Shown in pieces: positions 1 to 64,000 of a stretch of 64,000 nt of DNA. Location: positions 28,323 through 92,322 of the forward strand of contig JAGBDR010000035.1 in assembly GCA_017937385.1 (NCBI GenBank), written 5' to 3'. Source of the stretch: Parabacteroides sp. (GTDB lineage: Bacteria > Bacteroidota > Bacteroidia > Bacteroidales > Tannerellaceae). A program made the position numbers and the translations under genes. Every line of letters starts with the position of its first letter. The stretch's first letter is position 1. The notes beneath the pieces were generated by a model. It worked only from the letters and a program-made list of their open reading frames with translations. It was not told the DNA's origin and ran no database searches.

Positions 1-571
1 GACATTTATCTTTGCAAAAAACCCCAAAGGTGATGTCGTAGCAGTAAATGAAAATAACGGTTTCATGCGTAATAACAAAGGTGGTTGGGAAACCTATTTC
101 TGGAGAAAATTCGTTCCCGAAGGTGACTGGAACGGAGCGATTACGAACCGTGAACATACACCTGTCAACTTCCCGATTATCCGTTTGGCGGACGTTTATC
201 TGCTGCTGGCCGAATGTTACAACGAAATCGGAAATCAACCGAAAGCAGTCGAATATATCAATAAGGTCCGTGCCCGCGCCGGTATCGCATTGCTGAATAG
301 CGGTCCTTCCTATCTGGCGGCCAACAGCAAAGATGAAGTGTTCCAGCGTATTTTCCGTGAAAGAGCTTATGAATTGGCTGGTGAAGGTATCCGTGACAGC
401 GACCTGCGCCGTTGGAGATTATCACATGTTTTATTGAATCGTGAGGAATACGGTATCACCGGTAAACGCCTGTTGACTCGTGTATTCCGTGAAAATCGCG
501 ATTATCTGTGGCCGATTCCTGCTACTGAAATCGAGATCAATAACTCATTAGAACAGAATCCGAATTGGTAA
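1..571 (+). CDS. SusD/RagB-family nutrient-binding lipoprotein, C-terminal part (5' end outside window)
   Basis: The reading frame is open from base 2 to the stop at 571, so the gene begins upstream of the window. The 189 visible residues match the C-terminal SusD/RagB domain: IIRLADVYLLLAECYNEIG, then a KAVEYINKVRARAGI helix, the RERAYELAGEGIRDSDLRRW motif and the terminal asparagine-rich EQNPNW tail. SusD proteins are surface lipoproteins that cover a SusC porin and bind glycans. Its SusC partner should lie just left of the window. The next gene downstream is on the opposite strand, so this is the last gene of its operon in this direction. Confidence 0.9.
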   Translation, partial: TFIFAKNPKGDVVAVNENNGFMRNNKGGWETYFWRKFVPEGDWNGAITNREHTPVNFPIIRLADVYLLLAECYNEIGNQPKAVEYINKVRARAGIALLNSGPSYLAANSKDEVFQRIFRERAYELAGEGIRDSDLRRWRLSHVLLNREEYGITGKRLLTRVFRENRDYLWPIPATEIEINNSLEQNPNW

Positions 572-600
572 TCACCCTTTAAGAATTTAGGAAGTGTGTC

Positions 601-811
601 AAAAAGCGCTGTAGGCGCTTCGCATGATAGCCCCAGGTTTCAATCTGGGGGAAGGTGTATCCCGCGTTGTGTTTGTACCCTGTAAGGGTACTGCAATGAA
701 TATAAGATATTTACGCATAGCAGCACCCTTACAGGGTGCCAACGGGGTACGGGAACTACCCCCCGGGGTTGAAACCCCGGGCTATTAAGCGAAGCGCCTA
801 CAGCGCTTTTT
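601..811. repeat. Composite palindromic intergenic repeat, complete copy
   Basis: About 210 bp with two nested inverted repeats. The outer arms are 601-650 and 759-811 (~50 bases, about 90% complementary) and contain gcgctgtaggcgcttcgc and a gcccc(a/g)ggtttcaa(t/c)c block. The inner arms are 675-694 and 720-740 (gtaccctgtaagggtactgc versus its near complement). Related pieces occur at 19103-19129 and 24674-24854. It carries no open frame. It may act as a transcription terminator after the SusD gene, but its size and recurrence suggest a dispersed, REP-like or MITE-like element. Confidence 0.75.
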
Positions 812-962
812 GAACATCAAATTTTTGGGAGAACATGGGACTTGGTGCAAACACAGTATTATGAATAATGCCTGTTTTACAGCCATATTCACGCAGCTGC
901 CATTGATAAACAACCTTGTTCCCAAATCAAACGTGAGTTCTTGTAAAAGTACAGATTTTACT

Positions 963-1066
963 TGATACGGAAAAGGGAAAATGCACGAAATCGGTCGTCG
1001 TTGTATGTTTTTTGATACAGCGACGACCGATTTCGTGCATTTTGGGTATTAGAAATACCCGTATCA
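963..1066. repeat. Long nested hairpin between convergent genes
   Basis: Arms 978-1006 and 1015-1043 are complementary at 28 of 29 positions around an 8-base loop rich in T. A second, outer pair tgatacgg/ccgtatca lies at 963-970 and 1059-1066, and a small gggtatt-aga-aataccc hairpin sits at 1044-1060. It lies just past the stop of the minus-strand GH2 gene, so it may terminate that transcript. The arms are much longer than a usual intrinsic terminator. Confidence 0.7.
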
Positions 1067-1102
1067 GATAAAAATTTCCCTTGGCAAGAACACAAGGACT
1101 TT

Positions 1103-3148
1103 CTACTTCACCGTCCAGGCGACCTTGTCGCCTACCGGATTCTTCTTTTGGGTGGAGCGGGCCTCTATCGTGTTCTCTCCCGCTTGCAAAGCGACACCTT
1201 TCCATTCGAAGGTCGCATATTCGTCCGGCTTTTGCCGGCCGAGGCTTTTGCCGTTTACAAACAATTCGACTTCCGGCTGGTTGGAAAAGATCATGATGTC
1301 TGTTACCGCCAAGGAGCGGTCGCGGTGACGGCGGTTTGCAATATAGACGAACGGTTCGTCTTCGTTCCAGTTCGCTTTATAGAAATAGAAAGCATCCTTC
1401 TTCACTTTGCGATCAAAAGTCACCAGGCCTTTGTCGTTGATACCGGGTCGGTCGCCCTCCACACGGTGGGCAGCACCGAAATCGAACAGATTCCAGATAA
1501 AAGAGCCCCAAACGAACGGACGTTCCGCCAAGGCTTTCCAGTTGCCGATGTGGTAATAGGTCTGATAGTTCTCCGGATGCCACCAACCGGAAGCGATTCC
1601 CCGCTTCACGGAATCCTGCTGGTGGTAGATACTTGCACCTGCTCCATACTCGCTGATGGCAATCTTATATTCCGGATGTGCCTTGTGGTTGGCGTCCAGC
1701 CATTTCCCCATATCGGAAGGAGAACCGCCATACCAACCGAAATACTGGTTCCAGGCAATCACATCCGTTACCTTGTTTATGCCATCGTCATAAGAAAGGA
1801 AGCTGGCAGATGTCGTCAGACGGGTCGGATCCTCCTGATGCGCCAAGGCGTTCAGTTCCTCGATATATTCGGTCGGGTTGTCACCGATGGTTTTCAACTC
1901 ATTGAACAATCCCCAGAAACAAATCGACGGATGGTTATAATGCTGGCGGATCAACTCTTTCAACTGCTCTTTCCCGTTCTCGCGGAAAGAGGGCTGGTTG
2001 ATATAGCCCTGGTCTTGGTAACCGCCCGGCCCGATCTGCGGGATTTCAGCCCACGTGACGATACCATATCGATCCATCAGATCATAAAAATAGGTCGCTT
2101 GCGGATAGTGGGCGAGACGAACGGCATTGGTCCCCATCTCGACCATAATGGCGGCATCCTCCTCATGATGCATCTTGTAAAGCGCATTTCCCCTTTCTGC
2201 CCGATCCTGATGGCGGCATACGCCTTTCAATTTCAGATGTTCGCCATTCAGGAAGAAACCTTTCTCGGCATCTACATGATAATAGCGCAAACCTAACGGT
2301 TGCACGACTCGATCGATGACCCGGTCTTCGGAGAAGAGGGAGATTTCCGCCTTATACATAAACGGATCTTTACGGCCGTTCCAAAGATGAGGGTTCCGGA
2401 TAGTCAAATCCATGCCGGCTGTGGCCCAGTCATGAGCCTCTACCGTAACGTTTATATCCTGCTGTTGGACGAGCTTATCACGCTCCCAGATCTTGACGTT
2501 CACTCTTACGGGCTGTGCCGTCTCACTGCCATTGGAGACAAGCACTTTTGCCCTTACATCGGCCTGCTCTTTCGTGACCTTCTTCTGAATCAGATAAACA
2601 CCGGGAGAAGCATAATCGGTGAGTGAGATATTGACCGGATCCGTAATAATCAGGTTCACATCCCGGTAAATCCCTCCATAGAAGTTGAAATCGCCGACCA
2701 ACGGCATGACGTCCTGTTGCAAGGCGTTGTTGACCTTCACCAAGATCCGGTTGTCGGCACCATATTTCACCCGATCGGTAATCTCGAATACAAACGCGCC
2801 ATATCCACCTCGATGTTCACCGATATGGACATCATCGATGAAAACATTCGTGACCGTATTGGCCCCTTCAAAACGCAGGAAAAGCCGCTTGCCTTTCCAT
2901 TCGGGTTTTACAAACAACGTTTTGGTATAGTTACCCATCCCCCGATAGTAATCCTGTTTACCGGAAAGGGCATCGCCGCTGTTCCAGGTATGGGGCAGAT
3001 TCACCCGTTCTTCACTTTTAGGCTGTACTTGATGGGAGAAGCGGAACATCCAGTTTTCGTTCAACAGGATTTCCTTACGTTCCGCAAAGACTGAAGTGCT
3101 GATAAAAAGAAGTATCAGACTAAAGATAGTGTGTCTCATGTTTACCAT
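1103..3148 (-). CDS. Secreted glycoside hydrolase family 2 (beta-galactosidase-like)
   Basis: About 680 residues. A signal peptide (RHTIFSLILLFISTSVFA) is followed by the GH2 sugar-binding jelly roll (about residues 30-180, ending in FNFYGGIYRDVNL), an immunoglobulin-like domain, and the TIM barrel. The barrel carries the acid/base glutamate in FWGLFNELK and the nucleophile glutamate in AISEYGAGA. GH2 enzymes cleave beta-galactosides, beta-glucuronides or beta-mannosides; exact specificity is not readable here. The open frame extends to a TTG at 3169, but ATG at 3148 or 3139 fits the signal peptide better. The gene stands alone between converging and co-oriented neighbours. Confidence 0.85.
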   Translation of the reverse strand: MVNMRHTIFSLILLFISTSVFAERKEILLNENWMFRFSHQVQPKSEERVNLPHTWNSGDALSGKQDYYRGMGNYTKTLFVKPEWKGKRLFLRFEGANTVTNVFIDDVHIGEHRGGYGAFVFEITDRVKYGADNRILVKVNNALQQDVMPLVGDFNFYGGIYRDVNLIITDPVNISLTDYASPGVYLIQKKVTKEQADVRAKVLVSNGSETAQPVRVNVKIWERDKLVQQQDINVTVEAHDWATAGMDLTIRNPHLWNGRKDPFMYKAEISLFSEDRVIDRVVQPLGLRYYHVDAEKGFFLNGEHLKLKGVCRHQDRAERGNALYKMHHEEDAAIMVEMGTNAVRLAHYPQATYFYDLMDRYGIVTWAEIPQIGPGGYQDQGYINQPSFRENGKEQLKELIRQHYNHPSICFWGLFNELKTIGDNPTEYIEELNALAHQEDPTRLTTSASFLSYDDGINKVTDVIAWNQYFGWYGGSPSDMGKWLDANHKAHPEYKIAISEYGAGASIYHQQDSVKRGIASGWWHPENYQTYYHIGNWKALAERPFVWGSFIWNLFDFGAAHRVEGDRPGINDKGLVTFDRKVKKDAFYFYKANWNEDEPFVYIANRRHRDRSLAVTDIMIFSNQPEVELFVNGKSLGRQKPDEYATFEWKGVALQAGENTIEARSTQKKNPVGDKVAWTVK

Positions 3149-3250
3149 TATTCTTAAATTATGCCTCAAAAGTAAGGGATTGGCAACAAAAAGACAGGCA
3201 CAATTTGTCTATTAGGATGGGTAGATTTGTCCGAGGGCGGGGATTTAAGG

Positions 3251-3318
3251 ATTTATGATTTATAATTTATGATTTATGCGCACAGAAAATCATAAATCAT
3301 AAATTATAAATCATAAAT
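3251..3318. terminator. Perfect 28-bp AT-rich inverted repeat, probable terminator
   Basis: Arms 3251-3278 and 3291-3318 are exactly complementary over 28 bases with a 12-base loop. Each arm is itself built from repeats of atttatgattt. It starts 6 bases after the stop of the minus-strand receptor gene, so it most likely ends that transcript. Confidence 0.65.
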
Positions 3319-3324
3319 TTCTCC

Positions 3325-5868
3325 TTACATCGACTGTTCGCCCCCACCGGAACTTTCGCCTCCGCTCTTGGAGTCGTCGTTGCTGATACCGCGGCGAACT
3401 TTCTTGATCTGGCCTTTCATCGTACCGAAACGGTAGGAAACGCTCAGACGGAACTCACGCGCACTGCGCCAGTTGGTCGAAACATCCCGGAAGCCGGTGC
3501 CTTCGGTTGTTGTTTCCATCTTCATGGTCTTCCAGAACGGATTCTGTGCTCCTAAGGAGACAGAAAGTTTCTTCTTCAGGAAGTCCTTGCTGATGTTGAT
3601 ACCGGCATGATAGAACGGAGACATCTTGCCCTGCAACTGTACCCACGGGCTGAAATAACCGCCATGCAAGTTGATACGGAAATCTTTCGGAAGCGTGAAT
3701 TGTGAACCGGCAAATACACGGCCGCTCCACCCATGGTTGCTCATGCCCAGGTCAGAAGCTTTCATATCCGTATAATCGGCTCCTGCGTTCATATAAATAC
3801 GGAACCAGGTGGTCGGCGACCAGTTCCCATAAATGAACATACCGACTTGCTGCTTTTTCCCGATGTTGTCATACGTATTCCACAAAGCCCCGTTATATTG
3901 AGAACGCGGGTCGCTTTCCGGGAAAGCAGCCGTGGTCGTATAACGTTCGATCGCGTTGTTCACAAACGTATAACTCAAACTGGCATTGACGCTGAATTTC
4001 TGCGTGAACTTGCTGAAGTTCAAATTCACATTGTTACTCTTTTCAGAATCCAGATTCGGATTACCTTGCGAGATGTTCTGCGGGTTCACGTCGTTGATAT
4101 ACGGGTTCAAGAACCAGATACCCGGCCGCTGGATACGCATATTATAACCCAAACGAACCTGGGATGACATATCCATTTGGTAAGTCAATGTCGCATTCGG
4201 AACCACATCGAAATAATTCGTACTGAAATCCATCTCCGGAGCTTTGGCGAACTCCGCGTTCAAACTGGTTCCTTCCGCACGGACACCGGCCTTCATACCG
4301 AACTTGCCCAAACGTACAAGGTAGCCTAAATAGGCGGAATAAATATGTTGCACATGACGGAACTGGCTGTTCACGCGTGAGCGGTCTTCCCAAATGTTTG
4401 TCGAGTCGTTGAACACCTGTTCCAGCGTGTTGCTCTTGTTCTGCCGGTTGATATACTTGACGCCCGCTTCAACCGTATGGTTCTTGAAAATCGGCGTCGT
4501 ATAGTCCACCTGCCCTGTATGCTCTACCGTAGAGGCATCGTTAATATTCCATTTCGGATATTCGCCGGACAGATAATAATAGCCGTCCAAGACATTCACC
4601 TCCGTCCGTCCTTCATTGTCGTTCGGCGACTGGCTGAAACGATAAGAAAGTGTCAGCAATTCGTCTTTCTTACTGGTCGAATGCTGGAAATCGACATTCA
4701 CATCGGTCGAACCGAAAGTACCTTCCGATACACTGTTACGATGGAATTTATAAATAGGGGAATCATTGGGATCACCCCCATAAGAAAGCGTATTCAATTT
4801 GGCATCCAGTTCGGAAAGGCTCTTGTGATTTCCTCTGAAAAGGTTCACACCTACACTCAACAAGTTCAAGGTGTCAATTTCATAACTGCCTTCCAGATAC
4901 CCGTATTGGAACGGTCCTTTGTTCTTGCTACGCCCTTTTTCCATCAATTGGGTCGGGTTCCCTTCCGCCAACATATCCGCATCGGTAAAACGTTCGCTAT
5001 AGGAATCGTTCCACGGAGAGTTGCGATAATTATACCCGTAATTGGCCGTTACCCCCAACTTACCGGCTTTCAGAGAAACATAACCACCGCCTCCGAAACT
5101 GCCTAATGTACTGGCATTGGCACGGACCGTACCCGTATATCCCTGCAACGCATTCTTGGTCGTGATGATATTGATGATACCTCCCACGCCTTCCGCGTCA
5201 TACTTGGAACCCGGATCGGTAATGACCTCGATATTCTTGATGGAGCTTGCCGGCATACTCTTCAACACGTCCGACGCATTGCTGCCGCTCAACAGGTTAG
5301 AAGGTTTTCCGTTCATATAAATCTTATAATTGGAAGAACCTTTCAACTGGATATTGTCTTCCCCGTCAACCGTCACCATCGGCACTTTGCGGAACATTTC
5401 CAACGCATTGCTGGTCTTCGTTTCCGGGTCGTCTTCCAGGTTATAGGTCAGCTTATCCACCTCGACCTTCACCAACGGCTTTTGCGCTACGACGGTCACT
5501 TCTTTCAGTTGTTGTGTGTCGTCATTCAAAAACAATTTGCCGAAATCCAGCACTTTTTTCCCTTCAGACAATGTGAACGTCTTCTTGGACGGGATTTTTC
5601 CCAAAGACTCCATCGTCATCACATACTTACCGGGCTTGTTCATCGTTGCCGTAAACTTGCCTTCATCATCACAAGCCAACAATTTCACAGGATTCTGTGG
5701 CGCGGATGCCAACGCGATCCTCAATGTGGCATAAGGTACCGACTCATTGGATAAAGAGTCCACTACTTGCCCTTTTATCGTAAAGGCAGCTGATCCACTT
5801 CCGCTTTGCGCAAATACAGACGCAGACACGAATAATATCAGTACTAAGTAGAGTAGTTTTCCTTTCAT
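3325..5868 (-). CDS. TonB-dependent receptor-like outer-membrane beta-barrel protein
   Basis: 847 residues. A signal peptide (MKGKLLYLVLILFVSASVFAQ) precedes a carboxypeptidase-regulatory-like domain (about residues 30-115, FTIKGQVVDSLSNESVPYA), a plug-like domain containing NIEVITDPGSKYDAEGVGGI, and a long beta-barrel of the OMP_b-brl_3 type. The C-terminus is a serine/glycine-rich tail ending GGGEQSM rather than the usual aromatic residue. The frame runs back to a TTG at 5904, but the ATG at 5868 sits right at the signal peptide. No SusD partner lies next to it, so it belongs to the stand-alone receptor group; the ligand is unknown. Confidence 0.85.
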   Translation of the reverse strand: MKGKLLYLVLILFVSASVFAQSGSGSAAFTIKGQVVDSLSNESVPYATLRIALASAPQNPVKLLACDDEGKFTATMNKPGKYVMTMESLGKIPSKKTFTLSEGKKVLDFGKLFLNDDTQQLKEVTVVAQKPLVKVEVDKLTYNLEDDPETKTSNALEMFRKVPMVTVDGEDNIQLKGSSNYKIYMNGKPSNLLSGSNASDVLKSMPASSIKNIEVITDPGSKYDAEGVGGIINIITTKNALQGYTGTVRANASTLGSFGGGGYVSLKAGKLGVTANYGYNYRNSPWNDSYSERFTDADMLAEGNPTQLMEKGRSKNKGPFQYGYLEGSYEIDTLNLLSVGVNLFRGNHKSLSELDAKLNTLSYGGDPNDSPIYKFHRNSVSEGTFGSTDVNVDFQHSTSKKDELLTLSYRFSQSPNDNEGRTEVNVLDGYYYLSGEYPKWNINDASTVEHTGQVDYTTPIFKNHTVEAGVKYINRQNKSNTLEQVFNDSTNIWEDRSRVNSQFRHVQHIYSAYLGYLVRLGKFGMKAGVRAEGTSLNAEFAKAPEMDFSTNYFDVVPNATLTYQMDMSSQVRLGYNMRIQRPGIWFLNPYINDVNPQNISQGNPNLDSEKSNNVNLNFSKFTQKFSVNASLSYTFVNNAIERYTTTAAFPESDPRSQYNGALWNTYDNIGKKQQVGMFIYGNWSPTTWFRIYMNAGADYTDMKASDLGMSNHGWSGRVFAGSQFTLPKDFRINLHGGYFSPWVQLQGKMSPFYHAGINISKDFLKKKLSVSLGAQNPFWKTMKMETTTEGTGFRDVSTNWRSAREFRLSVSYRFGTMKGQIKKVRRGISNDDSKSGGESSGGGEQSM

Positions 5869-6047
5869 TAAATTAAAGAATTTAGATATTACCGATTTAA
5901 ACAAATTAAAAACAGTTGCAAATGTAACTTTATCTACGAACCATTCGTATATTTAGGGTTTAAAGAATTGTAAAAGTTGTATTTTGGTGTTCGATTTCTG
6001 CATATTTCACTATTTTTGTAGAAATCAAGCATAAAAAGAACAAGTTT

Positions 6048-6683
6048 ATGAGAAAATTATCATTCATTTTTATCGCATTGTTACTCATCACGACTATGCA
6101 AGCACAGGATTTGAAAACAATCAAATTAAACGCGCCCGACAAGAGCCGGGGCAGCTCCGTCATGAAAGCGCTATCCGACCGCCATTCCGACCGGGAATAT
6201 GCAGCTAAGGAGCTTTCCTTACAAGATCTGTCGGATTTGTTATGGGCGGCAAACGGCATCAACCGTCCGGATGGAAAACGCACGGCTCCTTCGGCTCTGA
6301 ACAAACAGGACATCGATATTTATGTTATCCTGAAAGCGGGCGCTTACCGGTATGATGCCCAGGCCAACAGCCTGCAACCTGTCGCAAAAGGCGATCACCG
6401 CGCCGCTGTTGCCGGCGGTCAGGAGTTTGTCAAATCGGCTCCGGTCAGCTTAGTACTCGTTTCCGACCTTTCCCGTTTCGGAAACATGGCCGACCACACC
6501 AAGCTGATGGCAGCTGTCGATGCCGGTATCGTCTGCCAGAACATCAATGTCTTCTGCGCTTCCGTCGGCCTGGCAACCGTTCCCCGCGCCACCATGGATC
6601 AAGCCGCTTTGAAACGGATTTTGAAACTAACGGACAACCAATTGCCGATCATGAACAATCCGGTAGGTTATCCGCAGAAATAG
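6048..6683 (+). CDS. Exported SagB/ThcOx-type nitroreductase-family protein
   Basis: 211 residues with a clear signal peptide (MRKLSFIFIALLLITTMQAQ). The remainder looks like a nitroreductase/SagB-type flavin fold: RHSDREYAAKELSLQDLSDLLWAANGINR near the start, then TAPSALNKQDIDIYVI, and the C-terminal AGIVCQNINVFCASVGLATV helix. This family uses FMN and includes oxidases acting on peptides and small molecules. A -7 box (TATTTTTG) lies at 6011-6018. It is transcribed divergently from the receptor upstream. The periplasmic location is unusual for an FMN enzyme. Function is not assigned. Confidence 0.75.
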   Translation: MRKLSFIFIALLLITTMQAQDLKTIKLNAPDKSRGSSVMKALSDRHSDREYAAKELSLQDLSDLLWAANGINRPDGKRTAPSALNKQDIDIYVILKAGAYRYDAQANSLQPVAKGDHRAAVAGGQEFVKSAPVSLVLVSDLSRFGNMADHTKLMAAVDAGIVCQNINVFCASVGLATVPRATMDQAALKRILKLTDNQLPIMNNPVGYPQK

Positions 6684-7414
6684 AAGAAAAAGCGGACCTT
6701 ATTGTAGATTATGGTTTCTTTAACAGGAATATACATCCTTTACCAATAGCTTAAAAATCCGTTTCTGACGGGTAAAAAAAGGAAAATCAGCCGTGAGGTG
6801 CGCAGTTTTTTGCCACAAAGTCGGTCTTTATCGCCATGAAGTCCGACTTCATAAACTCTGACGACCGTCCTCCCAGTAACGAAGACGGTCGTCAGGACGA
6901 TGAAGACGGTCGTCACGGAGAAAAAAACGGCAATTTCTTTTTTAAATATACGGAAACCACATCGCATTCGTTTTGCTACAAGCGATTCTCCAAGAGTTCA
7001 GCTTTTCCAACTTGTCAGGATTTCCGGCTTTTCAGAAACACAAAAAGCCGCTTTCGCAATTTCTTGCCGACCTCATTTTACCAATTGTTCATCTATACCG
7101 GTTTGATAGCACAAAAAGTCAGACCGAACTTGTCTGAAATTTCTTTCAAAATAGAAAAACACCTAAAAAGGGGATATTGTCAATTTTAACAGAAAGATTT
7201 GCGACTATGGTTCTGAGAGGACTAAGAACTTTATAGGAGGCGATCCAAGCACTTGTCAGGTTTTTATTTTTATTCAGTAAATAGTCGATTACAAAAAAAA
7301 GGATATTTTTATGTTTACCCATACAAATTATCGGTTGAAGAAAAAATTTTATCTATTTTTGTCTGGCAAACAACCTTAGTTCTCTCAGAACTAAGTCCAT
7401 TTGACAAATACATC
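6684..7414. other. 731-bp non-coding stretch with gacggtcgtca repeats
   Basis: No credible gene is visible. The part at 6870-6918 holds two direct copies of gaagacggtcgtca and an opposing gacgaccgtc, so it can fold in more than one way. The right end holds the likely promoter of the sigma-factor gene (TATTTTTG at 7354-7361). The frames here lack start signals and family resemblance. Confidence 0.5.
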
Positions 7415-7990
7415 ATGGATGAGAAAACAGACATAAAAAGATTCAATCATATTTTCGTCACCCATCGGGACCGGTACATCCGGTTTGCCTATTCTTATAC
7501 CTACAATCAAGAAGCGGCAGAAGATTTGGTGACGGAAAGCCTGATGTACTACTGGGAGAACCGGCACCGATTAGAGGATGTCAAAGACATACCTTTATAT
7601 ATATTGGTCACGTTAAAAAACAAATGTCTGGATTACCTTCAACGCGAACGTACTTGGAACAATATCGCCGAGCATTTACTATCCGACAAAGAATGGGAAA
7701 TGCAAATGCGTATCTCCAGCTTGGAAGCCTGCGAACCTGAGACATTATTCAGCAACGAAGTCCAGGAACTGGTAAGCAAAGCGTTAGCCAAGTTGCCGGA
7801 AAAATCCCGACGCATTTTTATTATGAGCCGATATGAAGGGAAAAACTACCAAACGATTGCATCGGAAACGGACCTATCCGTGAAGAGTGTCGAGTTTCAT
7901 ATCAGCAAAGCCCTGAAAGTATTACGGGAAGAGCTAAAAGACTATCTTCCGGCTCTGCTATTCGTATTGGATTTCTTTTATAATCCCTGA
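7415..7990 (+). CDS. ECF-type RNA polymerase sigma-70 factor (PUL-associated)
   Basis: 191 residues from the ATG at 7415. The upstream open frame to a TTG at 7253 runs through the promoter and is not needed. Region 2 is visible as YIRFAYSYTYNQEAAEDLVTE, and region 4 as LPEKSRRIFIMSRYEGKNYQ followed by a helix-turn-helix (IASETDLSVKSVEFHISKAL). It heads a locus with FecR, SusC (STN domain) and SusD. In the Bacteroidetes trans-envelope pathway the SusC STN domain signals through FecR to release such a sigma factor, so it should switch on the genes at 9.2-19 kb. Confidence 0.9.
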   Translation: MDEKTDIKRFNHIFVTHRDRYIRFAYSYTYNQEAAEDLVTESLMYYWENRHRLEDVKDIPLYILVTLKNKCLDYLQRERTWNNIAEHLLSDKEWEMQMRISSLEACEPETLFSNEVQELVSKALAKLPEKSRRIFIMSRYEGKNYQTIASETDLSVKSVEFHISKALKVLREELKDYLPALLFVLDFFYNP

Positions 7991-8004
7991 TCAGTTTCCT
8001 CCTT

Positions 8005-8064
8005 TTTCATGGGCATCCGACAAAAATTTCATGGGCATGGAACTTTTGTCGGATGCCCATGAAA
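8005..8064. terminator. Perfect 21-bp hairpin between sigma and anti-sigma genes
   Basis: Arms 8005-8025 and 8044-8064 are exactly complementary over 21 bases. The 18-base loop contains another copy of catgggcat. The hairpin starts 15 bases after the sigma-factor stop and lies 88 bases before the fecR start. It may terminate or attenuate the sigma transcript, or it may be a GGGCAT-type dispersed repeat. Confidence 0.6.
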
Positions 8065-8152
8065 CTTTTATTGGATAAGTACTAAAAAAAATTCATTTCC
8101 CCTTTAGGGTATTTTCTCTCCCATTCGCCCTTATTAACAGAAACAGGAAAAA

Positions 8153-9079
8153 ATGGAACAGAAATTACTACATAAAATGTTTAACGGGGAGGCGACCGAC
8201 AACGAGTTGGCTCAAATCCGTCAATGGGTAAATGCCGATAAAGCGAACCGGGAGAGATTCTTTCATGAACGTACCCTGTTTGACGCGCTCCAATTGACTG
8301 CTTTTCAGAAGGAAAATCAGGTACGCAAACAATCCATTCCGCTTTACAAATGGATCGGGAGTGTTGCCGCAGCTATCATTGCGATGCTCTTCTTGTATAA
8401 TATTCAGTTGTTTACCGGAAAGAGTATTCAGCCTGATATGGCATTCAATACCATCAAAGTGCCGGCCGGACAGCGAATTGAAATGACACTTTCAGACGGA
8501 ACGCATATTTATCTGAATGCCCGGTCGGAATTTTCTTATCCGACTTCGTTCAATGGCAACACGAGGGAAGTCCGCTTAAAAGGAGAAGCCTTTTTCGATG
8601 TAGCCAAAAACGAAAACAAAAAATTCATTGTCAATACCGGCCGTTGCGAAGTGGAAGTCTTAGGGACCCAGTTTAATGTGGAAGTCTACGATGAAGATGA
8701 ATTTTCCACCTCCCTCCTACGAGGCAGCGTAAAAGTAACCGACAAATCACAGCCCGACGAATCAGTTGTGTTAGAGCCCAATAATACCGTCAGCCTCAAC
8801 CACGGAAAGCTGACGGTCACTCCTATCACCGACTTCAATCCATACAGTTGGAAAGAGGGATTGATCACTTTCAAGGATATCACGTTCAAGGAGCTGATGA
8901 AGAAACTTGAAAAAAACTACGGTATCCGAATCATCATCAACAACCATACGCTCGACAATTATGCTTGCAGTGGCAAGTTCCGCATATCCGACGGGATTGA
9001 ACAAGTGCTGAGAGCTTTGCAACAAGATGCCAAGTTCACATTCGAGTGGGAGGGCAAAACAGAAATCCGCATTCAATAA
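8153..9079 (+). CDS. FecR-family anti-sigma factor
   Basis: 308 residues. The N-terminal cytoplasmic part (1-60) should hold the sigma factor. One membrane helix follows at about 67-87 (IGSVAAAIIAMLFLYNIQLF). The periplasmic FecR domain begins around IKVPAGQRIEMTLSDGTHIYL and continues through VRLKGEAFFDVAKN, and a DUF4974-type C-terminal domain (ITFKDITFKELMKKLEKNYGI) completes it. It sits between the sigma factor and the SusC gene, the standard order for this signalling set. It is expected to receive the signal from the STN domain of the SusC protein. Confidence 0.92.
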   Translation: MEQKLLHKMFNGEATDNELAQIRQWVNADKANRERFFHERTLFDALQLTAFQKENQVRKQSIPLYKWIGSVAAAIIAMLFLYNIQLFTGKSIQPDMAFNTIKVPAGQRIEMTLSDGTHIYLNARSEFSYPTSFNGNTREVRLKGEAFFDVAKNENKKFIVNTGRCEVEVLGTQFNVEVYDEDEFSTSLLRGSVKVTDKSQPDESVVLEPNNTVSLNHGKLTVTPITDFNPYSWKEGLITFKDITFKELMKKLEKNYGIRIIINNHTLDNYACSGKFRISDGIEQVLRALQQDAKFTFEWEGKTEIRIQ

Positions 9080-9202
9080 CTTAATCATAATATAATTGCC
9101 TATGACGAGACGATGAGATAATCTAACGAACGGACAAATCTTGTCCAGCATGAAAAAAGTAGAATTTCAATCTAATATCATTCATTAAAGTTTATCACAA
9201 AC

Positions 9203-12200
9203 ATGAAGAAAAGAAAAATTTGTGTGTCACGCGTTTTAAAAGCGACATCTCTGTTCTTCCTTTCCTGTGCCATGTGTGCACAAGCAGAAACGGTCAGTTC
9301 ACAGAGTATACGCATCACACTCAACAAAAACAATGTCCGGTTGGAAAACATCTTGAACGACATTGAAAACCAGACCAATCTGTTGTTCATTTACAACAAA
9401 GATGTAAATGTGAACAAAAAAGTTTCGGTAAAAGCCGAAAACCTTTCTTTGCAGGAAGTCTTGCAAAACCTGTTCGACAACCATGTATCCTTCAAAATCG
9501 AAGGTTCTTACATTGTCCTTTCACCGGCAGGAACGGCAGGCGGCCCGCAACAAGCCAAACACACGATTAAAGGTGTGGTAGAAGACGCTTTAGGTCCTAT
9601 CGTCGGTGCCAATATTGTAGAAAAAGGAACTACAAACGGCACGATCACCGATATGGATGGTAACTTCACACTCAATGTGGCACCGAACGCCGTATTGGTC
9701 ATTTCCTATATCGGCTACAAAGACCAGGAGGTACCGGTAAACAACAAGACGAACATCCAGATTAAATTGGTCGAGGATTCGCAGGCTTTGGATGAAGTGG
9801 TCGTTGTCGGTTACGGTGTCCAAAAACGTGCCTCCGTAACAGGCTCAGTCGCTTCCATCCAAGCCAAGGACATTGCCACGGTCAAAACTCCAAACGTAAG
9901 TAACGCATTGGCAGGTAAGTTGCCGGGCTTGCGTGCCGTACAAAGAAGCGGTGCGCCGGGCGATGATGATGCCAGTATCGACATTCGCGGTTTCGGTAAT
10001 GCATTGGTTATCGTTGACGGTGTGGAGCGCGACTTCAAACAAATCGATGCCAACGATATCGAATCGATCAGCATCCTGAAAGATGCATCCGCTGCCGTTT
10101 ACGGTTTCAAAGGGGCAAACGGGGTTATTTTGGTTACGACTAAGAAAGGAGAAGTCAGCAAACCGAAGATTTCTTACAACGGATATGTCGGTATACAGAA
10201 TATCACACGTTATCCGGAATACTACAATGGATATGAATATGCGACTTTGTATAACGAAGCCCAGCAGAATATCGGTATTTCAGCTCCCTATTCCGCAGAA
10301 GATTTGGAACGTTTCAAACAAGGCATAGGAACAACAGATTGGTACAACGAAGTTATTCGTAAAACCGCTCCATCCACCTACCATAACTTAAGTGTATCTG
10401 GTGGTGCAGAAAAAGTAAAATACTTTTTCTCTCTTGGCCTAACAGACCAAGAAGGTATCTATCGCTCCAAAGCGTTCAACTTCAAGAAATATAACGTCCG
10501 ATCCAATATCAGTGCAGAGATCGTCAAAGGTTTTACGGTTGATTTGCAATTAAGCGGCCGTTTAGATACCCGAATGAAACCGTATGAAGCAGAACCATTA
10601 AGTCGTAGTATCCAAATGGCGAAACCGGTATTCCCGATTTATGCGAACGATAATCCGGACTATTGGTCCAACCCGGGCGATAAAGGTAATCCCGTTCATT
10701 TATCGGATATTGACAATGTTGGTTATGACAGAAGAGACCGTCGGGAATTTAACGGTTCTATTGCTTTAAACTGGCAACTACCGTGGATTAAAGGATTGTC
10801 AGCCAAGGCTCTGTTCTCTTATGATTACAATAACAAATATAGCCGTAAATGGTATAAAGAATATTACGAATATACATACGATGCAGCAAAGGATTCATAT
10901 AATAAATCCGGCAGCCATACCATTTCAGAACTAACCACTCAAAACGACAATTACTTCAGACCGAATGGACAAATTTCGTTGAATTATAAAAACACGTTCG
11001 GCAAACATGATGTTGGGGCTTTGGTTCTGTGGGAATTCAACAACGACCGTACCGACATACTGAAAGCATATCGTCAATTCACGGTCGGAGCTATAGACCA
11101 AATTGATGCCGGAGATAAAACAAATATGAATAACGGTGGTACATCCCGTGTTTCTGCCCATGCCGGTTTGGTCGGTCGTATCAACTATTCTTTCGATAAC
11201 AAATATTTGGCTGAGGTTAGCTTCCGCTACGATGGCTCCTATAAATTCGCACCTGACAATCGTTGGGGCTTCTTCCCTGCCGTATCTTTGGGATGGCGTG
11301 TTTCCGAAGAAGCATTCTTCAAAGAAACACTGCCAATGATTGAGAATTTTAAAATCAGAGGATCATACGGTAAAGTAGGAGATGAAGGTGTAACCGGTTA
11401 TACGGATGATGACGAGAAAGACGGGAAATATAGAGCCTATCAGTATTTAACTGGTTATCGGTATCCTGCCGGAAGTTACATCTTAGGATCCGGTGGTATT
11501 ACAAATGGAGCTAAAGACCGAGGAATGCCCAACTTAGCTTTGACATGGTATGAATCTAAAACCACAAACATCGGGTTTGAAGCATCCGCATTGTCTGGGT
11601 TGGTTAATGTTGAGTTCGATTATTTCGTCCGTAAAAGAAGTGGCCTTTTGACAAAACGTCAACTTACATTACCTACTACTTTCGGCCAGGAACTTCCTGT
11701 TGAAAACTTGAACTCCGACAAAAACCAAGGTTTTGAAATCGTTATCGGACATCGCCATAAGATTGGAGACTTTACATACGATGTAAAAGCCAACTTCTCT
11801 ACTACACGTATTTATAATGAACACGTAGAACGTGCTGCTTCGGCCAATAAATACGATGACTGGAGAAACAACAGCAATAATCGTTATAAAGATATCCAAT
11901 GGGGTAAAGTCTGCATCGGACAGTTCCAGAGCTACGAAGAAATTCTGAACTCCCCGATCCAAGACAACAACGGAAACAAATCGTTAATGCCTGGTGATTT
12001 GAAATTTGAAGACTGGAACCATGACGGTATCATCGACGGAAAAGACGACCAACCGATCGGGCACGGTAAAACACCCCGTATGTACTATGGCTTGAACCTT
12101 TCCGGCGAATACAAAGGGTTCGACCTAACCGTATTCTTCCAAGGTGCAGCCGGCCATGAGGTGTTCACAACCGGAGACTTCATGATGCCATTCATCCAGC

Positions 12201-12586
12201 AGGGATTGGGTAACGGTATCACCCTGAACCTGGACCGTTGGCACAGAGAAGATCCGTCGGATATGAGTAGCGAATGGATTCCGGGATATATGCCCGCTCT
12301 CCGTCCGACCGGTTTTTCGGCAAATGTCAGCACCAATACTTGGACAAGGCAAAAAGCCAACTATTTGCGTCTGAAAACCATAGAAGTCGGATATACATTC
12401 CCCAAAAAATGGATGCAAAGAGCCGGTATCGAAAATCTGCGTGTCTATGTAAACAGTTTCAACACGGCCACTATCACCAGCCGTACCGGTATCATGAAAT
12501 ACATGGACCCGGAAAACAGTGAAAGTATGTTCCGCTATTATCCGCAAATGAAAACATTCAACTTCGGTGTTAATCTAACATTCTAA
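9203..12586 (+). CDS. SusC/RagA-family TonB-linked outer-membrane transporter with STN domain
   Basis: 1127 residues. Order of parts: signal peptide (about 1-29), STN domain (about 45-95, LENILNDIENQTNLLFIYNK), carboxypeptidase-regulatory-like domain (about 113-195, with TNGTITDMDGNFTL), plug (about 200-310, from DEVVVVGYGVQKRASVTGS to ASAAVYGFKGANGVILVTTK), and a barrel ending FGVNLTF. SusC proteins import oligosaccharides with energy from TonB. The STN domain fits control through the FecR/sigma pair just upstream. The SusD partner follows 11 bases downstream. Confidence 0.97.
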   Translation: MKKRKICVSRVLKATSLFFLSCAMCAQAETVSSQSIRITLNKNNVRLENILNDIENQTNLLFIYNKDVNVNKKVSVKAENLSLQEVLQNLFDNHVSFKIEGSYIVLSPAGTAGGPQQAKHTIKGVVEDALGPIVGANIVEKGTTNGTITDMDGNFTLNVAPNAVLVISYIGYKDQEVPVNNKTNIQIKLVEDSQALDEVVVVGYGVQKRASVTGSVASIQAKDIATVKTPNVSNALAGKLPGLRAVQRSGAPGDDDASIDIRGFGNALVIVDGVERDFKQIDANDIESISILKDASAAVYGFKGANGVILVTTKKGEVSKPKISYNGYVGIQNITRYPEYYNGYEYATLYNEAQQNIGISAPYSAEDLERFKQGIGTTDWYNEVIRKTAPSTYHNLSVSGGAEKVKYFFSLGLTDQEGIYRSKAFNFKKYNVRSNISAEIVKGFTVDLQLSGRLDTRMKPYEAEPLSRSIQMAKPVFPIYANDNPDYWSNPGDKGNPVHLSDIDNVGYDRRDRREFNGSIALNWQLPWIKGLSAKALFSYDYNNKYSRKWYKEYYEYTYDAAKDSYNKSGSHTISELTTQNDNYFRPNGQISLNYKNTFGKHDVGALVLWEFNNDRTDILKAYRQFTVGAIDQIDAGDKTNMNNGGTSRVSAHAGLVGRINYSFDNKYLAEVSFRYDGSYKFAPDNRWGFFPAVSLGWRVSEEAFFKETLPMIENFKIRGSYGKVGDEGVTGYTDDDEKDGKYRAYQYLTGYRYPAGSYILGSGGITNGAKDRGMPNLALTWYESKTTNIGFEASALSGLVNVEFDYFVRKRSGLLTKRQLTLPTTFGQELPVENLNSDKNQGFEIVIGHRHKIGDFTYDVKANFSTTRIYNEHVERAASANKYDDWRNNSNNRYKDIQWGKVCIGQFQSYEEILNSPIQDNNGNKSLMPGDLKFEDWNHDGIIDGKDDQPIGHGKTPRMYYGLNLSGEYKGFDLTVFFQGAAGHEVFTTGDFMMPFIQQGLGNGITLNLDRWHREDPSDMSSEWIPGYMPALRPTGFSANVSTNTWTRQKANYLRLKTIEVGYTFPKKWMQRAGIENLRVYVNSFNTATITSRTGIMKYMDPENSESMFRYYPQMKTFNFGVNLTF

Positions 12587-12597
12587 AAAAAAGAACA

Positions 12598-14445
12598 ATG
12601 AAGACAACAATTATAAAAACAATCGGATGTGGATTACTTTTGTTAGGTACGACTGCTTGTGCCGACTACCTTGAAAAAGAATCTTTCGACATCATAACAC
12701 CTGACCAAGTTTGGAAAGATCCCAAATTGATCAACGGTGTAATGGTTAATTTATATGACGGCATGAACCTGGAAGATTTCAATTACTGGTATCGTGATTC
12801 ATGGCGCTTGATGAACGCTTCCTCCATGTCAGACGAAGCACAAGGCTCTTTCCAGAAAGATCCTCTCTTTGATAATGCCAATGCTACATACACGTATGAG
12901 GATGCTTTGTTTGAACAAAAATTTTCAGATCGTTATAAGAATATCCGGAACTGCAACGACTTTATCAGCCAGTTGCAGGAAGCGACCTCCCTTTCCGATT
13001 CTGAAAAGAAACTGTTGTTGGCTGAATCCCGCTTCATCCGTGCCATGCATTATTTCACATTAGTAAAACGATACGGAGGCGTTCCTCTTATCGATGAACC
13101 CCAAGTATATGATTCGAACAACCTGGAAGCACTGATGGTTCCCCGTAATAAGGAAGTCGAAGTTTATGATTTCATTGTCAAAGAATGTCAGGAAGCAGCA
13201 CAAGACCTTCCCGATACAAGAAGTTCAGATGCCAAATACAGAGCCAACAAATACGTTGCCTTAGCTTTATGCTCACGTGCTGCCCTATATGCCGGTTCAA
13301 TTGCCCGTTATGGGACTGTGCAACTGGATGGTCTTGTCGGAATCCCGACATCTGAAGCAGACCGTTTTTTCCAAATCTCCTATGATGTTTCAAAAGCTAT
13401 CATCGCTTCCGGCCATTATGCCTTGTATAACAAGAAAGCAGATAACAAAGCGCAGAACTATTGCGATATGTTTCTGAAAGGGAACGGGGATAACGGAGAA
13501 TATATTTTCCAGAAACAATATAACGTTGCCGGTGGAAAAGGGCACGACTGGGACAAACGCAACGCGCCTTTCTCTTACCGTGGAGGCGGCTGGGGATGTG
13601 GTATCGCTCCTACCCTTGAAATGGTGGAGGCATACGAGTATACAGATGGTTCCAAAGGGACTCTGAAACTGGAAGAGAATGGCAAACCCCGTCGTTTTGA
13701 TGACCCATACGAACTTTTTGCCGGCAAAGACCCGCGCCTGTTTGCTTCCGTTTACTTGCCGGGGTCTCCTTGCCAGAACACAAAGGTTGAATGGAAAAGA
13801 GGCATCATCGTTTCCGACAACGAAAGGTACCAGGCGACCAGCCAACCAGACGGAGGAAACACTGTTGAAATCAATGGCGTCACATACAGCACATCAGGAA
13901 AAGATGGAGGAGCGGACGCTGGTGACGCTTCCAAGACAAGCTTCTATCAGAAGAAATTCTTCGACGAGACACTAACTGATATGAATATGGGCAAGTCGGA
14001 AACTCCGTGGCCGGTTTTCCGTTTAGGAGAAATTTATCTAAATTGGGCGGAAGCAGCCATGGAGTTGAACAAATCGTCCGAAGCATTGGAAGCAGTCAAC
14101 AAGATCCGTGAACGTGCAGGAATCGCCTTATTGTCAAGCATCAATATGGACAAAGTACGTCACGAGCGCCGAGTGGAACTGGCATTCGAAGGACATCGTT
14201 TCTGGGATATGAAACGTTGGAGGATTGCTCACTTAGATGTAGCACAAGGCGGTTTGAATGGATTCAGAGGAACAGCACTGTATCCTTGGTATGATATTCG
14301 TGATGGAAAATATGTTTTTGAAAGAGGTACAAATCCTCCCAAACAATTGCGTATTTTCTTGGAAAAGAATTACTATACCAAAATCAACCAGGACGATATG
14401 AATTCAAATCCGAATCTCATTCAGAACCCGGGTTATACCAATTAA
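12598..14445 (+). CDS. SusD/RagB-family glycan-binding lipoprotein
   Basis: 615 residues. The signal peptide ends in a lipobox (LLGTTAC, cysteine 21), so the protein is anchored to the outer membrane and probably displayed on the surface. The SusD fold is shown by helices such as LAESRFIRAMHYFTLVKRYG and the C-terminal RLGEIYLNWAEAAMELNKSS with VNKIRERAGIALL and VELAFEGHRFWDMKRWR. It pairs with the SusC gene ending 11 bases upstream. The bound glycan is not readable from the sequence; the downstream GH130 and GH2 genes suggest a mannose-containing substrate (inference). Confidence 0.96.
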   Translation: MKTTIIKTIGCGLLLLGTTACADYLEKESFDIITPDQVWKDPKLINGVMVNLYDGMNLEDFNYWYRDSWRLMNASSMSDEAQGSFQKDPLFDNANATYTYEDALFEQKFSDRYKNIRNCNDFISQLQEATSLSDSEKKLLLAESRFIRAMHYFTLVKRYGGVPLIDEPQVYDSNNLEALMVPRNKEVEVYDFIVKECQEAAQDLPDTRSSDAKYRANKYVALALCSRAALYAGSIARYGTVQLDGLVGIPTSEADRFFQISYDVSKAIIASGHYALYNKKADNKAQNYCDMFLKGNGDNGEYIFQKQYNVAGGKGHDWDKRNAPFSYRGGGWGCGIAPTLEMVEAYEYTDGSKGTLKLEENGKPRRFDDPYELFAGKDPRLFASVYLPGSPCQNTKVEWKRGIIVSDNERYQATSQPDGGNTVEINGVTYSTSGKDGGADAGDASKTSFYQKKFFDETLTDMNMGKSETPWPVFRLGEIYLNWAEAAMELNKSSEALEAVNKIRERAGIALLSSINMDKVRHERRVELAFEGHRFWDMKRWRIAHLDVAQGGLNGFRGTALYPWYDIRDGKYVFERGTNPPKQLRIFLEKNYYTKINQDDMNSNPNLIQNPGYTN

Positions 14446-14461
14446 TCATCTAATTTAGAAA

Positions 14462-15163
14462 ATGAATATGAAAAAGATAAGTTTATTATTGATGGCCGTT
14501 TGCTCATTCTGCTTCACAAGCTGTTTGAGCGATCTGGATAATTATGAATCTCCCAACGGAGGTATCAAGGGATACATCCTGGATGCGGAAACGAATGAAC
14601 CGATTCCTCTGCCCGTGCAAGGATCTACCGGTGTTATCGTCAATATGTTCGAGCAGAACACGGATGCTACACAATCTGTCGATTTTTATGCAAAGGCTGA
14701 CGGCTCATACGAAAATTCAAAGCTGTTTAATTGTGACTATAAGATCGTTGTTAACGGTCCGTTCGTTTCTCCTTGCGAAGAGTTTGTCACTGTAAAGGGA
14801 CAGACCACATTGGATTTGAAGGTAACTCCATACGCAAGAATCGACGCTTCGGCCCAAGTTTCAGGCAAGAAAATCACCATCACATACAAGGTGAATCCGA
14901 CAAACAGCAGTTTCAATGTATCTGAAGTGTATGGCTACTGGAACTTTGCTCCGGGTGTTGATAACGGAAATGCCAACCAAGCAGGAAAGCAGACCGTCAA
15001 GGATTCGGAAGGTACCATTGTCTTTGATTTGGAAAACGACAAGACATTCCAGGACAATCTGTACAAAATCCAAAAGAATGGTAACAAAATATATGTACGT
15101 GTCGGTGCTAAAACCGAAGGAAAAATCAATTACAGCACAATCAGTGAAGTAATTGTCCAATAA
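14462..15163 (+). CDS. DUF3823-family surface lipoprotein
   Basis: 233 residues with a lipoprotein signal (MAVCSFCFTSC, cysteine 21). The mature part begins SDLDNYESPNGGIKGYILDAETNEPI, which matches the DUF3823 family found just after SusC/SusD pairs. The second half looks like a beta-sandwich. It is probably an extra glycan-binding lipoprotein of this locus, comparable in place to SusE/SusF. The gene begins 16 bases after the SusD stop and is followed by a terminator hairpin. Confidence 0.85.
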   Translation: MNMKKISLLLMAVCSFCFTSCLSDLDNYESPNGGIKGYILDAETNEPIPLPVQGSTGVIVNMFEQNTDATQSVDFYAKADGSYENSKLFNCDYKIVVNGPFVSPCEEFVTVKGQTTLDLKVTPYARIDASAQVSGKKITITYKVNPTNSSFNVSEVYGYWNFAPGVDNGNANQAGKQTVKDSEGTIVFDLENDKTFQDNLYKIQKNGNKIYVRVGAKTEGKINYSTISEVIVQ

Positions 15164-15176
15164 AAATCTTAATTTT

Positions 15177-15220
15177 GGCACAGATATTCCAAATGACAAA
15201 AAGGATATCTGTGCCTTTTT
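15177..15220 (+). terminator. Intrinsic terminator or attenuator after the susCD-DUF3823 genes
   Basis: Arms 15177-15189 (ggcacagatattc) and 15203-15215 (ggatatctgtgcc) form an ~11-bp stem followed by a run of T at 15215-15220. It lies between the DUF3823 stop and the GH130 start, so it could make expression of the enzymes lower than that of the binding and transport proteins. Confidence 0.75.
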
Positions 15221-15233
15221 AATTCTTTCGAAC

Positions 15234-16373
15234 ATGAAAAAAAGTATCTTATCAATCAGTTTGGCTCTTCTTCCTTTATGGGGGTATTGCCAGAATATTT
15301 TACCGGACTGGGCCTTAGGCGGTTTTGTCAGGCCGGAAAAAGTTAATCCGATTATCACTCCGAATCCTTCAAATCTGTTTGACTGTCCGATGCGCGGTCA
15401 AAAAGTGGGTTGGGAAGAGAGCGATGTGTTCAATCCGGCTGCGACCGTTAAAGACGGGAAAATCTGTGTCCTTTATCGTGCCGAAGACAATTCGGCTACC
15501 GGTATCGGGAAACGAACTTCGCGCATCGGATTAGCCGAATCGAAAGATGGCATCCACATGAAACGGAGAAAGACACCGGTCATGTATCCAGCTCAAGATA
15601 ATGTAAAAGAGTTTGAATGGGAAGGTGGGTGCGAAGACCCGCGCGTGACCATGACGGAAGACGGCCTGTATGTCATGGCCTACACTTCCTGGAACCGGAA
15701 AGTGGCACGCCTCTGCATCGCCACTTCACGCGACCTGGTCAAATGGGAAAAACACGGCCCGGCTTTTGCCAAAGCCTACAACGGACGTTTCAAGGACCTC
15801 TTCTGCAAATCCGGTTCGATGGTGACAACGATCAAAGACGGGAAACAAGTACTGACGAAAATCGGAGGCAAATACTTCATGTATTGGGGAGAACATGCTG
15901 TTTACGCTGCAACTTCTGATGATCTGGTCAACTGGACACCGATATTGGACAAGAAGAACGAACTGGCAACCGTCATCAAGCCTCGTCCCCAATACTTCGA
16001 CAGTGCCCTGACAGAGTGCGGTCCTCCTGCTATCCTGACAGACAAAGGGATCGTCTTGCTCTACAATGGCAAGAACCAGACAAACGACAGCAAGCGCGAC
16101 AAGCGTTTCACGGCTGGAGCTTATTGTGCCGGACAAATTCTGACCGATCCGAAAGAACCGATGAAAGTGCTGCAACGTTTGGACGTCCCTTTCTTCCGCC
16201 CGATGGCTCCATTCGAAAAGAGCGGACAGTATGTCGACGGGACCGTCTTTATCGAAGGTCTGGTCTTTTTCAAAAACAAGTGGTATCTCTATTACGGATG
16301 TGCAGATTCGCAGGTCAGCGTAGCCATTTACGACCCGGCTAAGAAAACTCCTGGCGACCCAATACCCAATTAA
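15234..16373 (+). CDS. Secreted glycoside hydrolase family 130 (beta-mannoside phosphorylase/mannosidase-like)
   Basis: 379 residues from ATG 15234, chosen because it gives a signal peptide (MKKSILSISLALLPLWGYCQ); the longer frame from 15153 would overlap the previous gene and read through the terminator. GH130 five-bladed propeller features are visible: DVFNPAATVKDGKICVLYRAED, WEGGCEDPRVT, and a later ECGPPAIL. GH130 enzymes act on beta-mannosidic linkages by phosphorolysis or hydrolysis. An exported enzyme has little free phosphate, which favours hydrolysis (inference). A GH2 gene follows 11 bases downstream. Confidence 0.85.
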   Translation: MKKSILSISLALLPLWGYCQNILPDWALGGFVRPEKVNPIITPNPSNLFDCPMRGQKVGWEESDVFNPAATVKDGKICVLYRAEDNSATGIGKRTSRIGLAESKDGIHMKRRKTPVMYPAQDNVKEFEWEGGCEDPRVTMTEDGLYVMAYTSWNRKVARLCIATSRDLVKWEKHGPAFAKAYNGRFKDLFCKSGSMVTTIKDGKQVLTKIGGKYFMYWGEHAVYAATSDDLVNWTPILDKKNELATVIKPRPQYFDSALTECGPPAILTDKGIVLLYNGKNQTNDSKRDKRFTAGAYCAGQILTDPKEPMKVLQRLDVPFFRPMAPFEKSGQYVDGTVFIEGLVFFKNKWYLYYGCADSQVSVAIYDPAKKTPGDPIPN

Positions 16374-16384
16374 AAACATCATTC

Positions 16385-19075
16385 ATGAAACGCATTTTTA
16401 CAGAAATATTTTTGCTTTTGTCTGCCTGCTTTATACAAGCCCAGACAACCAATTATTATCAGAACCCGGACCGAATATATCTGGACTCCAAAGAAGGACA
16501 CAATGGAAGTTTTGCCTGGCAGATGTATAAGGCCGATGAAACAAAAGATCCGGCTGAAAAGATTTCACAACCCGGTTATCAGACGGGACAATGGATGCCG
16601 GCAATTGTTCCGGGTACGGTCCTGAATTCCTTGGTCCACAACCAAGTGTATCCGGAGCCTTACTTCGGCATGAATAATAAATTGGATAAGGGAATCATCC
16701 CTGACCTTGCCAAAGCGGGACGCGATTTCTATACCTATTGGTTCCGTACAGAATTTGACGTACCGGAAAACTACAAAGATAAAATCGTCTGGCTCCAGGT
16801 TGACGGTATCAACTACCGTGCCGAAATATGGGTAAACGGTCATCTACTCGGTAATATGTCCGGTATGTTCAAGCCGGAATACATCAATATCACCGATTTC
16901 GCCCGTATCGGCCAAAAGAACGCTTTAGCCATCAAGGTTTACCCGGTTGATATGCCGGGAACCATCAAACCGAAACAATGGGGAGCCGCCGGCGAGTTTC
17001 ACAATGGCGGAGACGGGAATATCGGTTTGAACACCACCATGTTGATGAGCGTCGGTTGGGATTTCACATTCAACGATGGTATCCGGGACCGGAACACCGG
17101 TATCTGGAAAAACATCAGCCTCTATGCGACAGACAAAGCGGTTATCCGCCATCCGTTCATCAAATCCGAACTTGCCAAACCCCACTACGATTTGGCCAAA
17201 GAGACGGTCAGCGTAGAGGTGACAAACCCGACACAACGGGGCGTAAAATGTACGGTCAAAGGAGAAATCACCGGTGAGAACATCACGTTCAGCAAAGACC
17301 TGAACCTGTTCAGAGGGGAAACACGGGAGATCCGCTTCACTCCGGAAGAATTTCCACAGCTGGCCATCAAAAATCCGCGCTTATGGTGGCCGATCTTCAA
17401 AGGGGAACCTGAATTGTATGAGCTGAAACTGACCGTAAGCATAGACGGAAAAGTGTCTGACGAAACGAAAACCCGTTTCGGTATCCGGGAAATCACATCC
17501 GACCAAAATACGCCTGACAAATCCCGCCAATTCTATGTGAACGGCAAGAAGTTGTTTATCCGGGGAACCAACTGGATTCCGGAAGGGATGCTCCGTACCT
17601 CTGACGAACGGACATACGCGGAATTGCGTTACACAAAGCAATCCGGTATCAACCTGATCCGTATGTGGGGAGGCGGAATTGCCGAATCGGATTATTTCTT
17701 CCAGCTCTGTGACGAAATGGGACTCCTTGTCTGGCAGGAATTCTGGATGACCGGAGACACGAAACATCCGCAAGACAAAGACCTATATTTAAGCAATGTC
17801 GAAGCTACGGTTAAACGCCTGCGCAACCATCCTTCATTGGCCTACTATGTTTCATCCAATGAAAGCACGGAAATGCCGGGAGCCAAAGAACTGATCATGA
17901 AATTAGACGGCACACGCGGATATCAGATGCAATCGGAATGCGACGGTGTACATGATGGCAGCCCCTACAAACAGGTAAACCCGATGCAGCACTACGAAAA
18001 TACGGCATCCGAACGCGGTAGCCGTGTAGATGGTTTCAATCCGGAATATGGCGCACCTACCATTCCGACAGTCGAAACCCTCCGTGAAGTGATGGACGAA
18101 AAAGACCTTTGGCCAATCAATAAAAAAGTATGGGATTATCATGATGGTGGGGGATTCCACTTGATGTCGACCCTGTACACGGACTTGACCAACCAGTATG
18201 GTCCCTCCTCTTCCATCGAAGAGTTTGCCATGAAAGGCCAGGCAGTCGGTGCCATGAACTCCAAATCCATCTGGGAGGTCTGGAACTATAACAAACTCAA
18301 CTATGGAGACCGTTATGCCTCCGGATTATTGTTCTGGTATCATAACTGCCCCGTCAGTCAGGTTTGCGCCCGTATGTGGGACTATTCCTTGGAACCGACT
18401 GCCTCTTTATACCATACTCAGAACGCATTGGAACCGCTTCACGCACAGTTTGATTACCTGAAAAATACGGTTTCCGTCTACAATGATTACTATCAGGCAT
18501 TCAAGAACTATAAAGTATCTGCCGAAGTGTATGATTTGAATAGCAAGAAGGTGTGGAGCAAAAGCCAGAAAATCGATATCCCGGAAGACGGTGTCGTAAA
18601 CGATATCTTCACAATCGACTTTCCCCAAAACATCACACAGGTTCATTTCATCAAACTACGCCTGTTCGATGCGAACGGAAAAGAGGTTGCCAATACTTTC
18701 TACTGGCGTTCCAAAGACAAGTATGAAGGCCGCAAGACCCTAACCGGCCCGACCTCATCCGGATTCGAAGAGCTGTCGAAATTGAAACAGGTGCAACTGA
18801 AAATCCGCTACAAAACATACCAAGAAGACGACCGGCATTTCATCAAAGCCGAAATAAAGAATCCGTCTTCAACCGTAGCCTTTTTCACCCAGCTTCAATT
18901 ACTCGATCCGGATAAAAAACCGGTGCGTCCCAGTTTCTATACGGACAACTTCTTCTCTCTTTTGCCGGGAGAAAGCAAAACCGTCATCATAGAAACGGCC
19001 GAAAGCGATATGCCGTCCAAACCAACGTTCGTTGTGAAAGGTTGGAATATCAAACCGAGCAATTTCAACTTATAA
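16385..19075 (+). CDS. Secreted glycoside hydrolase family 2 (beta-mannosidase/exo-glucosaminidase-like)
   Basis: 896 residues with a signal peptide (FTEIFLLLSACFIQAQ). The GH2 order is visible: sugar-binding domain (about 40-220, with YRAEIWVNGHLLGN), an Ig-like domain, the TIM barrel beginning near FYVNGKKLFIRGTNWIP and INLIRMWGGG, then further Ig-like domains. The acid/base glutamate is probably in YVSSNEST and the nucleophile in FNPEYGAP. This architecture is typical of beta-mannosidases and exo-beta-glucosaminidases of GH2. With the adjacent GH130 it suggests a beta-mannoside substrate. It closes the locus; the palindrome at 19103 may end the transcript. Confidence 0.88.
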   Translation: MKRIFTEIFLLLSACFIQAQTTNYYQNPDRIYLDSKEGHNGSFAWQMYKADETKDPAEKISQPGYQTGQWMPAIVPGTVLNSLVHNQVYPEPYFGMNNKLDKGIIPDLAKAGRDFYTYWFRTEFDVPENYKDKIVWLQVDGINYRAEIWVNGHLLGNMSGMFKPEYINITDFARIGQKNALAIKVYPVDMPGTIKPKQWGAAGEFHNGGDGNIGLNTTMLMSVGWDFTFNDGIRDRNTGIWKNISLYATDKAVIRHPFIKSELAKPHYDLAKETVSVEVTNPTQRGVKCTVKGEITGENITFSKDLNLFRGETREIRFTPEEFPQLAIKNPRLWWPIFKGEPELYELKLTVSIDGKVSDETKTRFGIREITSDQNTPDKSRQFYVNGKKLFIRGTNWIPEGMLRTSDERTYAELRYTKQSGINLIRMWGGGIAESDYFFQLCDEMGLLVWQEFWMTGDTKHPQDKDLYLSNVEATVKRLRNHPSLAYYVSSNESTEMPGAKELIMKLDGTRGYQMQSECDGVHDGSPYKQVNPMQHYENTASERGSRVDGFNPEYGAPTIPTVETLREVMDEKDLWPINKKVWDYHDGGGFHLMSTLYTDLTNQYGPSSSIEEFAMKGQAVGAMNSKSIWEVWNYNKLNYGDRYASGLLFWYHNCPVSQVCARMWDYSLEPTASLYHTQNALEPLHAQFDYLKNTVSVYNDYYQAFKNYKVSAEVYDLNSKKVWSKSQKIDIPEDGVVNDIFTIDFPQNITQVHFIKLRLFDANGKEVANTFYWRSKDKYEGRKTLTGPTSSGFEELSKLKQVQLKIRYKTYQEDDRHFIKAEIKNPSSTVAFFTQLQLLDPDKKPVRPSFYTDNFFSLLPGESKTVIIETAESDMPSKPTFVVKGWNIKPSNFNL

Positions 19076-19102
19076 GCTACAGACAGGTAAATGGAAAACG
19101 AC

Positions 19103-19129
19103 AAAAGGCGCCTACAGCGCCTTTTGACA
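19103..19129. terminator. Palindrome of the composite repeat family, probable terminator
   Basis: The core aaaaggcgc-ctaca-gcgcctttt is a 9-bp stem with a 5-base loop and a T run, placed 28 bases after the GH2 stop. It is the same gcgcctacagcgc core that ends the composite repeats at 0.6 and 24.7 kb, here without the rest of the element. Confidence 0.7.
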
Positions 19130-19218
19130 CTGCTTGTCATCAACTTTTCTGGAGAAATTTCGCATCAACACAACCATAACTGAAATTGTTTCCGTACTTT
19201 TGCCGAAAATTTACGATT

Positions 19219-20310
19219 ATGCCGGCATTCTTTATTGTCCTCATCAGTATCTATCTTGCGGGAAATCTTTATATATTCAGGAGAGGGGCGCAGGCTTTGG
19301 TGGCGCAGCCTTTTGGAGTGAAAATGCTATTGGCTGTGCTGTTTTGGTGCGGGGCATTGGCTTTTATCGGGAGTTTTTGGGGGCGGAATGCCAAATTGCC
19401 GATTGCGTTGGCCCATACGATACATGAGGTCGGGACCGGTTGGCTGGTTTTCGCACTTTATATGGTGCTGTGTCTGATCGTATTCGATTTGTTCCGACTT
19501 TTCAACTATCCTTGTAAACAGGGATTCTATATATCCTTATTCCTAACACTCAGTTTATTAGGATATGGACACTATCATTACCAACACCCGAAGACAAAAG
19601 TTATCAACATCGTTATCAACAAGTCGGCGGTTCATTATGAACAACCATTGAAAGTCGTTGCCGTCAGCGATGTCCATTTAGGATACGGAACCGACAAAGA
19701 AGCACTCAAACAATATGTCAGGATGATCAACGCACAGCAACCGGATTTGCTCCTGATTGCCGGCGACCTGATCGACAATAGCGTAGTCCCTCTTTATGAA
19801 GAAAAGATGATGGAGGAGCTACGCGAATTGCAAGCGCCTTTAGGTATCTATATGGTTCCGGGAAATCATGAGTTCTTCAGCGACATGCGGAAGTGTATCC
19901 GTTTCATAGACGAAACCCCGATCCGCTTGCTTCGGGACGAGGTCGTGACATTGCCGGGCGGTATACAGATCATCGGGCGCGACGACCGTAGCAATCCATC
20001 CCGCCGCTCCTTACAGGAACTGGTGAAAGAGATCGACCCTGCCAAACCGGTTATCCTATTGGATCATCAACCATACAACTTGCCGGATACGGAACAGGCC
20101 GGGATCGACCTCCAGTTCAGCGGACATACCCACCGCGGACAGATCTGGCCGATCAGCCTCATCACGGACCACCTGTTCGACCAGAGCCACGGATACCGCC
20201 AATGGGGAAATAGCCATATCTATGTTTCCTCCGGCTTGTCGCTTTGGGGACCTCCGTTCCGAATCGGGACAGACAGCGAGTTGATTGTGTTCAACATCAC
20301 CTGTAAATAG
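19219..20310 (+). CDS. Membrane-anchored metallophosphoesterase (first of a tandem pair)
   Basis: 363 residues from ATG 19219. The first ~130 residues hold about four membrane helices. The calcineurin-like phosphoesterase domain follows, with the metal motifs AVSDVHLGY, IAGDLIDN, PGNHEF, DHQP and SGHTHRGQ in order. Such proteins resemble the YaeI/UDP-2,3-diacylglucosamine hydrolase-like group, but the substrate is not clear. The paralogue at 20320 begins 9 bases downstream, so the two are co-transcribed. A -7 box (TACTTTTG) lies near 19194. Confidence 0.88.
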   Translation: MPAFFIVLISIYLAGNLYIFRRGAQALVAQPFGVKMLLAVLFWCGALAFIGSFWGRNAKLPIALAHTIHEVGTGWLVFALYMVLCLIVFDLFRLFNYPCKQGFYISLFLTLSLLGYGHYHYQHPKTKVINIVINKSAVHYEQPLKVVAVSDVHLGYGTDKEALKQYVRMINAQQPDLLLIAGDLIDNSVVPLYEEKMMEELRELQAPLGIYMVPGNHEFFSDMRKCIRFIDETPIRLLRDEVVTLPGGIQIIGRDDRSNPSRRSLQELVKEIDPAKPVILLDHQPYNLPDTEQAGIDLQFSGHTHRGQIWPISLITDHLFDQSHGYRQWGNSHIYVSSGLSLWGPPFRIGTDSELIVFNITCK

Positions 20311-20319
20311 TCTATAATC

Positions 20320-21450
20320 ATGCGGGTCTTCATTCAATCGATAGTCGCACAGCTCTTGCTGAATCCTTATATCTTCTGGCGGGGGTATCAGGCGATCCCT
20401 CCCAAAAAGAGCTGGCGGATTCCTTATGTCCTGTTTTTCGTTCTTGAGCTGTCGCTCTTCTTCTTCGGTTTTATATTCCGCGATGTGTTGCCGGACCCTG
20501 TTATGATCGCGATCCAATATATTTGCAACACCTGGTATATCGCCTCTATTTATATCACGCTCTCCCTGCTGGCATTGGAAACGGTCCGGCTCAGCGACCG
20601 GTTCTTCCACTGGTTTCCCGGCTGGATAACAGGGCATTGGGAACAGACGAAACAGGCCTTGTTCTTCGGGATCATGGCAATCGTCACTTGCCTGATGCTC
20701 CATGCCTATCATGTGGTTGCCTACCCGGTTGTCAAGAATGTATATATAACTCTTCCCAAAGGGAGCAGCGACCGCGACAGTATAACGATTGTCATGATGA
20801 GCGACTTGCATATCGGAGAGGTGATCGGCAAGAAACTGGTACAACGCTACGTAAAGATGAGCAATGCGCAACATCCCGACTTGGTTGTCTTGGTTGGCGA
20901 CATCATGGACTATGAATCCCGTTTTGCCGAGAAAGCCCGTATCGAGGAGGATTTGAAACAACTGGAAAGTACGTTGGGCGTATATGTGGTGTATGGCAAC
21001 CATGAGTACCGCGCCAACCGCATGGCCAAATACCGTTGGTTGAAGAAAACGGGGGCGACCCTTCTGATCGATTCCGTTGCACGTCCGGACTCTTCCTTTT
21101 ACCTGATCGGACGGGATGATTATATCAACAAGAAAAGAAAACCGCTGCACACACTTATGGCAGGCATAGACACGACCAAGCCGGTCATCGTCTTGGACCA
21201 TCAACCCTGGTCGTTCGCAGAAATGATAATGAATGGTGTGGATCTCGGACTTCACGGGCATACCCATAACGGGCAACTGTGGCCTTACCCGCTTTTAATG
21301 AAATGGGTCTATGAATGTCCGTACGGTTATTATAGGAAAGGGCCGACTCAGTTTTATGTCTCTTCCGGCATCGGGATAGCCGGACCGCCCTACCGAGTCG
21401 GCACTGTATCAGAAATGGTTGTATTACATATCAAGTTCAGGGGCAGCTAA
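20320..21450 (+). CDS. Membrane-anchored metallophosphoesterase (second of a tandem pair)
   Basis: 376 residues. It has the same plan as its upstream neighbour: several membrane helices in the first ~140 residues, then MMSDLHIGE, LVGDIMDYE, YGNHEYR, DHQPW and HGHTHNGQ. The two genes are a diverged tandem duplication. Its last 27 bases overlap the 3' end of the converging S41 protease gene, so any terminator for either must lie inside the other gene. Confidence 0.88.
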   Translation: MRVFIQSIVAQLLLNPYIFWRGYQAIPPKKSWRIPYVLFFVLELSLFFFGFIFRDVLPDPVMIAIQYICNTWYIASIYITLSLLALETVRLSDRFFHWFPGWITGHWEQTKQALFFGIMAIVTCLMLHAYHVVAYPVVKNVYITLPKGSSDRDSITIVMMSDLHIGEVIGKKLVQRYVKMSNAQHPDLVVLVGDIMDYESRFAEKARIEEDLKQLESTLGVYVVYGNHEYRANRMAKYRWLKKTGATLLIDSVARPDSSFYLIGRDDYINKKRKPLHTLMAGIDTTKPVIVLDHQPWSFAEMIMNGVDLGLHGHTHNGQLWPYPLLMKWVYECPYGYYRKGPTQFYVSSGIGIAGPPYRVGTVSEMVVLHIKFRGS

Positions 21451-23100
21451 TGTCTGTTGGTATAACGTCCGATCGCCTAACACTTCCAATGCTTTTTCCA
21501 GCACTTCATCTTCCTTCAGGCTGTTTATCAGTTCGCCTTTCTGGAAATAATAGCGTTTCATGATTTCAGAAGCCATCAGTTTCTTGATCTGTTCCTTGTT
21601 ACGGTTGAAATCCCGTTCCAAGTCCGGAGTCAGTTTCGCTTCCAAATCGTTGAAGATCGTAGAGTCATTGTCCATATAGCCTTCGAACTTGGCCACCTCT
21701 TTCAGGTTCTTCAACAGTTTTTCGCTTTGCCGGTCGTAGGTAAAATTCTTTTCTTCGGCATATTGCTTAAACGCTTCAAAGTCCTCATCAGTCACCTCGA
21801 ACTCTTCGGGTGAAGCGATCTTCTTGCGGCTCCGTGACCAGTCGGCAACAAAGTCCGTCAGAAGGAAATCCGTCGCCAAGTAGAACATCATCGTCGGCGT
21901 TTCCGGCTCTTCGATCTTAAAGTCCGGCGTGATACCGCCTCCATCCCGGACGGGACGTCCCTTGGAAGTGTAGAATACAGATGTCAGGCTATCCGGAATG
22001 GCACCGACACTGCCATCGGCTTTCCGGTGCGAGTAGTCCATTTGCTGGATACAACGGCCGCTGGGGATGTAATACTTGCTCATCGTCACCTTCACACTCC
22101 CGTTATAAGGAAGTTCCCGGGTAGACTGGACAAGTCCTTTCCCGAAAGAACGCTGTCCGACCAGTACGGCACGGTCCATATCCTGCAAGGCTCCCGAAAC
22201 GATCTCTGCTGCCGAAGCCGATCCGCCGTTAATCAGGACAGCCATCGGCATCACCGTATCGAGCGGTTCGTTGGGGGTACGATAGGTACGGTCCCACTGG
22301 CTGATCTTTCCTTTTGTCGAGACAACCTCTTTCCCTTTCGGGACAAACATACCGACGATCTGCGTGGCGCTTTCCAGCAAACCGCCACCATTGTTACGCA
22401 AGTCCAGGACCAGCGATTGGATGTGATGGTTCTTTTTCAAGTCTTCGAACGCATTCTTGACTTCCTGCGCACTCTTGTCTGTGAAGCCTTTCAGATAGAT
22501 ATAACCGATGCCGTTACCCCGCACGCCATAGTAGGTCACTTGGTTTTCCAGGATCTGCTTGCGCACCAGTTCCACTTCGCGCGGTTTCTTGTCATACGGA
22601 CTCTGTATCTTCAATACCATCTTCGTGTTGGGAACCCCTTTCAACAGGGAGCTCACCTCGTCAGAAGACTTGGTTGTCACGTCTACCGTGTCGATCGCCA
22701 AAATGCGGTCGCCCGCTTTCAAGCCGGCCAAAGCCGCCGGCATGCCTTCGAACGGCTCGACAATATAGACACCCCCCTCTTTCCGTTCGCGGATGTAAGA
22801 ACCGATGCCACCATATTCGCCGGTCGTCATGAATTTCAGTTTATCCATATCCTGCTCCGGATAGTATTCGGTATAAGGATCCAACCCACCCAGCATCACA
22901 TCGATCCCCCGGCGCACCGTTTTCTCGACGTCGACTGAATCCACATAAAACATTTCCACCTCTTTTACCAGAGCGTTGAAGATATCCAGGTTTTTACTGA
23001 CCTCGAAACGACTGTCATTCTGTGCTTGTCCGGGGATCACGCCCCCCAACAGAAACAGCAGACTTAAAAGAACGATTATTTTCTCTCGTTGTTTATACAT
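21424..23100 (-). CDS. S41-family C-terminal processing protease with PDZ domain
   Basis: 558 residues with a signal peptide (IIVLLSLLFLLGGVIPGQAQ). A helical N-terminal part with LGGLDPYTEYYP leads into a PDZ domain (about 85-170, EYGGIGSYIRERKEGGVYIV). The protease core has LDLRNNGGGLLE, the catalytic serine in GGSASAAEI and the catalytic lysine in GQRSFGKG. It cleaves C-termini of periplasmic proteins. A ~180-residue C-terminal extension follows, as is common in Bacteroidetes members. It is co-oriented with the PfkB kinase gene 47 bases upstream and may share its promoter. Confidence 0.93.
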   Translation of the reverse strand: MYKQREKIIVLLSLLFLLGGVIPGQAQNDSRFEVSKNLDIFNALVKEVEMFYVDSVDVEKTVRRGIDVMLGGLDPYTEYYPEQDMDKLKFMTTGEYGGIGSYIRERKEGGVYIVEPFEGMPAALAGLKAGDRILAIDTVDVTTKSSDEVSSLLKGVPNTKMVLKIQSPYDKKPREVELVRKQILENQVTYYGVRGNGIGYIYLKGFTDKSAQEVKNAFEDLKKNHHIQSLVLDLRNNGGGLLESATQIVGMFVPKGKEVVSTKGKISQWDRTYRTPNEPLDTVMPMAVLINGGSASAAEIVSGALQDMDRAVLVGQRSFGKGLVQSTRELPYNGSVKVTMSKYYIPSGRCIQQMDYSHRKADGSVGAIPDSLTSVFYTSKGRPVRDGGGITPDFKIEEPETPTMMFYLATDFLLTDFVADWSRSRKKIASPEEFEVTDEDFEAFKQYAEEKNFTYDRQSEKLLKNLKEVAKFEGYMDNDSTIFNDLEAKLTPDLERDFNRNKEQIKKLMASEIMKRYYFQKGELINSLKEDEVLEKALEVLGDRTLYQQTLAAPELDM

Positions 23101-23147
23101 AGAATATTTAGTTAATTAACGATGTAAATGTATATAATAAACGCTTG

Positions 23148-24125
23148 TCAGTCCAATATCGCATTTACTTTTAACTTTATTTGTTCCCATTTATCATCCG
23201 GTATCTGCGCTCCGATCACCTCAATGATGTAGCCAGCCAAAAGCGAACCGATGCGGGCCGACTGTTCCAAAGTAGCCCCAAGTGACTGTCCATAAAGGAA
23301 TCCGGCGGCAAAATGATCGCCGGCACCGGTCGTGTCAACCGGCTTGCCTCCTTCCGCCGGAACAGCGACAACCAGCCCTTTGCTTCCAACCAGGGCACCC
23401 TCCTTACCTAAAGTCACCAAAGCGACCTCCACCTGCTCCGAAAGGGCTTGGACCGCTTCGCGTGCTTGCAACCCGGTAAAGGCTTCCGCTTCACTTTCGT
23501 TGGAGAAAAGGATATCGACATATTGCGGGATAATGTCGTTCAACAGCCCTCGGAAAGCATTCACGATATTGAAGTTGGAAAGATCGAGGGCGACCTTCAA
23601 CCCCAATTTCTTCGCTTTCCGCATCGTGGTGCGCACCAGCTCTTCATTCACCAGCAAATACCCCTCTATATATATACATTGGTAAGAAGAAAGTATCTCT
23701 TCCGTAATTTCATCCGGCATGATTGTCGGGGCCGGCCCGAGGAAAGTCCCCATCGTCCGTTCGCCATCCGGCGAAATCAAGACCGTACAACTACCGGAAA
23801 TCCCGTCTGTCTTGACAAAATAGGGAGTGACATTCGCTTTTTTCAACGCCTCTTCATAATATGCACCAACCGAATCGGAGCCGATCTTACCGATAAATCC
23901 GGTATTGGCACCCAAAGCAGCCATCGCACGCATGGTATTGCAAACCGAACCACCCGGTGCCTGGCTACGTTCAAGGCCTTCCTGCGACTTGCGGATCTTA
24001 ATCATCTGCTCCTGGTTAATCATATCCATCGCCCCCTTCTGTATGCCCACATCTGCCAATACATCATCACTTTTCAGCCTCAGCAATACGTCTACCAAAG
24101 CATTCCCTAATCCTATTGTATTCAT
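23148..24125 (-). CDS. PfkB-family sugar/nucleoside kinase (adenosine-kinase-like)
   Basis: 325 residues. Both PfkB signatures are visible: the N-terminal APGGSVCNTMRAMAALGANTGF block and the C-terminal DTTGAGDHFAAGFLYG, where the GAGD aspartate is catalytic. The protein resembles the adenosine kinase/ribokinase group found widely in Bacteroidales; the exact substrate is uncertain. It has no signal peptide, so it is cytoplasmic. It is transcribed away from the tRNA-Asn cluster. Confidence 0.88.
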   Translation of the reverse strand: MNTIGLGNALVDVLLRLKSDDVLADVGIQKGAMDMINQEQMIKIRKSQEGLERSQAPGGSVCNTMRAMAALGANTGFIGKIGSDSVGAYYEEALKKANVTPYFVKTDGISGSCTVLISPDGERTMGTFLGPAPTIMPDEITEEILSSYQCIYIEGYLLVNEELVRTTMRKAKKLGLKVALDLSNFNIVNAFRGLLNDIIPQYVDILFSNESEAEAFTGLQAREAVQALSEQVEVALVTLGKEGALVGSKGLVVAVPAEGGKPVDTTGAGDHFAAGFLYGQSLGATLEQSARIGSLLAGYIIEVIGAQIPDDKWEQIKLKVNAILD

Positions 24126-24152
24126 TTTTTTCTAATTTTTTTCGCAAAGATA

Positions 24153-24183
24153 TTGCATATTTCAAAAAGAACCTCTACTTTTG
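24153..24183 (+). promoter_or_regulatory. Promoter of the tRNA-Asn cluster
   Basis: TTG at 24153-24155 is followed after 20 bases by TACTTTTG at 24176-24183. This is the Bacteroidetes housekeeping promoter pattern and lies about 50 bases before the first tRNA. Confidence 0.75.
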
Positions 24184-24236
24184 CAGTGCAATTTCAGGAA
24201 AGGAAATAACAAGAACGAAACTGGAATGAAACAAAT

Positions 24237-24310
24237 TCTTCTTTAGCTCAGTTGGTTAGAGCATCTGACTGTTAATCAGAGGGTCCTTGGTTCAAGTCCA
24301 AGAAGAAGAG
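24237..24310 (+). tRNA. tRNA-Asn (GTT), copy 1
   Basis: 74 bases form a full cloverleaf: acceptor stem TCTTCTT/AAGAAGA, anticodon arm TCTGA-CTGTTAA-TCAGA with anticodon GTT, and T arm CTTGG-TTCAAGT-CCAAG. CCA is not encoded. Confidence 0.97.
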
Positions 24311-24341
24311 CGAAAAGACATCGGGAAAGACTGAAAAACAT

Positions 24342-24415
24342 TCTTCTTTAGCTCAGTTGGTTAGAGCATCTGACTGTTAATCAGAGGGTCCTTGGTTCAA
24401 GTCCAAGAAGAAGAG
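24342..24415 (+). tRNA. tRNA-Asn (GTT), copy 2
   Basis: Identical in sequence to copy 1. It is separated from it by a 31-base spacer that is almost the same as the spacer before copy 3, so the cluster is a tandem duplication of a ~105-bp unit. Confidence 0.97.
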
Positions 24416-24445
24416 CGAAAGACATCGGGAAAGACTGAAAAACAT

Positions 24446-24519
24446 TCTTCTTTAGCTCAGTTGGTTAGAGCATCTGACTGTTAATCAGAGGGTCCTTGGT
24501 TCAAGTCCAAGAAGAAGAG
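24446..24519 (+). tRNA. tRNA-Asn (GTT), copy 3
   Basis: Identical to copies 1 and 2. The 30-base spacer before it differs from the first spacer only by one missing A. It is the last gene of the cluster. Confidence 0.97.
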
Positions 24520-24673
24520 CAATATTATTCTACCGCAATAGCGTTTCTGCAAAATTCTGTATTTAATCCACTATTTTTTAATTCTATATAGCAAGAGGAA
24601 CTCTTGATAGTTTCTTTGTATAACTGTGCTCCAAAAACTTTGATTGAGGTAGTAGCCATTTAGTAACTTAGTT

Positions 24674-24854
24674 AGTACCCTGTAAAGGTGTTGCTATACA
24701 TAAACAACTCATATTCATTACAGTACCCTTACAGGGTACAAACACAATGGGAGGAATACACCGTCCCCCAGGTTGAAACCCGGGGCTATCATGCACGGCG
24801 CCTACAGCGCCTTTCGACACAGCCTCCTATTATGCGAAGTGCCTACAGCGCCTT
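24674..24854. repeat. Composite palindromic intergenic repeat, partial copy
   Basis: It contains the inner pair (gtaccctgtaaaggtgttgc at 24674 and its near complement at 24721-24739) and the right outer arm (ggttgaaacccggggctatcatgc, then gcgcctacagcgcc, 24764-24812) of the element at 601-811. The left outer arm is missing. A second copy of the arm end (tatgcgaagtgcctacagcg) follows at 24830-24854. The 155 bases between the tRNAs and this element hold nothing I recognise. Confidence 0.65.
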
Positions 24855-24874
24855 AAGCTACTAAATGGTTTACT

Positions 24875-26245
24875 TCATTCCACCGGCTCTCCAAACAGGG
24901 TTGCGGAAGAGGCGCGGTTGATGCGTACCTTTATAAATTGTCCGACATGATAATTCTTCTTGTCAAAAATCACAACCTTATTCTGGCTGGTACGACCGAA
25001 CAACTGCTCACGTGAACGTTTGGAGAAACCTTCAATCAGCACTTCAAACACTTTGCCGATGTCACGCTTGTTACTTTCTTCCGAAAGCTGGTTCTGTAAA
25101 TCGATCATCCCTTGCAAGCGGCGGATTTTCTCTTCTTCACTGACCGTATCGGGAAGATGCTGGGAAGCGTATGTTCCCGGACGTTCGGAATATTTGAAAA
25201 GAAAAGCACTGTCGTACCCCACTTCACGCATCAAGGAAAGCGTTTCCTGATAATCTTCTTCCGTCTCGGAATGAAAACCGCAAAACAGATCGGTCGAGAT
25301 TGCACAGTCCGGCAGGATACGACGGATGGCGGCAATACGGTCCAAATACCATTCGCGCGTATATTTGCGGTTCATCACCTTCAGAATACGGGAACTACCC
25401 GATTGCGCAGGCAGATGGATCATCTTGCAGATATTATCATGTTCGGCGATCACATGCAGGGTTTCGTCACTCATATCTTTCGGGTGCGAAGTGGTAAAGC
25501 GGACACGCATTTCAGGTACTTCCTCAGCGACACGCTTCAACAAAACCGGAAACGAAATTTTCTCACCCTCTTTCTCAAAAAGATAAGAATTCACATTCTG
25601 CCCCAACAAGGTCACTTCCTTGAACCCTTTGTCGCGCATATCGCGTATTTCGTTCAAAATACTCTCGATATCCCGGCTGCGCTCTCTTCCGCGCGTATAG
25701 GGCACGATGCAATAAGTACAGAAATTATTGCATCCGCGCATGATGGAAACAAAGCCCGAAATATGTACGCCCCCCAATTTCAACGGAATCACATCCTTGT
25801 AGGTTTCCTGCGTGGAAAGTTCGACATTGATCGCCTTTTCACCCTGTTCGACTGCCCCGACCAGATTCGGCAAATCCATATAGGCATCCGGCCCGACAAC
25901 CAAATCGGCATGATGTACCTCGATCAGTTCTTCTTTCACCCGTTCCGCCATACATCCGAGCACACCGATCACCAACGATTTTTTCTTTCTTTTTAAAGAC
26001 TGGAAAAACTGAAGCCGTCCGTAGATTTTCTGTTCTGCATTATCGCGAACCGAACAAGTATTGACGAAAATAGCATCCGCTTCCTCAATCTTGTCTGTCA
26101 TCGCATACCCATCCATCTTCATGATGGAGGCGACTACTTCGCTGTCTGCCACATTCATCTGGCACCCATAGGTTTCGATGAACAACTTCTTTTCCTCCAT
26201 TACAGCTGCGGATTTTAAGTCCACGCCATTCTCTTGATTTGTCAT
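24875..26245 (-). CDS. miaB: tRNA-2-methylthio-N6-dimethylallyladenosine synthase
   Basis: 456 residues in the usual MiaB order: UPF0004 domain starting FIETYGCQMNVADSEVV with its three cluster cysteines (CQMN, NTCSV, GCMAER), the radical SAM domain with RGCNNFCTYCIVPYTRGRE (CxxxCxxC) and a C-terminal TRAM domain (KVFEVLIEGFSKRSREQLFG and beyond). It adds the methylthio group to i6A37 of tRNAs. An upstream leader of about 15 residues makes the start at 26245 less certain than ATG at residue 16. Confidence 0.96.
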   Translation of the reverse strand: MTNQENGVDLKSAAVMEEKKLFIETYGCQMNVADSEVVASIMKMDGYAMTDKIEEADAIFVNTCSVRDNAEQKIYGRLQFFQSLKRKKKSLVIGVLGCMAERVKEELIEVHHADLVVGPDAYMDLPNLVGAVEQGEKAINVELSTQETYKDVIPLKLGGVHISGFVSIMRGCNNFCTYCIVPYTRGRERSRDIESILNEIRDMRDKGFKEVTLLGQNVNSYLFEKEGEKISFPVLLKRVAEEVPEMRVRFTTSHPKDMSDETLHVIAEHDNICKMIHLPAQSGSSRILKVMNRKYTREWYLDRIAAIRRILPDCAISTDLFCGFHSETEEDYQETLSLMREVGYDSAFLFKYSERPGTYASQHLPDTVSEEEKIRRLQGMIDLQNQLSEESNKRDIGKVFEVLIEGFSKRSREQLFGRTSQNKVVIFDKKNYHVGQFIKVRINRASSATLFGEPVE

Positions 26246-26302
26246 CTTATTTACTAATTACTGTTAAATATGAATATTCTTGAAAAATAATTCTCCAAAC
26301 GC

Positions 26303-26333
26303 TTGCACAGTTAAAATACCGCGCTTATATTTG
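26303..26333 (+). promoter_or_regulatory. Strong-looking Bacteroidetes promoter in the miaB upstream region
   Basis: TTG at 26303-26305, a 20-base gap, and TATATTTG at 26326-26333. No gene starts for 160 bases; a hairpin with T-rich 3' side lies at 26381-26412, so it may drive a short RNA. Confidence 0.65.
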
Positions 26334-26339
26334 CATTCG

Positions 26340-26418
26340 AAAAACGTAAATTTTTTCATAGTTAAGGTTTTGGTTAAATCAAATAAGGGTGGCTGTGAAG
26401 TTACCCTTATTTACTTTT
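26340..26418 (+). ncRNA. Candidate ~80-nt small RNA or attenuated leader
   Basis: Predicted start just after the -7 box at 26326-26333. The 3' end is a perfect 10-bp hairpin, aaataagggt (26381-26390) and acccttattt (26403-26412) with a 12-base loop, followed by acttttat. No open frame of note lies inside. It could instead be an attenuator for the small protein gene at 26496, although that gene has its own -7 box (TACATTTG near 26464). The call rests only on promoter plus hairpin. Confidence 0.4.
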
Positions 26419-26495
26419 ATACCTATTATATCTTTCCTTTCTTTCACTTCTCAATAATATTTCCTACATTTGGAGTGCAAAAATAATCAAAGTTT

Positions 26496-26924
26496 ATGGA
26501 TAACGCAGGTGATTGGCTATATATTGTGTTCCTGATTATTGCAGGAATCAGTAGTTTGTCCAGTTCCAAGAACAAGAAAAAAAGCCCGAAGCAGATATTG
26601 GGACAACCGGACAGGGAGATCGTCGCTAACGAAAAAGAGGTTCCCGACAAAGGTTTTTGGGAACTACTGGAAGAAATACAGAATCCGAAGCCGGCAAAGC
26701 AGCCGGTCGCCGCTCCTAAAAGGAAGCAGAAAAAAAAGCAAGTTGCAGAACCAGTACCATTTCTTGCCGCCGAAAAGGAGATATCCCGGCCATCCTTCGA
26801 CGGGAACCGCCTTGTCGCTCCTCCCTCCGAAGAGGATAACCCACTCACGGATATCGAGTTCGACAATGCTTCCGAATTGAGAAAAGCCGTTATTTACTCG
26901 GAAATACTGAACCGCAAGTATTAA
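26496..26924 (+). CDS. Small single-pass membrane protein of unknown function
   Basis: 142 residues. The first ~20 form a membrane helix (WLYIVFLIIAGISSL). A lysine-rich cytoplasmic-type linker (SSKNKKKSPKQILG) and a long low-complexity, charged region with KRKQKKKQ follow. The C-terminal end (NASELRKAVIYSEILNRKY) looks conserved and may bind a partner. I recognise no enzymatic domain. The positive charges after the helix predict that the bulk of the protein is in the cytoplasm. Confidence 0.7.
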   Translation: MDNAGDWLYIVFLIIAGISSLSSSKNKKKSPKQILGQPDREIVANEKEVPDKGFWELLEEIQNPKPAKQPVAAPKRKQKKKQVAEPVPFLAAEKEISRPSFDGNRLVAPPSEEDNPLTDIEFDNASELRKAVIYSEILNRKY

Positions 26925-26972
26925 TCGACATCCTTGTTCCGTGTCTTTGACAAAAGAACATAAGAAACCTAT

Positions 26973-27002
26973 TTGTTCTTTTGTCTGCCTTTCGTATCTT
27001 TG
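26973..27002 (+). promoter_or_regulatory. Promoter of the CoA-transferase gene
   Basis: TTG at 26973-26975 and TATCTTTG at 26995-27002 are 19 bases apart, matching the Bacteroidetes consensus; the gene starts 54 bases downstream. Confidence 0.75.
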
Positions 27003-27055
27003 TGACGCATTGTTAGCTAAATTAGAGTATTACTAATATAACAACAAATAATATC

Positions 27056-28552
27056 ATGGCTTTAAAATTTATTACAGCTGAAGAAGCTGCTTCATTCGTA
27101 CATCACGACGACAATGTAGGCTTTAGCGGATTTACTCCTGCCGGATGCCCGAAAGTCGTACCGGGAGCAATTGCAAAGAAAGCGATTGCCGAACATGAAA
27201 AAGGGAACCCGTTCCAGATCGGTATGTTTACCGGCGCCTCGACAGGCGACAAGTTGGACGGCGAACTGGCTCGTGCCAACGCTATTAAATTCCGTACTCC
27301 TTATCAATCGAACAAAGACTTGCGTGCCCTGTTGAACGCTCACGGTGCACAATATTACGATATGCACTTGTCCGAACTGGCACAAAACCTGCGTTACGGT
27401 TTCTTAGGCAAGATCGACGTTGCGATCGTCGAAGCTGCCGACGTGACAGAAGAGGGAGAAATCGTTCCGACAAGTGGTGTCGGTATTCTGCCGACAATCT
27501 GCCGGATGGCCGACCGTATCATCGTCGAACTGAACTGCCGCCATCCGAAAGAGATACGCGGTATGCATGACATCTATGAACCGGCCGATCCTCCTTACCG
27601 CCGCGAGATTCCCATTTACACGCCATCTGACCGCATCGGAAGTGACTGTGTAAAAGTAGATCCGGCCAAAATCGTCGGTGTTGTCAAGACAGACGAACCG
27701 AACGAAGGCGGCAAATTCTCTCCGCTGGACGACGTGACTATGGCGATCGGCCAAAATGTCGCAAACTTCTTGGTTGGCGAAATCAAAGCCGGCCGTCTGC
27801 CGAAAGAATTCGTTCCGTTGCAGAGCGGTGTGGGCAATGTCGCAAACGCTGTTTTGGGTTGCATGGGCGAGAACAAAAATATCCCGGCATTCAATGTATA
27901 TACGGAAGTGATTCAGGATGCCGTCATCGCGCTGATGAAAGAGGGACGTGTCAAGTTTGCCAGCGGTTGCTCCTTGTCCGTCAGCAACGAAGTCATCCGC
28001 GACATTTACGCAAATCTGGATTTCTTCAAAGATAAGATTTTGCTTCGTCCGCAAGAAATTTCAAACAATCCGGAAGTTGCCCGCCGTTTAGGCCTGATTG
28101 CCATCAATACAGCTTTGGAAGCCGATATTTTCGGCAACATCAACTCCACTCACGTATCCGGCACGAGAATGATGAACGGCATCGGCGGTTCCGGCGACTT
28201 TACCCGTTCGGCCATGTTGTCTATCTTCACAACCCCGTCTACAGCGAAAGAAGGGAAGATCAGCGCATTCGTTCCGATGGTTTCCCACTTGGACCACAGC
28301 GAACATTCCGTCAAAATCATCATTACGGAATACGGCGTAGCCGACCTGCGCGGCAAATCGCCGATCCAGCGTGCACGTTGCATCATCGACAACTGTGTCC
28401 ACCCGGATTACAAACCATTATTGGAAGAATATCTGGCCATGGGCGTCAAAGGACACACTCCTCAAAACCTGAAATGCTGTTTCGCTTTCCACGAAGAACT
28501 GGCAGCCAGCGGTGATATGCATAATGTTGATTGGAGCAAGTATAATAAATAA
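27056..28552 (+). CDS. Acetyl-CoA hydrolase/transferase family (succinate-type CoA-transferase)
   Basis: 498 residues, full length for the family. It starts directly with LKFITAEEAASFVHHDDNVGFSGFTPAGCPK. Later blocks include FNVYTEVIQDAVIALM, where the glutamate after the tyrosine-threonine pair is the likely catalytic residue, then NSTHVSGTRMMNGIGGSGDF and TEYGVADLRGKSPIQRA. Members move CoA between succinate and acetate or propionate. In gut Bacteroidales this fits the final step of propionate formation. It is monocistronic, with its own promoter and a strong terminator. Confidence 0.9.
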   Translation: MALKFITAEEAASFVHHDDNVGFSGFTPAGCPKVVPGAIAKKAIAEHEKGNPFQIGMFTGASTGDKLDGELARANAIKFRTPYQSNKDLRALLNAHGAQYYDMHLSELAQNLRYGFLGKIDVAIVEAADVTEEGEIVPTSGVGILPTICRMADRIIVELNCRHPKEIRGMHDIYEPADPPYRREIPIYTPSDRIGSDCVKVDPAKIVGVVKTDEPNEGGKFSPLDDVTMAIGQNVANFLVGEIKAGRLPKEFVPLQSGVGNVANAVLGCMGENKNIPAFNVYTEVIQDAVIALMKEGRVKFASGCSLSVSNEVIRDIYANLDFFKDKILLRPQEISNNPEVARRLGLIAINTALEADIFGNINSTHVSGTRMMNGIGGSGDFTRSAMLSIFTTPSTAKEGKISAFVPMVSHLDHSEHSVKIIITEYGVADLRGKSPIQRARCIIDNCVHPDYKPLLEEYLAMGVKGHTPQNLKCCFAFHEELAASGDMHNVDWSKYNK

Positions 28553-28571
28553 GCCTATAAGATTCTAATAA

Positions 28572-28610
28572 AAAGGGGGTTGTGCTCGTTGGCACAACCC
28601 CCTTTCTTCT
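28572..28610 (+). terminator. Intrinsic terminator of the CoA-transferase gene
   Basis: A perfect 14-bp GC-rich stem (28572-28585 with 28592-28605, loop tcgttg) is followed by cttcttt. It directly abuts the 3' end of the converging ATPase gene, so it probably serves both directions. Confidence 0.85.
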
Positions 28611-29741
28611 TTAAAAGTTCCGTTTCAGCCACAAAGAGAAAAAACGGTCATAAACCATATAGCAACCCTCTTCTTGCGTAACAAAATCTTTCTCCAACAA
28701 TCCCTTTAAAGCCGATTGAACAGAACTACTTGATGGCAAGCTGTATTTCCGGATGAATTTACCGGAAGTCAATGCTGCCGCTTTCCCTTCTTTGCAAATA
28801 GCAATCATCAGCTCTTTCTGTTTTTCCGGCAATTGATAAAGCAATTCAGAATAGGTAAAAGAATAAGATTCTAAAATGAAGTCCACAGCTTGCCCGATCA
28901 TCTCTCCATTACAGACTTCCCCTTTCGGGGTCATAGCAAAAAGAATATTCAATATCTTTTGCAGATACCAAGTGATTCCTTCAAAGCGATCATACAAAGA
29001 CGCAATGACTGTAGTATCAATATCCTTCTGAGCCATTCTAAAATGATGCTGTGCAAACGCCATGTATTTCGGTTTATCGATTGCCGACAAATGCAAGATA
29101 GACACACTCTGATAAAAAGGACGGGCCGGGCTAATAAACATTTCTCCCATCAAATGACGTTGTGAGCCAGCGAAAATAAAATGAGCCTTGTTGCAATGCT
29201 GGACATAAGTGCGCAACAGAGCTTCCGTATTCTTTTCCGGATATTGAGCGACTTGTTGAAACTCATCAATCGCAACAATGCAAGGTTTATCAGATATAGC
29301 CAAATAATGAAAAATCTCATCCAAAGTCGTTTCCGGTGATTTGATATCGCCCAGTTCCAAATTCCATTGAGGCATTCCCGACATATCCAATGAAAAACCG
29401 GCCCTTAAAGAAACCAAACTATTGACAAACAGTTCCCAAGCTTTCTGCCCTTTCGGCTTTAAAGTCGCCAAAATGGCTTTTCCTAACTGAAAAACAAACT
29501 CACGGAGCGTTTTAGTCGCATAAATATCAATCAGGAAAGTATAATAGTTCTCCTTTATTGCATCCAGTTGAAAACAATGCCGAATCAATCCGGTCTTTCC
29601 CATACGGCGGGTAGAGATGATCGCCACATTGTTTTCGTTGATCAGCCAACGGGACAACTCTTCCGTTTCCTTTTCCCGGTCACAAAAATAAGCTGGAGCA
29701 ATATAACCACTTGTTACGAATGGATTATTTATCAATGTCAT
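28611..29741 (-). CDS. AAA-type ATPase of the ATPase_2 family with C-terminal winged helix
   Basis: 376 residues. The ATPase begins with the family lead-in FVTSGYIAPAYFCDREKETEEL, a Walker A-like STRRMGKTGLI, Walker B in CIVAIDEFQQV and a sensor-like HFIFAGSQRHLM. A C-terminal helix-turn-helix-like part (SGKFIRKYSLPSSSSVQSAL) ends the protein. Such ATPases are scattered in Bacteroidales and archaea. Their role is unknown, and some sit near mobile DNA. It has AT-rich codon use compared with its neighbours, which may hint at transfer. Confidence 0.8.
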   Translation of the reverse strand: MTLINNPFVTSGYIAPAYFCDREKETEELSRWLINENNVAIISTRRMGKTGLIRHCFQLDAIKENYYTFLIDIYATKTLREFVFQLGKAILATLKPKGQKAWELFVNSLVSLRAGFSLDMSGMPQWNLELGDIKSPETTLDEIFHYLAISDKPCIVAIDEFQQVAQYPEKNTEALLRTYVQHCNKAHFIFAGSQRHLMGEMFISPARPFYQSVSILHLSAIDKPKYMAFAQHHFRMAQKDIDTTVIASLYDRFEGITWYLQKILNILFAMTPKGEVCNGEMIGQAVDFILESYSFTYSELLYQLPEKQKELMIAICKEGKAAALTSGKFIRKYSLPSSSSVQSALKGLLEKDFVTQEEGCYMVYDRFFSLWLKRNF

Positions 29742-29820
29742 GCTACTATCTTTTTACGCAAAGATAATTATTATCTTATAATAATCATCATAACATAATC
29801 AGATTCCGGATAGATATCTA

Positions 29821-29905
29821 ACAATGCCCATCGTAAGGTCCTTTGAATGGGCATTGTCAGGTTGCTTGAATAGGCATTATAACGACCTTACAATAGGCAT
29901 TCTTA
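29821..29905. repeat. GGCAT-type mosaic hairpin repeat
   Basis: acaatgcccat (29821-29831) and atgggcattgt (29847-29857) form an 11-bp perfect stem. Two further taggcatt copies at 29871 and 29894, with gaccttacaa opposing cgtaaggtc, allow an alternative larger fold. It fills the gap between the ATPase and kduD genes and recalls the hairpin at 8005-8064. Confidence 0.5.
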
Positions 29906-29931
29906 CTGTCGCTAATTAGGATATACTTCTA

Positions 29932-30729
29932 TCAAGGTTGTTTGCCTATATAAGCCAAAATACCGCCATCGACATACAGCACGTGGCCGTTTACGAAGTT
30001 GGAAGCGTCGGAGGCCAGGAACACGGCGGGTCCCATCAGGTCTTCAGGTGTTCCCCAGCGGGCGGCCGGAGTCTTGGCAACGATGAAAGCGTCGAACGGA
30101 TGACGGGAACCGTCAGCCTGTCTTTCACGCAAAGGAGCCGTCTGCGGAGTCGCGATATAACCCGGACCGATACCGTTACACTGGATGTTGTATTCGCCAT
30201 ATTCGGAAGCGATGTTGCGGGTCAGCATCTTCAGACCACCTTTGGCGGCCGCATAAGCCGACACCGTTTCACGCCCTAACTCGCTCATCATCGAACAGAT
30301 GTTGATAATCTTTCCATGTCCTTTCTTGATCATGGAAGGGATAACGGCTTTCGAAACGATAAACGGCGCCGTCAAGTCGATGTCCACCACCTGACGGAAA
30401 TCGTCCACGCTCATCTCCGTCATCGGAATACGTTTGATGATGCCGGCGTTGTTCACCAATATATCGATTACACCCAACTGGGCCTCAATGTCAGCCACCA
30501 TCGCCTTGACTTCCTCTTCTTGGGTGACATCACACAAATAACCTTTCGCCTCGATTCCCAACGCGGCATAATCGGCCAGCGCTTTCTCCAAATGTTCTTT
30601 TCCACGACAGTTGAATGCGATTTTCGCTCCGGCCTGCGCCAAAGCCTGTGCCATCGCAAAACCGATTCCATACGCGGCCCCTGTGACAAGTGCGACCTTG
30701 CCTTCCAATGAAAAATTCACCATACTCAT
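29932..30729 (-). CDS. kduD: Short-chain dehydrogenase: 2-dehydro-3-deoxy-D-gluconate 5-dehydrogenase / gluconate 5-dehydrogenase
   Basis: 265 residues. The SDR cofactor motif TGAAYGIG, the NNAGII block, the catalytic serine in ICSMMSE and the catalytic YAAAKGG are all present. KduD reduces 5-keto-4-deoxyuronate-derived diketo sugar acid to KDG in unsaturated uronate breakdown. It lies 30 bases after kduI in the same direction, which supports this role over plain gluconate 5-dehydrogenase, the name often given to Bacteroides homologues. It is cytoplasmic and ends the operon. Confidence 0.88.
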   Translation of the reverse strand: MSMVNFSLEGKVALVTGAAYGIGFAMAQALAQAGAKIAFNCRGKEHLEKALADYAALGIEAKGYLCDVTQEEEVKAMVADIEAQLGVIDILVNNAGIIKRIPMTEMSVDDFRQVVDIDLTAPFIVSKAVIPSMIKKGHGKIINICSMMSELGRETVSAYAAAKGGLKMLTRNIASEYGEYNIQCNGIGPGYIATPQTAPLRERQADGSRHPFDAFIVAKTPAARWGTPEDLMGPAVFLASDASNFVNGHVLYVDGGILAYIGKQP

Positions 30730-30759
30730 AATGTTCTATTCATGTGCCAATAAAATCCA

Positions 30760-31602
30760 TTACTTCAAATCGGTGATCAAAGAGAAATCCTGATCTCCGT
30801 AATCCAGGTTTTCACCGCCCATACCCCAAATGAAAGTATAGTTGTGAGTCGCAGCCGCGCTATGGATGGACCATTCGGGAGACAAAACAGCCTGATCGCC
30901 TTTCATCCAGATATGACGGGTTTCGTCCACTTCGCCCATGAAATGGCAGATCGCCTGGTCTTCCGGAATTTCAAAATAGAAATAAGCTTCCATACGACGG
31001 CTGTGCACGTGTGCCGGCATCGTGTTCCAGACACTGCCCGGCTTCAACTCCGTCATTCCCATCTGCAACTGGCAGGTAGGCAGGACCTGATTGACAATCA
31101 TCTTGTTGATATTGCGGTCGTTGGACATTTCCAACGAACCCATAGCGGCCACAACCGCATCGGCTTTCGTCACTTTCTTGTCCGGATAGTTACGGTGTGC
31201 AGTCGTAGAGTTAAAATAGAATTTAGCCGGATTCTTGGCATCCTTGCTTTCAAATGTCACTTCACGATCTCCGGAACCCAGATAAAGAGCCTCCTTGAAA
31301 TCCAGTTCGAAGACAGCATCCCCAGCCTTTACGACGCCCGGTCCGCCCACATTGAAGATACCGATTTCGCGACGAGTCAGGAAGTAAGGCGCTTTCAACG
31401 GGTCGATAGCCTCCAGTACCAGCACCTCGCCAACCGGCATCGCGCCCCCCACAACCATACGGTCGTACATCGAATAGACCATATTCACTTCGTTCGGAGC
31501 AAACACCTTTTCAATCAAAAAGTCACGACGGATACGTTTCGTATCATATTGCTTGGCATCTTCCGGATGCGCAGCATAACGCAATTCATAATTTGTTTTC
31601 AT
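30760..31602 (-). CDS. kduI: 5-dehydro-4-deoxy-D-glucuronate isomerase
   Basis: 280 residues, normal length for KduI. The protein is a double cupin. The metal-binding cluster is visible as [17 protein letters not shown] with a later histidine in [13 protein letters not shown]. It converts the unsaturated uronate product DKI to DKII, which KduD then reduces. It follows the DUF2264 gene at a 66-base gap filled with an 8-bp tandem repeat. Confidence 0.95.
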
Positions 31603-31621
31603 CTTTTTTATCGTTGTATTA

Positions 31622-31661
31622 TTCTTTAATTCTTTAATTCTTTAACTCTTTAATTCTTTAA
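31622..31661. repeat. Five tandem copies of an 8-bp unit (ttctttaa)
   Basis: Units at 31622, 31630, 31638, 31646 (ctctttaa) and 31654. The tract lies between the DUF2264 stop and the kduI start on the same transcript. Its copy number could change by slippage, but it is outside any coding frame. Confidence 0.85.
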
Positions 31662-31668
31662 TTATTAT

Positions 31669-32886
31669 CTACTTAATCGCATGATCCGCCTTCACCTTCT
31701 CCCCATTCCAGGCCTTCACATTCGTCCACTCCGTATAAGGCGCAGACCAGAACTCATCCGTTTCCGGCAATCCCAGCGGCACCAGGCCAAAAGCACAAAG
31801 ATAGACGCTTCCGGTATTGATGTAAGACTCGGAAATCTCGATCTGTTCTCCCGTAAAGCCGACACACAACCAGCCGTTCTCGTCGAAATTAGCCGGCGAC
31901 TTCAACTGCCGGCGGATAACGGCGGTCAAAGCACAACGCACCTGCGCCGGTTTCACCCGTTCGGGCAAAATATGCATCAAAGCCGCCTGCCCCAACGCAT
32001 GGAAAGCGCCGAAACGATAACAGATGGAACGGCCGACCACCGGAAAAGAGCCTTCGGGAGAAATAAAACGTTCCAGTATCTCGGCATAGCGGGCATGACG
32101 TTTCAACTGTGTCTCCAAGAAGTCAGCCCCATCCACACCGTGCTTCTTCATCACGCTCAGCACGTCCGTCAACATCGGATGAATCACGAAACTATTATAA
32201 TAATCCATGTGGAAAGCCGGCCCGTCGCCATACATCGCATCTCCTTTATACCACTCATCGCGGAACTTGAAAACGCCGTAAGTCAGGCGCTCCCGGTCAC
32301 ATTCACCCGTAAATTCCAGCAAAGCCGCCTCAACGGTCGAAGCAAACAGCAACCAGTTGTTTTCCCACGGCTTGATATTCCGGCTTCGTTTCAGTTCGGC
32401 AATCATCCACGCTTTCGCCTGCGGGTCAAGGTTGCCCCAAAGCTGCTTCGGCGCACGCAACAATCCTTGCGCCAAGAAAGCCGCATCGACCAACGGCTGG
32501 TAAGGTTTCCCGAAAACCAGATAGTCAGGGGCATCCGGATTCACAGCGTTCTTCAACCCCTTTACCGTCAGGTCGATATATTTCTTACGGAGCTGGCCCT
32601 CCGGCGTGTTGTCCGGTCCCAGTTCCAGCCAGGGAGCGATACCGCAGACCAAACGGCCTACCGCCTCCAGATGCGAGAATTGGTGCCGGTCTCCCAGCGA
32701 CTCGTAAGGCATATTCTTTTTCAGCGTATTATTACTCAAATTGACCAGTACGGGATCCGCAATGCGGGTCAGGTTCTTCACCCAAAACGCACGGTCCTCT
32801 TTACCGGTTGTTTGCTGGGCGTTGCCCGTAAACGGCAAACAGATTGTACATAGAATCAGTACAGCGATTTTCAATGAACTTCTCAT
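31669..32886 (-). CDS. Exported DUF2264-family protein (uronate-locus associated)
   Basis: 405 residues with a signal peptide (IAVLILCTICLPFTGNAQQ). The rest matches the DUF2264 family: FWVKNLTRIADPVLVNLSNNTLKKN, then HQFSHLEAVGRLVCGIAPWLELG. The fold predicted for this family is an (alpha/alpha)6-barrel, as in several polysaccharide-active enzymes. Its place between a GH88 remnant and kduI/kduD suggests a role in breaking down unsaturated-uronate-containing glycans (inference). It begins 10 bases after the remnant stop codon. Confidence 0.82.
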   Translation of the reverse strand: MRSSLKIAVLILCTICLPFTGNAQQTTGKEDRAFWVKNLTRIADPVLVNLSNNTLKKNMPYESLGDRHQFSHLEAVGRLVCGIAPWLELGPDNTPEGQLRKKYIDLTVKGLKNAVNPDAPDYLVFGKPYQPLVDAAFLAQGLLRAPKQLWGNLDPQAKAWMIAELKRSRNIKPWENNWLLFASTVEAALLEFTGECDRERLTYGVFKFRDEWYKGDAMYGDGPAFHMDYYNSFVIHPMLTDVLSVMKKHGVDGADFLETQLKRHARYAEILERFISPEGSFPVVGRSICYRFGAFHALGQAALMHILPERVKPAQVRCALTAVIRRQLKSPANFDENGWLCVGFTGEQIEISESYINTGSVYLCAFGLVPLGLPETDEFWSAPYTEWTNVKAWNGEKVKADHAIK

Positions 32887-32896
32887 GATTTATTTC

Positions 32897-33037
32897 CTAT
32901 TTTAACTTTTTCAGTCTTGTCAACGCTTCCACATAATAGTAATCTGCATAGCTAAGCGGTACGTCCACCTCGCTGTTTCCGGGCAAATGGCCGGTCGAAT
33001 GCTTGAGTACAAAATTACAATTTAAAAGTTTGTTCAT
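32897..33037 (-). pseudogene. C-terminal remnant of a GH88-type unsaturated glucuronyl/rhamnogalacturonyl hydrolase
   Basis: A 46-codon frame from ATG 33037 to TAG 32897. It reads NSEVDVPLSYADYYYVEALTRL near its end, which is the characteristic C-terminus of GH88/GH105 enzymes (VDVPLSYADYYYLEAL). The ~350 upstream residues of such an enzyme are absent; the sequence before it is a non-coding region leading to a divergent nuclease gene. I read it as a deletion remnant of the first gene of the kduI/kduD operon. The ATG may be chance. A TATATTTG-like box on this strand at 33064-33071 could still start the operon. Confidence 0.65.
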
Positions 33038-33172
33038 AGCCGAATAATTAGAAAGATTTGGGGCAAATATAGGGATAAGTTTACAAATTACTGCGAATTA
33101 CGATGGAAAAGCGGAGAAATATACCGACAATTGTATATCTTTGCAAATCACAGTAACATAAAAACAAGAACT

Positions 33173-34117
33173 ATGGAAAAAGAGAAATCAGACCCGAAAA
33201 TCATGTCAGCAATGGAAAAGAAAGAGTTACAGGATCGGTATATCCGTTTCGATTGGGCAATCAAGCGATTGTTGCGCCAAAAGGCAAACTTCGACGTGCT
33301 TGACGGTTTCCTGACCGTCATGCTGAACGAAGAGATCAAAATTGTTGAAATCCTTGAAAGCGAAGGAAATCAGGAACGCATAGACGACAAGTTCAACCGT
33401 GTTGATATCAAGGCGCTGAACAGCAAAGGCGAGATCATCATCGTCGAGATCCAGAACACCCGTGAAATCGATTACCTTGAACGCATCCTCTATGGCGTAG
33501 CGAAAGCTATCACCGAACACATTTCTTTGGGAGATAATTATGGAAAAATCAGAAAAGTCTACTCCATCAGTATCCTTTATTTCAATATCGGGATCGGAAC
33601 GGATTACATCTATCACGGACAGAACCATTTCGTTGGTGTGCATACGGGCGACTACCTGCGGGTCAATACTCGGGAACGCAATGCACTTGTCTCGCGCCTC
33701 CCGACTGAAATCTTCCCCGAATACATCCTGATCCGCGTGAACGAGTTCGACAAAGTGGCCCTTACGCCCCTTGACGAATGGATCGCTTACTTAAAAGACG
33801 GTACGATCCGCCCGGACACCACCGTGCCCGGCCTTCGGGAAGCCCGTGAAAAGTTGAAGTTCTACACCATGTCCCCCAATGAACGCGCTGTCTACATCCG
33901 ACATATAGAAGATCTCAATATCCAAGAGGAAGCGATCTGTACCACCCGTTTGGAAGGATTTCTCGAGGGAAAGGAGGAAGGTAAAGCGGAAGGCATCGCT
34001 GAAGGAATGGAAAAAGGAATGCGGCAAATCGCAACCAACATGAAACATCAAGGTGTAAAAATAGCAACCATCGTAAAATACACCGGGTTGAGCGAAGAGA
34101 CGATTCGTTCGCTATAA
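33173..34117 (+). CDS. Rpn-like PD-(D/E)XK nuclease-family transposase protein
   Basis: 314 residues from ATG 33173. It opens with RYIRFDWAIKRLLRQKANFDVLDGFLTVML, the usual start of the COG5464/Rpn-like family. The nuclease core is visible as FNRVDIKALNSKGEIIIVEIQ (D...E-x-Q). A C-terminal EGKEEGKAEGIAEGMEKGM helical repeat and an HTH-like TIVKYTGLSEETIRSL complete it. Such proteins are multicopy in Bacteroidetes. It is divergent from the truncated GH88 remnant and may mark the event that removed the GH88 gene. A -7 box (TATCTTTG) is at 33136-33143. Confidence 0.85.
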   Translation: MEKEKSDPKIMSAMEKKELQDRYIRFDWAIKRLLRQKANFDVLDGFLTVMLNEEIKIVEILESEGNQERIDDKFNRVDIKALNSKGEIIIVEIQNTREIDYLERILYGVAKAITEHISLGDNYGKIRKVYSISILYFNIGIGTDYIYHGQNHFVGVHTGDYLRVNTRERNALVSRLPTEIFPEYILIRVNEFDKVALTPLDEWIAYLKDGTIRPDTTVPGLREAREKLKFYTMSPNERAVYIRHIEDLNIQEEAICTTRLEGFLEGKEEGKAEGIAEGMEKGMRQIATNMKHQGVKIATIVKYTGLSEETIRSL

Positions 34118-34157
34118 AGCTCGTCCTATCCTTTTACCCGTTACCAAACAAAACGAA

Positions 34158-34194
34158 GCCCCGACAGTACGCATACCGCCGGGGCCTGTTTTTT
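34158..34194 (+). terminator. Terminator after the Rpn-like gene
   Basis: gccccg (34158-34163) and cggggc (34180-34185) with extra inner pairs, then a T run at 34189-34194. It can also serve the minus-strand surface-protein gene that ends at 34391. Confidence 0.7.
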
Positions 34195-34318
34195 GTATGC
34201 CTTCGTCCTTCACAGGGGAAAGGCCACTTGAACTTTTAATTTCAATATACTTTAGTATTATTAATATTAAATCCGATCGCTTGTTCGCCTGTCGCAGGGT
34301 AATTGCCGTTGTTTGTAT

Positions 34319-34346
34319 GTAGAGACGCACGGCCGTGCGTCTCTAC
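34319..34346. repeat. Perfect 28-bp gtagagacgcac palindrome, copy 1
   Basis: The arms gtagagacgcacgg and ccgtgcgtctctac are exactly complementary, 45 bases past the surface-protein stop. A second copy lies in the same place behind the paralogous gene (40670-40697). The flanking cgcttgttcgcctgtcgcag block is also shared. Confidence 0.85.
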
Positions 34347-34390
34347 GGGGGAACGGTACACGATCGAATTATTTGATTATAATTTCAATC

Positions 34391-37300
34391 TTATTTTACA
34401 ATAGCTTTCACAGCCTCTTCGCCTTCAACAGCCACTACAACTACACCCTGAGGAACAGCGATCGTTGCGTTGTCAGAAGCGATAACGGTGTTAGCCACTA
34501 CCTGACCGAGAATGTTAGAGATAACAACCTTCTTGCCGGCAGCACCAGCGATCGTTACGTTGCCTTCACCAGCGATAACGGCTACTTCAGAAGTAGCGAT
34601 ACCTTCGTTGGCTGTCGGAGTAGTACAACGTTCGTCGATATTCCACCACTCAGCGTTCAAGATACCTTCTGATGCAGAGTTGAAACGAGCAATTACAGGT
34701 ACACCATTCTGAACTTTAATAGCTCTGTATTCATTTGCATTTTCAGTAGCGGTATAAGTATCATTGTGCAAGCTCCATTCACTGTCATGGTTTTCGATGA
34801 TGAAGTCACGAGTGTCCTTATCATCTACCAGACGGAACATGAATTTATAATTTGCGTAGTCTTGAGTAAATGCTTTCGTTGCATTGTTACCATTACGATC
34901 TTTTACGTTCATTACATAAACGTAATCGTTTTCGTTCGGAGTAACCGTATTTTCAACAGCAGCACGAGCCCATTCAATTGCTTTCAAGTAATCCTTATGA
35001 CCTTCTTTTGTCAACGGATATTCACCATTCTTGAATATGATCAATGTATCACCTGTGTGCATTGCATGTACGAATGCCAAACGGGTGTATTGTCTTTCCC
35101 ACTGATAGTCTGCACCATTCACAGCATTTTTCAAAGAGTCCTGAGCGTTGATCAGATAACGGCCCCAAACCTGAGCAGGAACATCCAACAGGTGTTCTTC
35201 CTTACAATCGGCATTGAATCCGTGGATCGGGCAATATTTACCTTCTTTGATGATTTCAGTGCCAACAGCCAACATATACTGAGGACGATACGGATTGCGT
35301 ACATCTGCCGTATCTACATAGATGGCCGTGCTATCATCGAACTGGCCGCCTTGATAACGAACACCCAAGTAATTGATACCCTTACCAGCTTCATTAAACT
35401 GAGATTGGTTAGCCGATTCGAACAAATACTGTTTGTCAGCAATACGAGCACGGAAGAAGTTTGCGACACACGGAGCAGAGAACGGTTCTACGCCTTCTGC
35501 AACGGCTGTTGTTTCATTCCCCTTCAATTCACGATAGATGATAGATTCATCATAACCTACATGGAATGTTGCTACACGTTCTTCGCTGCAAACACCTTCG
35601 ATAGAGAACTTCAATGAACCATCGCGAACACCTACACGATCACCATTAGCAAAATCAACTAATGCATGATAACAGAGCGTATCACCTTCTTCAGTCACAA
35701 TCTGGTTGTTTTCTTTCAGATAGAACTTAACGGCTTCATTTGCATTAGCAGTTACCTTGTATGTATTCTCATTTGCTGCATCACGGGCAATCCACTTAGA
35801 ATCGTTCACCAGCTTGTTGCCATCATAAACTTTGATTGTATAAGAACGACGATACAATTGAGGAGCAACAGAACCTTCGTAACCATATTTAGCATCAACA
35901 GACGGAACCAACTGGAAGGTTGCTTTATCACCCTTGACATCAACACGTACAGTTGTATCATTAGCCGTAGGAGCTACATTTACAAAGTTACCAATCTGAA
36001 TACCGCTGAAGTAATCCAAAGTCATGCGGTTCAATTTGAACTGATTTTCATCTTCCGGTTTGTAGTAACCCAGATATGAGTCTGTCAAGACACCGGCAAG
36101 AGGTTTAACATCTGCAGCCAATGCGTATGACAAGGTGTCACCACCTGCAATTCCGAACGGAGCAAAAATCTTCTTATCACCGCCCTTGAACAACTGAACA
36201 TTTTCATATTTAATGCCCGGGAATTCACGGTTGTAGATACTTACAGTCTGCTGTCCAGCCACACCCGGATTCTGTTTAACAACCCATTGCGTACGCGGCA
36301 TGTGACCGAAGTCCTGAGCTACGCCATATAACTGAGTTGTTTCTTCTGCTTCGTAATCATTTCCATTGTTACCACAGAACTTAGCTACATAATATTTGCC
36401 AGCATCATACTTTCTTGAAGCCAATCCTGTTGACAGGTTGAAGAAATATACGCCGGAAGGCAAAGTAGTCAGTTCATACATTGAAGAAGCACCTGCAGAG
36501 ATACGAGTGTTGATCGTATTTGCCGGATTCATCAGACGATCATATTCTGAGTTTCCGATTGTCAACTCACGATGTGAAGTATTGGCTAATACAGCAATCT
36601 TAACCAAGTTACGTTCTGCCGGATTTGAATTAGCCTCTAATTTACCATCTTTAGATTTCATTGTCGGTGCCGGTACCATTGATTCTGGTAGACTCAAATC
36701 TTTCCAAACAGAAGTAGCCTCTACACCATCAGCCAATGTAGCAAAACCTGCAGAACGAATTACGATCGAATCCTGAGCCGGATACCAAACAAACTGGAAA
36801 TTAAAACGTCCATTAATATCCTCACGAGTCCAACTGATAGGGCTCATAGATTCACCATTAGACTTAGTCTTCAAATCTACGAAAGTCTTATCATCTGAAA
36901 GTTTTAAATATTTTTGTCCAGCATTCGTAGTCATATAAGCCGTATCGACCATTACATATTTACCAGCATCTGTTTTCAAAGATACCCAACCTTGAGCATC
37001 CCATTTTGCCCGAACACTTTCCTTTTCTTTATTTGCAGCAACCAATTTACCAGCAACATCTAATGATGCTATTTTTGAATCCAAAGAAGCAAGAGCGTCA
37101 CGTACTTCTACGATATATCCCATAACTTCTTTCATACCATTTGCGCTATTCCTAAAATTAGGCATTTCACTCTTGATATAGGAAATAACTATCGGTTTAA
37201 TGGCTTTTGAAGCTTCAGCTGTTGGTTCTACAGCTTGTACAGCTGCTAAAACTTTGTCATACTCAGTTTCAGTACCTTTAGCATTTACGAAAGCCTTTAA

Positions 37301-38308
37301 TGCTGCATATATAGCATCATCTTTATAAGTACTTCTTAAGGCTTTAATTGCCTTTACAAAAGCTTCTCGATGCAAAGAAATTTCATAAGCATTCAATTTT
37401 TCATACCAATTATTATGGTGCCCCAATGCATCTTCTGCATTATCAGCATCAGTTGTAGTATTTGAACCTCCAGGTTCCGGTAACTCCCATTTGAAATTGC
37501 GGAACGGATAACCAACGGCAGATTCAGCCCGCAACGGTTGTGTAAACACGTTCTTATATTGGTTATTCTTTACATCCGGAGTAAAAGTCAAGTTCAACTT
37601 ACCATTAACTGCATCACCTTTCCACAGCATGGAATTCAAATCGTCTGCACCCAATACAATAGCTGCAGGGGAAGCAGGTTTAATTTTTAACAAATTTGAA
37701 GAAGAAGACAAATCCGTTGGTAAATTTTTAAGTGCATACTTTTCAGCACCTACTTTATCGGAACTTGCTGTCAATACCAACACCGAGTCACGATTATTGC
37801 CAAAAGCAGCAGAAAGTGTAGTTTCTGTAAATTTTTTGCTAACAGGATCCGGAGCTGGAATCCATTTCCAAACAGCAACATCACCACCTACCGTAATATT
37901 ACTTTTCGGAGTTGCTATATTTCCAGCAGTTTCCGAATGTTTTACGACTGCAGATCCTTGTGAATTAATAGCCAATTGTAAACCGGAAGCATAGTTTACA
38001 AACACATAAGAATAACCACCCTCTGCATTCTCTTGAGACATGATTGTCCATAAAGTAGAGCGAAGTTCATCTTTACTATCAGTAGCAGCCTTTACTACCT
38101 TCAAATAGTATTGACCACTTTTGTCATTACGGAACATACCTAACACATCACCAGCCGTACGTGTTTCCAGCTGATAATAAGTTCCACTTTTTACAAGTTC
38201 CGCTGCCGTAGGATTCTTTGTAAACTTAGCATAGTTAGCCGCATTTACCGTTCCCATAGCACCTACCAGCAGGACGCTGGCTACAAGCGTAGAAAACTTT
38301 TTGTTCAT
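34391..38308 (-). CDS. Large secreted S-layer-like surface protein, DUF6383-type C-terminus (phase-variable locus 1)
   Basis: 1305 residues from ATG 38308; the longer frame to 38389 only adds AT-rich leader. A signal peptide (MNKKFSTLVASVLLVGAMGTVNA) is followed by long beta-rich repeats and a C-terminal domain, VAVIAGEGNVTIAGAAGKKV then NILGQVVANTVIASDNATI, ending VEGEEAVKAIVK. That end resembles type IX secretion sorting domains and the DUF6383 family of Parabacteroides. The paralogue at 40756 shares the signal peptide and C-terminus but little between. The promoter element upstream (38414-38615) is invertible and here points away, so the gene is predicted OFF. Confidence 0.82.
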   Translation of the reverse strand: MNKKFSTLVASVLLVGAMGTVNAANYAKFTKNPTAAELVKSGTYYQLETRTAGDVLGMFRNDKSGQYYLKVVKAATDSKDELRSTLWTIMSQENAEGGYSYVFVNYASGLQLAINSQGSAVVKHSETAGNIATPKSNITVGGDVAVWKWIPAPDPVSKKFTETTLSAAFGNNRDSVLVLTASSDKVGAEKYALKNLPTDLSSSSNLLKIKPASPAAIVLGADDLNSMLWKGDAVNGKLNLTFTPDVKNNQYKNVFTQPLRAESAVGYPFRNFKWELPEPGGSNTTTDADNAEDALGHHNNWYEKLNAYEISLHREAFVKAIKALRSTYKDDAIYAALKAFVNAKGTETEYDKVLAAVQAVEPTAEASKAIKPIVISYIKSEMPNFRNSANGMKEVMGYIVEVRDALASLDSKIASLDVAGKLVAANKEKESVRAKWDAQGWVSLKTDAGKYVMVDTAYMTTNAGQKYLKLSDDKTFVDLKTKSNGESMSPISWTREDINGRFNFQFVWYPAQDSIVIRSAGFATLADGVEATSVWKDLSLPESMVPAPTMKSKDGKLEANSNPAERNLVKIAVLANTSHRELTIGNSEYDRLMNPANTINTRISAGASSMYELTTLPSGVYFFNLSTGLASRKYDAGKYYVAKFCGNNGNDYEAEETTQLYGVAQDFGHMPRTQWVVKQNPGVAGQQTVSIYNREFPGIKYENVQLFKGGDKKIFAPFGIAGGDTLSYALAADVKPLAGVLTDSYLGYYKPEDENQFKLNRMTLDYFSGIQIGNFVNVAPTANDTTVRVDVKGDKATFQLVPSVDAKYGYEGSVAPQLYRRSYTIKVYDGNKLVNDSKWIARDAANENTYKVTANANEAVKFYLKENNQIVTEEGDTLCYHALVDFANGDRVGVRDGSLKFSIEGVCSEERVATFHVGYDESIIYRELKGNETTAVAEGVEPFSAPCVANFFRARIADKQYLFESANQSQFNEAGKGINYLGVRYQGGQFDDSTAIYVDTADVRNPYRPQYMLAVGTEIIKEGKYCPIHGFNADCKEEHLLDVPAQVWGRYLINAQDSLKNAVNGADYQWERQYTRLAFVHAMHTGDTLIIFKNGEYPLTKEGHKDYLKAIEWARAAVENTVTPNENDYVYVMNVKDRNGNNATKAFTQDYANYKFMFRLVDDKDTRDFIIENHDSEWSLHNDTYTATENANEYRAIKVQNGVPVIARFNSASEGILNAEWWNIDERCTTPTANEGIATSEVAVIAGEGNVTIAGAAGKKVVISNILGQVVANTVIASDNATIAVPQGVVVVAVEGEEAVKAIVK

Positions 38309-38413
38309 AATTCTAAAATGTTTAATTAATAAATAAGTATATCTATATGTATATCTTCTCGTTCCAATCTCTTGTTTTACAAGAGTCAACTACATTTCTA
38401 TAGAATGACTAAT

Positions 38414-38615
38414 AAAAACGTTCGTTTTTTTTAGTCATTTTTTCAGGGCTTTCGGGAGGGTTTGTATTGGAAAGGTGGTTTTTCGTACTCGTTAAGCTAT
38501 CTGATTGATAAGAAAGAATATAGAAAAGGAAAAATTATTGGAGAAAAGGGTTGCAGGTTCAAAAAGTAGTTGTATTTTTGTGCTGTAAAAATGACGAATT
38601 AAAACGAACGTTTTT
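38414..38615. promoter_or_regulatory. Invertible promoter segment 1, OFF orientation for the surface-protein gene
   Basis: Inverted repeats at 38414-38442 and 38587-38615 (26 of 29 complementary; core aacgaacgttttt) enclose 144 bases. Inside lies one promoter, TTG at 38551-38553 and TATTTTTG at 38573-38580 with a 19-base gap, reading rightward. Start of transcription would fall at the right repeat. The surface-protein gene lies to the left, so inversion is needed to express it. The layout equals the phase-variable promoters of Bacteroides capsule loci and Parabacteroides S-layer genes. Confidence 0.82.
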
Positions 38616-38875
38616 CTTTCACTTTGCTTCCCCTCTCAAATCTTTATTATACAAACACTTACAAGGTATAAAGCCGTTCTTTCATTCTATTATATATAAT
38701 GTACGTGCGTACGTTGATACATTATCGGCAACTACCGGATAACCAATCAATTACTCTATCCAAGCCTATAACCCGATTGTTCCATGCCTATAGCACTCAC
38801 GTTTCCTGCCCATGGCACAAGTGTGCTATGCCGAGGGAATTCCTGTGCCAAGCCTATGCAATTTTTGCGGCACAC
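38616..38875. other. Non-coding flank of invertible segment 1
   Basis: The first ~138 bases (38616-38754) are about 90% identical to 45016-45155 beside segment 2, including gtacgtgcgtac. No open frame is conserved between the two. The rest (38760-38875) holds atgcc/ggcat-type inverted pieces. In the present orientation the invertible promoter reads into this stretch and then antisense to the next gene. Confidence 0.6.
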
Positions 38876-40423
38876 TCACTTCACGAGCCAGCCCGCAATA
38901 TTCCGCGTCTTGTCACTGAAGTTCACACCGATTTCAACCAACTTCCTCGGATCACTGCGGAACGGATCGGAATAGCCTTTCTCCTCTATCTGCGCCAATG
39001 CTTCTTCGGCACTGCCGTTCAGTTTGAACTCCATGACATAGATGTAATGGTCGGTCTGCAGCACCAGATCGATACGGCCACGCGAAGTGTGGTACTCCGC
39101 TTTCACATAGAAACCGGCCAGTTTGAAAACGATGAAAAGCACATTCTGGTAATGGACCTCCAAATTACGAATCAATTCATAGGGAGTATCGGCCAAAAAA
39201 CTTTGCAGACGGGAAAGAAAGGCATCGTAATCGCCTCGGCGAATTTCACGCACGAAATGTTGGATCTGAAAGGAAGACTCCACCGTGTTCACCGAAGTAT
39301 AATAAGGTAACAAATAGCGAACAAAACCCTCTTCCACCTCTTGGTTGGGAAAACCTAACGTGTAGATCTTAAATTCCGGATCATAGCCTTTAATGGTCAG
39401 ATACCCGCTTTGGTAAATCACGGGGATCGGATTACAGGAAGCGGAATCGATACTGTTCAAGACATCGGCATCTGTCTCCGTATGGGCCATGTCATACAGG
39501 TCATAATCCGTATTCTTCAGCAAATGGACCAAATAGGTAGGCGTTCCGGTCTCGAACCAATAATTGCCGAACTCCTTTTTGGCAAACGTATTGAGCAAGC
39601 TGAAAGGATTATACATTCCCATCGACTTTGCCGTGAAATGATACCCGTCATAGCGTTTCTTCAGTTCTGCACAAACGGCTTCATGCGTCATCTGTTGGGC
39701 CGCAGCCAAATCTTCCAAATCTTCTTTCAGGCAAGTCTGGATTTCCTGTTCCGTGATACCGCATATTTCCACATAACGGTCATCCATCGAAATGTCCATC
39801 AGGTTATTCAAATCACTGAAAACACTGACTTTACCGAACTTCGTCACACCGGTCAAGAGGGCGAATTTGATGAATCCGTCCATCGTCTTCAAAACGCCAT
39901 AGAAAGGCTTCAGCATATTCCGGAATTCCGCCTGCAACGTTTCGTCCTGAATGGTTTGCAGAATCGGCTTGTCATACTCGTCCACCAAGATAACGACACG
40001 TTGTCCGGTCTTTTCATACGCCCGGCGGATCACTCCGGCAAAACGCAAAGGCAATGTCGTTTCCGACGGACGAGTGCCATAGAGTTCCTCCCAACGGGAT
40101 AAAGAATCGTTCAACAGGCTATACAAACTATCCGCCCGGTCATACTGGGAGATATTCAGGTCGAGATGCAAAATCGGGTATTCCACCCAATCCTTTTCCA
40201 ACTGTTCCATCGCCAGGCCTCCGAACAGTTCTTTCTTTCCCTGGAAATAGGCTTCCAAAGTGGAGATCAAAAGACTTTTTCCAAACCGGCGCGGCCGGCT
40301 TAGGAAATAATAGCTTCCACTCTTTACCAATTGGTACACCCATGCCGTCTTGTCTATATAAACGTAACCGTCATTCCTCAACTTTTCGAATTTCTGTACG
40401 CCTATCGGATAACGTTTTGCCAT
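38876..40423 (-). CDS. AAA-ATPase-like / PD-(D/E)XK nuclease fusion protein (DUF1703 type)
   Basis: 515 residues from ATG 40423 (MAKRYPIGVQKFEKLR), chosen as the family's normal start. The N-terminal AAA-ATPase-like domain has a degenerate P-loop region SRPRRFGKSLLISTL and a Walker B-like RVVILVDEYDKPIL. The C-terminal PDDEXK_9 nuclease domain has GRIDLVLQTDHYIYVMEFKL, where D and ExK are the core residues. Many copies occur in Bacteroidales and their role is unsettled. It sits exactly between the two surface-protein cassettes. Confidence 0.88.
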   Translation of the reverse strand: MAKRYPIGVQKFEKLRNDGYVYIDKTAWVYQLVKSGSYYFLSRPRRFGKSLLISTLEAYFQGKKELFGGLAMEQLEKDWVEYPILHLDLNISQYDRADSLYSLLNDSLSRWEELYGTRPSETTLPLRFAGVIRRAYEKTGQRVVILVDEYDKPILQTIQDETLQAEFRNMLKPFYGVLKTMDGFIKFALLTGVTKFGKVSVFSDLNNLMDISMDDRYVEICGITEQEIQTCLKEDLEDLAAAQQMTHEAVCAELKKRYDGYHFTAKSMGMYNPFSLLNTFAKKEFGNYWFETGTPTYLVHLLKNTDYDLYDMAHTETDADVLNSIDSASCNPIPVIYQSGYLTIKGYDPEFKIYTLGFPNQEVEEGFVRYLLPYYTSVNTVESSFQIQHFVREIRRGDYDAFLSRLQSFLADTPYELIRNLEVHYQNVLFIVFKLAGFYVKAEYHTSRGRIDLVLQTDHYIYVMEFKLNGSAEEALAQIEEKGYSDPFRSDPRKLVEIGVNFSDKTRNIAGWLVK

Positions 40424-40520
40424 GTTCTTCCCTTGTTTTGAATTTATCACAAAAATAATCAATCTGATGAATTTTCCATCCAATGAAACACATGGGAAAT
40501 ACGAAAAACTTCTAAAAACG

Positions 40521-40562
40521 AATCCCCGTCGATGATATTACCGACGGGGATTGTTTTTTTCC
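40521..40562. terminator. Bidirectional terminator between nuclease start and cassette 2
   Basis: aatccccgtcg (40521-40531) and cgacggggatt (40542-40552) form a perfect 11-bp stem. A run of T follows on the plus strand and cgttttt on the minus strand. It can end both the minus-strand surface-protein transcript and rightward antisense transcription. Confidence 0.75.
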
Positions 40563-40669
40563 TGCTTTCGACCTTCACAGGTGTACTGGCAGAAGAACTT
40601 TATTTCAATACTTTAGTATTATAATACGACCGCTTGTTCGCCTGTCGCAGGGTAATTGCCGTTGTTTAT

Positions 40670-40697
40670 GTAGAGACGCACAGCCGTGCGTCTCTAC
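40670..40697. repeat. gtagagacgcac palindrome, copy 2
   Basis: Same element as 34319-34346 with one central mismatch pair. It lies 58 bases past the stop of the second surface-protein gene. Confidence 0.85.
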
Positions 40698-40755
40698 GGG
40701 GGCGGCACGCGATCTTATTTAGAATTATTTGATTATAAATTCGATTTACAATCTC

Positions 40756-43700
40756 TTATTTTACGATCGCCTTAACAGCGTCTTCACCTTCAACAGCGAC
40801 TACGACTACACCCTGAGGAGCAGCGATAGTAGCATTGTCAGATGTGATGACTGTGTTGGCAACTGTCTGGCCCAAGATGTTTGTGATAACCACCTTCTTA
40901 CCAGCAGCACCCACAATCTGTACAGAACCGTTACCTGCGATAACTGTTACGGAAGATACTTCTATATCTTCGTTGGCTGTAGCTTCGTCTTTAGTTGTTT
41001 CGAAGTAGAAGACTCCGGACTGACCGATTCTTTCAGCAATCGTGCTTTCATTCCATTCGTGGTTACCAGCAGGAGTTTCAACTTGAGCGATTACAGGAAC
41101 ACCGTTTTCAGTCTTCACCCATGCGCCTTTAAATGCACCGATAGCATCACACTTAGATTCAAGCAAGAATGCTTCGCTATCTTCTGCCACACCGGTATTA
41201 TCGGAGTTTGTTCTACGCAAAGAGAATGTATGGTTAGTATTGACATTACCGCTAATTTTGTGACATTCCACATATTTCAAGTTTCCTTGAGCATCTGTTT
41301 CAGTCAACTTAGTCGGATCAAGTACAAATTCCGGAGCTACATATTTAGCCTTTACAGAGCCATGATTATCGATGGTCATCAAATCTTTCAAGCTGTAACC
41401 GGCTTTAACAACATATAAGTATTCTTCCGGTTCCTTTTCACCCTTGGCATTGATAATTGTATCTACCTGATGGATACCTTCCACGAAGCCCAGACGAGTG
41501 TAAGAGTTGAACTTATACAAATCAGCATTGTGCATCATGTTTGTGCTTCCCTTTACAGAGTCTTGCAAGTTAACCAAGAACCAACCAGCGGTATAACCAT
41601 TGTATGATTCGAAGTGAACCAATCCATCATCTTCAGCCTCAGCTTCGCTGTTCCAATAACCATGAACTCTTGTAGAGTGGCTACAGATATAACCGTCAGG
41701 AATAGAATCTACACGTACACCAAACAGATAACGTTGCATATTCGTTTTATCCAATTCAACCTCATCCACATAGAATGCGGCCTTATCTGCAACATCCAAG
41801 CCTTTGCTTTCAACGCCCAAGTAGTGGAATTCAGGATCGATAGACTGAATTGCCTGAACATTATTTGCATCGTTGCAATCTTCAAACAGATAGTTCTTCT
41901 GAGCCAGTTTGTTGAAGATCTTGACATTACCGTTCAACAACATATTGTAAGGAGCATTCGCCATATCAATATATTGGTTAACCGGATTACCTGCAAAATA
42001 GAATGCATCAGAAACATCGTTCGGCTGATCTTCCAAGTTATTGTCGCGGATTACACGCATTTCAGAACCTGCTTCTACAGCGGCCTTCATCCAGCCATTG
42101 TCTTTTCTCAAGTCATAGTTATCCCAATCCTTCTTTTCATCAGCGTTCAACGCCTTCGGAGCATTGATGTCAACCAATACATAGCAAGTATCTGTTACAT
42201 TTTCACCTTCCATATAAACCTGGTCAGCTTTCAGATAGAACACGCCTAACTTCTTGTAATAGTTGTCCATTTCTGAGAGCTTCATGGCCTTGTAATAGTA
42301 ACGGCCATCTTCATCACGGACAGAAGCCAGATACAATTCATCGTTATCAATCAAGTTTTGATCTTTCACCTTGATCAAATAACCTTTACGCTTCAGATCG
42401 TTGATAGTTTCTTCCGTCTTATAAGTTCCATCTGCATTGTAATCTACAATTTCATTCAAGGCTGCACCGAAATCGTTGTTAATAACACCCTTGTCTGTCG
42501 GCAATGTAGCTTCTGCAATTTCAAAAGTAGTAGCATCTCCATTTACAACAGCGATGTTCTTACCATCCACATGTTTCAAAATTGCATTTCCATACCCGTT
42601 GTTCCAGTAGATTTGGAAGTTGTTTTCAACACCGTCGTTCAAAACATCTTTATCAAACCACTTGTATCCATGAGTTTCCGTATAAGCGATTTCTTCCGGA
42701 ACTTCACGAATAGCCATTATGTCAACTACGCGCAAAGATTTTCCATTTTTAAACCAGCCGATGTTATCTTCCCAGTCATCGCTGTAAGCACCACGGCGAT
42801 TGATAAAACGATAAGCCTTGATTTCTTCGCCCTTCACGTCCTTTCCTGTTGTTTCATACAACTGGCCTTCAAATACAACACCCGGATATTCACGATTCTG
42901 GATCTGTACATAATTGTTGGCACCTTCCAGCGGACAACCTAATTGCTTAACCACCCACATAGTAGCCGGCATCAACGAATAATCCTGATTCTTAGCCTGT
43001 GTATCATACATCAATTTAGAATTCATATTGTGTACGATACTCATACCATAATGACGATTTCTCTCGTTTGCATCAGCATTTGCCAAGTCGATATAATACA
43101 AACCATCAGGAACAGTCGTACGTTTCAAATATTCAAACGGACGGTTGATTGTCAAATGGAAGAATTCTGTTGTTGTATTATCATACAATACAGTCAGAAC
43201 ATCATCTCCAGACACTTCGTCGATAGCCAAAGAAACAGTTCTTGATCCGGTCTTCGGATTTACATAATCGTTCACCAACGTATTGGCTTTTGAATAGTGC
43301 ATTGTCACGAAAGACTGTGTACATTTAGAATCTTTCCAAGGTGTTCCTTCCTCAAATGGAGCCTGGATACCGGCATTCAGCGGTTCCAACACAATGCTAT
43401 CGTTTGTCGGGAAGTAAGTAGCACGGAAATAATAACGAGCTTTCATATAGACGTTATCGTTTGCCTTCCAGTTTTTCAAATTAAATTTGACAGCAGGAGA
43501 AGCGTTGCTACTCTTCTTATAATAAATAGCCGTATCGGCCATCAGATAAGTACCCTTATGTTTTTCATCCTTGCAACCAACAACCTTGAAACTCAAGTTA
43601 AACAAAGAATCACTTACCATATTGCGGCCACCATAAGTTTCAGATGTAAATTTAGTACCATTTTTATCTGCGCGATTAATGGAGTTCAAATTCCCATTTG

Positions 43701-44709
43701 CAAGACTTGCAGCATCCTCTTCAGCCGTAAATACCAATTCATCTTCAGCAGCCTTATCATCCAGATACCCTAAGAAATTTTCAGCTCCCTTGATATTGCG
43801 GAACATCTTGAAAGAGAAGGACTCGCTATTGCCCTTATCGTCCGCATCCATACGAGTGTTAAACTGTTCAGCAGTCATGTGGAACGGGTAAGCGACAACC
43901 GGTTTGATTTCCAAAGCGTCAGCCACACCATCGATGTCATTATTACTCATTCTGACAACTTTGGCTTTTACCATTTTGCCCTTCAACAAATCAGTATTAT
44001 CAATACCCGATTTAAAGCCAAATCCATACTCTTTCAGTCTTTCACGTAAACGTAGAGCAGTACTATATTCACTTTTATCAGTATCCGGTGTTTCATACGC
44101 CAAATACATCACCTCATTGTAACGCTGATCATGGATAGAAGCATACAATTTCTTGTACTTTTTTTCATCTGTACGGTTAAAATCGTACCAAGCCCAAACT
44201 TTAGTACCATCACGCATTTCCGTAATCGAATCATTGGCAACTGTCGTATGGTCGAAAGTCAGTTCCAGATTCGTTTCCTTGTTGATCAACGTCCAATGGC
44301 CACCGGTTGCTTCATCTTCCTTACCATAAGTGAGTTTCCACAAAGAAGCATTCAGAGGAGCTTTTTCTTTAGCTACGACACGCAGATACACCTTACCGGT
44401 TTCATAGTCGCGTTCTTGGATCAATACATCAGCATACTGAGTCTCATCATTATTAACTTCCAGCTGATACCACAAATTTCCATCCACTTCACCCACAGTC
44501 TTCTTAAAAACTGCATTGTTGTAAAGAGTTTCATCTTCAACTACAGAAGTCAATGCATTCTTCCAATTTGCAGACTTCGTTCCAAACGTACGATAGGCTG
44601 CCTGCGGAGCTGAAGCCGAAGTATGCTGCCAGTTAGTCTCAGACCACTGAGCAGAAGCACTACCAGCCACCAGCGCAAGCGCCATCAGAGTAGAAAACTT
44701 TTTGTTCAT
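40756..44709 (-). CDS. Large secreted S-layer-like surface protein, DUF6383-type C-terminus (phase-variable locus 2)
   Basis: 1317 residues from ATG 44709. The signal peptide MNKKFSTLMALALVAGSASA matches its paralogue, as does the C-terminus (VIAGNGSVQIVGAAGKKVV, NILGQTVANTVITSDNATI, VEGEDAVKAIVK). The ~1,200 residues between are strongly diverged, with different beta-rich repeats such as YVQIQNREYPGVVFEG (compare VSIYNREFPGIKYEN in the other). This is what one expects for alternative surface coats. The invertible promoter upstream (44816-45015) points away here, so the gene is predicted OFF in this assembly. Confidence 0.83.
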   Translation of the reverse strand: MNKKFSTLMALALVAGSASAQWSETNWQHTSASAPQAAYRTFGTKSANWKNALTSVVEDETLYNNAVFKKTVGEVDGNLWYQLEVNNDETQYADVLIQERDYETGKVYLRVVAKEKAPLNASLWKLTYGKEDEATGGHWTLINKETNLELTFDHTTVANDSITEMRDGTKVWAWYDFNRTDEKKYKKLYASIHDQRYNEVMYLAYETPDTDKSEYSTALRLRERLKEYGFGFKSGIDNTDLLKGKMVKAKVVRMSNNDIDGVADALEIKPVVAYPFHMTAEQFNTRMDADDKGNSESFSFKMFRNIKGAENFLGYLDDKAAEDELVFTAEEDAASLANGNLNSINRADKNGTKFTSETYGGRNMVSDSLFNLSFKVVGCKDEKHKGTYLMADTAIYYKKSSNASPAVKFNLKNWKANDNVYMKARYYFRATYFPTNDSIVLEPLNAGIQAPFEEGTPWKDSKCTQSFVTMHYSKANTLVNDYVNPKTGSRTVSLAIDEVSGDDVLTVLYDNTTTEFFHLTINRPFEYLKRTTVPDGLYYIDLANADANERNRHYGMSIVHNMNSKLMYDTQAKNQDYSLMPATMWVVKQLGCPLEGANNYVQIQNREYPGVVFEGQLYETTGKDVKGEEIKAYRFINRRGAYSDDWEDNIGWFKNGKSLRVVDIMAIREVPEEIAYTETHGYKWFDKDVLNDGVENNFQIYWNNGYGNAILKHVDGKNIAVVNGDATTFEIAEATLPTDKGVINNDFGAALNEIVDYNADGTYKTEETINDLKRKGYLIKVKDQNLIDNDELYLASVRDEDGRYYYKAMKLSEMDNYYKKLGVFYLKADQVYMEGENVTDTCYVLVDINAPKALNADEKKDWDNYDLRKDNGWMKAAVEAGSEMRVIRDNNLEDQPNDVSDAFYFAGNPVNQYIDMANAPYNMLLNGNVKIFNKLAQKNYLFEDCNDANNVQAIQSIDPEFHYLGVESKGLDVADKAAFYVDEVELDKTNMQRYLFGVRVDSIPDGYICSHSTRVHGYWNSEAEAEDDGLVHFESYNGYTAGWFLVNLQDSVKGSTNMMHNADLYKFNSYTRLGFVEGIHQVDTIINAKGEKEPEEYLYVVKAGYSLKDLMTIDNHGSVKAKYVAPEFVLDPTKLTETDAQGNLKYVECHKISGNVNTNHTFSLRRTNSDNTGVAEDSEAFLLESKCDAIGAFKGAWVKTENGVPVIAQVETPAGNHEWNESTIAERIGQSGVFYFETTKDEATANEDIEVSSVTVIAGNGSVQIVGAAGKKVVITNILGQTVANTVITSDNATIAAPQGVVVVAVEGEDAVKAIVK

Positions 44710-44815
44710 AATCATTTGAATTAATATTAATAATACGTATAATAAAAGTTCAATCTGCATCACGTACGTTTCTGTGTTTTCGCCTTTTAACTAAACTTCC
44801 GCTTTTTGACGAGAG

Positions 44816-45015
44816 AAAACGTACGTTTATTTTTGTCATTTTTTCAGGGCTTTCGGGAGGGTTTGTATCGGAAAGCTGGTTTTTCGTACCCGTTAAGCTA
44901 TCTGATTGATAAGAAAGAATATAGAAAAGGAAAAAATCTTTGAGAAAAGGGTTGCAGGTTCAAAAAGTAGTTGTATTTTTGTGCTGTGAAAATGACAAAA
45001 ATAAACGTACGTTTT
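44816..45015. promoter_or_regulatory. Invertible promoter segment 2 with perfect 27-bp inverted repeats, OFF orientation
   Basis: The repeats at 44816-44842 and 44989-45015 are complementary at 27 of 27 positions (core aaacgtacgttt) and enclose 146 bases. The enclosed promoter is TTG at 44952-44954 and TATTTTTG at 44974-44981, gap 19, reading right. The enclosed sequence is ~95% the same as in segment 1, but the repeat core differs (acgtacgt here, acgttcgt there). Inversion would aim the promoter at the surface-protein start 134 bases away. A further acgtacgttt half site lies at 44763-44772. Confidence 0.88.
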
Positions 45016-45525
45016 TCTTTCACTTTTCTGTCCCTATCAATTCTTTATTATACAAGCACTTACAAGAAATAAAGCCGTTCTTTTATTCTATTATATATAA
45101 TGTACGTGCGTACATTGATACATTATCGACAACTACCGGATAACCAATCAATTACATCTTTATCTACGTTTCTCTGTCCAGGCAAGGAAAGTACTTTTCC
45201 ACAAGTGATTTTTCGACAACAAATCATTATTCACATATCAAAAACAGTTTTACAGGCCTTCTATTTTCCATTACACTTACTACTTTTCTGTAATCAGTGG
45301 CGCTGATTATAAAATCACTGTCATCAATTCTATAATCAGCGGCACTGATTATAGAATCAATGGCAGTGATTTAAGAAAACAAAGGCAGTCAAATAGGTTT
45401 ATATACCAATGGAAGAACCTTTTCACGTTTAGACAACGGACGATACAAAGATGATGAAGCACATGGGAAATACGGAAGAGAAATAGTAACTTTGCAGCCA
45501 GAATCAAACATAATCAGAATCAACA
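45016..45525. other. Non-coding leader region before the porin gene
   Basis: 45016-45155 repeats the flank seen at 38616-38754. No gene is visible in the 510 bases. The right end holds TAACTTTG near 45487, a likely promoter for the porin gene. With segment 2 in the present orientation, transcription from 44988 would run through here into that gene with no clear terminator. Confidence 0.55.
45291..45374. repeat. Two tandem 42-bp units with internal palindromes
   Basis: Units 45291-45332 and 45333-45374 begin taatcag(t/c)ggc(g/a)ctgatta and differ at about 8 positions. Each unit contains that palindrome plus an atcac/gtgat-like pair. They lie ~150 bases before the porin gene and could bind a dimeric regulator. 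Confidence 0.7.
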
Positions 45526-46740
45526 ATGAGACGACTAACGGCATTCTGGCTGTCAGCCTGCCTTTTATGTACGGTTTCCGTACAGGCACAATCTTTTATT
45601 CCTGAGCGGGACTCTTCCGATGTTTCCCTGTTTGAATATGCGACGAAGATTCCCAAGCGTAATCGGGTATTCAACTTGGATCTGGAGATGCACGCTTCTT
45701 TCAACACGTTCTTCACCGAAAAGAAACTGGATGAAGCCGCTTTCCGTTTCAACCATATCAAGCTCGAAGCGACCGGCGAAGTGAACGACCGGCTTTTCTA
45801 CTGGTATCGCCAAAACCTCAACCAGGGAAATGAAGGTATGGACCTGGAGAACCTGCCGGAATCGATCGAATATGCCCTGATCGGCTACCGCCTCAATGAC
45901 AAATTCACGGTTACTTTAGGAAAACAGGATGCCGCTTGGGGAGGATTCGAATATGACCTCGACCCGTATGCGATCTATGAATACAGCGACATGAACGAGT
46001 ACATGGATTGCTATTTCACCGGAGTCACACTCGGTTTCCAGCCGACTGCATCGCAGGAATTCCGTTTGCAGGTAACCGACAACCGCATCGGAAGCATGGA
46101 GGATACTTACGGCCTGTTGCCCGCCGGAATCGAAAAGCCCCGCGCCCCGCTTTTCTACACGTTCAACTGGAACAGCAGTTATTTAGACGAAGTGCTGAAC
46201 CTCCGCTATTCCGCCACGGCCGGCGAACAGGCCAAAGGGAAATGGATGTACATGGCATGGGCCGGACACAACGTCTGCACGGGACCGTTCGACGGCTATT
46301 TCGATGTGATGTACACGCGCGGCCCACTTGACCCGTTAGGTCTTCTGACCGAACTGGTGCCGCCCGCCTTCGAGAATACGGATGAGGCGGAGGAAGGGCC
46401 TGTCTGTTTGCGGAACGTCCAGTATCTCTCGCTCGTGGCAGAGATGAACTACCGTTTCCATCCGAAATGGAACGCCTTTGCCAAAGGAATGTACGAGACA
46501 GGATCCGTCTATAAGTCCGGGAATGAAGAAGGCGAACTCCCTAAAGGCAAATACCGCACGGCATGGGGCTTGCAGGCCGGCATCGAATTCTATCCGATGG
46601 CCGATGAAAACCTGCATATCTTCCTGACAGGAACCGCCCGCGCCTACAGCCTGACCGAAAAAGCCAAAGCGCTGGGTGCTTCCATCGAAAACACACAGCG
46701 CTTGTCGGTAGGGTTTATCTATAAGTTGCCGTTGTATTAG
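45526..46740 (+). CDS. Outer-membrane porin-like beta-barrel protein
   Basis: 404 residues with a signal peptide (MRRLTAFWLSACLLCTVSVQAQ). The body resembles the phosphate-selective porin O/P-like group: alternating beta-strands such as FNLDLEMHASFNTFF, LTVTLGKQDAAWGGFEYDLDPY-type strand near FTVTLGKQDAAWGGFE, and a last strand QRLSVGFIYKLPLY ending in an aromatic residue. It should form a channel in the outer membrane. Substrate is unknown. It is the first gene on the right of invertible segment 2 and could be reached by that promoter in the present orientation. Confidence 0.75.
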   Translation: MRRLTAFWLSACLLCTVSVQAQSFIPERDSSDVSLFEYATKIPKRNRVFNLDLEMHASFNTFFTEKKLDEAAFRFNHIKLEATGEVNDRLFYWYRQNLNQGNEGMDLENLPESIEYALIGYRLNDKFTVTLGKQDAAWGGFEYDLDPYAIYEYSDMNEYMDCYFTGVTLGFQPTASQEFRLQVTDNRIGSMEDTYGLLPAGIEKPRAPLFYTFNWNSSYLDEVLNLRYSATAGEQAKGKWMYMAWAGHNVCTGPFDGYFDVMYTRGPLDPLGLLTELVPPAFENTDEAEEGPVCLRNVQYLSLVAEMNYRFHPKWNAFAKGMYETGSVYKSGNEEGELPKGKYRTAWGLQAGIEFYPMADENLHIFLTGTARAYSLTEKAKALGASIENTQRLSVGFIYKLPLY

Positions 46741-46830
46741 CTTAGACCAAATATGATCAACAACACGTTCGATGTTTATTCTTTTCCCGAATATCTTACT
46801 ATATTTGTAACAATATAAAAAAAGCGTAAT

Positions 46831-47142
46831 ATGCATACAGTAACACCGGAAATCATTCAAAAGTTTTCTTCCCACTTATTTTGGGATACCGATTGTAAGC
46901 GACTGGACTGGGAGCATCATCGCGCTTTTATTGTTAAGCGTGTATTGGAATATGGCACTTTTAAAGATTGGAATCTACTCCGTAGCTATATTTCCATACC
47001 TGAGATTGCCCATATCAGTCTAACATTTCGAGATCTTGAGCCTCGAGCACTTGCTTTTATTTCGACACTCTCCCATATTCCAAAAGAACAATTCCGATGC
47101 TACACTACAAAACAATCGAAACATCCACATTGGAATTACTAA
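46831..47142 (+). CDS. DUF6922-like partner of an AbiEii-type toxin
   Basis: 103 residues. FSSHLFWDTDCKRLDWEHHRAFIVKRVLEYG near the start is the hallmark of small proteins encoded before AbiEii-like nucleotidyltransferases in Bacteroidetes. It is likely the antitoxin-like partner (inference). TATATTTG at 46800-46807 is its probable -7 box. Its last 46 bases overlap the toxin gene in another frame, so translation is probably coupled. Confidence 0.7.
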   Translation: MHTVTPEIIQKFSSHLFWDTDCKRLDWEHHRAFIVKRVLEYGTFKDWNLLRSYISIPEIAHISLTFRDLEPRALAFISTLSHIPKEQFRCYTTKQSKHPHWNY

Positions 47143-47714
47143 AAGCACTTTTAGCTATTCCAGACTTTGCGAATTTGCGATTAGCTGGAGGCACTTCTCT
47201 GGCATTACAAATCGGACATCGTACGTCCATTGATTTAGACTTATTTGGTACTATATCCAAAGAACCAGATGAGATTCTTGAAATAATCCGTCCTTTAGGG
47301 AATATCATTACTCTTAAAAATACAAGAAACATTCACACTTTCATCATCAATAACATAAAAGTAGATATTATCCATTATACATACCCGTGGCTGGCTCCAG
47401 CCAATAACACAGATTCTTTACGACTGGCAAGCATGAAAGACATCTGTGCGATGAAATTGGCAGCAATAGCTGGTAGAGGAACAAAAAAGGATTTTATCGA
47501 CATTTATTTTCTTCTCCAACATTTCACATTAGACGAGATGTTCCATTTTTATTCTGAAAAATACGCAGATGGTTCTCTATTCATGATAATAAAAAGCCTT
47601 TCTTATTTTGATGATGCAGAAGAAGATCCTGAACCACTTATGTTTAATCATATCGAGTGGCACGTGATTAAACAGGAGATACAGAAACAAATATCCTCTT
47701 TCTCCTCCTTGTAG
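47097..47714 (+). CDS. AbiEii/AbiGii-type nucleotidyltransferase toxin
   Basis: 205 residues. The nucleotidyltransferase core is clear: LAGGTSLALQIGHRTSIDLD, with the GG-x-S and D-x-D metal residues, followed by KVDIIHYTYPW (third acidic residue) and LASMKDICAMKLAAIAGRGTKKDFID. AbiEii proteins act as toxins in type IV-like systems giving phage resistance; the tRNA-modifying members add nucleotides. It overlaps the DUF6922-like gene by 46 bases. AT-rich codon use differs from the genes on both sides and suggests acquisition. Confidence 0.85.
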   Translation: MLHYKTIETSTLELLKALLAIPDFANLRLAGGTSLALQIGHRTSIDLDLFGTISKEPDEILEIIRPLGNIITLKNTRNIHTFIINNIKVDIIHYTYPWLAPANNTDSLRLASMKDICAMKLAAIAGRGTKKDFIDIYFLLQHFTLDEMFHFYSEKYADGSLFMIIKSLSYFDDAEEDPEPLMFNHIEWHVIKQEIQKQISSFSSL

Positions 47715-47732
47715 AGGAGAAAGAGAAAGTGA

Positions 47733-50162
47733 TCAGAACACCAACCCCAACTGGTCTCCGGCCTGCAACTCGACGGCCAGTGTGCCATCTACAACCGGGA
47801 GGGAGACGGATTTTTGGTTGATTTTGATGCTCATATTGGCGGAGTCGGACGGGAGTTTGATGCGGAACGAGCCGGATACCAAGGCTTTCAAACCGGCTTC
47901 CGTCAAGCGACCTTCTTTCCATTTGGCCGACACCTCGCCGCCTCCACGGACTTTCAGGCCTTTGAAACTGCCGCTTTTCCAGGCAGATGGCAAGGCGGGA
48001 AGCAACTCGATTTCTCCGGTCTGGCTCTGTACCAGCATTTCGGCAATGCCGGCACAACCGCCGAAGTTACCGTCTATCTGGAAAGGCGGATGCGCACAGA
48101 ACAGGTTCGGATAAGTGCCGCCGCCATTCGTCATATTCGTTTTCAGGTCCACACACGGACGAAGCAAGTCGACAAACAACTTATAAGCATGATCGCCGTC
48201 ATGCAGACGCGCCCAGAAATTCATCTTCCAGCCCATCGACCAGCCGGTGCTCTTGTCTCCGCGTGCCACTAATGATTTGCGGGCAGCCTCGGCAAGTTCA
48301 GGTGTACGATTGACCGATATTTCATTGCCCGGATACAAACCGTAGAGATGGGAAACGTGACGATGGTGCGGTTCGACCTCTTCATACGGTTCGAGCCATT
48401 CCATGATCCGGCCATCCTTGCCGATTGTCGTCGGCATCAGGCGGGCACGTTTGGCGGCCAATTCGCCGGCAAAATCGGAATCGACCCCCAAAATGCCGGC
48501 CGCTTCGATCGTATTGGTGAACAGTTCGCGGACGATCTGGTTGTCCATCGTCGAACCGGCACAGATATGCGCCGTCTTGCCGTTCGGCAACCGATAGCCG
48601 TTCTCCGGCGAAGTGGTCGGAGCCGTCACTAAATAGTGGTTGCGGGGATCTTCCACCAGCATATCCACAAAGAAGAGGGACGCCCCTTTCAGGACCGGAT
48701 AGACCTCTTTCAGATATTCCTTATCCAACGTATAGAGATAATGCATATACAGATGTTCGCAAAGCCAGGCGGCGGAAGTATTGGTCGCTCCCCATGAGGG
48801 ATGTTCGCCCGGTGCGGTGAACTCCCAGACATTTCCGAGGATATGCGTTACCCAGCCGCGGGCGTTATAATAGGCCTTTGCCGTCCGTTCGCCACTGGCG
48901 ACCTGTTGTTTCGTCCATTCCACGAGCGGCAGATGAAGTTCGGACAAGTTTCCCACCTCGGCCGGCCAGAGGTTCATCTGGAGATTGATGTTCAGGTGGT
49001 AGTCGCCGTTCCAAGGCGTGTCGATCGTCTTGCACCACAGCCCTTGCAAGTTAGGCGGCAACAGCCCGACACGGGTGGAAGAGATCAACAGATAGCGACC
49101 GAACTGGAAATAGAGCGCCCCCAAAGAGGGATCGTCCGGATCGGCATTGAAAGCGGCAAGCCGTTCGTCCATCGGCAAATCCTCACGGGAAGAATGTCCC
49201 AAATCCAACTCTACCCGGCCGAACAGGGAACGGTAGGCCGCCACATGGCCTTTCTTCAAAGTGGCGAAATCTTTCTTTTCGGCATTCGCCAGCAAGGAAG
49301 CGACCTTCCCGTCCAAATCCTTATCGAAATAATCGGTCGCCATGCTCACCAACAGGATCGCTTCGGAGGCATTCCGCACGGAAACCGTCGAATCGCCCGA
49401 CGTCACATTTCCCCCTTTCGGCAGGAGGACGCGCACACGCGAGGCATAGCGGAGGCCTTTCATCTCCAGCGTATCAACCCCGTCGGGCAATTGTCCCTGC
49501 ATCAGCAGGTCCCGACCGTCGGCCGTCACCTGATAGTGTTCGGGGCGGTTCATGCCCAACGAGAAGTTCAGGGCCTTATCCGCATCGGCTGTCAGGAGGA
49601 TCACACCCAAATCATCGGCAAAAGAGGTAAAGACTTCACGCTCATACGTCACCTTTCCTCTTTTAAAAGAAGCGGTCGCAATCGCGTTGTCAAGATTCAA
49701 TTCACGCCGATAACCGGAGATCGAATCGGCACTGCCGGGATAATCGTAATCCAGGACTAAGTTTCCCAACAGCTGGTAGCTGCCATACGGGACATTCGCG
49801 CCATGCCCCTCTCCGCTCCCTGCGCCCTTGCAGACAAACGTGTTGTACATCAACTCCTGCGCCTCGTCGTTACGCCCCTCGAACAGGAGCTTGCGGATCG
49901 TCCCCAGCGAGTAATACGCCTGCGGATTGTCCGTGTCTTGCTTGCTGCCCGACCACATGGAGATTTCGTTCAGGACAATCTTCTCCGTATCGACCCCTCC
50001 GTCCGGCATCAATCCAAGGCGTCCGTTACCCAACGGGAACGACTTTTCCCATATCTCGGCCGGAGTATCGAAATGATAGGACAACGGTTTGCCCGTTTTC
50101 ACCTCCGGTGTATTGCATCCTGCAAGGATGAGCAATACGAATGATAGACATTTGAGTTTCAT
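47733..50162 (-). CDS. Glycoside hydrolase family 95 (alpha-L-fucosidase-like) lipoprotein
   Basis: 809 residues. A lipobox (LILAGC, cysteine 16) anchors it to a membrane. The N-terminal GH95 domain opens with PAEIWEKSFPLGNGRLGLMPDGGV and IVLNEISMWSG. The (alpha/alpha)6 barrel has the catalytic region WNGDYHLNINLQMNLWPAEV and later HRHVSHLYGLYPG. GH95 enzymes release alpha-1,2-fucose or alpha-L-galactose from host and plant glycans. It is monocistronic and ends head to head with the AbiEii gene. Confidence 0.92.
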   Translation of the reverse strand: MKLKCLSFVLLILAGCNTPEVKTGKPLSYHFDTPAEIWEKSFPLGNGRLGLMPDGGVDTEKIVLNEISMWSGSKQDTDNPQAYYSLGTIRKLLFEGRNDEAQELMYNTFVCKGAGSGEGHGANVPYGSYQLLGNLVLDYDYPGSADSISGYRRELNLDNAIATASFKRGKVTYEREVFTSFADDLGVILLTADADKALNFSLGMNRPEHYQVTADGRDLLMQGQLPDGVDTLEMKGLRYASRVRVLLPKGGNVTSGDSTVSVRNASEAILLVSMATDYFDKDLDGKVASLLANAEKKDFATLKKGHVAAYRSLFGRVELDLGHSSREDLPMDERLAAFNADPDDPSLGALYFQFGRYLLISSTRVGLLPPNLQGLWCKTIDTPWNGDYHLNINLQMNLWPAEVGNLSELHLPLVEWTKQQVASGERTAKAYYNARGWVTHILGNVWEFTAPGEHPSWGATNTSAAWLCEHLYMHYLYTLDKEYLKEVYPVLKGASLFFVDMLVEDPRNHYLVTAPTTSPENGYRLPNGKTAHICAGSTMDNQIVRELFTNTIEAAGILGVDSDFAGELAAKRARLMPTTIGKDGRIMEWLEPYEEVEPHHRHVSHLYGLYPGNEISVNRTPELAEAARKSLVARGDKSTGWSMGWKMNFWARLHDGDHAYKLFVDLLRPCVDLKTNMTNGGGTYPNLFCAHPPFQIDGNFGGCAGIAEMLVQSQTGEIELLPALPSAWKSGSFKGLKVRGGGEVSAKWKEGRLTEAGLKALVSGSFRIKLPSDSANMSIKINQKSVSLPVVDGTLAVELQAGDQLGLVF

Positions 50163-50199
50163 AATATTGAAATATTTAATTGTTAAATTCTTCTCTATT

Positions 50200-50627
50200 A
50201 CTTTTCTCTTGAAAGAAAAGTAATCAAAAGTTCACGGCTTAACCTGCCTCGCTACTCCGTTCCCTTCGGTTCGCTGTCGCGTCTGAAACTCGCTTCGCTC
50301 AAACAACAGACGCTCCGGGCGCTCACTCCGGTCACTGCGCTTAACGCTCACCAGCTTAGGCCGGAAATAGAGCCTGACGGCTCTTTGAGGATGGCCGATT
50401 CCGGCACCTATATAACAGGCGGTATCGGCCATCCTAAGAGAAAGCGGAGCTTTCTGGAAAAGGCCTAAGCGGACAGGCGTCAAGCGGAGGGTAAAGGCGA
50501 AGCGGCAGGAGCCTGCGCTGTCTGAGCGAAGCGAGTTTCGCAGGCGACAGCGTAGCCTTTACCCGGAGTAGCCTGGACGGTTCAGCCTTGATCTTTTGGT
50601 TACTTTTGGATCAAGCCAAAAGTAACG
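50200..50627. repeat. ~430-bp hairpin-rich intergenic element
   Basis: No gene is supported here. Hairpins are acttttct-cttg-aaagaaaagt (50200-50222), ggatggccgat with atcggccatcc (50389-50399 and 50424-50434), and gttacttttgg with ccaaaagtaac (50599-50609 and 50616-50626). Both ends carry aaagtaa(t/c)-type sequence, so the whole looks like one bounded element. The last hairpin lies just past the ABC-transporter stop and can be its terminator. GC content is higher than in other spacers. Confidence 0.55.
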
Positions 50628-52475
50628 TCAGAAACTTTGCAAATCGCAAAGCTTCTTATAATACCCTTCCATCCCGATCAGCTCCTCATGCCGTCCGCGC
50701 TCCACAATCGCTCCTTCATGCATGACACAAATCTCGTCGGCATTGCGGATCGTCGAGAGCCGGTGCGCGATCACGATTGTCGTGCGGTTGCGCATCAGGT
50801 TCTCCAACGCCTCCTGCACCAAGCGTTCCGACTCGGTGTCGAGCGCCGAGGTCGCCTCGTCGAGAATCAGGATCGGCGGGTTCTTCAGGATCGCACGCGC
50901 GATGCTGATCCGCTGGCGCTGCCCACCCGACAACTTGCCGCCCCGGTCGCCGATATTGGTATCATAGCCGTTCTCGCTCGCCATGATGAAATCATGCGCA
51001 TTGGCGATGCGGGCCGCCTCCCGGACCTGTTCGAGCGTCGCGCCCTCCACACCGAAAGCGATATTGTTGAAGAACGTGTCATTGAAAAGAATCGCCTCCT
51101 GGTTGACATTTCCCATCAGGCTGCGCAAGTCATACAACGTCGCGTCGCGCACATCCGTGTCGTCGATCGTGATGCTTCCCTTGTCCACATCATAGAAACG
51201 CGGCAGCAAATCCACCAGCGTGCTCTTTCCCGAACCCGACTGACCGACCAACGCGACCGTATGCCCTTTCGGGATTGTCAGATCGATGCCTTTCAGCACC
51301 CATTCATGCTGGTACTTGAACCAGACATCCCGGAAACGGATACTCTCCGTCAAGGCGATCGGTTTCGGATGTGCCGGATCGTTGATAGGACTTTCCGCTT
51401 TCAGGATCTTATCGACACGATCCATCGAGGCAAGCCCTTTCTGAATGGCGTATGAAGCCTTGCTCAGATCCTTCGCCGGATTGATTATGCTGTAAAAAAT
51501 CACCAGGTAGTAGATGAAAGTAGGGGCATCGATCGGGCTGTTGCTGCTCAGGATCAGCGTGCCGCCATACCAGAGCACGATCGCGATCGTCGCCGTCCCC
51601 AAGAACTCGCTCATCGGATGCGCCAGTTGCTGGCGGCGGTAGATGCGGTTCGTCAGCCGGCGGAACGTTTCGTTGCTCTTCTCAAAACGGTCCTGGATCT
51701 TCTTTTCCGCATTGAACGCCTTGATGACGCGCAGTCCGCTCAACGTCTCTTCAATCTGGCTCATCAGATACCCCCATTGCTGTTGCCCCTCGAACGACTT
51801 CCGCTTCAACTTCTTCCCGACCGTTCCCATCACATATCCGGCCAAAGGCAACAGGATAAAGACGAAAAGCGTCAACTGCCAACTGATGGCGATCATCCCC
51901 GCTAAGTAGATCAAAATCAGGATCGGGTTCTTGAACAGCATGTCAAGCGAACTCATGATGGAAGTCTCGATCTCATTCACATCCCCCGAAACGCGGGCGA
52001 TGATATCCCCTTTCCGCTCTTCCGAGAAAAAGCCCAGCGGAAGTTCCGTGATCTTGCGGTTGATCTGGTTGCGAATGTCGCGGACGACTCCCGTGCGGAT
52101 CGGGATCATCGTATAAAAAGCCATATACATCGTCCCGACTTTCAGGAAAGTGGACAGGACGAGGAAAAGGCCCAGTACGACCAGCGTAAAGGAACTGCCT
52201 TCCGTCCCGATCATATCGGATACGAACCAGAAGAAGTTGTTTTTCAACAACTCCGGCGTCGCTTTCCAGGCTTCAAATGAGAAAGGGGCGAACGTCCAGT
52301 CCCTATAAACGTAGGTCTCGTCACTGATTTTAAACAGGATATTCAGAATCGGAATAATCAAGGCAAATGAAAACAGGTTCAGAATGGCAGACAGGAAGTT
52401 GAAAATCACGTTCCATACCATAAATTTCTTGTAAGGAGGCACAAACCGCCTCAATATACGCAAAAAATCCTTCAT
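50628..52475 (-). CDS. ABC exporter, fused permease and ATPase (MsbA-like)
   Basis: 615 residues. The N-terminal half has six predicted membrane helices (from FLSAILNLFSFALIIPILNI onward) and the EERKGDIIARVSGDV coupling segment. The C-terminal ATPase has Walker A VGQSGSGKST, Q-loop, signature LSGGQRQRISIARA, Walker B LILDEATSALD and the switch histidine in VIAHRLSTI. It functions as a homodimer, exporting lipids or lipid-like compounds; MsbA-type lipid A flipping is plausible. It stands alone. Confidence 0.92.
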   Translation of the reverse strand: MKDFLRILRRFVPPYKKFMVWNVIFNFLSAILNLFSFALIIPILNILFKISDETYVYRDWTFAPFSFEAWKATPELLKNNFFWFVSDMIGTEGSSFTLVVLGLFLVLSTFLKVGTMYMAFYTMIPIRTGVVRDIRNQINRKITELPLGFFSEERKGDIIARVSGDVNEIETSIMSSLDMLFKNPILILIYLAGMIAISWQLTLFVFILLPLAGYVMGTVGKKLKRKSFEGQQQWGYLMSQIEETLSGLRVIKAFNAEKKIQDRFEKSNETFRRLTNRIYRRQQLAHPMSEFLGTATIAIVLWYGGTLILSSNSPIDAPTFIYYLVIFYSIINPAKDLSKASYAIQKGLASMDRVDKILKAESPINDPAHPKPIALTESIRFRDVWFKYQHEWVLKGIDLTIPKGHTVALVGQSGSGKSTLVDLLPRFYDVDKGSITIDDTDVRDATLYDLRSLMGNVNQEAILFNDTFFNNIAFGVEGATLEQVREAARIANAHDFIMASENGYDTNIGDRGGKLSGGQRQRISIARAILKNPPILILDEATSALDTESERLVQEALENLMRNRTTIVIAHRLSTIRNADEICVMHEGAIVERGRHEELIGMEGYYKKLCDLQSF

Positions 52476-52836
52476 GTTTGATCGATCAATTGATTTCAGG
52501 GCGCAAGTTACTCAATATCCGGCTGATTCCGGGCATCCCGGCTGACTTTATTTCACTCCTCCCTGTTCTTAGCCCTGCCAATGCCCGGCTTTTCGGGCAT
52601 CCGATCGCATTCATAATCCGTCCGCTTGGCGGCGAACGATCGTTCTCCAGCAAACGAACGGTCGGTCGCCACCAAGCGGACAACCGTTCGCCACCAAGCG
52701 GACGACTTACGGACTACGTCCGGAAAACGAATGCATCCCATGAAAAAAACGAATATATTTGGAGAAAAACGATAACAGATGCAACATTAAAAGCTATATT
52801 TGCATCTAATAGTATAGAAACAAATGCTATAAGAAC
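52476..52836. other. 361-bp spacer with short repeats and rSAM-operon promoter
   Basis: Two direct copies of cgccaccaagcggac (52667 and 52689) face an inverted copy at 52620-52634. A small atgcccg-gctttt-cgggcat hairpin is at 52581-52600. TATATTTG at 52795-52802 is the probable -7 box for the next operon. The open frame across this stretch is not credible as a gene. Confidence 0.55.
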
Positions 52837-53319
52837 ATGAAAAAGAATTTCACCACCCTCCTGAAAAGTATCAACTGGTTATTAACCAGCATACTGACGC
52901 TGTTAGGCTACTCCGCATGCGATTCTTCTGAACCGGGAGCCGACATGTACGGCTCGCCTCATGCGAACTTTACCATCAAAGGGAAAGTCGTAAACCAAGA
53001 GAACAAGCCTGTTCCGGACCTCGAAATCAAATGTTTGGTAGAACATCGCGGCGATAACCGAAGCTGGTTTGACACCATACCGCCCGTTTCGACAACTCAG
53101 GCAGGAACTTTCACCTGCCAGTTCGTAGAGTTCCCGACCGACAACTTGCGAATCATAGCGACAGATGTCGATGGTGACCTGAACGGTTCATACGAAAAAG
53201 ATTCCATAGACATCGCCATTTCCAACGACGACTATAAAGGAGATAAGGGTGCCTGGTTTAAAGGATCGGTCGAAAAAGAAATCAATATCACCCTCAAAGA
53301 AAAGACCGACCATGAATAA
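52837..53319 (+). CDS. Putative lipoprotein of the rSAM/lipoprotein system
   Basis: 160 residues. A long signal peptide ends in a lipobox (LLGYSAC, cysteine 28). The mature part has a carboxypeptidase-regulatory-like beta-sandwich (NFTIKGKVVNQENKPVPDLEI). It fits the TIGR04134-type lipoproteins that always pair with a specific radical SAM enzyme in Bacteroidetes. The stop codon overlaps the rSAM start by 8 bases (atgaataa), so the two are translated together. Which residue, if any, the enzyme changes is unknown. Confidence 0.82.
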   Translation: MKKNFTTLLKSINWLLTSILTLLGYSACDSSEPGADMYGSPHANFTIKGKVVNQENKPVPDLEIKCLVEHRGDNRSWFDTIPPVSTTQAGTFTCQFVEFPTDNLRIIATDVDGDLNGSYEKDSIDIAISNDDYKGDKGAWFKGSVEKEINITLKEKTDHE

Positions 53320-54388
53320 ACGTCCCGGACTACGCAAGCGGTTTGCGTTGGAACTATTCAGAAGCATCCGGAAAAACCGGGCCAAGATACATGAACTGCG
53401 TACGCTCTTCTGGGAGTGCACGCTCCGTTGCAACGCCTCTTGCCGCCATTGCGGGAGCGACTGCCACGTCTCGTCCGTCCATCCGGATATGCCGGTCGGA
53501 GATTTCCTGAAAGTGATCGACGAGATCACGCCTCACGTGGACCCGCACCGGGTGATGATCGTCTTTACCGGCGGAGAAGCCTTGGTACGCAAAGACATCG
53601 AAGTGTGCGGACGGGAACTGAACAAACGGGAATTTCCTTGGGGTATCGTCTCCAACGGCCTGTTGCTCACCCGCGAACGGTTAGACTCGCTGTTGGCAGC
53701 CGGAATGCACTCCATCACCATCAGCCTCGACGGGTTTGAAGAGGCGCACAACTGGCTCAGAGGGAACCGTCGGAGCTTCGAATGTGCAGTCAATGCAATC
53801 GCGATGCTGGCGGAAGAGGAGGAGATTGCCTGGGACGTCGTAACTTGCGTCAATCAAAAAAACTTCAAGGATTTGATGGTGTTCAAGGATTTTCTGATCG
53901 AGTTAGGAGTCCGGAACTGGCGTATCTTCACCATCTTCCCGGTCGGACGGGCGGCAGAGACACCGGAGTTGCAGATCGACGACGAACAATTCACCTGGGT
54001 CCTCCGGTTCATCCGCCATTGCCGAGCAGAGGGAAAGATACACGCGAGCTTTGCCTGCGAAGGCTTCCTCGGCAACTACGAAGGGGAAGTGCGCGACCAG
54101 ATTTTCCACTGCAACGCGGGAGTCAGCACGGCATCGGTCCTGATCGACGGTTCGATATCGGGTTGCCCGAGCATCCGTGCGAACTTCCACCAGGGAAACA
54201 TCTACCGAGACAGCTTTGTCGATGTCTGGAACAACGGCTTCAAGGAATACCGCGACCGGGAATGGGCCCGGAAAGGTCTGTGTGCCGACTGCGATATGTT
54301 CCGCTATTGCGAAGGAAGCGGCATGCACTTGCATGATGACAAGGGGGATTTGATAACGTGCCATTATAAGAGGATCAATACAGTTTAA
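53312..54388 (+). CDS. Radical SAM/SPASM enzyme of the rSAM/lipoprotein system
   Basis: 358 residues from ATG 53312. The 4Fe-4S motif is CNASCRHC (cysteines 40, 44, 47), followed by FTGGEALVRKDIEV. A C-terminal SPASM-type cysteine set is visible: FHCNAGVS, SISGCPSI, GLCADCDMFRYCEG and ITCHYK. Such enzymes modify peptides or proteins after translation. The pair with the lipoprotein matches the TIGR04133 family, for which no reaction is established to my knowledge. The start overlaps the lipoprotein gene; the NVEALA peptide gene follows 87 bases downstream. Confidence 0.88.
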   Translation: MNKRPGLRKRFALELFRSIRKNRAKIHELRTLFWECTLRCNASCRHCGSDCHVSSVHPDMPVGDFLKVIDEITPHVDPHRVMIVFTGGEALVRKDIEVCGRELNKREFPWGIVSNGLLLTRERLDSLLAAGMHSITISLDGFEEAHNWLRGNRRSFECAVNAIAMLAEEEEIAWDVVTCVNQKNFKDLMVFKDFLIELGVRNWRIFTIFPVGRAAETPELQIDDEQFTWVLRFIRHCRAEGKIHASFACEGFLGNYEGEVRDQIFHCNAGVSTASVLIDGSISGCPSIRANFHQGNIYRDSFVDVWNNGFKEYRDREWARKGLCADCDMFRYCEGSGMHLHDDKGDLITCHYKRINTV

Positions 54389-54474
54389 AATAATAATTTC
54401 TGCATAAAACAACAATTATATATATATAATTCGTAACTTTGGAGCATTATATAACATTTCAAATTAATAAAAAC

Positions 54475-54699
54475 ATGAAAAAAATCATTTTTGCCGCAGT
54501 TATTGCGATAGTAGCATCCATTTCTGTATGGAATTACAATCAAAGTCAAAAAGAAGCAAACTTATCAGATCTTGCTTTAGCTAACATCGAAGCCTTAGCT
54601 CGTGCTGAGATAGGAGATGCTGCCTATACCGTTAGAATATATGATCTTCACCATTGGATTTGTAATGATGGCGGTATTTCTTATTGCCCACTTAGCTAA
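54475..54699 (+). CDS. Short exported peptide of the NVEALA family
   Basis: 74 residues from ATG 54475. A signal peptide (KKIIFAAVIAIVASISVW) is followed by NLSDLALANIEALARAE, a variant of the NVEALA motif that names the family. The short tail holds two cysteines in HHWICNDGGISYCPLS. Family members are small Bacteroides/Parabacteroides proteins often encoded before beta-propeller lipoproteins, as here. TAACTTTG at 54434-54441 is the likely -7 box. Whether it is a substrate of the rSAM enzyme just upstream is an open and testable idea. Confidence 0.82.
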   Translation: MKKIIFAAVIAIVASISVWNYNQSQKEANLSDLALANIEALARAEIGDAAYTVRIYDLHHWICNDGGISYCPLS

Positions 54700-54711
54700 T
54701 GACTTAAACAC

Positions 54712-54751
54712 GAAGTCTGTTTAAAAAACATTCATATTTTAAACAGACTTC
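54712..54751 (+). terminator. Terminator or attenuator after the NVEALA gene
   Basis: Arms 54712-54726 and 54737-54751 are perfectly complementary over 15 bases with a 10-base loop. No long T run follows, so some read-through into the beta-propeller gene is likely. Confidence 0.65.
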
Positions 54752-54784
54752 CTATATTCATTTAAAAAACGTTCTTTGAATAAT

Positions 54785-55930
54785 ATGAGAATTATTTCTA
54801 ATATTCTATTCCTTATATTCATACTTAGTCTGTTGTCCTGCAACCCCAAAACCAAGACAACAGGCAAGGCGGTCAAAACATATTCTATCGCCCTAAACGG
54901 TTCTCCCTCTTCTGACTTTTACTCACAAATCGACACGGCATATTTCATCGTACCGGAAACAAACGACAGTAGTATCATCGGTGAAATCGGCCAGGCAATC
55001 GTCAGCGACAAACTGATCTTGACGGATAGAAAGACAAACAAGGTCTTGCTGTTCGCCCCTAACGGCCGTCATCTTTCCACATGCGAAGCAATCGGAAACG
55101 GCCCCGGCGAATATGTTCGGATCGACGGACTGTTCCTCCATCGAACAGAAAACAAGATTCTCATCTTGGATGCTTCCCGAAACAAGGTACTGACCTACGA
55201 TTCCGATTTCAACTTCATCGAAGAACGGCCGACGCCGGTACCTTTCGGTGCAGTGTCTTTCAGCATGGCCGACGATCATACATTTGTGTTCGAAGAGAGC
55301 ATAGGCGCAGTCCAAAGCGAACTCAAATACTGCCTGTTCATACAAGACACGAAAGGGGAAACGCAATCGTTCCTGCCTTTTGAGCAAACCGCAAGCGTGC
55401 ATTTTTCGCCCAGGCAATCATTATACCACGTGAACGACACATTGGTATTCGTCCCTACTTACAATGATACCCTTTACAATGTATTCAGCGACAAGGTAGA
55501 ACCCCGCTTTAGGATTGATTTTGGCGAGCAATGGGTAGACAAAGACTTCGTCTATGACCCGAATTGGGGAAGAGATCCAATGCAGTTCATGCAAAAGTTG
55601 GCAGACCAGAAATTCATTTATTTCTTCAACTTGCTTGAGAACCGTACACATATTTATATGGATTTCTATTACAAGGGAGAACCTTATGCTTCCATCTTCG
55701 ACAAAAGGAAAGAGGAAAGCACATGGGTCAAGTTCGACACACCGGATGCACAAATGAAGCCGTTGACTGCATACGGAGATTATTATGTGTTTCCAGTCGC
55801 ACGGACGGAATTTGCAAAGATCGCTGACAACAATTCATATCAGTTCAAGGGCAAGGACGCGATGACAGACATCGACAGCCGCCTGAACGAAGAAAGTAAT
55901 CCGATACTCATGTTCATAAAATTCAAATAA
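54785..55930 (+). CDS. 6-bladed beta-propeller lipoprotein
   Basis: 381 residues from ATG 54785. A lipobox (LSLLSC, cysteine 19) is followed by repeated propeller strands such as ILTDRKTNKVLLFAPNGRHL and GEYVRIDGLFLHRTENKILILD. This matches the 6-bladed beta-propeller family that accompanies NVEALA peptides in Bacteroidales. It is probably displayed on the outer membrane and binds a ligand; no catalytic residues are evident. It begins 85 bases after the NVEALA gene and is followed after one base by the next gene. Confidence 0.85.
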   Translation: MRIISNILFLIFILSLLSCNPKTKTTGKAVKTYSIALNGSPSSDFYSQIDTAYFIVPETNDSSIIGEIGQAIVSDKLILTDRKTNKVLLFAPNGRHLSTCEAIGNGPGEYVRIDGLFLHRTENKILILDASRNKVLTYDSDFNFIEERPTPVPFGAVSFSMADDHTFVFEESIGAVQSELKYCLFIQDTKGETQSFLPFEQTASVHFSPRQSLYHVNDTLVFVPTYNDTLYNVFSDKVEPRFRIDFGEQWVDKDFVYDPNWGRDPMQFMQKLADQKFIYFFNLLENRTHIYMDFYYKGEPYASIFDKRKEESTWVKFDTPDAQMKPLTAYGDYYVFPVARTEFAKIADNNSYQFKGKDAMTDIDSRLNEESNPILMFIKFK

Positions 55931-55931
55931 A

Positions 55932-56276
55932 ATGAAAACACTCCTTCTATTATTCGCGCTCCTGTTCTGCCAGGTGCCAACAGACAACAACTGTAAAGAA
56001 TTTTACGAGAAGAACCTGCCGGAAGAGATCTACGGCAAAGTAACCGACAAGAAAGAAGAGGCCGACTATTACCGGATCAAAATCGACGATTCGATACAGA
56101 AAAAGGAAATCGAAGTCGTATTGCTCAAAAACAAAACCGGCAAAGAGATCTTCGACTTCCTTCAAAAAGAAAGCTACGTCAAAAAGAGGAAAGGCAGCCT
56201 GTCGTTATCCGCTCTGACACCCATGAAAAATGGCGGCGGTTTCAACGGCCAGAGATTCCCTGATTTATGCAAATGA
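55932..56276 (+). CDS. Small secreted protein of unknown function
   Basis: 114 residues. The first ~16 residues look like a short signal peptide (MKTLLLLFALLFCQ), after which the protein is charged and lysine-rich (ITKDKKEEADYYRIKI-type sequence near the middle, KVTDKKEEADYYRIKIDDSI). I recognise no domain. It starts one base after the propeller stop, so it is translationally coupled and probably works with it. Confidence 0.65.
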   Translation: MKTLLLLFALLFCQVPTDNNCKEFYEKNLPEEIYGKVTDKKEEADYYRIKIDDSIQKKEIEVVLLKNKTGKEIFDFLQKESYVKKRKGSLSLSALTPMKNGGGFNGQRFPDLCK

Positions 56277-56379
56277 AGCTGGCCATCCGTCCATTTCCCC
56301 TATAATTCTCAATTGCCCATTGTCAATTGTCCATTGTTTCCTATCTTTACCCTCGTAAAACTAAAAACATCAATCGTAA

Positions 56380-58143
56380 ATGAAGAACGCTTTCATCCTA
56401 TCGGCCCTACTGACATTGGGGCCGGTCTGTTTCGCACAACAGACAGAAAAGTATCCTTTAGGCCATTATGAGGAACTGACAGACACCAAACCGCACGACG
56501 GCGTGGAGGTCTGGAACAAAATGGTTGCGCCTACCCAGTTGAGCTGGGGGACAACGGATATCCGCTATAAGAAACTGGACGTCCCTGACGTGAAGAAGGT
56601 TTCCCGTTGGCAAGGGAAAGCCTGGAAAGGGGAACGCATCAACGCGCAGGCCGTGTTGTGGACCAGAGAGGCGTTGGACGACGCGACGATCACCGTCAGC
56701 GAACTGAAATGTGGCTCGGCCGTCATCCCGGCTTCTGCCGTCACGACAAACTTCGTCCGCTATGTCATGACCGACGAGCTGAACAAGGACCGCAAAGGCG
56801 GTTGCGGACATCGTGAAAACAAGGCGGAATGGGATTCGTCTGTCGTAGCCGATGTCTTGGACATTGTCAAGATACAGGATATCAAAGCCTGCACGACACA
56901 GCCGATCTGGCTGAACGTATGGGTTCCGCAGGATGCACGTGCCGGGAAATACAAAGGGACGTTGACCGTTTCGGGAAAGAATTTCCAGGCGATGAACCTC
57001 CAGTTCGAGATCGACGTGCTCAACCGTACATTGCCGGCTCCGCAAGACTGGGCGTTCCATCTGGACTTGTGGCAGAATCCATACGCCGTAGCCCGCTACT
57101 ACCAGGTGCCGCTTTGGAGCAAGGAGCACTTCGACGCCATGCGTCCCATCATGAAGATGCTGGCAAACGCCGGACAACGGGCCATCACGACCAGTATCAT
57201 GCACAAGCCTTGGGCGGGCCAGACGGAAGATCATTTCGACAGTATGGTCACCCGCATCAAGAAAATCGACGGGAGCTGGGTGTACAGCTATGACGTGTTC
57301 GACAAATGGGTGGACTTCATGATGAACGAAGTCGGGATCAAGGATCTGATCAGTTGCTACACCATGATTCCCTGGGCTTTGACTTTCGACTATTACGACG
57401 AGGCGACCAACCGCGTGCAGTTTGTCAACGTCAAACCGGGCGATGCCGGATATGCCGAATACTGGGGTTCGTTCCTGAAAGATTTCTCCCGCCACTTGCG
57501 TGAAAAAGGTTGGTTTGAAAAGACCGCCATCTCAATGGACGAACGTCCGATGGAAGCGATGCGCGAAGCAATCAAAGTCATCAAGCAAGCCGATCCGGAA
57601 TTCAAAATCACGCTGGCCGGCAACTACCATCCGGAAATCCAGTCCGACCTTTATTACTTGGCGATCCCTTACGGCCACAAGTTCCCGGCTGACGTGAAAG
57701 CCGAACGCAACCGCAAAGGACAGGTCAGCACCGTCTATACCTGTTGCTCGGAAGCGTTTCCGAACACTTTCACCTTCTCTGACCCCGCCGAAGCTCCCTG
57801 GACAGCGCTGCACGCCATTGCCGGAGGTTACGACGGCTATCTGCGCTGGGCTGTGAACAGTTGGACCGCCGATCCATTGCGCGACTCCCGTTTCCGTACC
57901 TGGGCAGCCGGCGATACTTACAGCATCTATCCGGGTCCCCGAAGTTCCATCCGCTTCGAACGCCTCGTCGAAGGCATCCAGGATTGCGAAAAAATCCGCA
58001 TCCTCCGCTCAGAGCTTAAAGGCAGCAAGCTGGAAAAACTGAACAAAGCGGTCTCGATGTTCACCCCGGAAGGTCTGTCCGAAACACAGAAGTCGGCAAG
58101 CGAGATGGTGAATGAACTGAATAAGTTACTGAACGAATTGTAA
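56380..58143 (+). CDS. Secreted GH123-like glycoside hydrolase (DUF4091 type)
   Basis: 587 residues with a signal peptide (NAFILSALLTLGPVCFAQ). An N-terminal beta-sandwich (about 30-215) precedes a TIM-barrel. The barrel shows KTAISMDERPMEAM, where the Asp-Glu pair is where GH123 enzymes keep their catalytic residues, and a C-terminal GYDGYLRWAVNSW with YPGPRSSIRFERLVEGIQD. GH123 enzymes are beta-N-acetylgalactosaminidases using substrate assistance. It is possibly co-transcribed with the genes before it, though a 103-base gap separates them. Confidence 0.8.
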   Translation: MKNAFILSALLTLGPVCFAQQTEKYPLGHYEELTDTKPHDGVEVWNKMVAPTQLSWGTTDIRYKKLDVPDVKKVSRWQGKAWKGERINAQAVLWTREALDDATITVSELKCGSAVIPASAVTTNFVRYVMTDELNKDRKGGCGHRENKAEWDSSVVADVLDIVKIQDIKACTTQPIWLNVWVPQDARAGKYKGTLTVSGKNFQAMNLQFEIDVLNRTLPAPQDWAFHLDLWQNPYAVARYYQVPLWSKEHFDAMRPIMKMLANAGQRAITTSIMHKPWAGQTEDHFDSMVTRIKKIDGSWVYSYDVFDKWVDFMMNEVGIKDLISCYTMIPWALTFDYYDEATNRVQFVNVKPGDAGYAEYWGSFLKDFSRHLREKGWFEKTAISMDERPMEAMREAIKVIKQADPEFKITLAGNYHPEIQSDLYYLAIPYGHKFPADVKAERNRKGQVSTVYTCCSEAFPNTFTFSDPAEAPWTALHAIAGGYDGYLRWAVNSWTADPLRDSRFRTWAAGDTYSIYPGPRSSIRFERLVEGIQDCEKIRILRSELKGSKLEKLNKAVSMFTPEGLSETQKSASEMVNELNKLLNEL

Positions 58144-58261
58144 TATTCCTCCATCGGCAGCCCTTTGCCGGCGATCGCAGAGACCTTGGAAACGCTTCGA
58201 CATCCGGACCTTGCAGGACTGCCGGCCTTTTAGATAGAATCATCACAAAAAATCATAAAAA

Positions 58262-58298
58262 AATCCTCGGAGTATACTTGACTCCTGAGGATTTCTTT
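58262..58298 (+). terminator. Terminator of the GH123-like gene, overlapping the tRNA-Val promoter
   Basis: aatcctcggagt and actcctgaggatt form a stem with one bulge, followed by tctttt. The -33 TTG of the tRNA promoter sits inside the loop. Confidence 0.7.
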
Positions 58299-58306
58299 TA
58301 TCTTTG
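58278..58306 (+). promoter_or_regulatory. Promoter of tRNA-Val
   Basis: TTG at 58278-58280 and TATCTTTG at 58299-58306, 18 bases apart, ending 8 bases before the mature tRNA. Confidence 0.7.
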
Positions 58307-58314
58307 TAGCATCG

Positions 58315-58389
58315 GAACCGTTAGCTCAGCTGGTTTAGAGCGCTGCCTTGACAGGGCAGAGGTCGCCGGTTCGAATCCGGCACGGTTCA
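58315..58389 (+). tRNA. tRNA-Val (GAC)
   Basis: 75 bases form a full cloverleaf: acceptor GAACCGT/ACGGTTC, anticodon arm CTGCC-TTGACAG-GGCAG with anticodon GAC, T arm GCCGG-TTCGAAT-CCGGC, discriminator A. CCA is not encoded. Confidence 0.95.
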
Positions 58390-58392
58390 CAA

Positions 58393-58420
58393 AAAAAGCG
58401 CCAATCGGCGCTTTTTTTAT
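58393..58420. terminator. Bidirectional terminator between tRNA-Val and der
   Basis: aaaaaagcgcc-aatc-ggcgcttttttt serves the tRNA on the plus strand. On the minus strand it overlaps the der stop codon and gives a T run. Confidence 0.85.
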
Positions 58421-59730
58421 TTTTCCCGAATAAATATATGAATCGGTGTTCCCGTGAAATTCCAGTTTTCCCGGATCTTGTTTTCCAAGAAACGTTTGTA
58501 AGGATCTTTAATCCATTGCGGCAGGTTGCAGAAAAATACAAACGAGGGAATCTGGCCGGCAGGAAGCTGTGTGATATATTTAATCTTGATATATTTTCCT
58601 TTCCATGCGGGAGGCGGATAGTTCTCGATGATCGGCAGCATGGTTTCATTCAATTTGGCTGTCGAAACACGGCGTTGGCGGTTTTCATATACCTCCTTAG
58701 CTGTTTCCAGCACTTTCAGGATGCGCTGTTTCGTCAAAGCCGATATAAACAGAATCGGAAAGTCGGTAAACGGAGCCAGGCGTTCTCGAATCGCATTTGT
58801 AAAGTTGTCAATCACCTTCTGGCTCTTATCTTCCACCAAATCCCATTTGTTCACACAAACGACCAACCCTTTCTTGTTCTTCTGAACCAAAGAGAAGATA
58901 TTCAAATCCTGGCTTTCAATGCCCCGAGTGGCATCCAGCATCAGCACACAGACATCCGAATTTTCGATGGCACGGATCGAACGGATCACGGAATAGTATT
59001 CCAGATCCTCATTCACTTTCCCTTTCTTACGGATGCCGGCCGTGTCCACCAAATAGAAATTCAGACCGAACTTGTTATATTTCGTGTAAATAGAATCGCG
59101 AGTCGTACCGGCAATATCCGTTACAATATGGCGATCTTCACCGATAAAAGCATTGATCAAAGAAGATTTGCCAGCATTCGGACGGCCGATAATGGCGATA
59201 CGGGGCAACTCCTCTTCCAGAACCTCCGGCTTGTCATCCGGAAGCGTAGCCACAATCTTATCCAACAGATCGCCGGAACAAGAACCGTTGATGGCAGAAA
59301 CACAGAACGGATCTCCCAATCCGAAAGAATAAAATTCGGCGGAAGCGGGATGCAGTTCGAAGTTATCCGCTTTATTGGCCACCACGATCACAGGCTTCTT
59401 GGCACGGCGCAGGATGGCAGCGACTTCATTGTCCAAATCCGTAACTCCATTCAAGACATCAACGACAAACAAGATCACGTCTGCCTCTTCAAGGGCCACC
59501 TTCACTTGCTTGTTTATCTCTTCTTCAAAAACATCATCCGAATTGACTACCCATCCGCCGGTGTCGATCAGCGAAAATTCCTTACCTGTCCACTCAACCT
59601 TGCCGTACTGACGGTCACGGGTTGTACCTGCTTCCTCGTTGACAATCGCCTGGCGCGTCTGTGTCAAACGGTTGAAGAGGGTGGACTTTCCTACGTTGGG
59701 TCTACCAACTATTGCAACAATATTTCCCAT
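58417..59730 (-). CDS. der: Ribosome biogenesis GTPase Der (EngA)
   Basis: 437 residues from ATG 59730. Two GTPase domains in tandem are diagnostic: the first with [14 protein letters not shown] and NKAD, the second with [16 protein letters not shown] and NKWD. The C-terminal KH-like domain is present (about 350-437). Der acts in assembly of the 50S subunit. It follows era by 28 bases in the same direction, the usual Bacteroidales order. Confidence 0.97.
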
Positions 59731-59758
59731 AAACAACTTTTTCTGTCTGTGCTGTTAA

Positions 59759-60652
59759 TTAATCCAGCTGATAACCGAAGTTCTTCAGCATGTTGTCCCG
59801 GTTACGCCAGTCTTTTTCTACTTTGACAAACATTTCCAGGAAAACCTTCTTATCAAAGAAGCGTTCGATATCCTTACGGGCCATAGCACCTACTTTTTTC
59901 AATGCCTGGCCACGATGCCCGATGATGATTCCTTTTTGAGAATCGCGTTCAACAACAATGAGCGCTTTGATATGAATCAGCTCGGCTTCCTCTTTAAACA
60001 GCTCAACAACGACTTCTACCGCATACGGGATCTCTTTCTGGTAATACAGGAGAATCTTCTCGCGAATGATCTCCGTCACAAAGAAACGGGCCGGCTTATC
60101 GGTAAGCGCATCTTTTTCGAAATAGGGAGGAGATTCAGGCATCAGATCTTCCACCCGGTGTTTCACGTAATCTATATTAAAATCCGAAAGGGCGGAGATC
60201 GGTATGATCTCTGCGTTCGGAAGAAGTTCTTTCCATCCGGCTACCAGTTTTTCCAACTCCTGTTGGGTGGTCGTGTCGATCTTGTTGATCAAAAGCAGAA
60301 CCGGACACTCCATTTTCTGGACCTTCTGGAGAAATTCTTCATTCTTGTCGATTTTTTCGACAACATCGGTAACATAAAGCAGTATATCGGCATCACCGAG
60401 TGCCGATTGCGAGAAATTAAGCATAGACTCCTGCAACTTATAATTCGGATGCAGGACTCCCGGCGTGTCAGAATACACAATCTGCATATCAGCGGTATTC
60501 ACGATTCCTATGATTCGGTGCCGTGTCGTCTGCGCTTTTGAAGTGATGATCGAAATACGCTCTCCCACCAGGCGATTCATCAGCGTAGACTTCCCGACGT
60601 TCGGATTACCGACAATATTTACAAAGCCGGACTTATGCTTGTTTTCCATCAT
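59759..60652 (-). CDS. era: GTPase Era
   Basis: About 297 residues from ATG 60652 (or 60649). The GTPase domain has [20 protein letters not shown] and NKID; the C-terminal KH domain has [20 protein letters not shown]. Era binds 16S rRNA and helps 30S maturation. The start overlaps the last ~20 bases of fabH, so the genes are coupled. A longer frame to 60706 lies inside fabH and is unlikely. Confidence 0.97.
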
Positions 60653-61637
60653 ATCCCCATTTAAGATAAACTGCTCCCCAAGTAAAACCGGCGCCAAAAG
60701 CAGCAAGAATCAGGTTATCGCCTTTCTTCAGCTTGTCTTCCCATTCCCAAAGGCAGATAGGAATTGTTCCGGCACTGGTATTTCCGTATTTCTGGATATT
60801 GATCATGACCTTGTCCATATCCACTCCCAGACGTTTAGCGGTCGCATCGATGATACGCAGGTTTGCCTGGTGAGGCACGATCCATGCGATATCGTCGTGC
60901 GTCAACCCGTTCCGTTCTGCGATCTCGGCGGCAACATCGGCCATATACGAAACAGCGTACTTAAAGACATATCTGCCATCCTGGAAAACGAAATGTTCAC
61001 GATTTTCCACCGTTTCATGTGAGGGAGGATAGGCAGAACCACCGGATTTCATAATCAGATGTGAATAACCTACACCATCGGTACGCAAAATCGTATCCAT
61101 CACGCCCACATCTTCCGTTGTAGGTTCGAGCAACACGGCTCCACAAGCATCACCGAACAAAGGACAGGTAGAACGATCCTGGTAGTCCGTTATAGCCGTC
61201 ATTTTATCACCGGCCACCACAACCACTTTCTTATAGCGTCCCGAACGAATATAGTTGGAACCGGTTTCCAACGCATACAAAAAACCGGCACAAGCACCTT
61301 GCAAATCGAAAGTCATTGCATTCTTACAACCGGTATGGTAGGCTATGATGGAGGAAGTAGTCGGAAAATGATGGTCAGGCGTAGTTGTTGCTATGAGGAT
61401 CACTTCTATCTCTTCCGGGTTCACATTTGTCTTTTCGAGTAACTGCTTCACAGCTCGTATACCCATATATGAGGTACCCAAGCCCTCACCTTTCAAAATT
61501 CGGCGTTCTTTAATGCCCACACGCGTCATGATCCATTCATCCGTCGTATCCACCAACTTCGAAATATCTTCGTTCGTCAATACATCTTCAGGAACGAATC
61601 CGCCTACGCCTGTTATTACCGCATTTATTTTATCCAT
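60633..61637 (-). CDS. fabH: 3-oxoacyl-ACP synthase III
   Basis: 334 residues. The catalytic triad is visible: cysteine in [13 protein letters not shown], histidine in [11 protein letters not shown] and asparagine in [11 protein letters not shown]. FabH condenses acyl-CoA with malonyl-ACP to begin fatty-acid synthesis. It lies between rpmF and era on the same strand, but a terminator (61671-61702) separates it from rpmF. Confidence 0.97.
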
Positions 61638-61670
61638 ATCTTTAAAAATAAAAGGACTATATATCCCAAT

Positions 61671-61702
61671 TAAAAAAAAGCCCTAAAAATACTTTTAGGG
61701 CT
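61671..61702 (-). terminator. Terminator of the DUF177-rpmF operon
   Basis: On the minus strand agccctaaaa-gtat-ttttagggct is a perfect 10-bp stem followed by a run of eight T. fabH must have its own promoter or depend on read-through. Confidence 0.85.
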
Positions 61703-61741
61703 ATTTCTTAGTTTATCAAAACTTAATTCGTTCAGATAAAC

Positions 61742-61927
61742 TTACACAGCTGCTTCTTTTTCGATAGCTAACTTACCTCTGTAATAGCCACATTCGCCGC
61801 ATACAGTGTGATAGATGTGCCATGCACCGCAATTCGGGCAAATAGCCATTGTGGGAGCGACAGCCTTGTCATGAGTTCTTCTCTTGGCTGTTCTTGTCTT
61901 ACCTTGTCTTCTTTTAGGATGTGCCAT
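61742..61927 (-). CDS. rpmF: 50S ribosomal protein L32
   Basis: 61 residues: AHPKRRQGKTRTAKRRTHDK is the basic start, and a zinc-binding set CPNC and CGEC follows. It sits directly after DUF177, the near-universal arrangement. Confidence 0.97.
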   Translation of the reverse strand: MAHPKRRQGKTRTAKRRTHDKAVAPTMAICPNCGAWHIYHTVCGECGYYRGKLAIEKEAAV

Positions 61928-61939
61928 GTTTTAATTTAT

Positions 61940-62527
61940 TTAATTGTTATCATTCTCAAGTAAACCTTTCAGACCATCCCATCTCGGATCTGTTGTCACT
62001 TGTACGTCGCCGTCAGCCGTGACATCATCGTCCACGTCTTCGTCTTCGTACTCTTCATCTCCGTCGTCAGTGCTTTTAGCTGTATGTTTCTTCAATTTAG
62101 AAGACATCGCTTTATTGCATTTTCCAGGAGCATGTACATGCTTCATGGGAATAGCCAATGCGACAAATTCATACAGGAACCACGCAAGGTTAATTGCACC
62201 TTCGTCTTCCGGGATAACCACTACTTCGTCACTTTCTTCGGCATAAGCTTTGCCGAACTTTACCACCAAGCGATTATGCGTGTCAATGGGTATTTCCATA
62301 TCGTCCAAACATCTGTCGCACGGAACCATAACAACACCTTCAATCTGAAAGTTCATTTCAAACATCATAGAAGACCGTTTTACCGTGAGGAAAGCCTTCA
62401 CTTTGCCCTTCTGGACTTGGTCTCCATCAATGTCCACAAAAAACTTATTCTCCAATAAATACTCAAATTCGTGTACTCCTGGAGTGAGATTTTTCAAATC
62501 TACATTATATAATTTAAACTTTCCCAA
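61940..62527 (-). CDS. DUF177/YceD-family protein
   Basis: 195 residues. The family core is visible as VMVPCDRCLDDMEIPIDTHNRLVVKFG with the conserved CxRC. A highly acidic segment (DDGDEEYEDEDVDDD) follows near the C-terminus. YceD-like proteins are linked to 23S rRNA processing and are co-transcribed with rpmF, as here (12-base gap). Confidence 0.9.
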   Translation of the reverse strand: MGKFKLYNVDLKNLTPGVHEFEYLLENKFFVDIDGDQVQKGKVKAFLTVKRSSMMFEMNFQIEGVVMVPCDRCLDDMEIPIDTHNRLVVKFGKAYAEESDEVVVIPEDEGAINLAWFLYEFVALAIPMKHVHAPGKCNKAMSSKLKKHTAKSTDDGDEEYEDEDVDDDVTADGDVQVTTDPRWDGLKGLLENDNN

Positions 62528-62614
62528 AGCCTTTTATGTAAAAACCTTGCAAAGGTACGAAAAAACTAAACACAAATGCAATACCTTTACCGTTATTTTT
62601 TATCATCTAAGATT

Positions 62615-63769
62615 TTAGCCTTTATATTTCCGAAGCTCAATCCGGAAAGTCGTGCCTTTTCCGACCTCCGAACTCTTGACAAATATCTTTCCTCCATGAT
62701 AAGATTCTACAATGCGCTTGACCAAAGACAGCCCCAATCCCCAACCGCGTTTCTTGGTCGTATATCCGGGATTGAACACGGTTTTGAACTTAGACTTGGC
62801 AATTCCCTTGCCTGTATCGGTCACATCGATACGGACGACCTTATCGCGTTCCTCCACCTGAAAAGTGATTTCTCCCTGTCCTTCCATCGCATCTACTGCA
62901 TTTTTAGTCAGGTTTTCAATCACCCAAGCAAAAAGGGAATCATTCATCATAACCAGTACTGGCCTGTCAATAAGATGTGTATAAATCTTGACTTTCGAAG
63001 AAATACGCGTTCCCATATAGCTCAAGGCTGAACGGATAGAATTATTAATATCCACCGGAACCGGATCGGGATTGGAACCAATTTTGGAAAAACGCTCCGC
63101 AATTGTTTCCAGGCGCTTCACATCTTTTTCCATTTCGTTCAAAAGAGAAGAATCTATATCTTTTGTCCGCAAATACTCCACCCAAGCGATCAGAGACGAA
63201 ATAGGCGTTCCTAACTGATGGGCGGTTTCTTTGGATAGTCCAACCCACACTTTATTCTGTTCGGCTTTCTTTGTGCTCGCAAGTGCCAAAAAAGCGATCA
63301 CGATAAAGACAAAGACAACCGTAAGCTGTGCATAAGGATAAATCAACAATCGCTTCAGGATTATGGAATCGTCATAATAAACATATTGAAAGGTACCATC
63401 CTCCATATCAATCACAATCGTATTTTTACTTTTCAGCTCCTTTACCTTTGCTCTCTGAAATTCTTCCACATCACTTTCGGGGAAATTTATATTCTTTACG
63501 AACATGATGCTGTCTTTGTCATTACACAGCACAACCGGGATAGTCGTATTCCCCTCCAGAATCTTCAAAACAAGAGACAAATCCACAGCCGTATTCTTGC
63601 TTGCCGTTAACCGGGTGGCTTCCGCCCAGACTTCCATCTTCTGGCGCTCCTCCTGAGCCAGATCCTTTATCAGCATATCAGAAACAACAAGTGAAGCAAT
63701 CGCTATCAGGATAGCCGTAAAAATAAACACGAATTTCAGTCGCTGACGGGAATCATATATACTCTTCAT
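62615..63769 (-). CDS. Membrane sensor histidine kinase without a linked regulator
   Basis: 384 residues from ATG 63769. Two membrane helices (about 13-33 and 145-168) bracket a periplasmic sensor part. The H box is SKETAHQLGTPISSLIAW; the ATPase domain has NLTKNAVDA (N box), DTGKGI (G1) and GWGLGLSLVKRI (G2). No HAMP domain is evident and no response regulator gene is adjacent in the window, so it is an orphan kinase here. Its signal is unknown. It sits between the rRNA operon and DUF177. Confidence 0.92.
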   Translation of the reverse strand: MKSIYDSRQRLKFVFIFTAILIAIASLVVSDMLIKDLAQEERQKMEVWAEATRLTASKNTAVDLSLVLKILEGNTTIPVVLCNDKDSIMFVKNINFPESDVEEFQRAKVKELKSKNTIVIDMEDGTFQYVYYDDSIILKRLLIYPYAQLTVVFVFIVIAFLALASTKKAEQNKVWVGLSKETAHQLGTPISSLIAWVEYLRTKDIDSSLLNEMEKDVKRLETIAERFSKIGSNPDPVPVDINNSIRSALSYMGTRISSKVKIYTHLIDRPVLVMMNDSLFAWVIENLTKNAVDAMEGQGEITFQVEERDKVVRIDVTDTGKGIAKSKFKTVFNPGYTTKKRGWGLGLSLVKRIVESYHGGKIFVKSSEVGKGTTFRIELRKYKG

Positions 63770-63850
63770 AACGAAATATTCAATCAATATATATTGAACG
63801 AGAAACAAGAAAGAATATTATACAGGAAGAAGAATCCCCCTAAACAAAAA

Positions 63851-63880
63851 AAGCCGACTCCCATTGGAATCGGCTTTCTT
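63851..63880 (-). terminator. rRNA operon terminator
   Basis: On the minus strand, aagccgattcc pairs with gggagtcggctt (one G-T pair), followed by seven T. It lies just past the 5S gene. Confidence 0.85.
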
Positions 63881-63886
63881 AACTAA

Positions 63887-63996
<110 letters not shown>

Positions 63997-64000
63997 AATA

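Follow-up and report, generated by a model that had tools for sequence, protein, structure and literature searches.

Does a pair of long inverted repeats that encloses a promoter next to the gene for a very large surface protein constitute a DNA switch and, if so, which recombinase would operate it? The locus in question lies within a 64,000-nucleotide stretch of Parabacteroides DNA (hereinafter, the window), which corresponds to positions 28323-92322 of contig C14 of the source genome (G000; 3.73 Mb in 128 contigs, 90.5% complete). A repeat scan of the window found the two arms, 44816-44842 and 44989-45015, to be complementary at 27 of 27 bases, in agreement with the initial annotation, whereas the pair that includes the inner extension, 44816-44847/44984-45015, comprises 32 nt with 94% complementarity. 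When the window was simulated 20 times with a first-order Markov model, perfect arms within 700 bp attained maximum lengths of 11-15 nt. Four further inverted repeats in the window are perfect over arms of 21-28 nt, namely 3251-3318, 599-813, 978-1043 and 8005-8064. The initial annotation had taken a long repeat around a promoter as the signature of inversion; with four other pairs in this range, arm length alone is no distinction for this pair, which is set apart by its sequence family. The invertible-promoter reading itself is nevertheless supported, because the genome encodes an Mpi-family invertase and contains like elements, because the central dinucleotides of paired sites match, and because a related locus is naturally inverted. 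The 27-mer occurs in the source genome in two exact copies, which are the two arms, and, with three mismatches, in three more copies (C14:66737, C66:16175 and C66:16358), all in like elements; a reversed control pattern had no match in this genome. The features of the locus are as follows.

40756..44709, minus strand: target gene, 1317-aa surface protein with the N-terminus MNKKFSTL and a C-terminal DUF6383 domain (PF19910)
44807..44838, unstranded: left recombination site, a 32-bp dyad TGACGAGAGAAAACG-TA-CGTTTATTTTTGTCA, with the central TA at 44822-44823
44816..44842, plus strand: left arm of the perfect 27-bp inverted repeat
44906..44919, plus strand: TTGATAAGAAAGAA motif upstream of the promoter, common to related elements
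44952..44981, plus strand: promoter inside the segment, with TTG at 44952-44954, a 19-nt gap and TATTTTTG at 44974-44981
44989..45015, minus strand: right arm of the perfect 27-bp inverted repeat
44993..45024, unstranded: right recombination site, with the central TA at 45008-45009
45526..46740, plus strand: porin O/P family gene, faced by the promoter at present

The promoter between the arms is of the Bacteroides type, as it is in the related elements, and, being located on the plus strand, is directed away from the DUF6383 gene on the minus strand, so the gene is OFF. Thus, both the orientation and the surface-protein target proposed in the initial annotation stand, as do the positions of the TTG (44952), the gap (19) and the box (44974), but the -7 box is not strictly alone: TATTTTTG is found also within each arm, at 44828-44835 on the plus strand in the left one and on the minus strand in the right one. 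The TTGATAAGAAAGAA motif is retained in gene-facing promoter copies that lack the repeats (see below) and so probably belongs to the promoter instead of acting as a recombination enhancer. The block 45286-45377, on the porin side of the element, contains nested near-palindromes made of AATCAGTGGCGCTGATT-like units and ends before the porin gene. The start of the target gene is best placed at the ATG at 44709, not at the GTG at 44763 of the ORF list. The evidence on its product consists of the DUF6383 end and an N-terminus in common with related proteins, and a PDB search with this protein gave no match up to E 0.01, that is, no solved homologue. We considered the C-terminus as a known secretion tail and rejected this assignment, given that only DUF6383 passed its cut-off. 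A gene for a SprA-type translocon is present in the genome and could provide an export route. By protein family and by precedent, the 1317-aa protein is a putative S-layer component.

The window element has relatives in the same genome. An arm search, along with dyad and repeat scans of selected stretches, identified six like pairs, on contigs C13, C14 (two), C29, C66 and C106; a lone dyad without the promoter motif lies near the end of contig C94. When the arms are aligned by their centres, each proves to lie within a 32-bp dyad composed of 15-bp half-sites around two central bases, with the consensus TGACnAAAAnAAACG-NN-CGTTTnTTTTnGTCA. The functional unit exceeds the arms and consists of the two 32-bp dyad sites, 44807-44838 and 44993-45024; the inner half of the right site is exactly the left inner half, and its outer half is degenerate. 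Several of the related elements have mismatched arms, as opposed to 27 of 27 in the window element. Five of the six pairs precede genes whose large protein products share an N-terminus and have DUF6383 at the C-terminus. The C29 pair (G000:C29:61343-61511) precedes a polysaccharide locus with a family 4 glycosyltransferase and a flippase, and there, as read from the sequence, a promoter-like box faces away. In another genome, G012, like elements precede a polysaccharide gene and a gene for a PAS histidine kinase. The second element of the window includes the following features.

34391..38308, minus strand: second DUF6383 surface-protein gene, 1305 aa
38406..38437, unstranded: left site of the second element, central TT
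38573..38580, plus strand: -7 box of the second element, which faces away from its gene (OFF)
38592..38623, unstranded: right site of the second element, central AA on the plus strand

Strand exchange by serine invertases takes place across the two bases at the centre of the site, which requires that paired sites match there. Across seven genomes, the central dinucleotide is the same in 56 of 58 site pairs, compared with 473 of 1653 comparisons between different elements; both exceptions come from G004 (which we take to be P. distasonis ATCC 8503), where the half-sites deviate from the consensus applied. In this consensus, by which the sites had been chosen, six positions were left free. At the two central free positions, mismatches occur in two of the 58 pairs each, against 28, 9, 18 and 31 pairs at the free positions 5, 10, 23 and 28, respectively; the fixed positions near the centre agree well, too (position 15: 58/58), which is partly built in by the choice of the consensus. 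The pair-wise match of the dinucleotides is what a 2-bp serine-recombinase crossover predicts. The possibility that differing dinucleotides prevent cross-talk between elements was considered and rejected: the two window elements differ (TA and TT), but several elements of G012 share TA. In G001, 6 of 22 sites are located at most 75 bp from a contig start (contigs C73, C74, C78, C80, C102 and C118), a pattern that would be expected if the coexistence of both orientations, or of near-identical elements, interrupts assembly.

A search of the source genome with the PF00239 profile returned one match, the sole serine recombinase found in this 90.5% complete genome, so a further one may be missing from the assembly. 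The protein passed NF009949, the NCBI model for the Mpi master invertase, with 315.5 bits against a cut-off of 272, and its best matches are Parabacteroides records. Mpi is presumably the protein that is called FinA in PMC3090145. The gene contains no stops, is unlinked to the invertible segment and adjoins a gene for a 948-aa fucose pyrophosphorylase/GHMP kinase, the reciprocal best matches of which, among the proteins compared, adjoin Mpi genes in G001, G004, G009, G012, G014 and G015. We infer that this Mpi is the acting enzyme.

The Hin/Gin-type serine invertases of enterobacteria and phages act at dyad sites with a 2-bp centre. The window element resembles these systems in its dyad sites with such a centre and in that the best solved relatives of the Mpi protein are named DNA-invertase (4m6f, E 1.5e-14; 3uj3, E 5.2e-14), but differs in that the invertase gene is not beside the segment and in the sequences themselves. 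In tyrosine-recombinase invertons, the recombinase gene is typically next to the segment; here, by contrast, none of the 13 PF00589 tyrosine-recombinase matches in the genome is on the window contig C14. The dyad pattern, with up to three mismatches, detected sites in 15 of the 38 genomes of the genus, compared with none of the 38 for a backwards control, whereas the exact paired-arm pattern had no matches in the named genomes and was too strict. As a predictor of such sites, the presence of Mpi was rejected as not discriminating: the protein scores above the cut-off in 13 of the 15 site-bearing genomes and in 18 of the 23 genomes without this type of site.

Evidence of actual inversion comes from a related locus. 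The elements G012:3205542 and G015:2845302 head the same locus, in which the next gene (pyruvate-formate-lyase-like) is 98.9% identical. Over 621 bp, both flanks of these elements match on the plus strand, with coordinates that coincide exactly, whereas bases 158-362, between the sites, align on the minus strand with 86% identity, so that the locus is OFF in G012 and ON in G015; in G014, the same locus is ON as well. The surface proteins encoded there have diverged (61% identity between G012 and G015; 41% over 29% of the length between G015 and G014), and therefore it is the site that is compared, not the same gene. Given that the segment is inverted between the sites while the flanks are collinear, elements of the window type apparently do turn over, with the break points at the sites. 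When the window segment is inverted in silico, its split match to the ON allele of G015 becomes a single collinear match of 341 bp, and the -7 box comes to lie 141 nt before the ATG, compared with 132 nt in G015. The inversion breakpoints and the two states were thus observed at a related locus between species, whereas the window segment was seen in one orientation: the elements closest to it by promoter and leader (G012:3128837, G014:879300 and G015:2746404) are all OFF, and there is no flipped copy of this particular locus among them.

Taken together, these observations lead us to conclude, with a probability of roughly 87%, that bases 44807-45024 comprise an Mpi-type phase switch of the 1317-aa DUF6383 gene that is now OFF. 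Under this scenario, the serine invertase of the Mpi family, the gene for which is unlinked to the segment, would bind both 32-bp dyad sites, cut at the central TA dinucleotides, rotate the DNA and rejoin it, with the result that the segment of approximately 0.2 kb would be inverted. In the present orientation, the promoter points away from the gene, leaving it OFF; inversion would place the -7 box on the minus strand, 141 nt upstream of the ATG, and the gene would be transcribed (ON). The window segment very probably flips, to judge from the comparisons above.

Other readings of the element have to be weighed. Conceivably, the switch is a two-way toggle, such that the promoter drives the porin O/P gene now and the surface-protein gene after inversion. 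The promoter does face the porin gene, approximately 545 bp away, with no terminator-like site between them detected by a scan, and at the C106 element of the same genome, the OFF promoter likewise faces a plus-strand ORF (43416-44780). However, the porin was not found beside the related elements, where G012 and G015 have a minus-strand gene and G014 has a different plus-strand gene, and the gene to the right of the second window element (38876-40483) is on the minus strand; we therefore rejected the toggle as unlikely. Less likely again is that the element is a relic, with arms that have been retained for protein binding or as a transcript hairpin in a segment that no longer inverts. The OFF state of the window element and all its closest relatives, as well as the degenerate outer half of the right site, would be compatible with such decay, but the full identity of the arms, when several related elements carry mismatches, suggests recent exchange, the Mpi gene is uninterrupted, and the related locus has been inverted between species.

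The least probable of these alternatives is that a tyrosine recombinase, and not Mpi, inverts the segment. The genome does encode 13 candidates of this kind; in P. distasonis, capsule switches beside a tyrosine-type recombinase gene have been reported (PMC8400631), and in B. thetaiotaomicron, according to PMC12118408, S-layer-like operons are preceded by invertible promoters that adjoin integrase genes. The repeats given in PMC12118408 are, however, unlike the window sites, none of the 13 candidates maps to contig C14, the one serine recombinase detected belongs to the Mpi family, and, among the free positions of the sites, the two central bases alone agree almost always, which is a 2-bp pattern. 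Accordingly, we retain the Mpi-type phase switch as the preferred reading.

How often such promoters face their genes was assessed in a census of G000, G001, G004, G009, G012, G014 and G015, which counted only DUF6383 genes with the promoter motif and covered all 14 DUF6383 matches in G004, the upstream regions of 27 of the 38 matches in G009, part of the 28 in G001 and, in G012, G014 and G015, fewer than all of the weak matches. Among the 60 repeat-flanked elements with an assigned DUF6383 gene, 58 are OFF and 2 are ON (binomial p = 3e-15 against one half, although related loci are not independent); in the source genome, all five are OFF. The census left out G014:1888055, which has no assigned gene, and two cases, G012:3128382 and G015:2745948, in which the promoter-associated motif and the -7 box lie inside DUF6383 coding sequence and were treated as chance occurrences. 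Also left out were four OFF copies without a recognised repeat (G004:2999916, G004:4267281, G009:3542233 and G015:3003678), two of which, G009:3542233 and G015:3003678, do have site pairs by dyad score. Because these four copies point away from their genes, a copy without a recognised repeat is not necessarily ON. Counted apart from the 58:2 ratio are seven promoter copies, one per genome, each of which is directed toward its DUF6383 gene and has no repeat above chance length.

G000:C13:26018-26300 (L107): repeat-less gene-facing promoter copy in the source genome
L351: repeat-less gene-facing copy in G004
L352: repeat-less gene-facing copy in G009
L289, L290, L291, L353: repeat-less gene-facing copies in the other genomes

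The gene-facing copy is syntenic in G000, G001 and G012. In G000, it adjoins the genes for the mraW methylase and a penicillin-binding protein, and the same neighbours are found in G001, G012, G014 and G015, whereas a search of the 18 kb around the copy in G004 and G009 did not find them. Among the proteins compared, the fixed-site protein of G012 is the reciprocal best match of the flippable C66 protein of G000, and the protein of the flippable element G012:3222374 is the reciprocal best match of the fixed-site proteins of G014 and G015. Since these reciprocal best matches cross between fixed and flippable sites, they suggest that protein cassettes have been exchanged between the two. With somewhat less than even odds, the genus might possess a ranked wardrobe of surface proteins, in which one DUF6383 gene per genome has a fixed promoter, the Mpi-flipped copies are biased toward OFF and are rarely ON, and cassettes move between the sites; the OFF bias could then stem from asymmetric inversion or from mutual exclusion.

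Outside the window, the source genome contains nine further DUF6383 genes that have no Mpi-type repeats and are preceded by a conserved leader of approximately 370 nt.

L109:1625-2044, L101, L102, L106, L108, L110, L111, L114, L115: leader-class loci, upstream of DUF6383 genes

The leader holds a terminator-like GC stem with a T-run and variable segments that co-vary, with double changes in 23 of the 82 consensus pairs among 25 chosen sequences; DNA matches to it are present in 15 of the 38 genus genomes, up to 19 in one genome. A search of Rfam with three of these loci gave no match above the gathering score. The leader looks like an undescribed structured RNA, perhaps an attenuator, for a second class of surface-protein genes.

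The window switch works in the manner of the Mpi-type switches and of the phase-variable S-layer genes reported in P. distasonis, and most likely is one of their number. The latter encode S-layer glycoproteins (Fletcher et al. 2007, as cited in PMC8400631) and share with the window locus the genus, the large DUF6383 (PF19910) proteins and the repeat-flanked promoter of approximately 0.2 kb. The S-layer precedent invoked in the initial annotation is borne out, with PF19910 and repeat-flanked promoters present both in the source genome and in G004. In G004, seven repeat-flanked elements precede DUF6383 genes, all OFF, but the half-sites differ: the window dyad pattern has no sites in that genome, where the arms read, for example, AAACGACTAGTCTAAACGATCG. 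By this precedent, the window protein may likewise be glycosylated and its gene switched.

In B. fragilis, Mpi is a single serine recombinase that inverts 13 regions (PMC4747536), so that one serine invertase serves many promoters there, and there is one candidate here (PMC4747536, PMC3090145). Both systems have the Bacteroides -7 box TAnnTTTG inside the segment. The best-known targets in B. fragilis, however, are capsule loci, whereas five of the six pairs here precede surface-protein genes, and the gene head to head with mpi encodes a tyrosine recombinase in that organism (PMC4747536) as opposed to the fucose pyrophosphorylase/GHMP kinase here. The invertible promoters ahead of the B. thetaiotaomicron S-layer operons have other repeat sequences (PMC12118408). 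For a defined gut community, 1837 invertons have been catalogued (PMC11892184); the word Parabacteroides does not appear in the main text of that paper, and like loci may stand in its tables. Our literature search, with many subscription papers outside its scope, found no title or opening of an abstract on the control of DUF6383 genes by Mpi in other species of Parabacteroides.

Thus, switches of this type are known already from a sister species, and the window element adds another, well-supported case. With it, the range of the Mpi-type switch grows by one Parabacteroides species, in which the 32-bp site and its central dinucleotide are now defined, one candidate invertase has been identified and genome comparisons provide evidence of inversion. 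The 58 OFF elements among 60, along with one gene-facing, repeat-less promoter in each of the seven genomes, provide a testable picture of default versus reserve surface proteins, the latter perhaps being held against phages and immunity.
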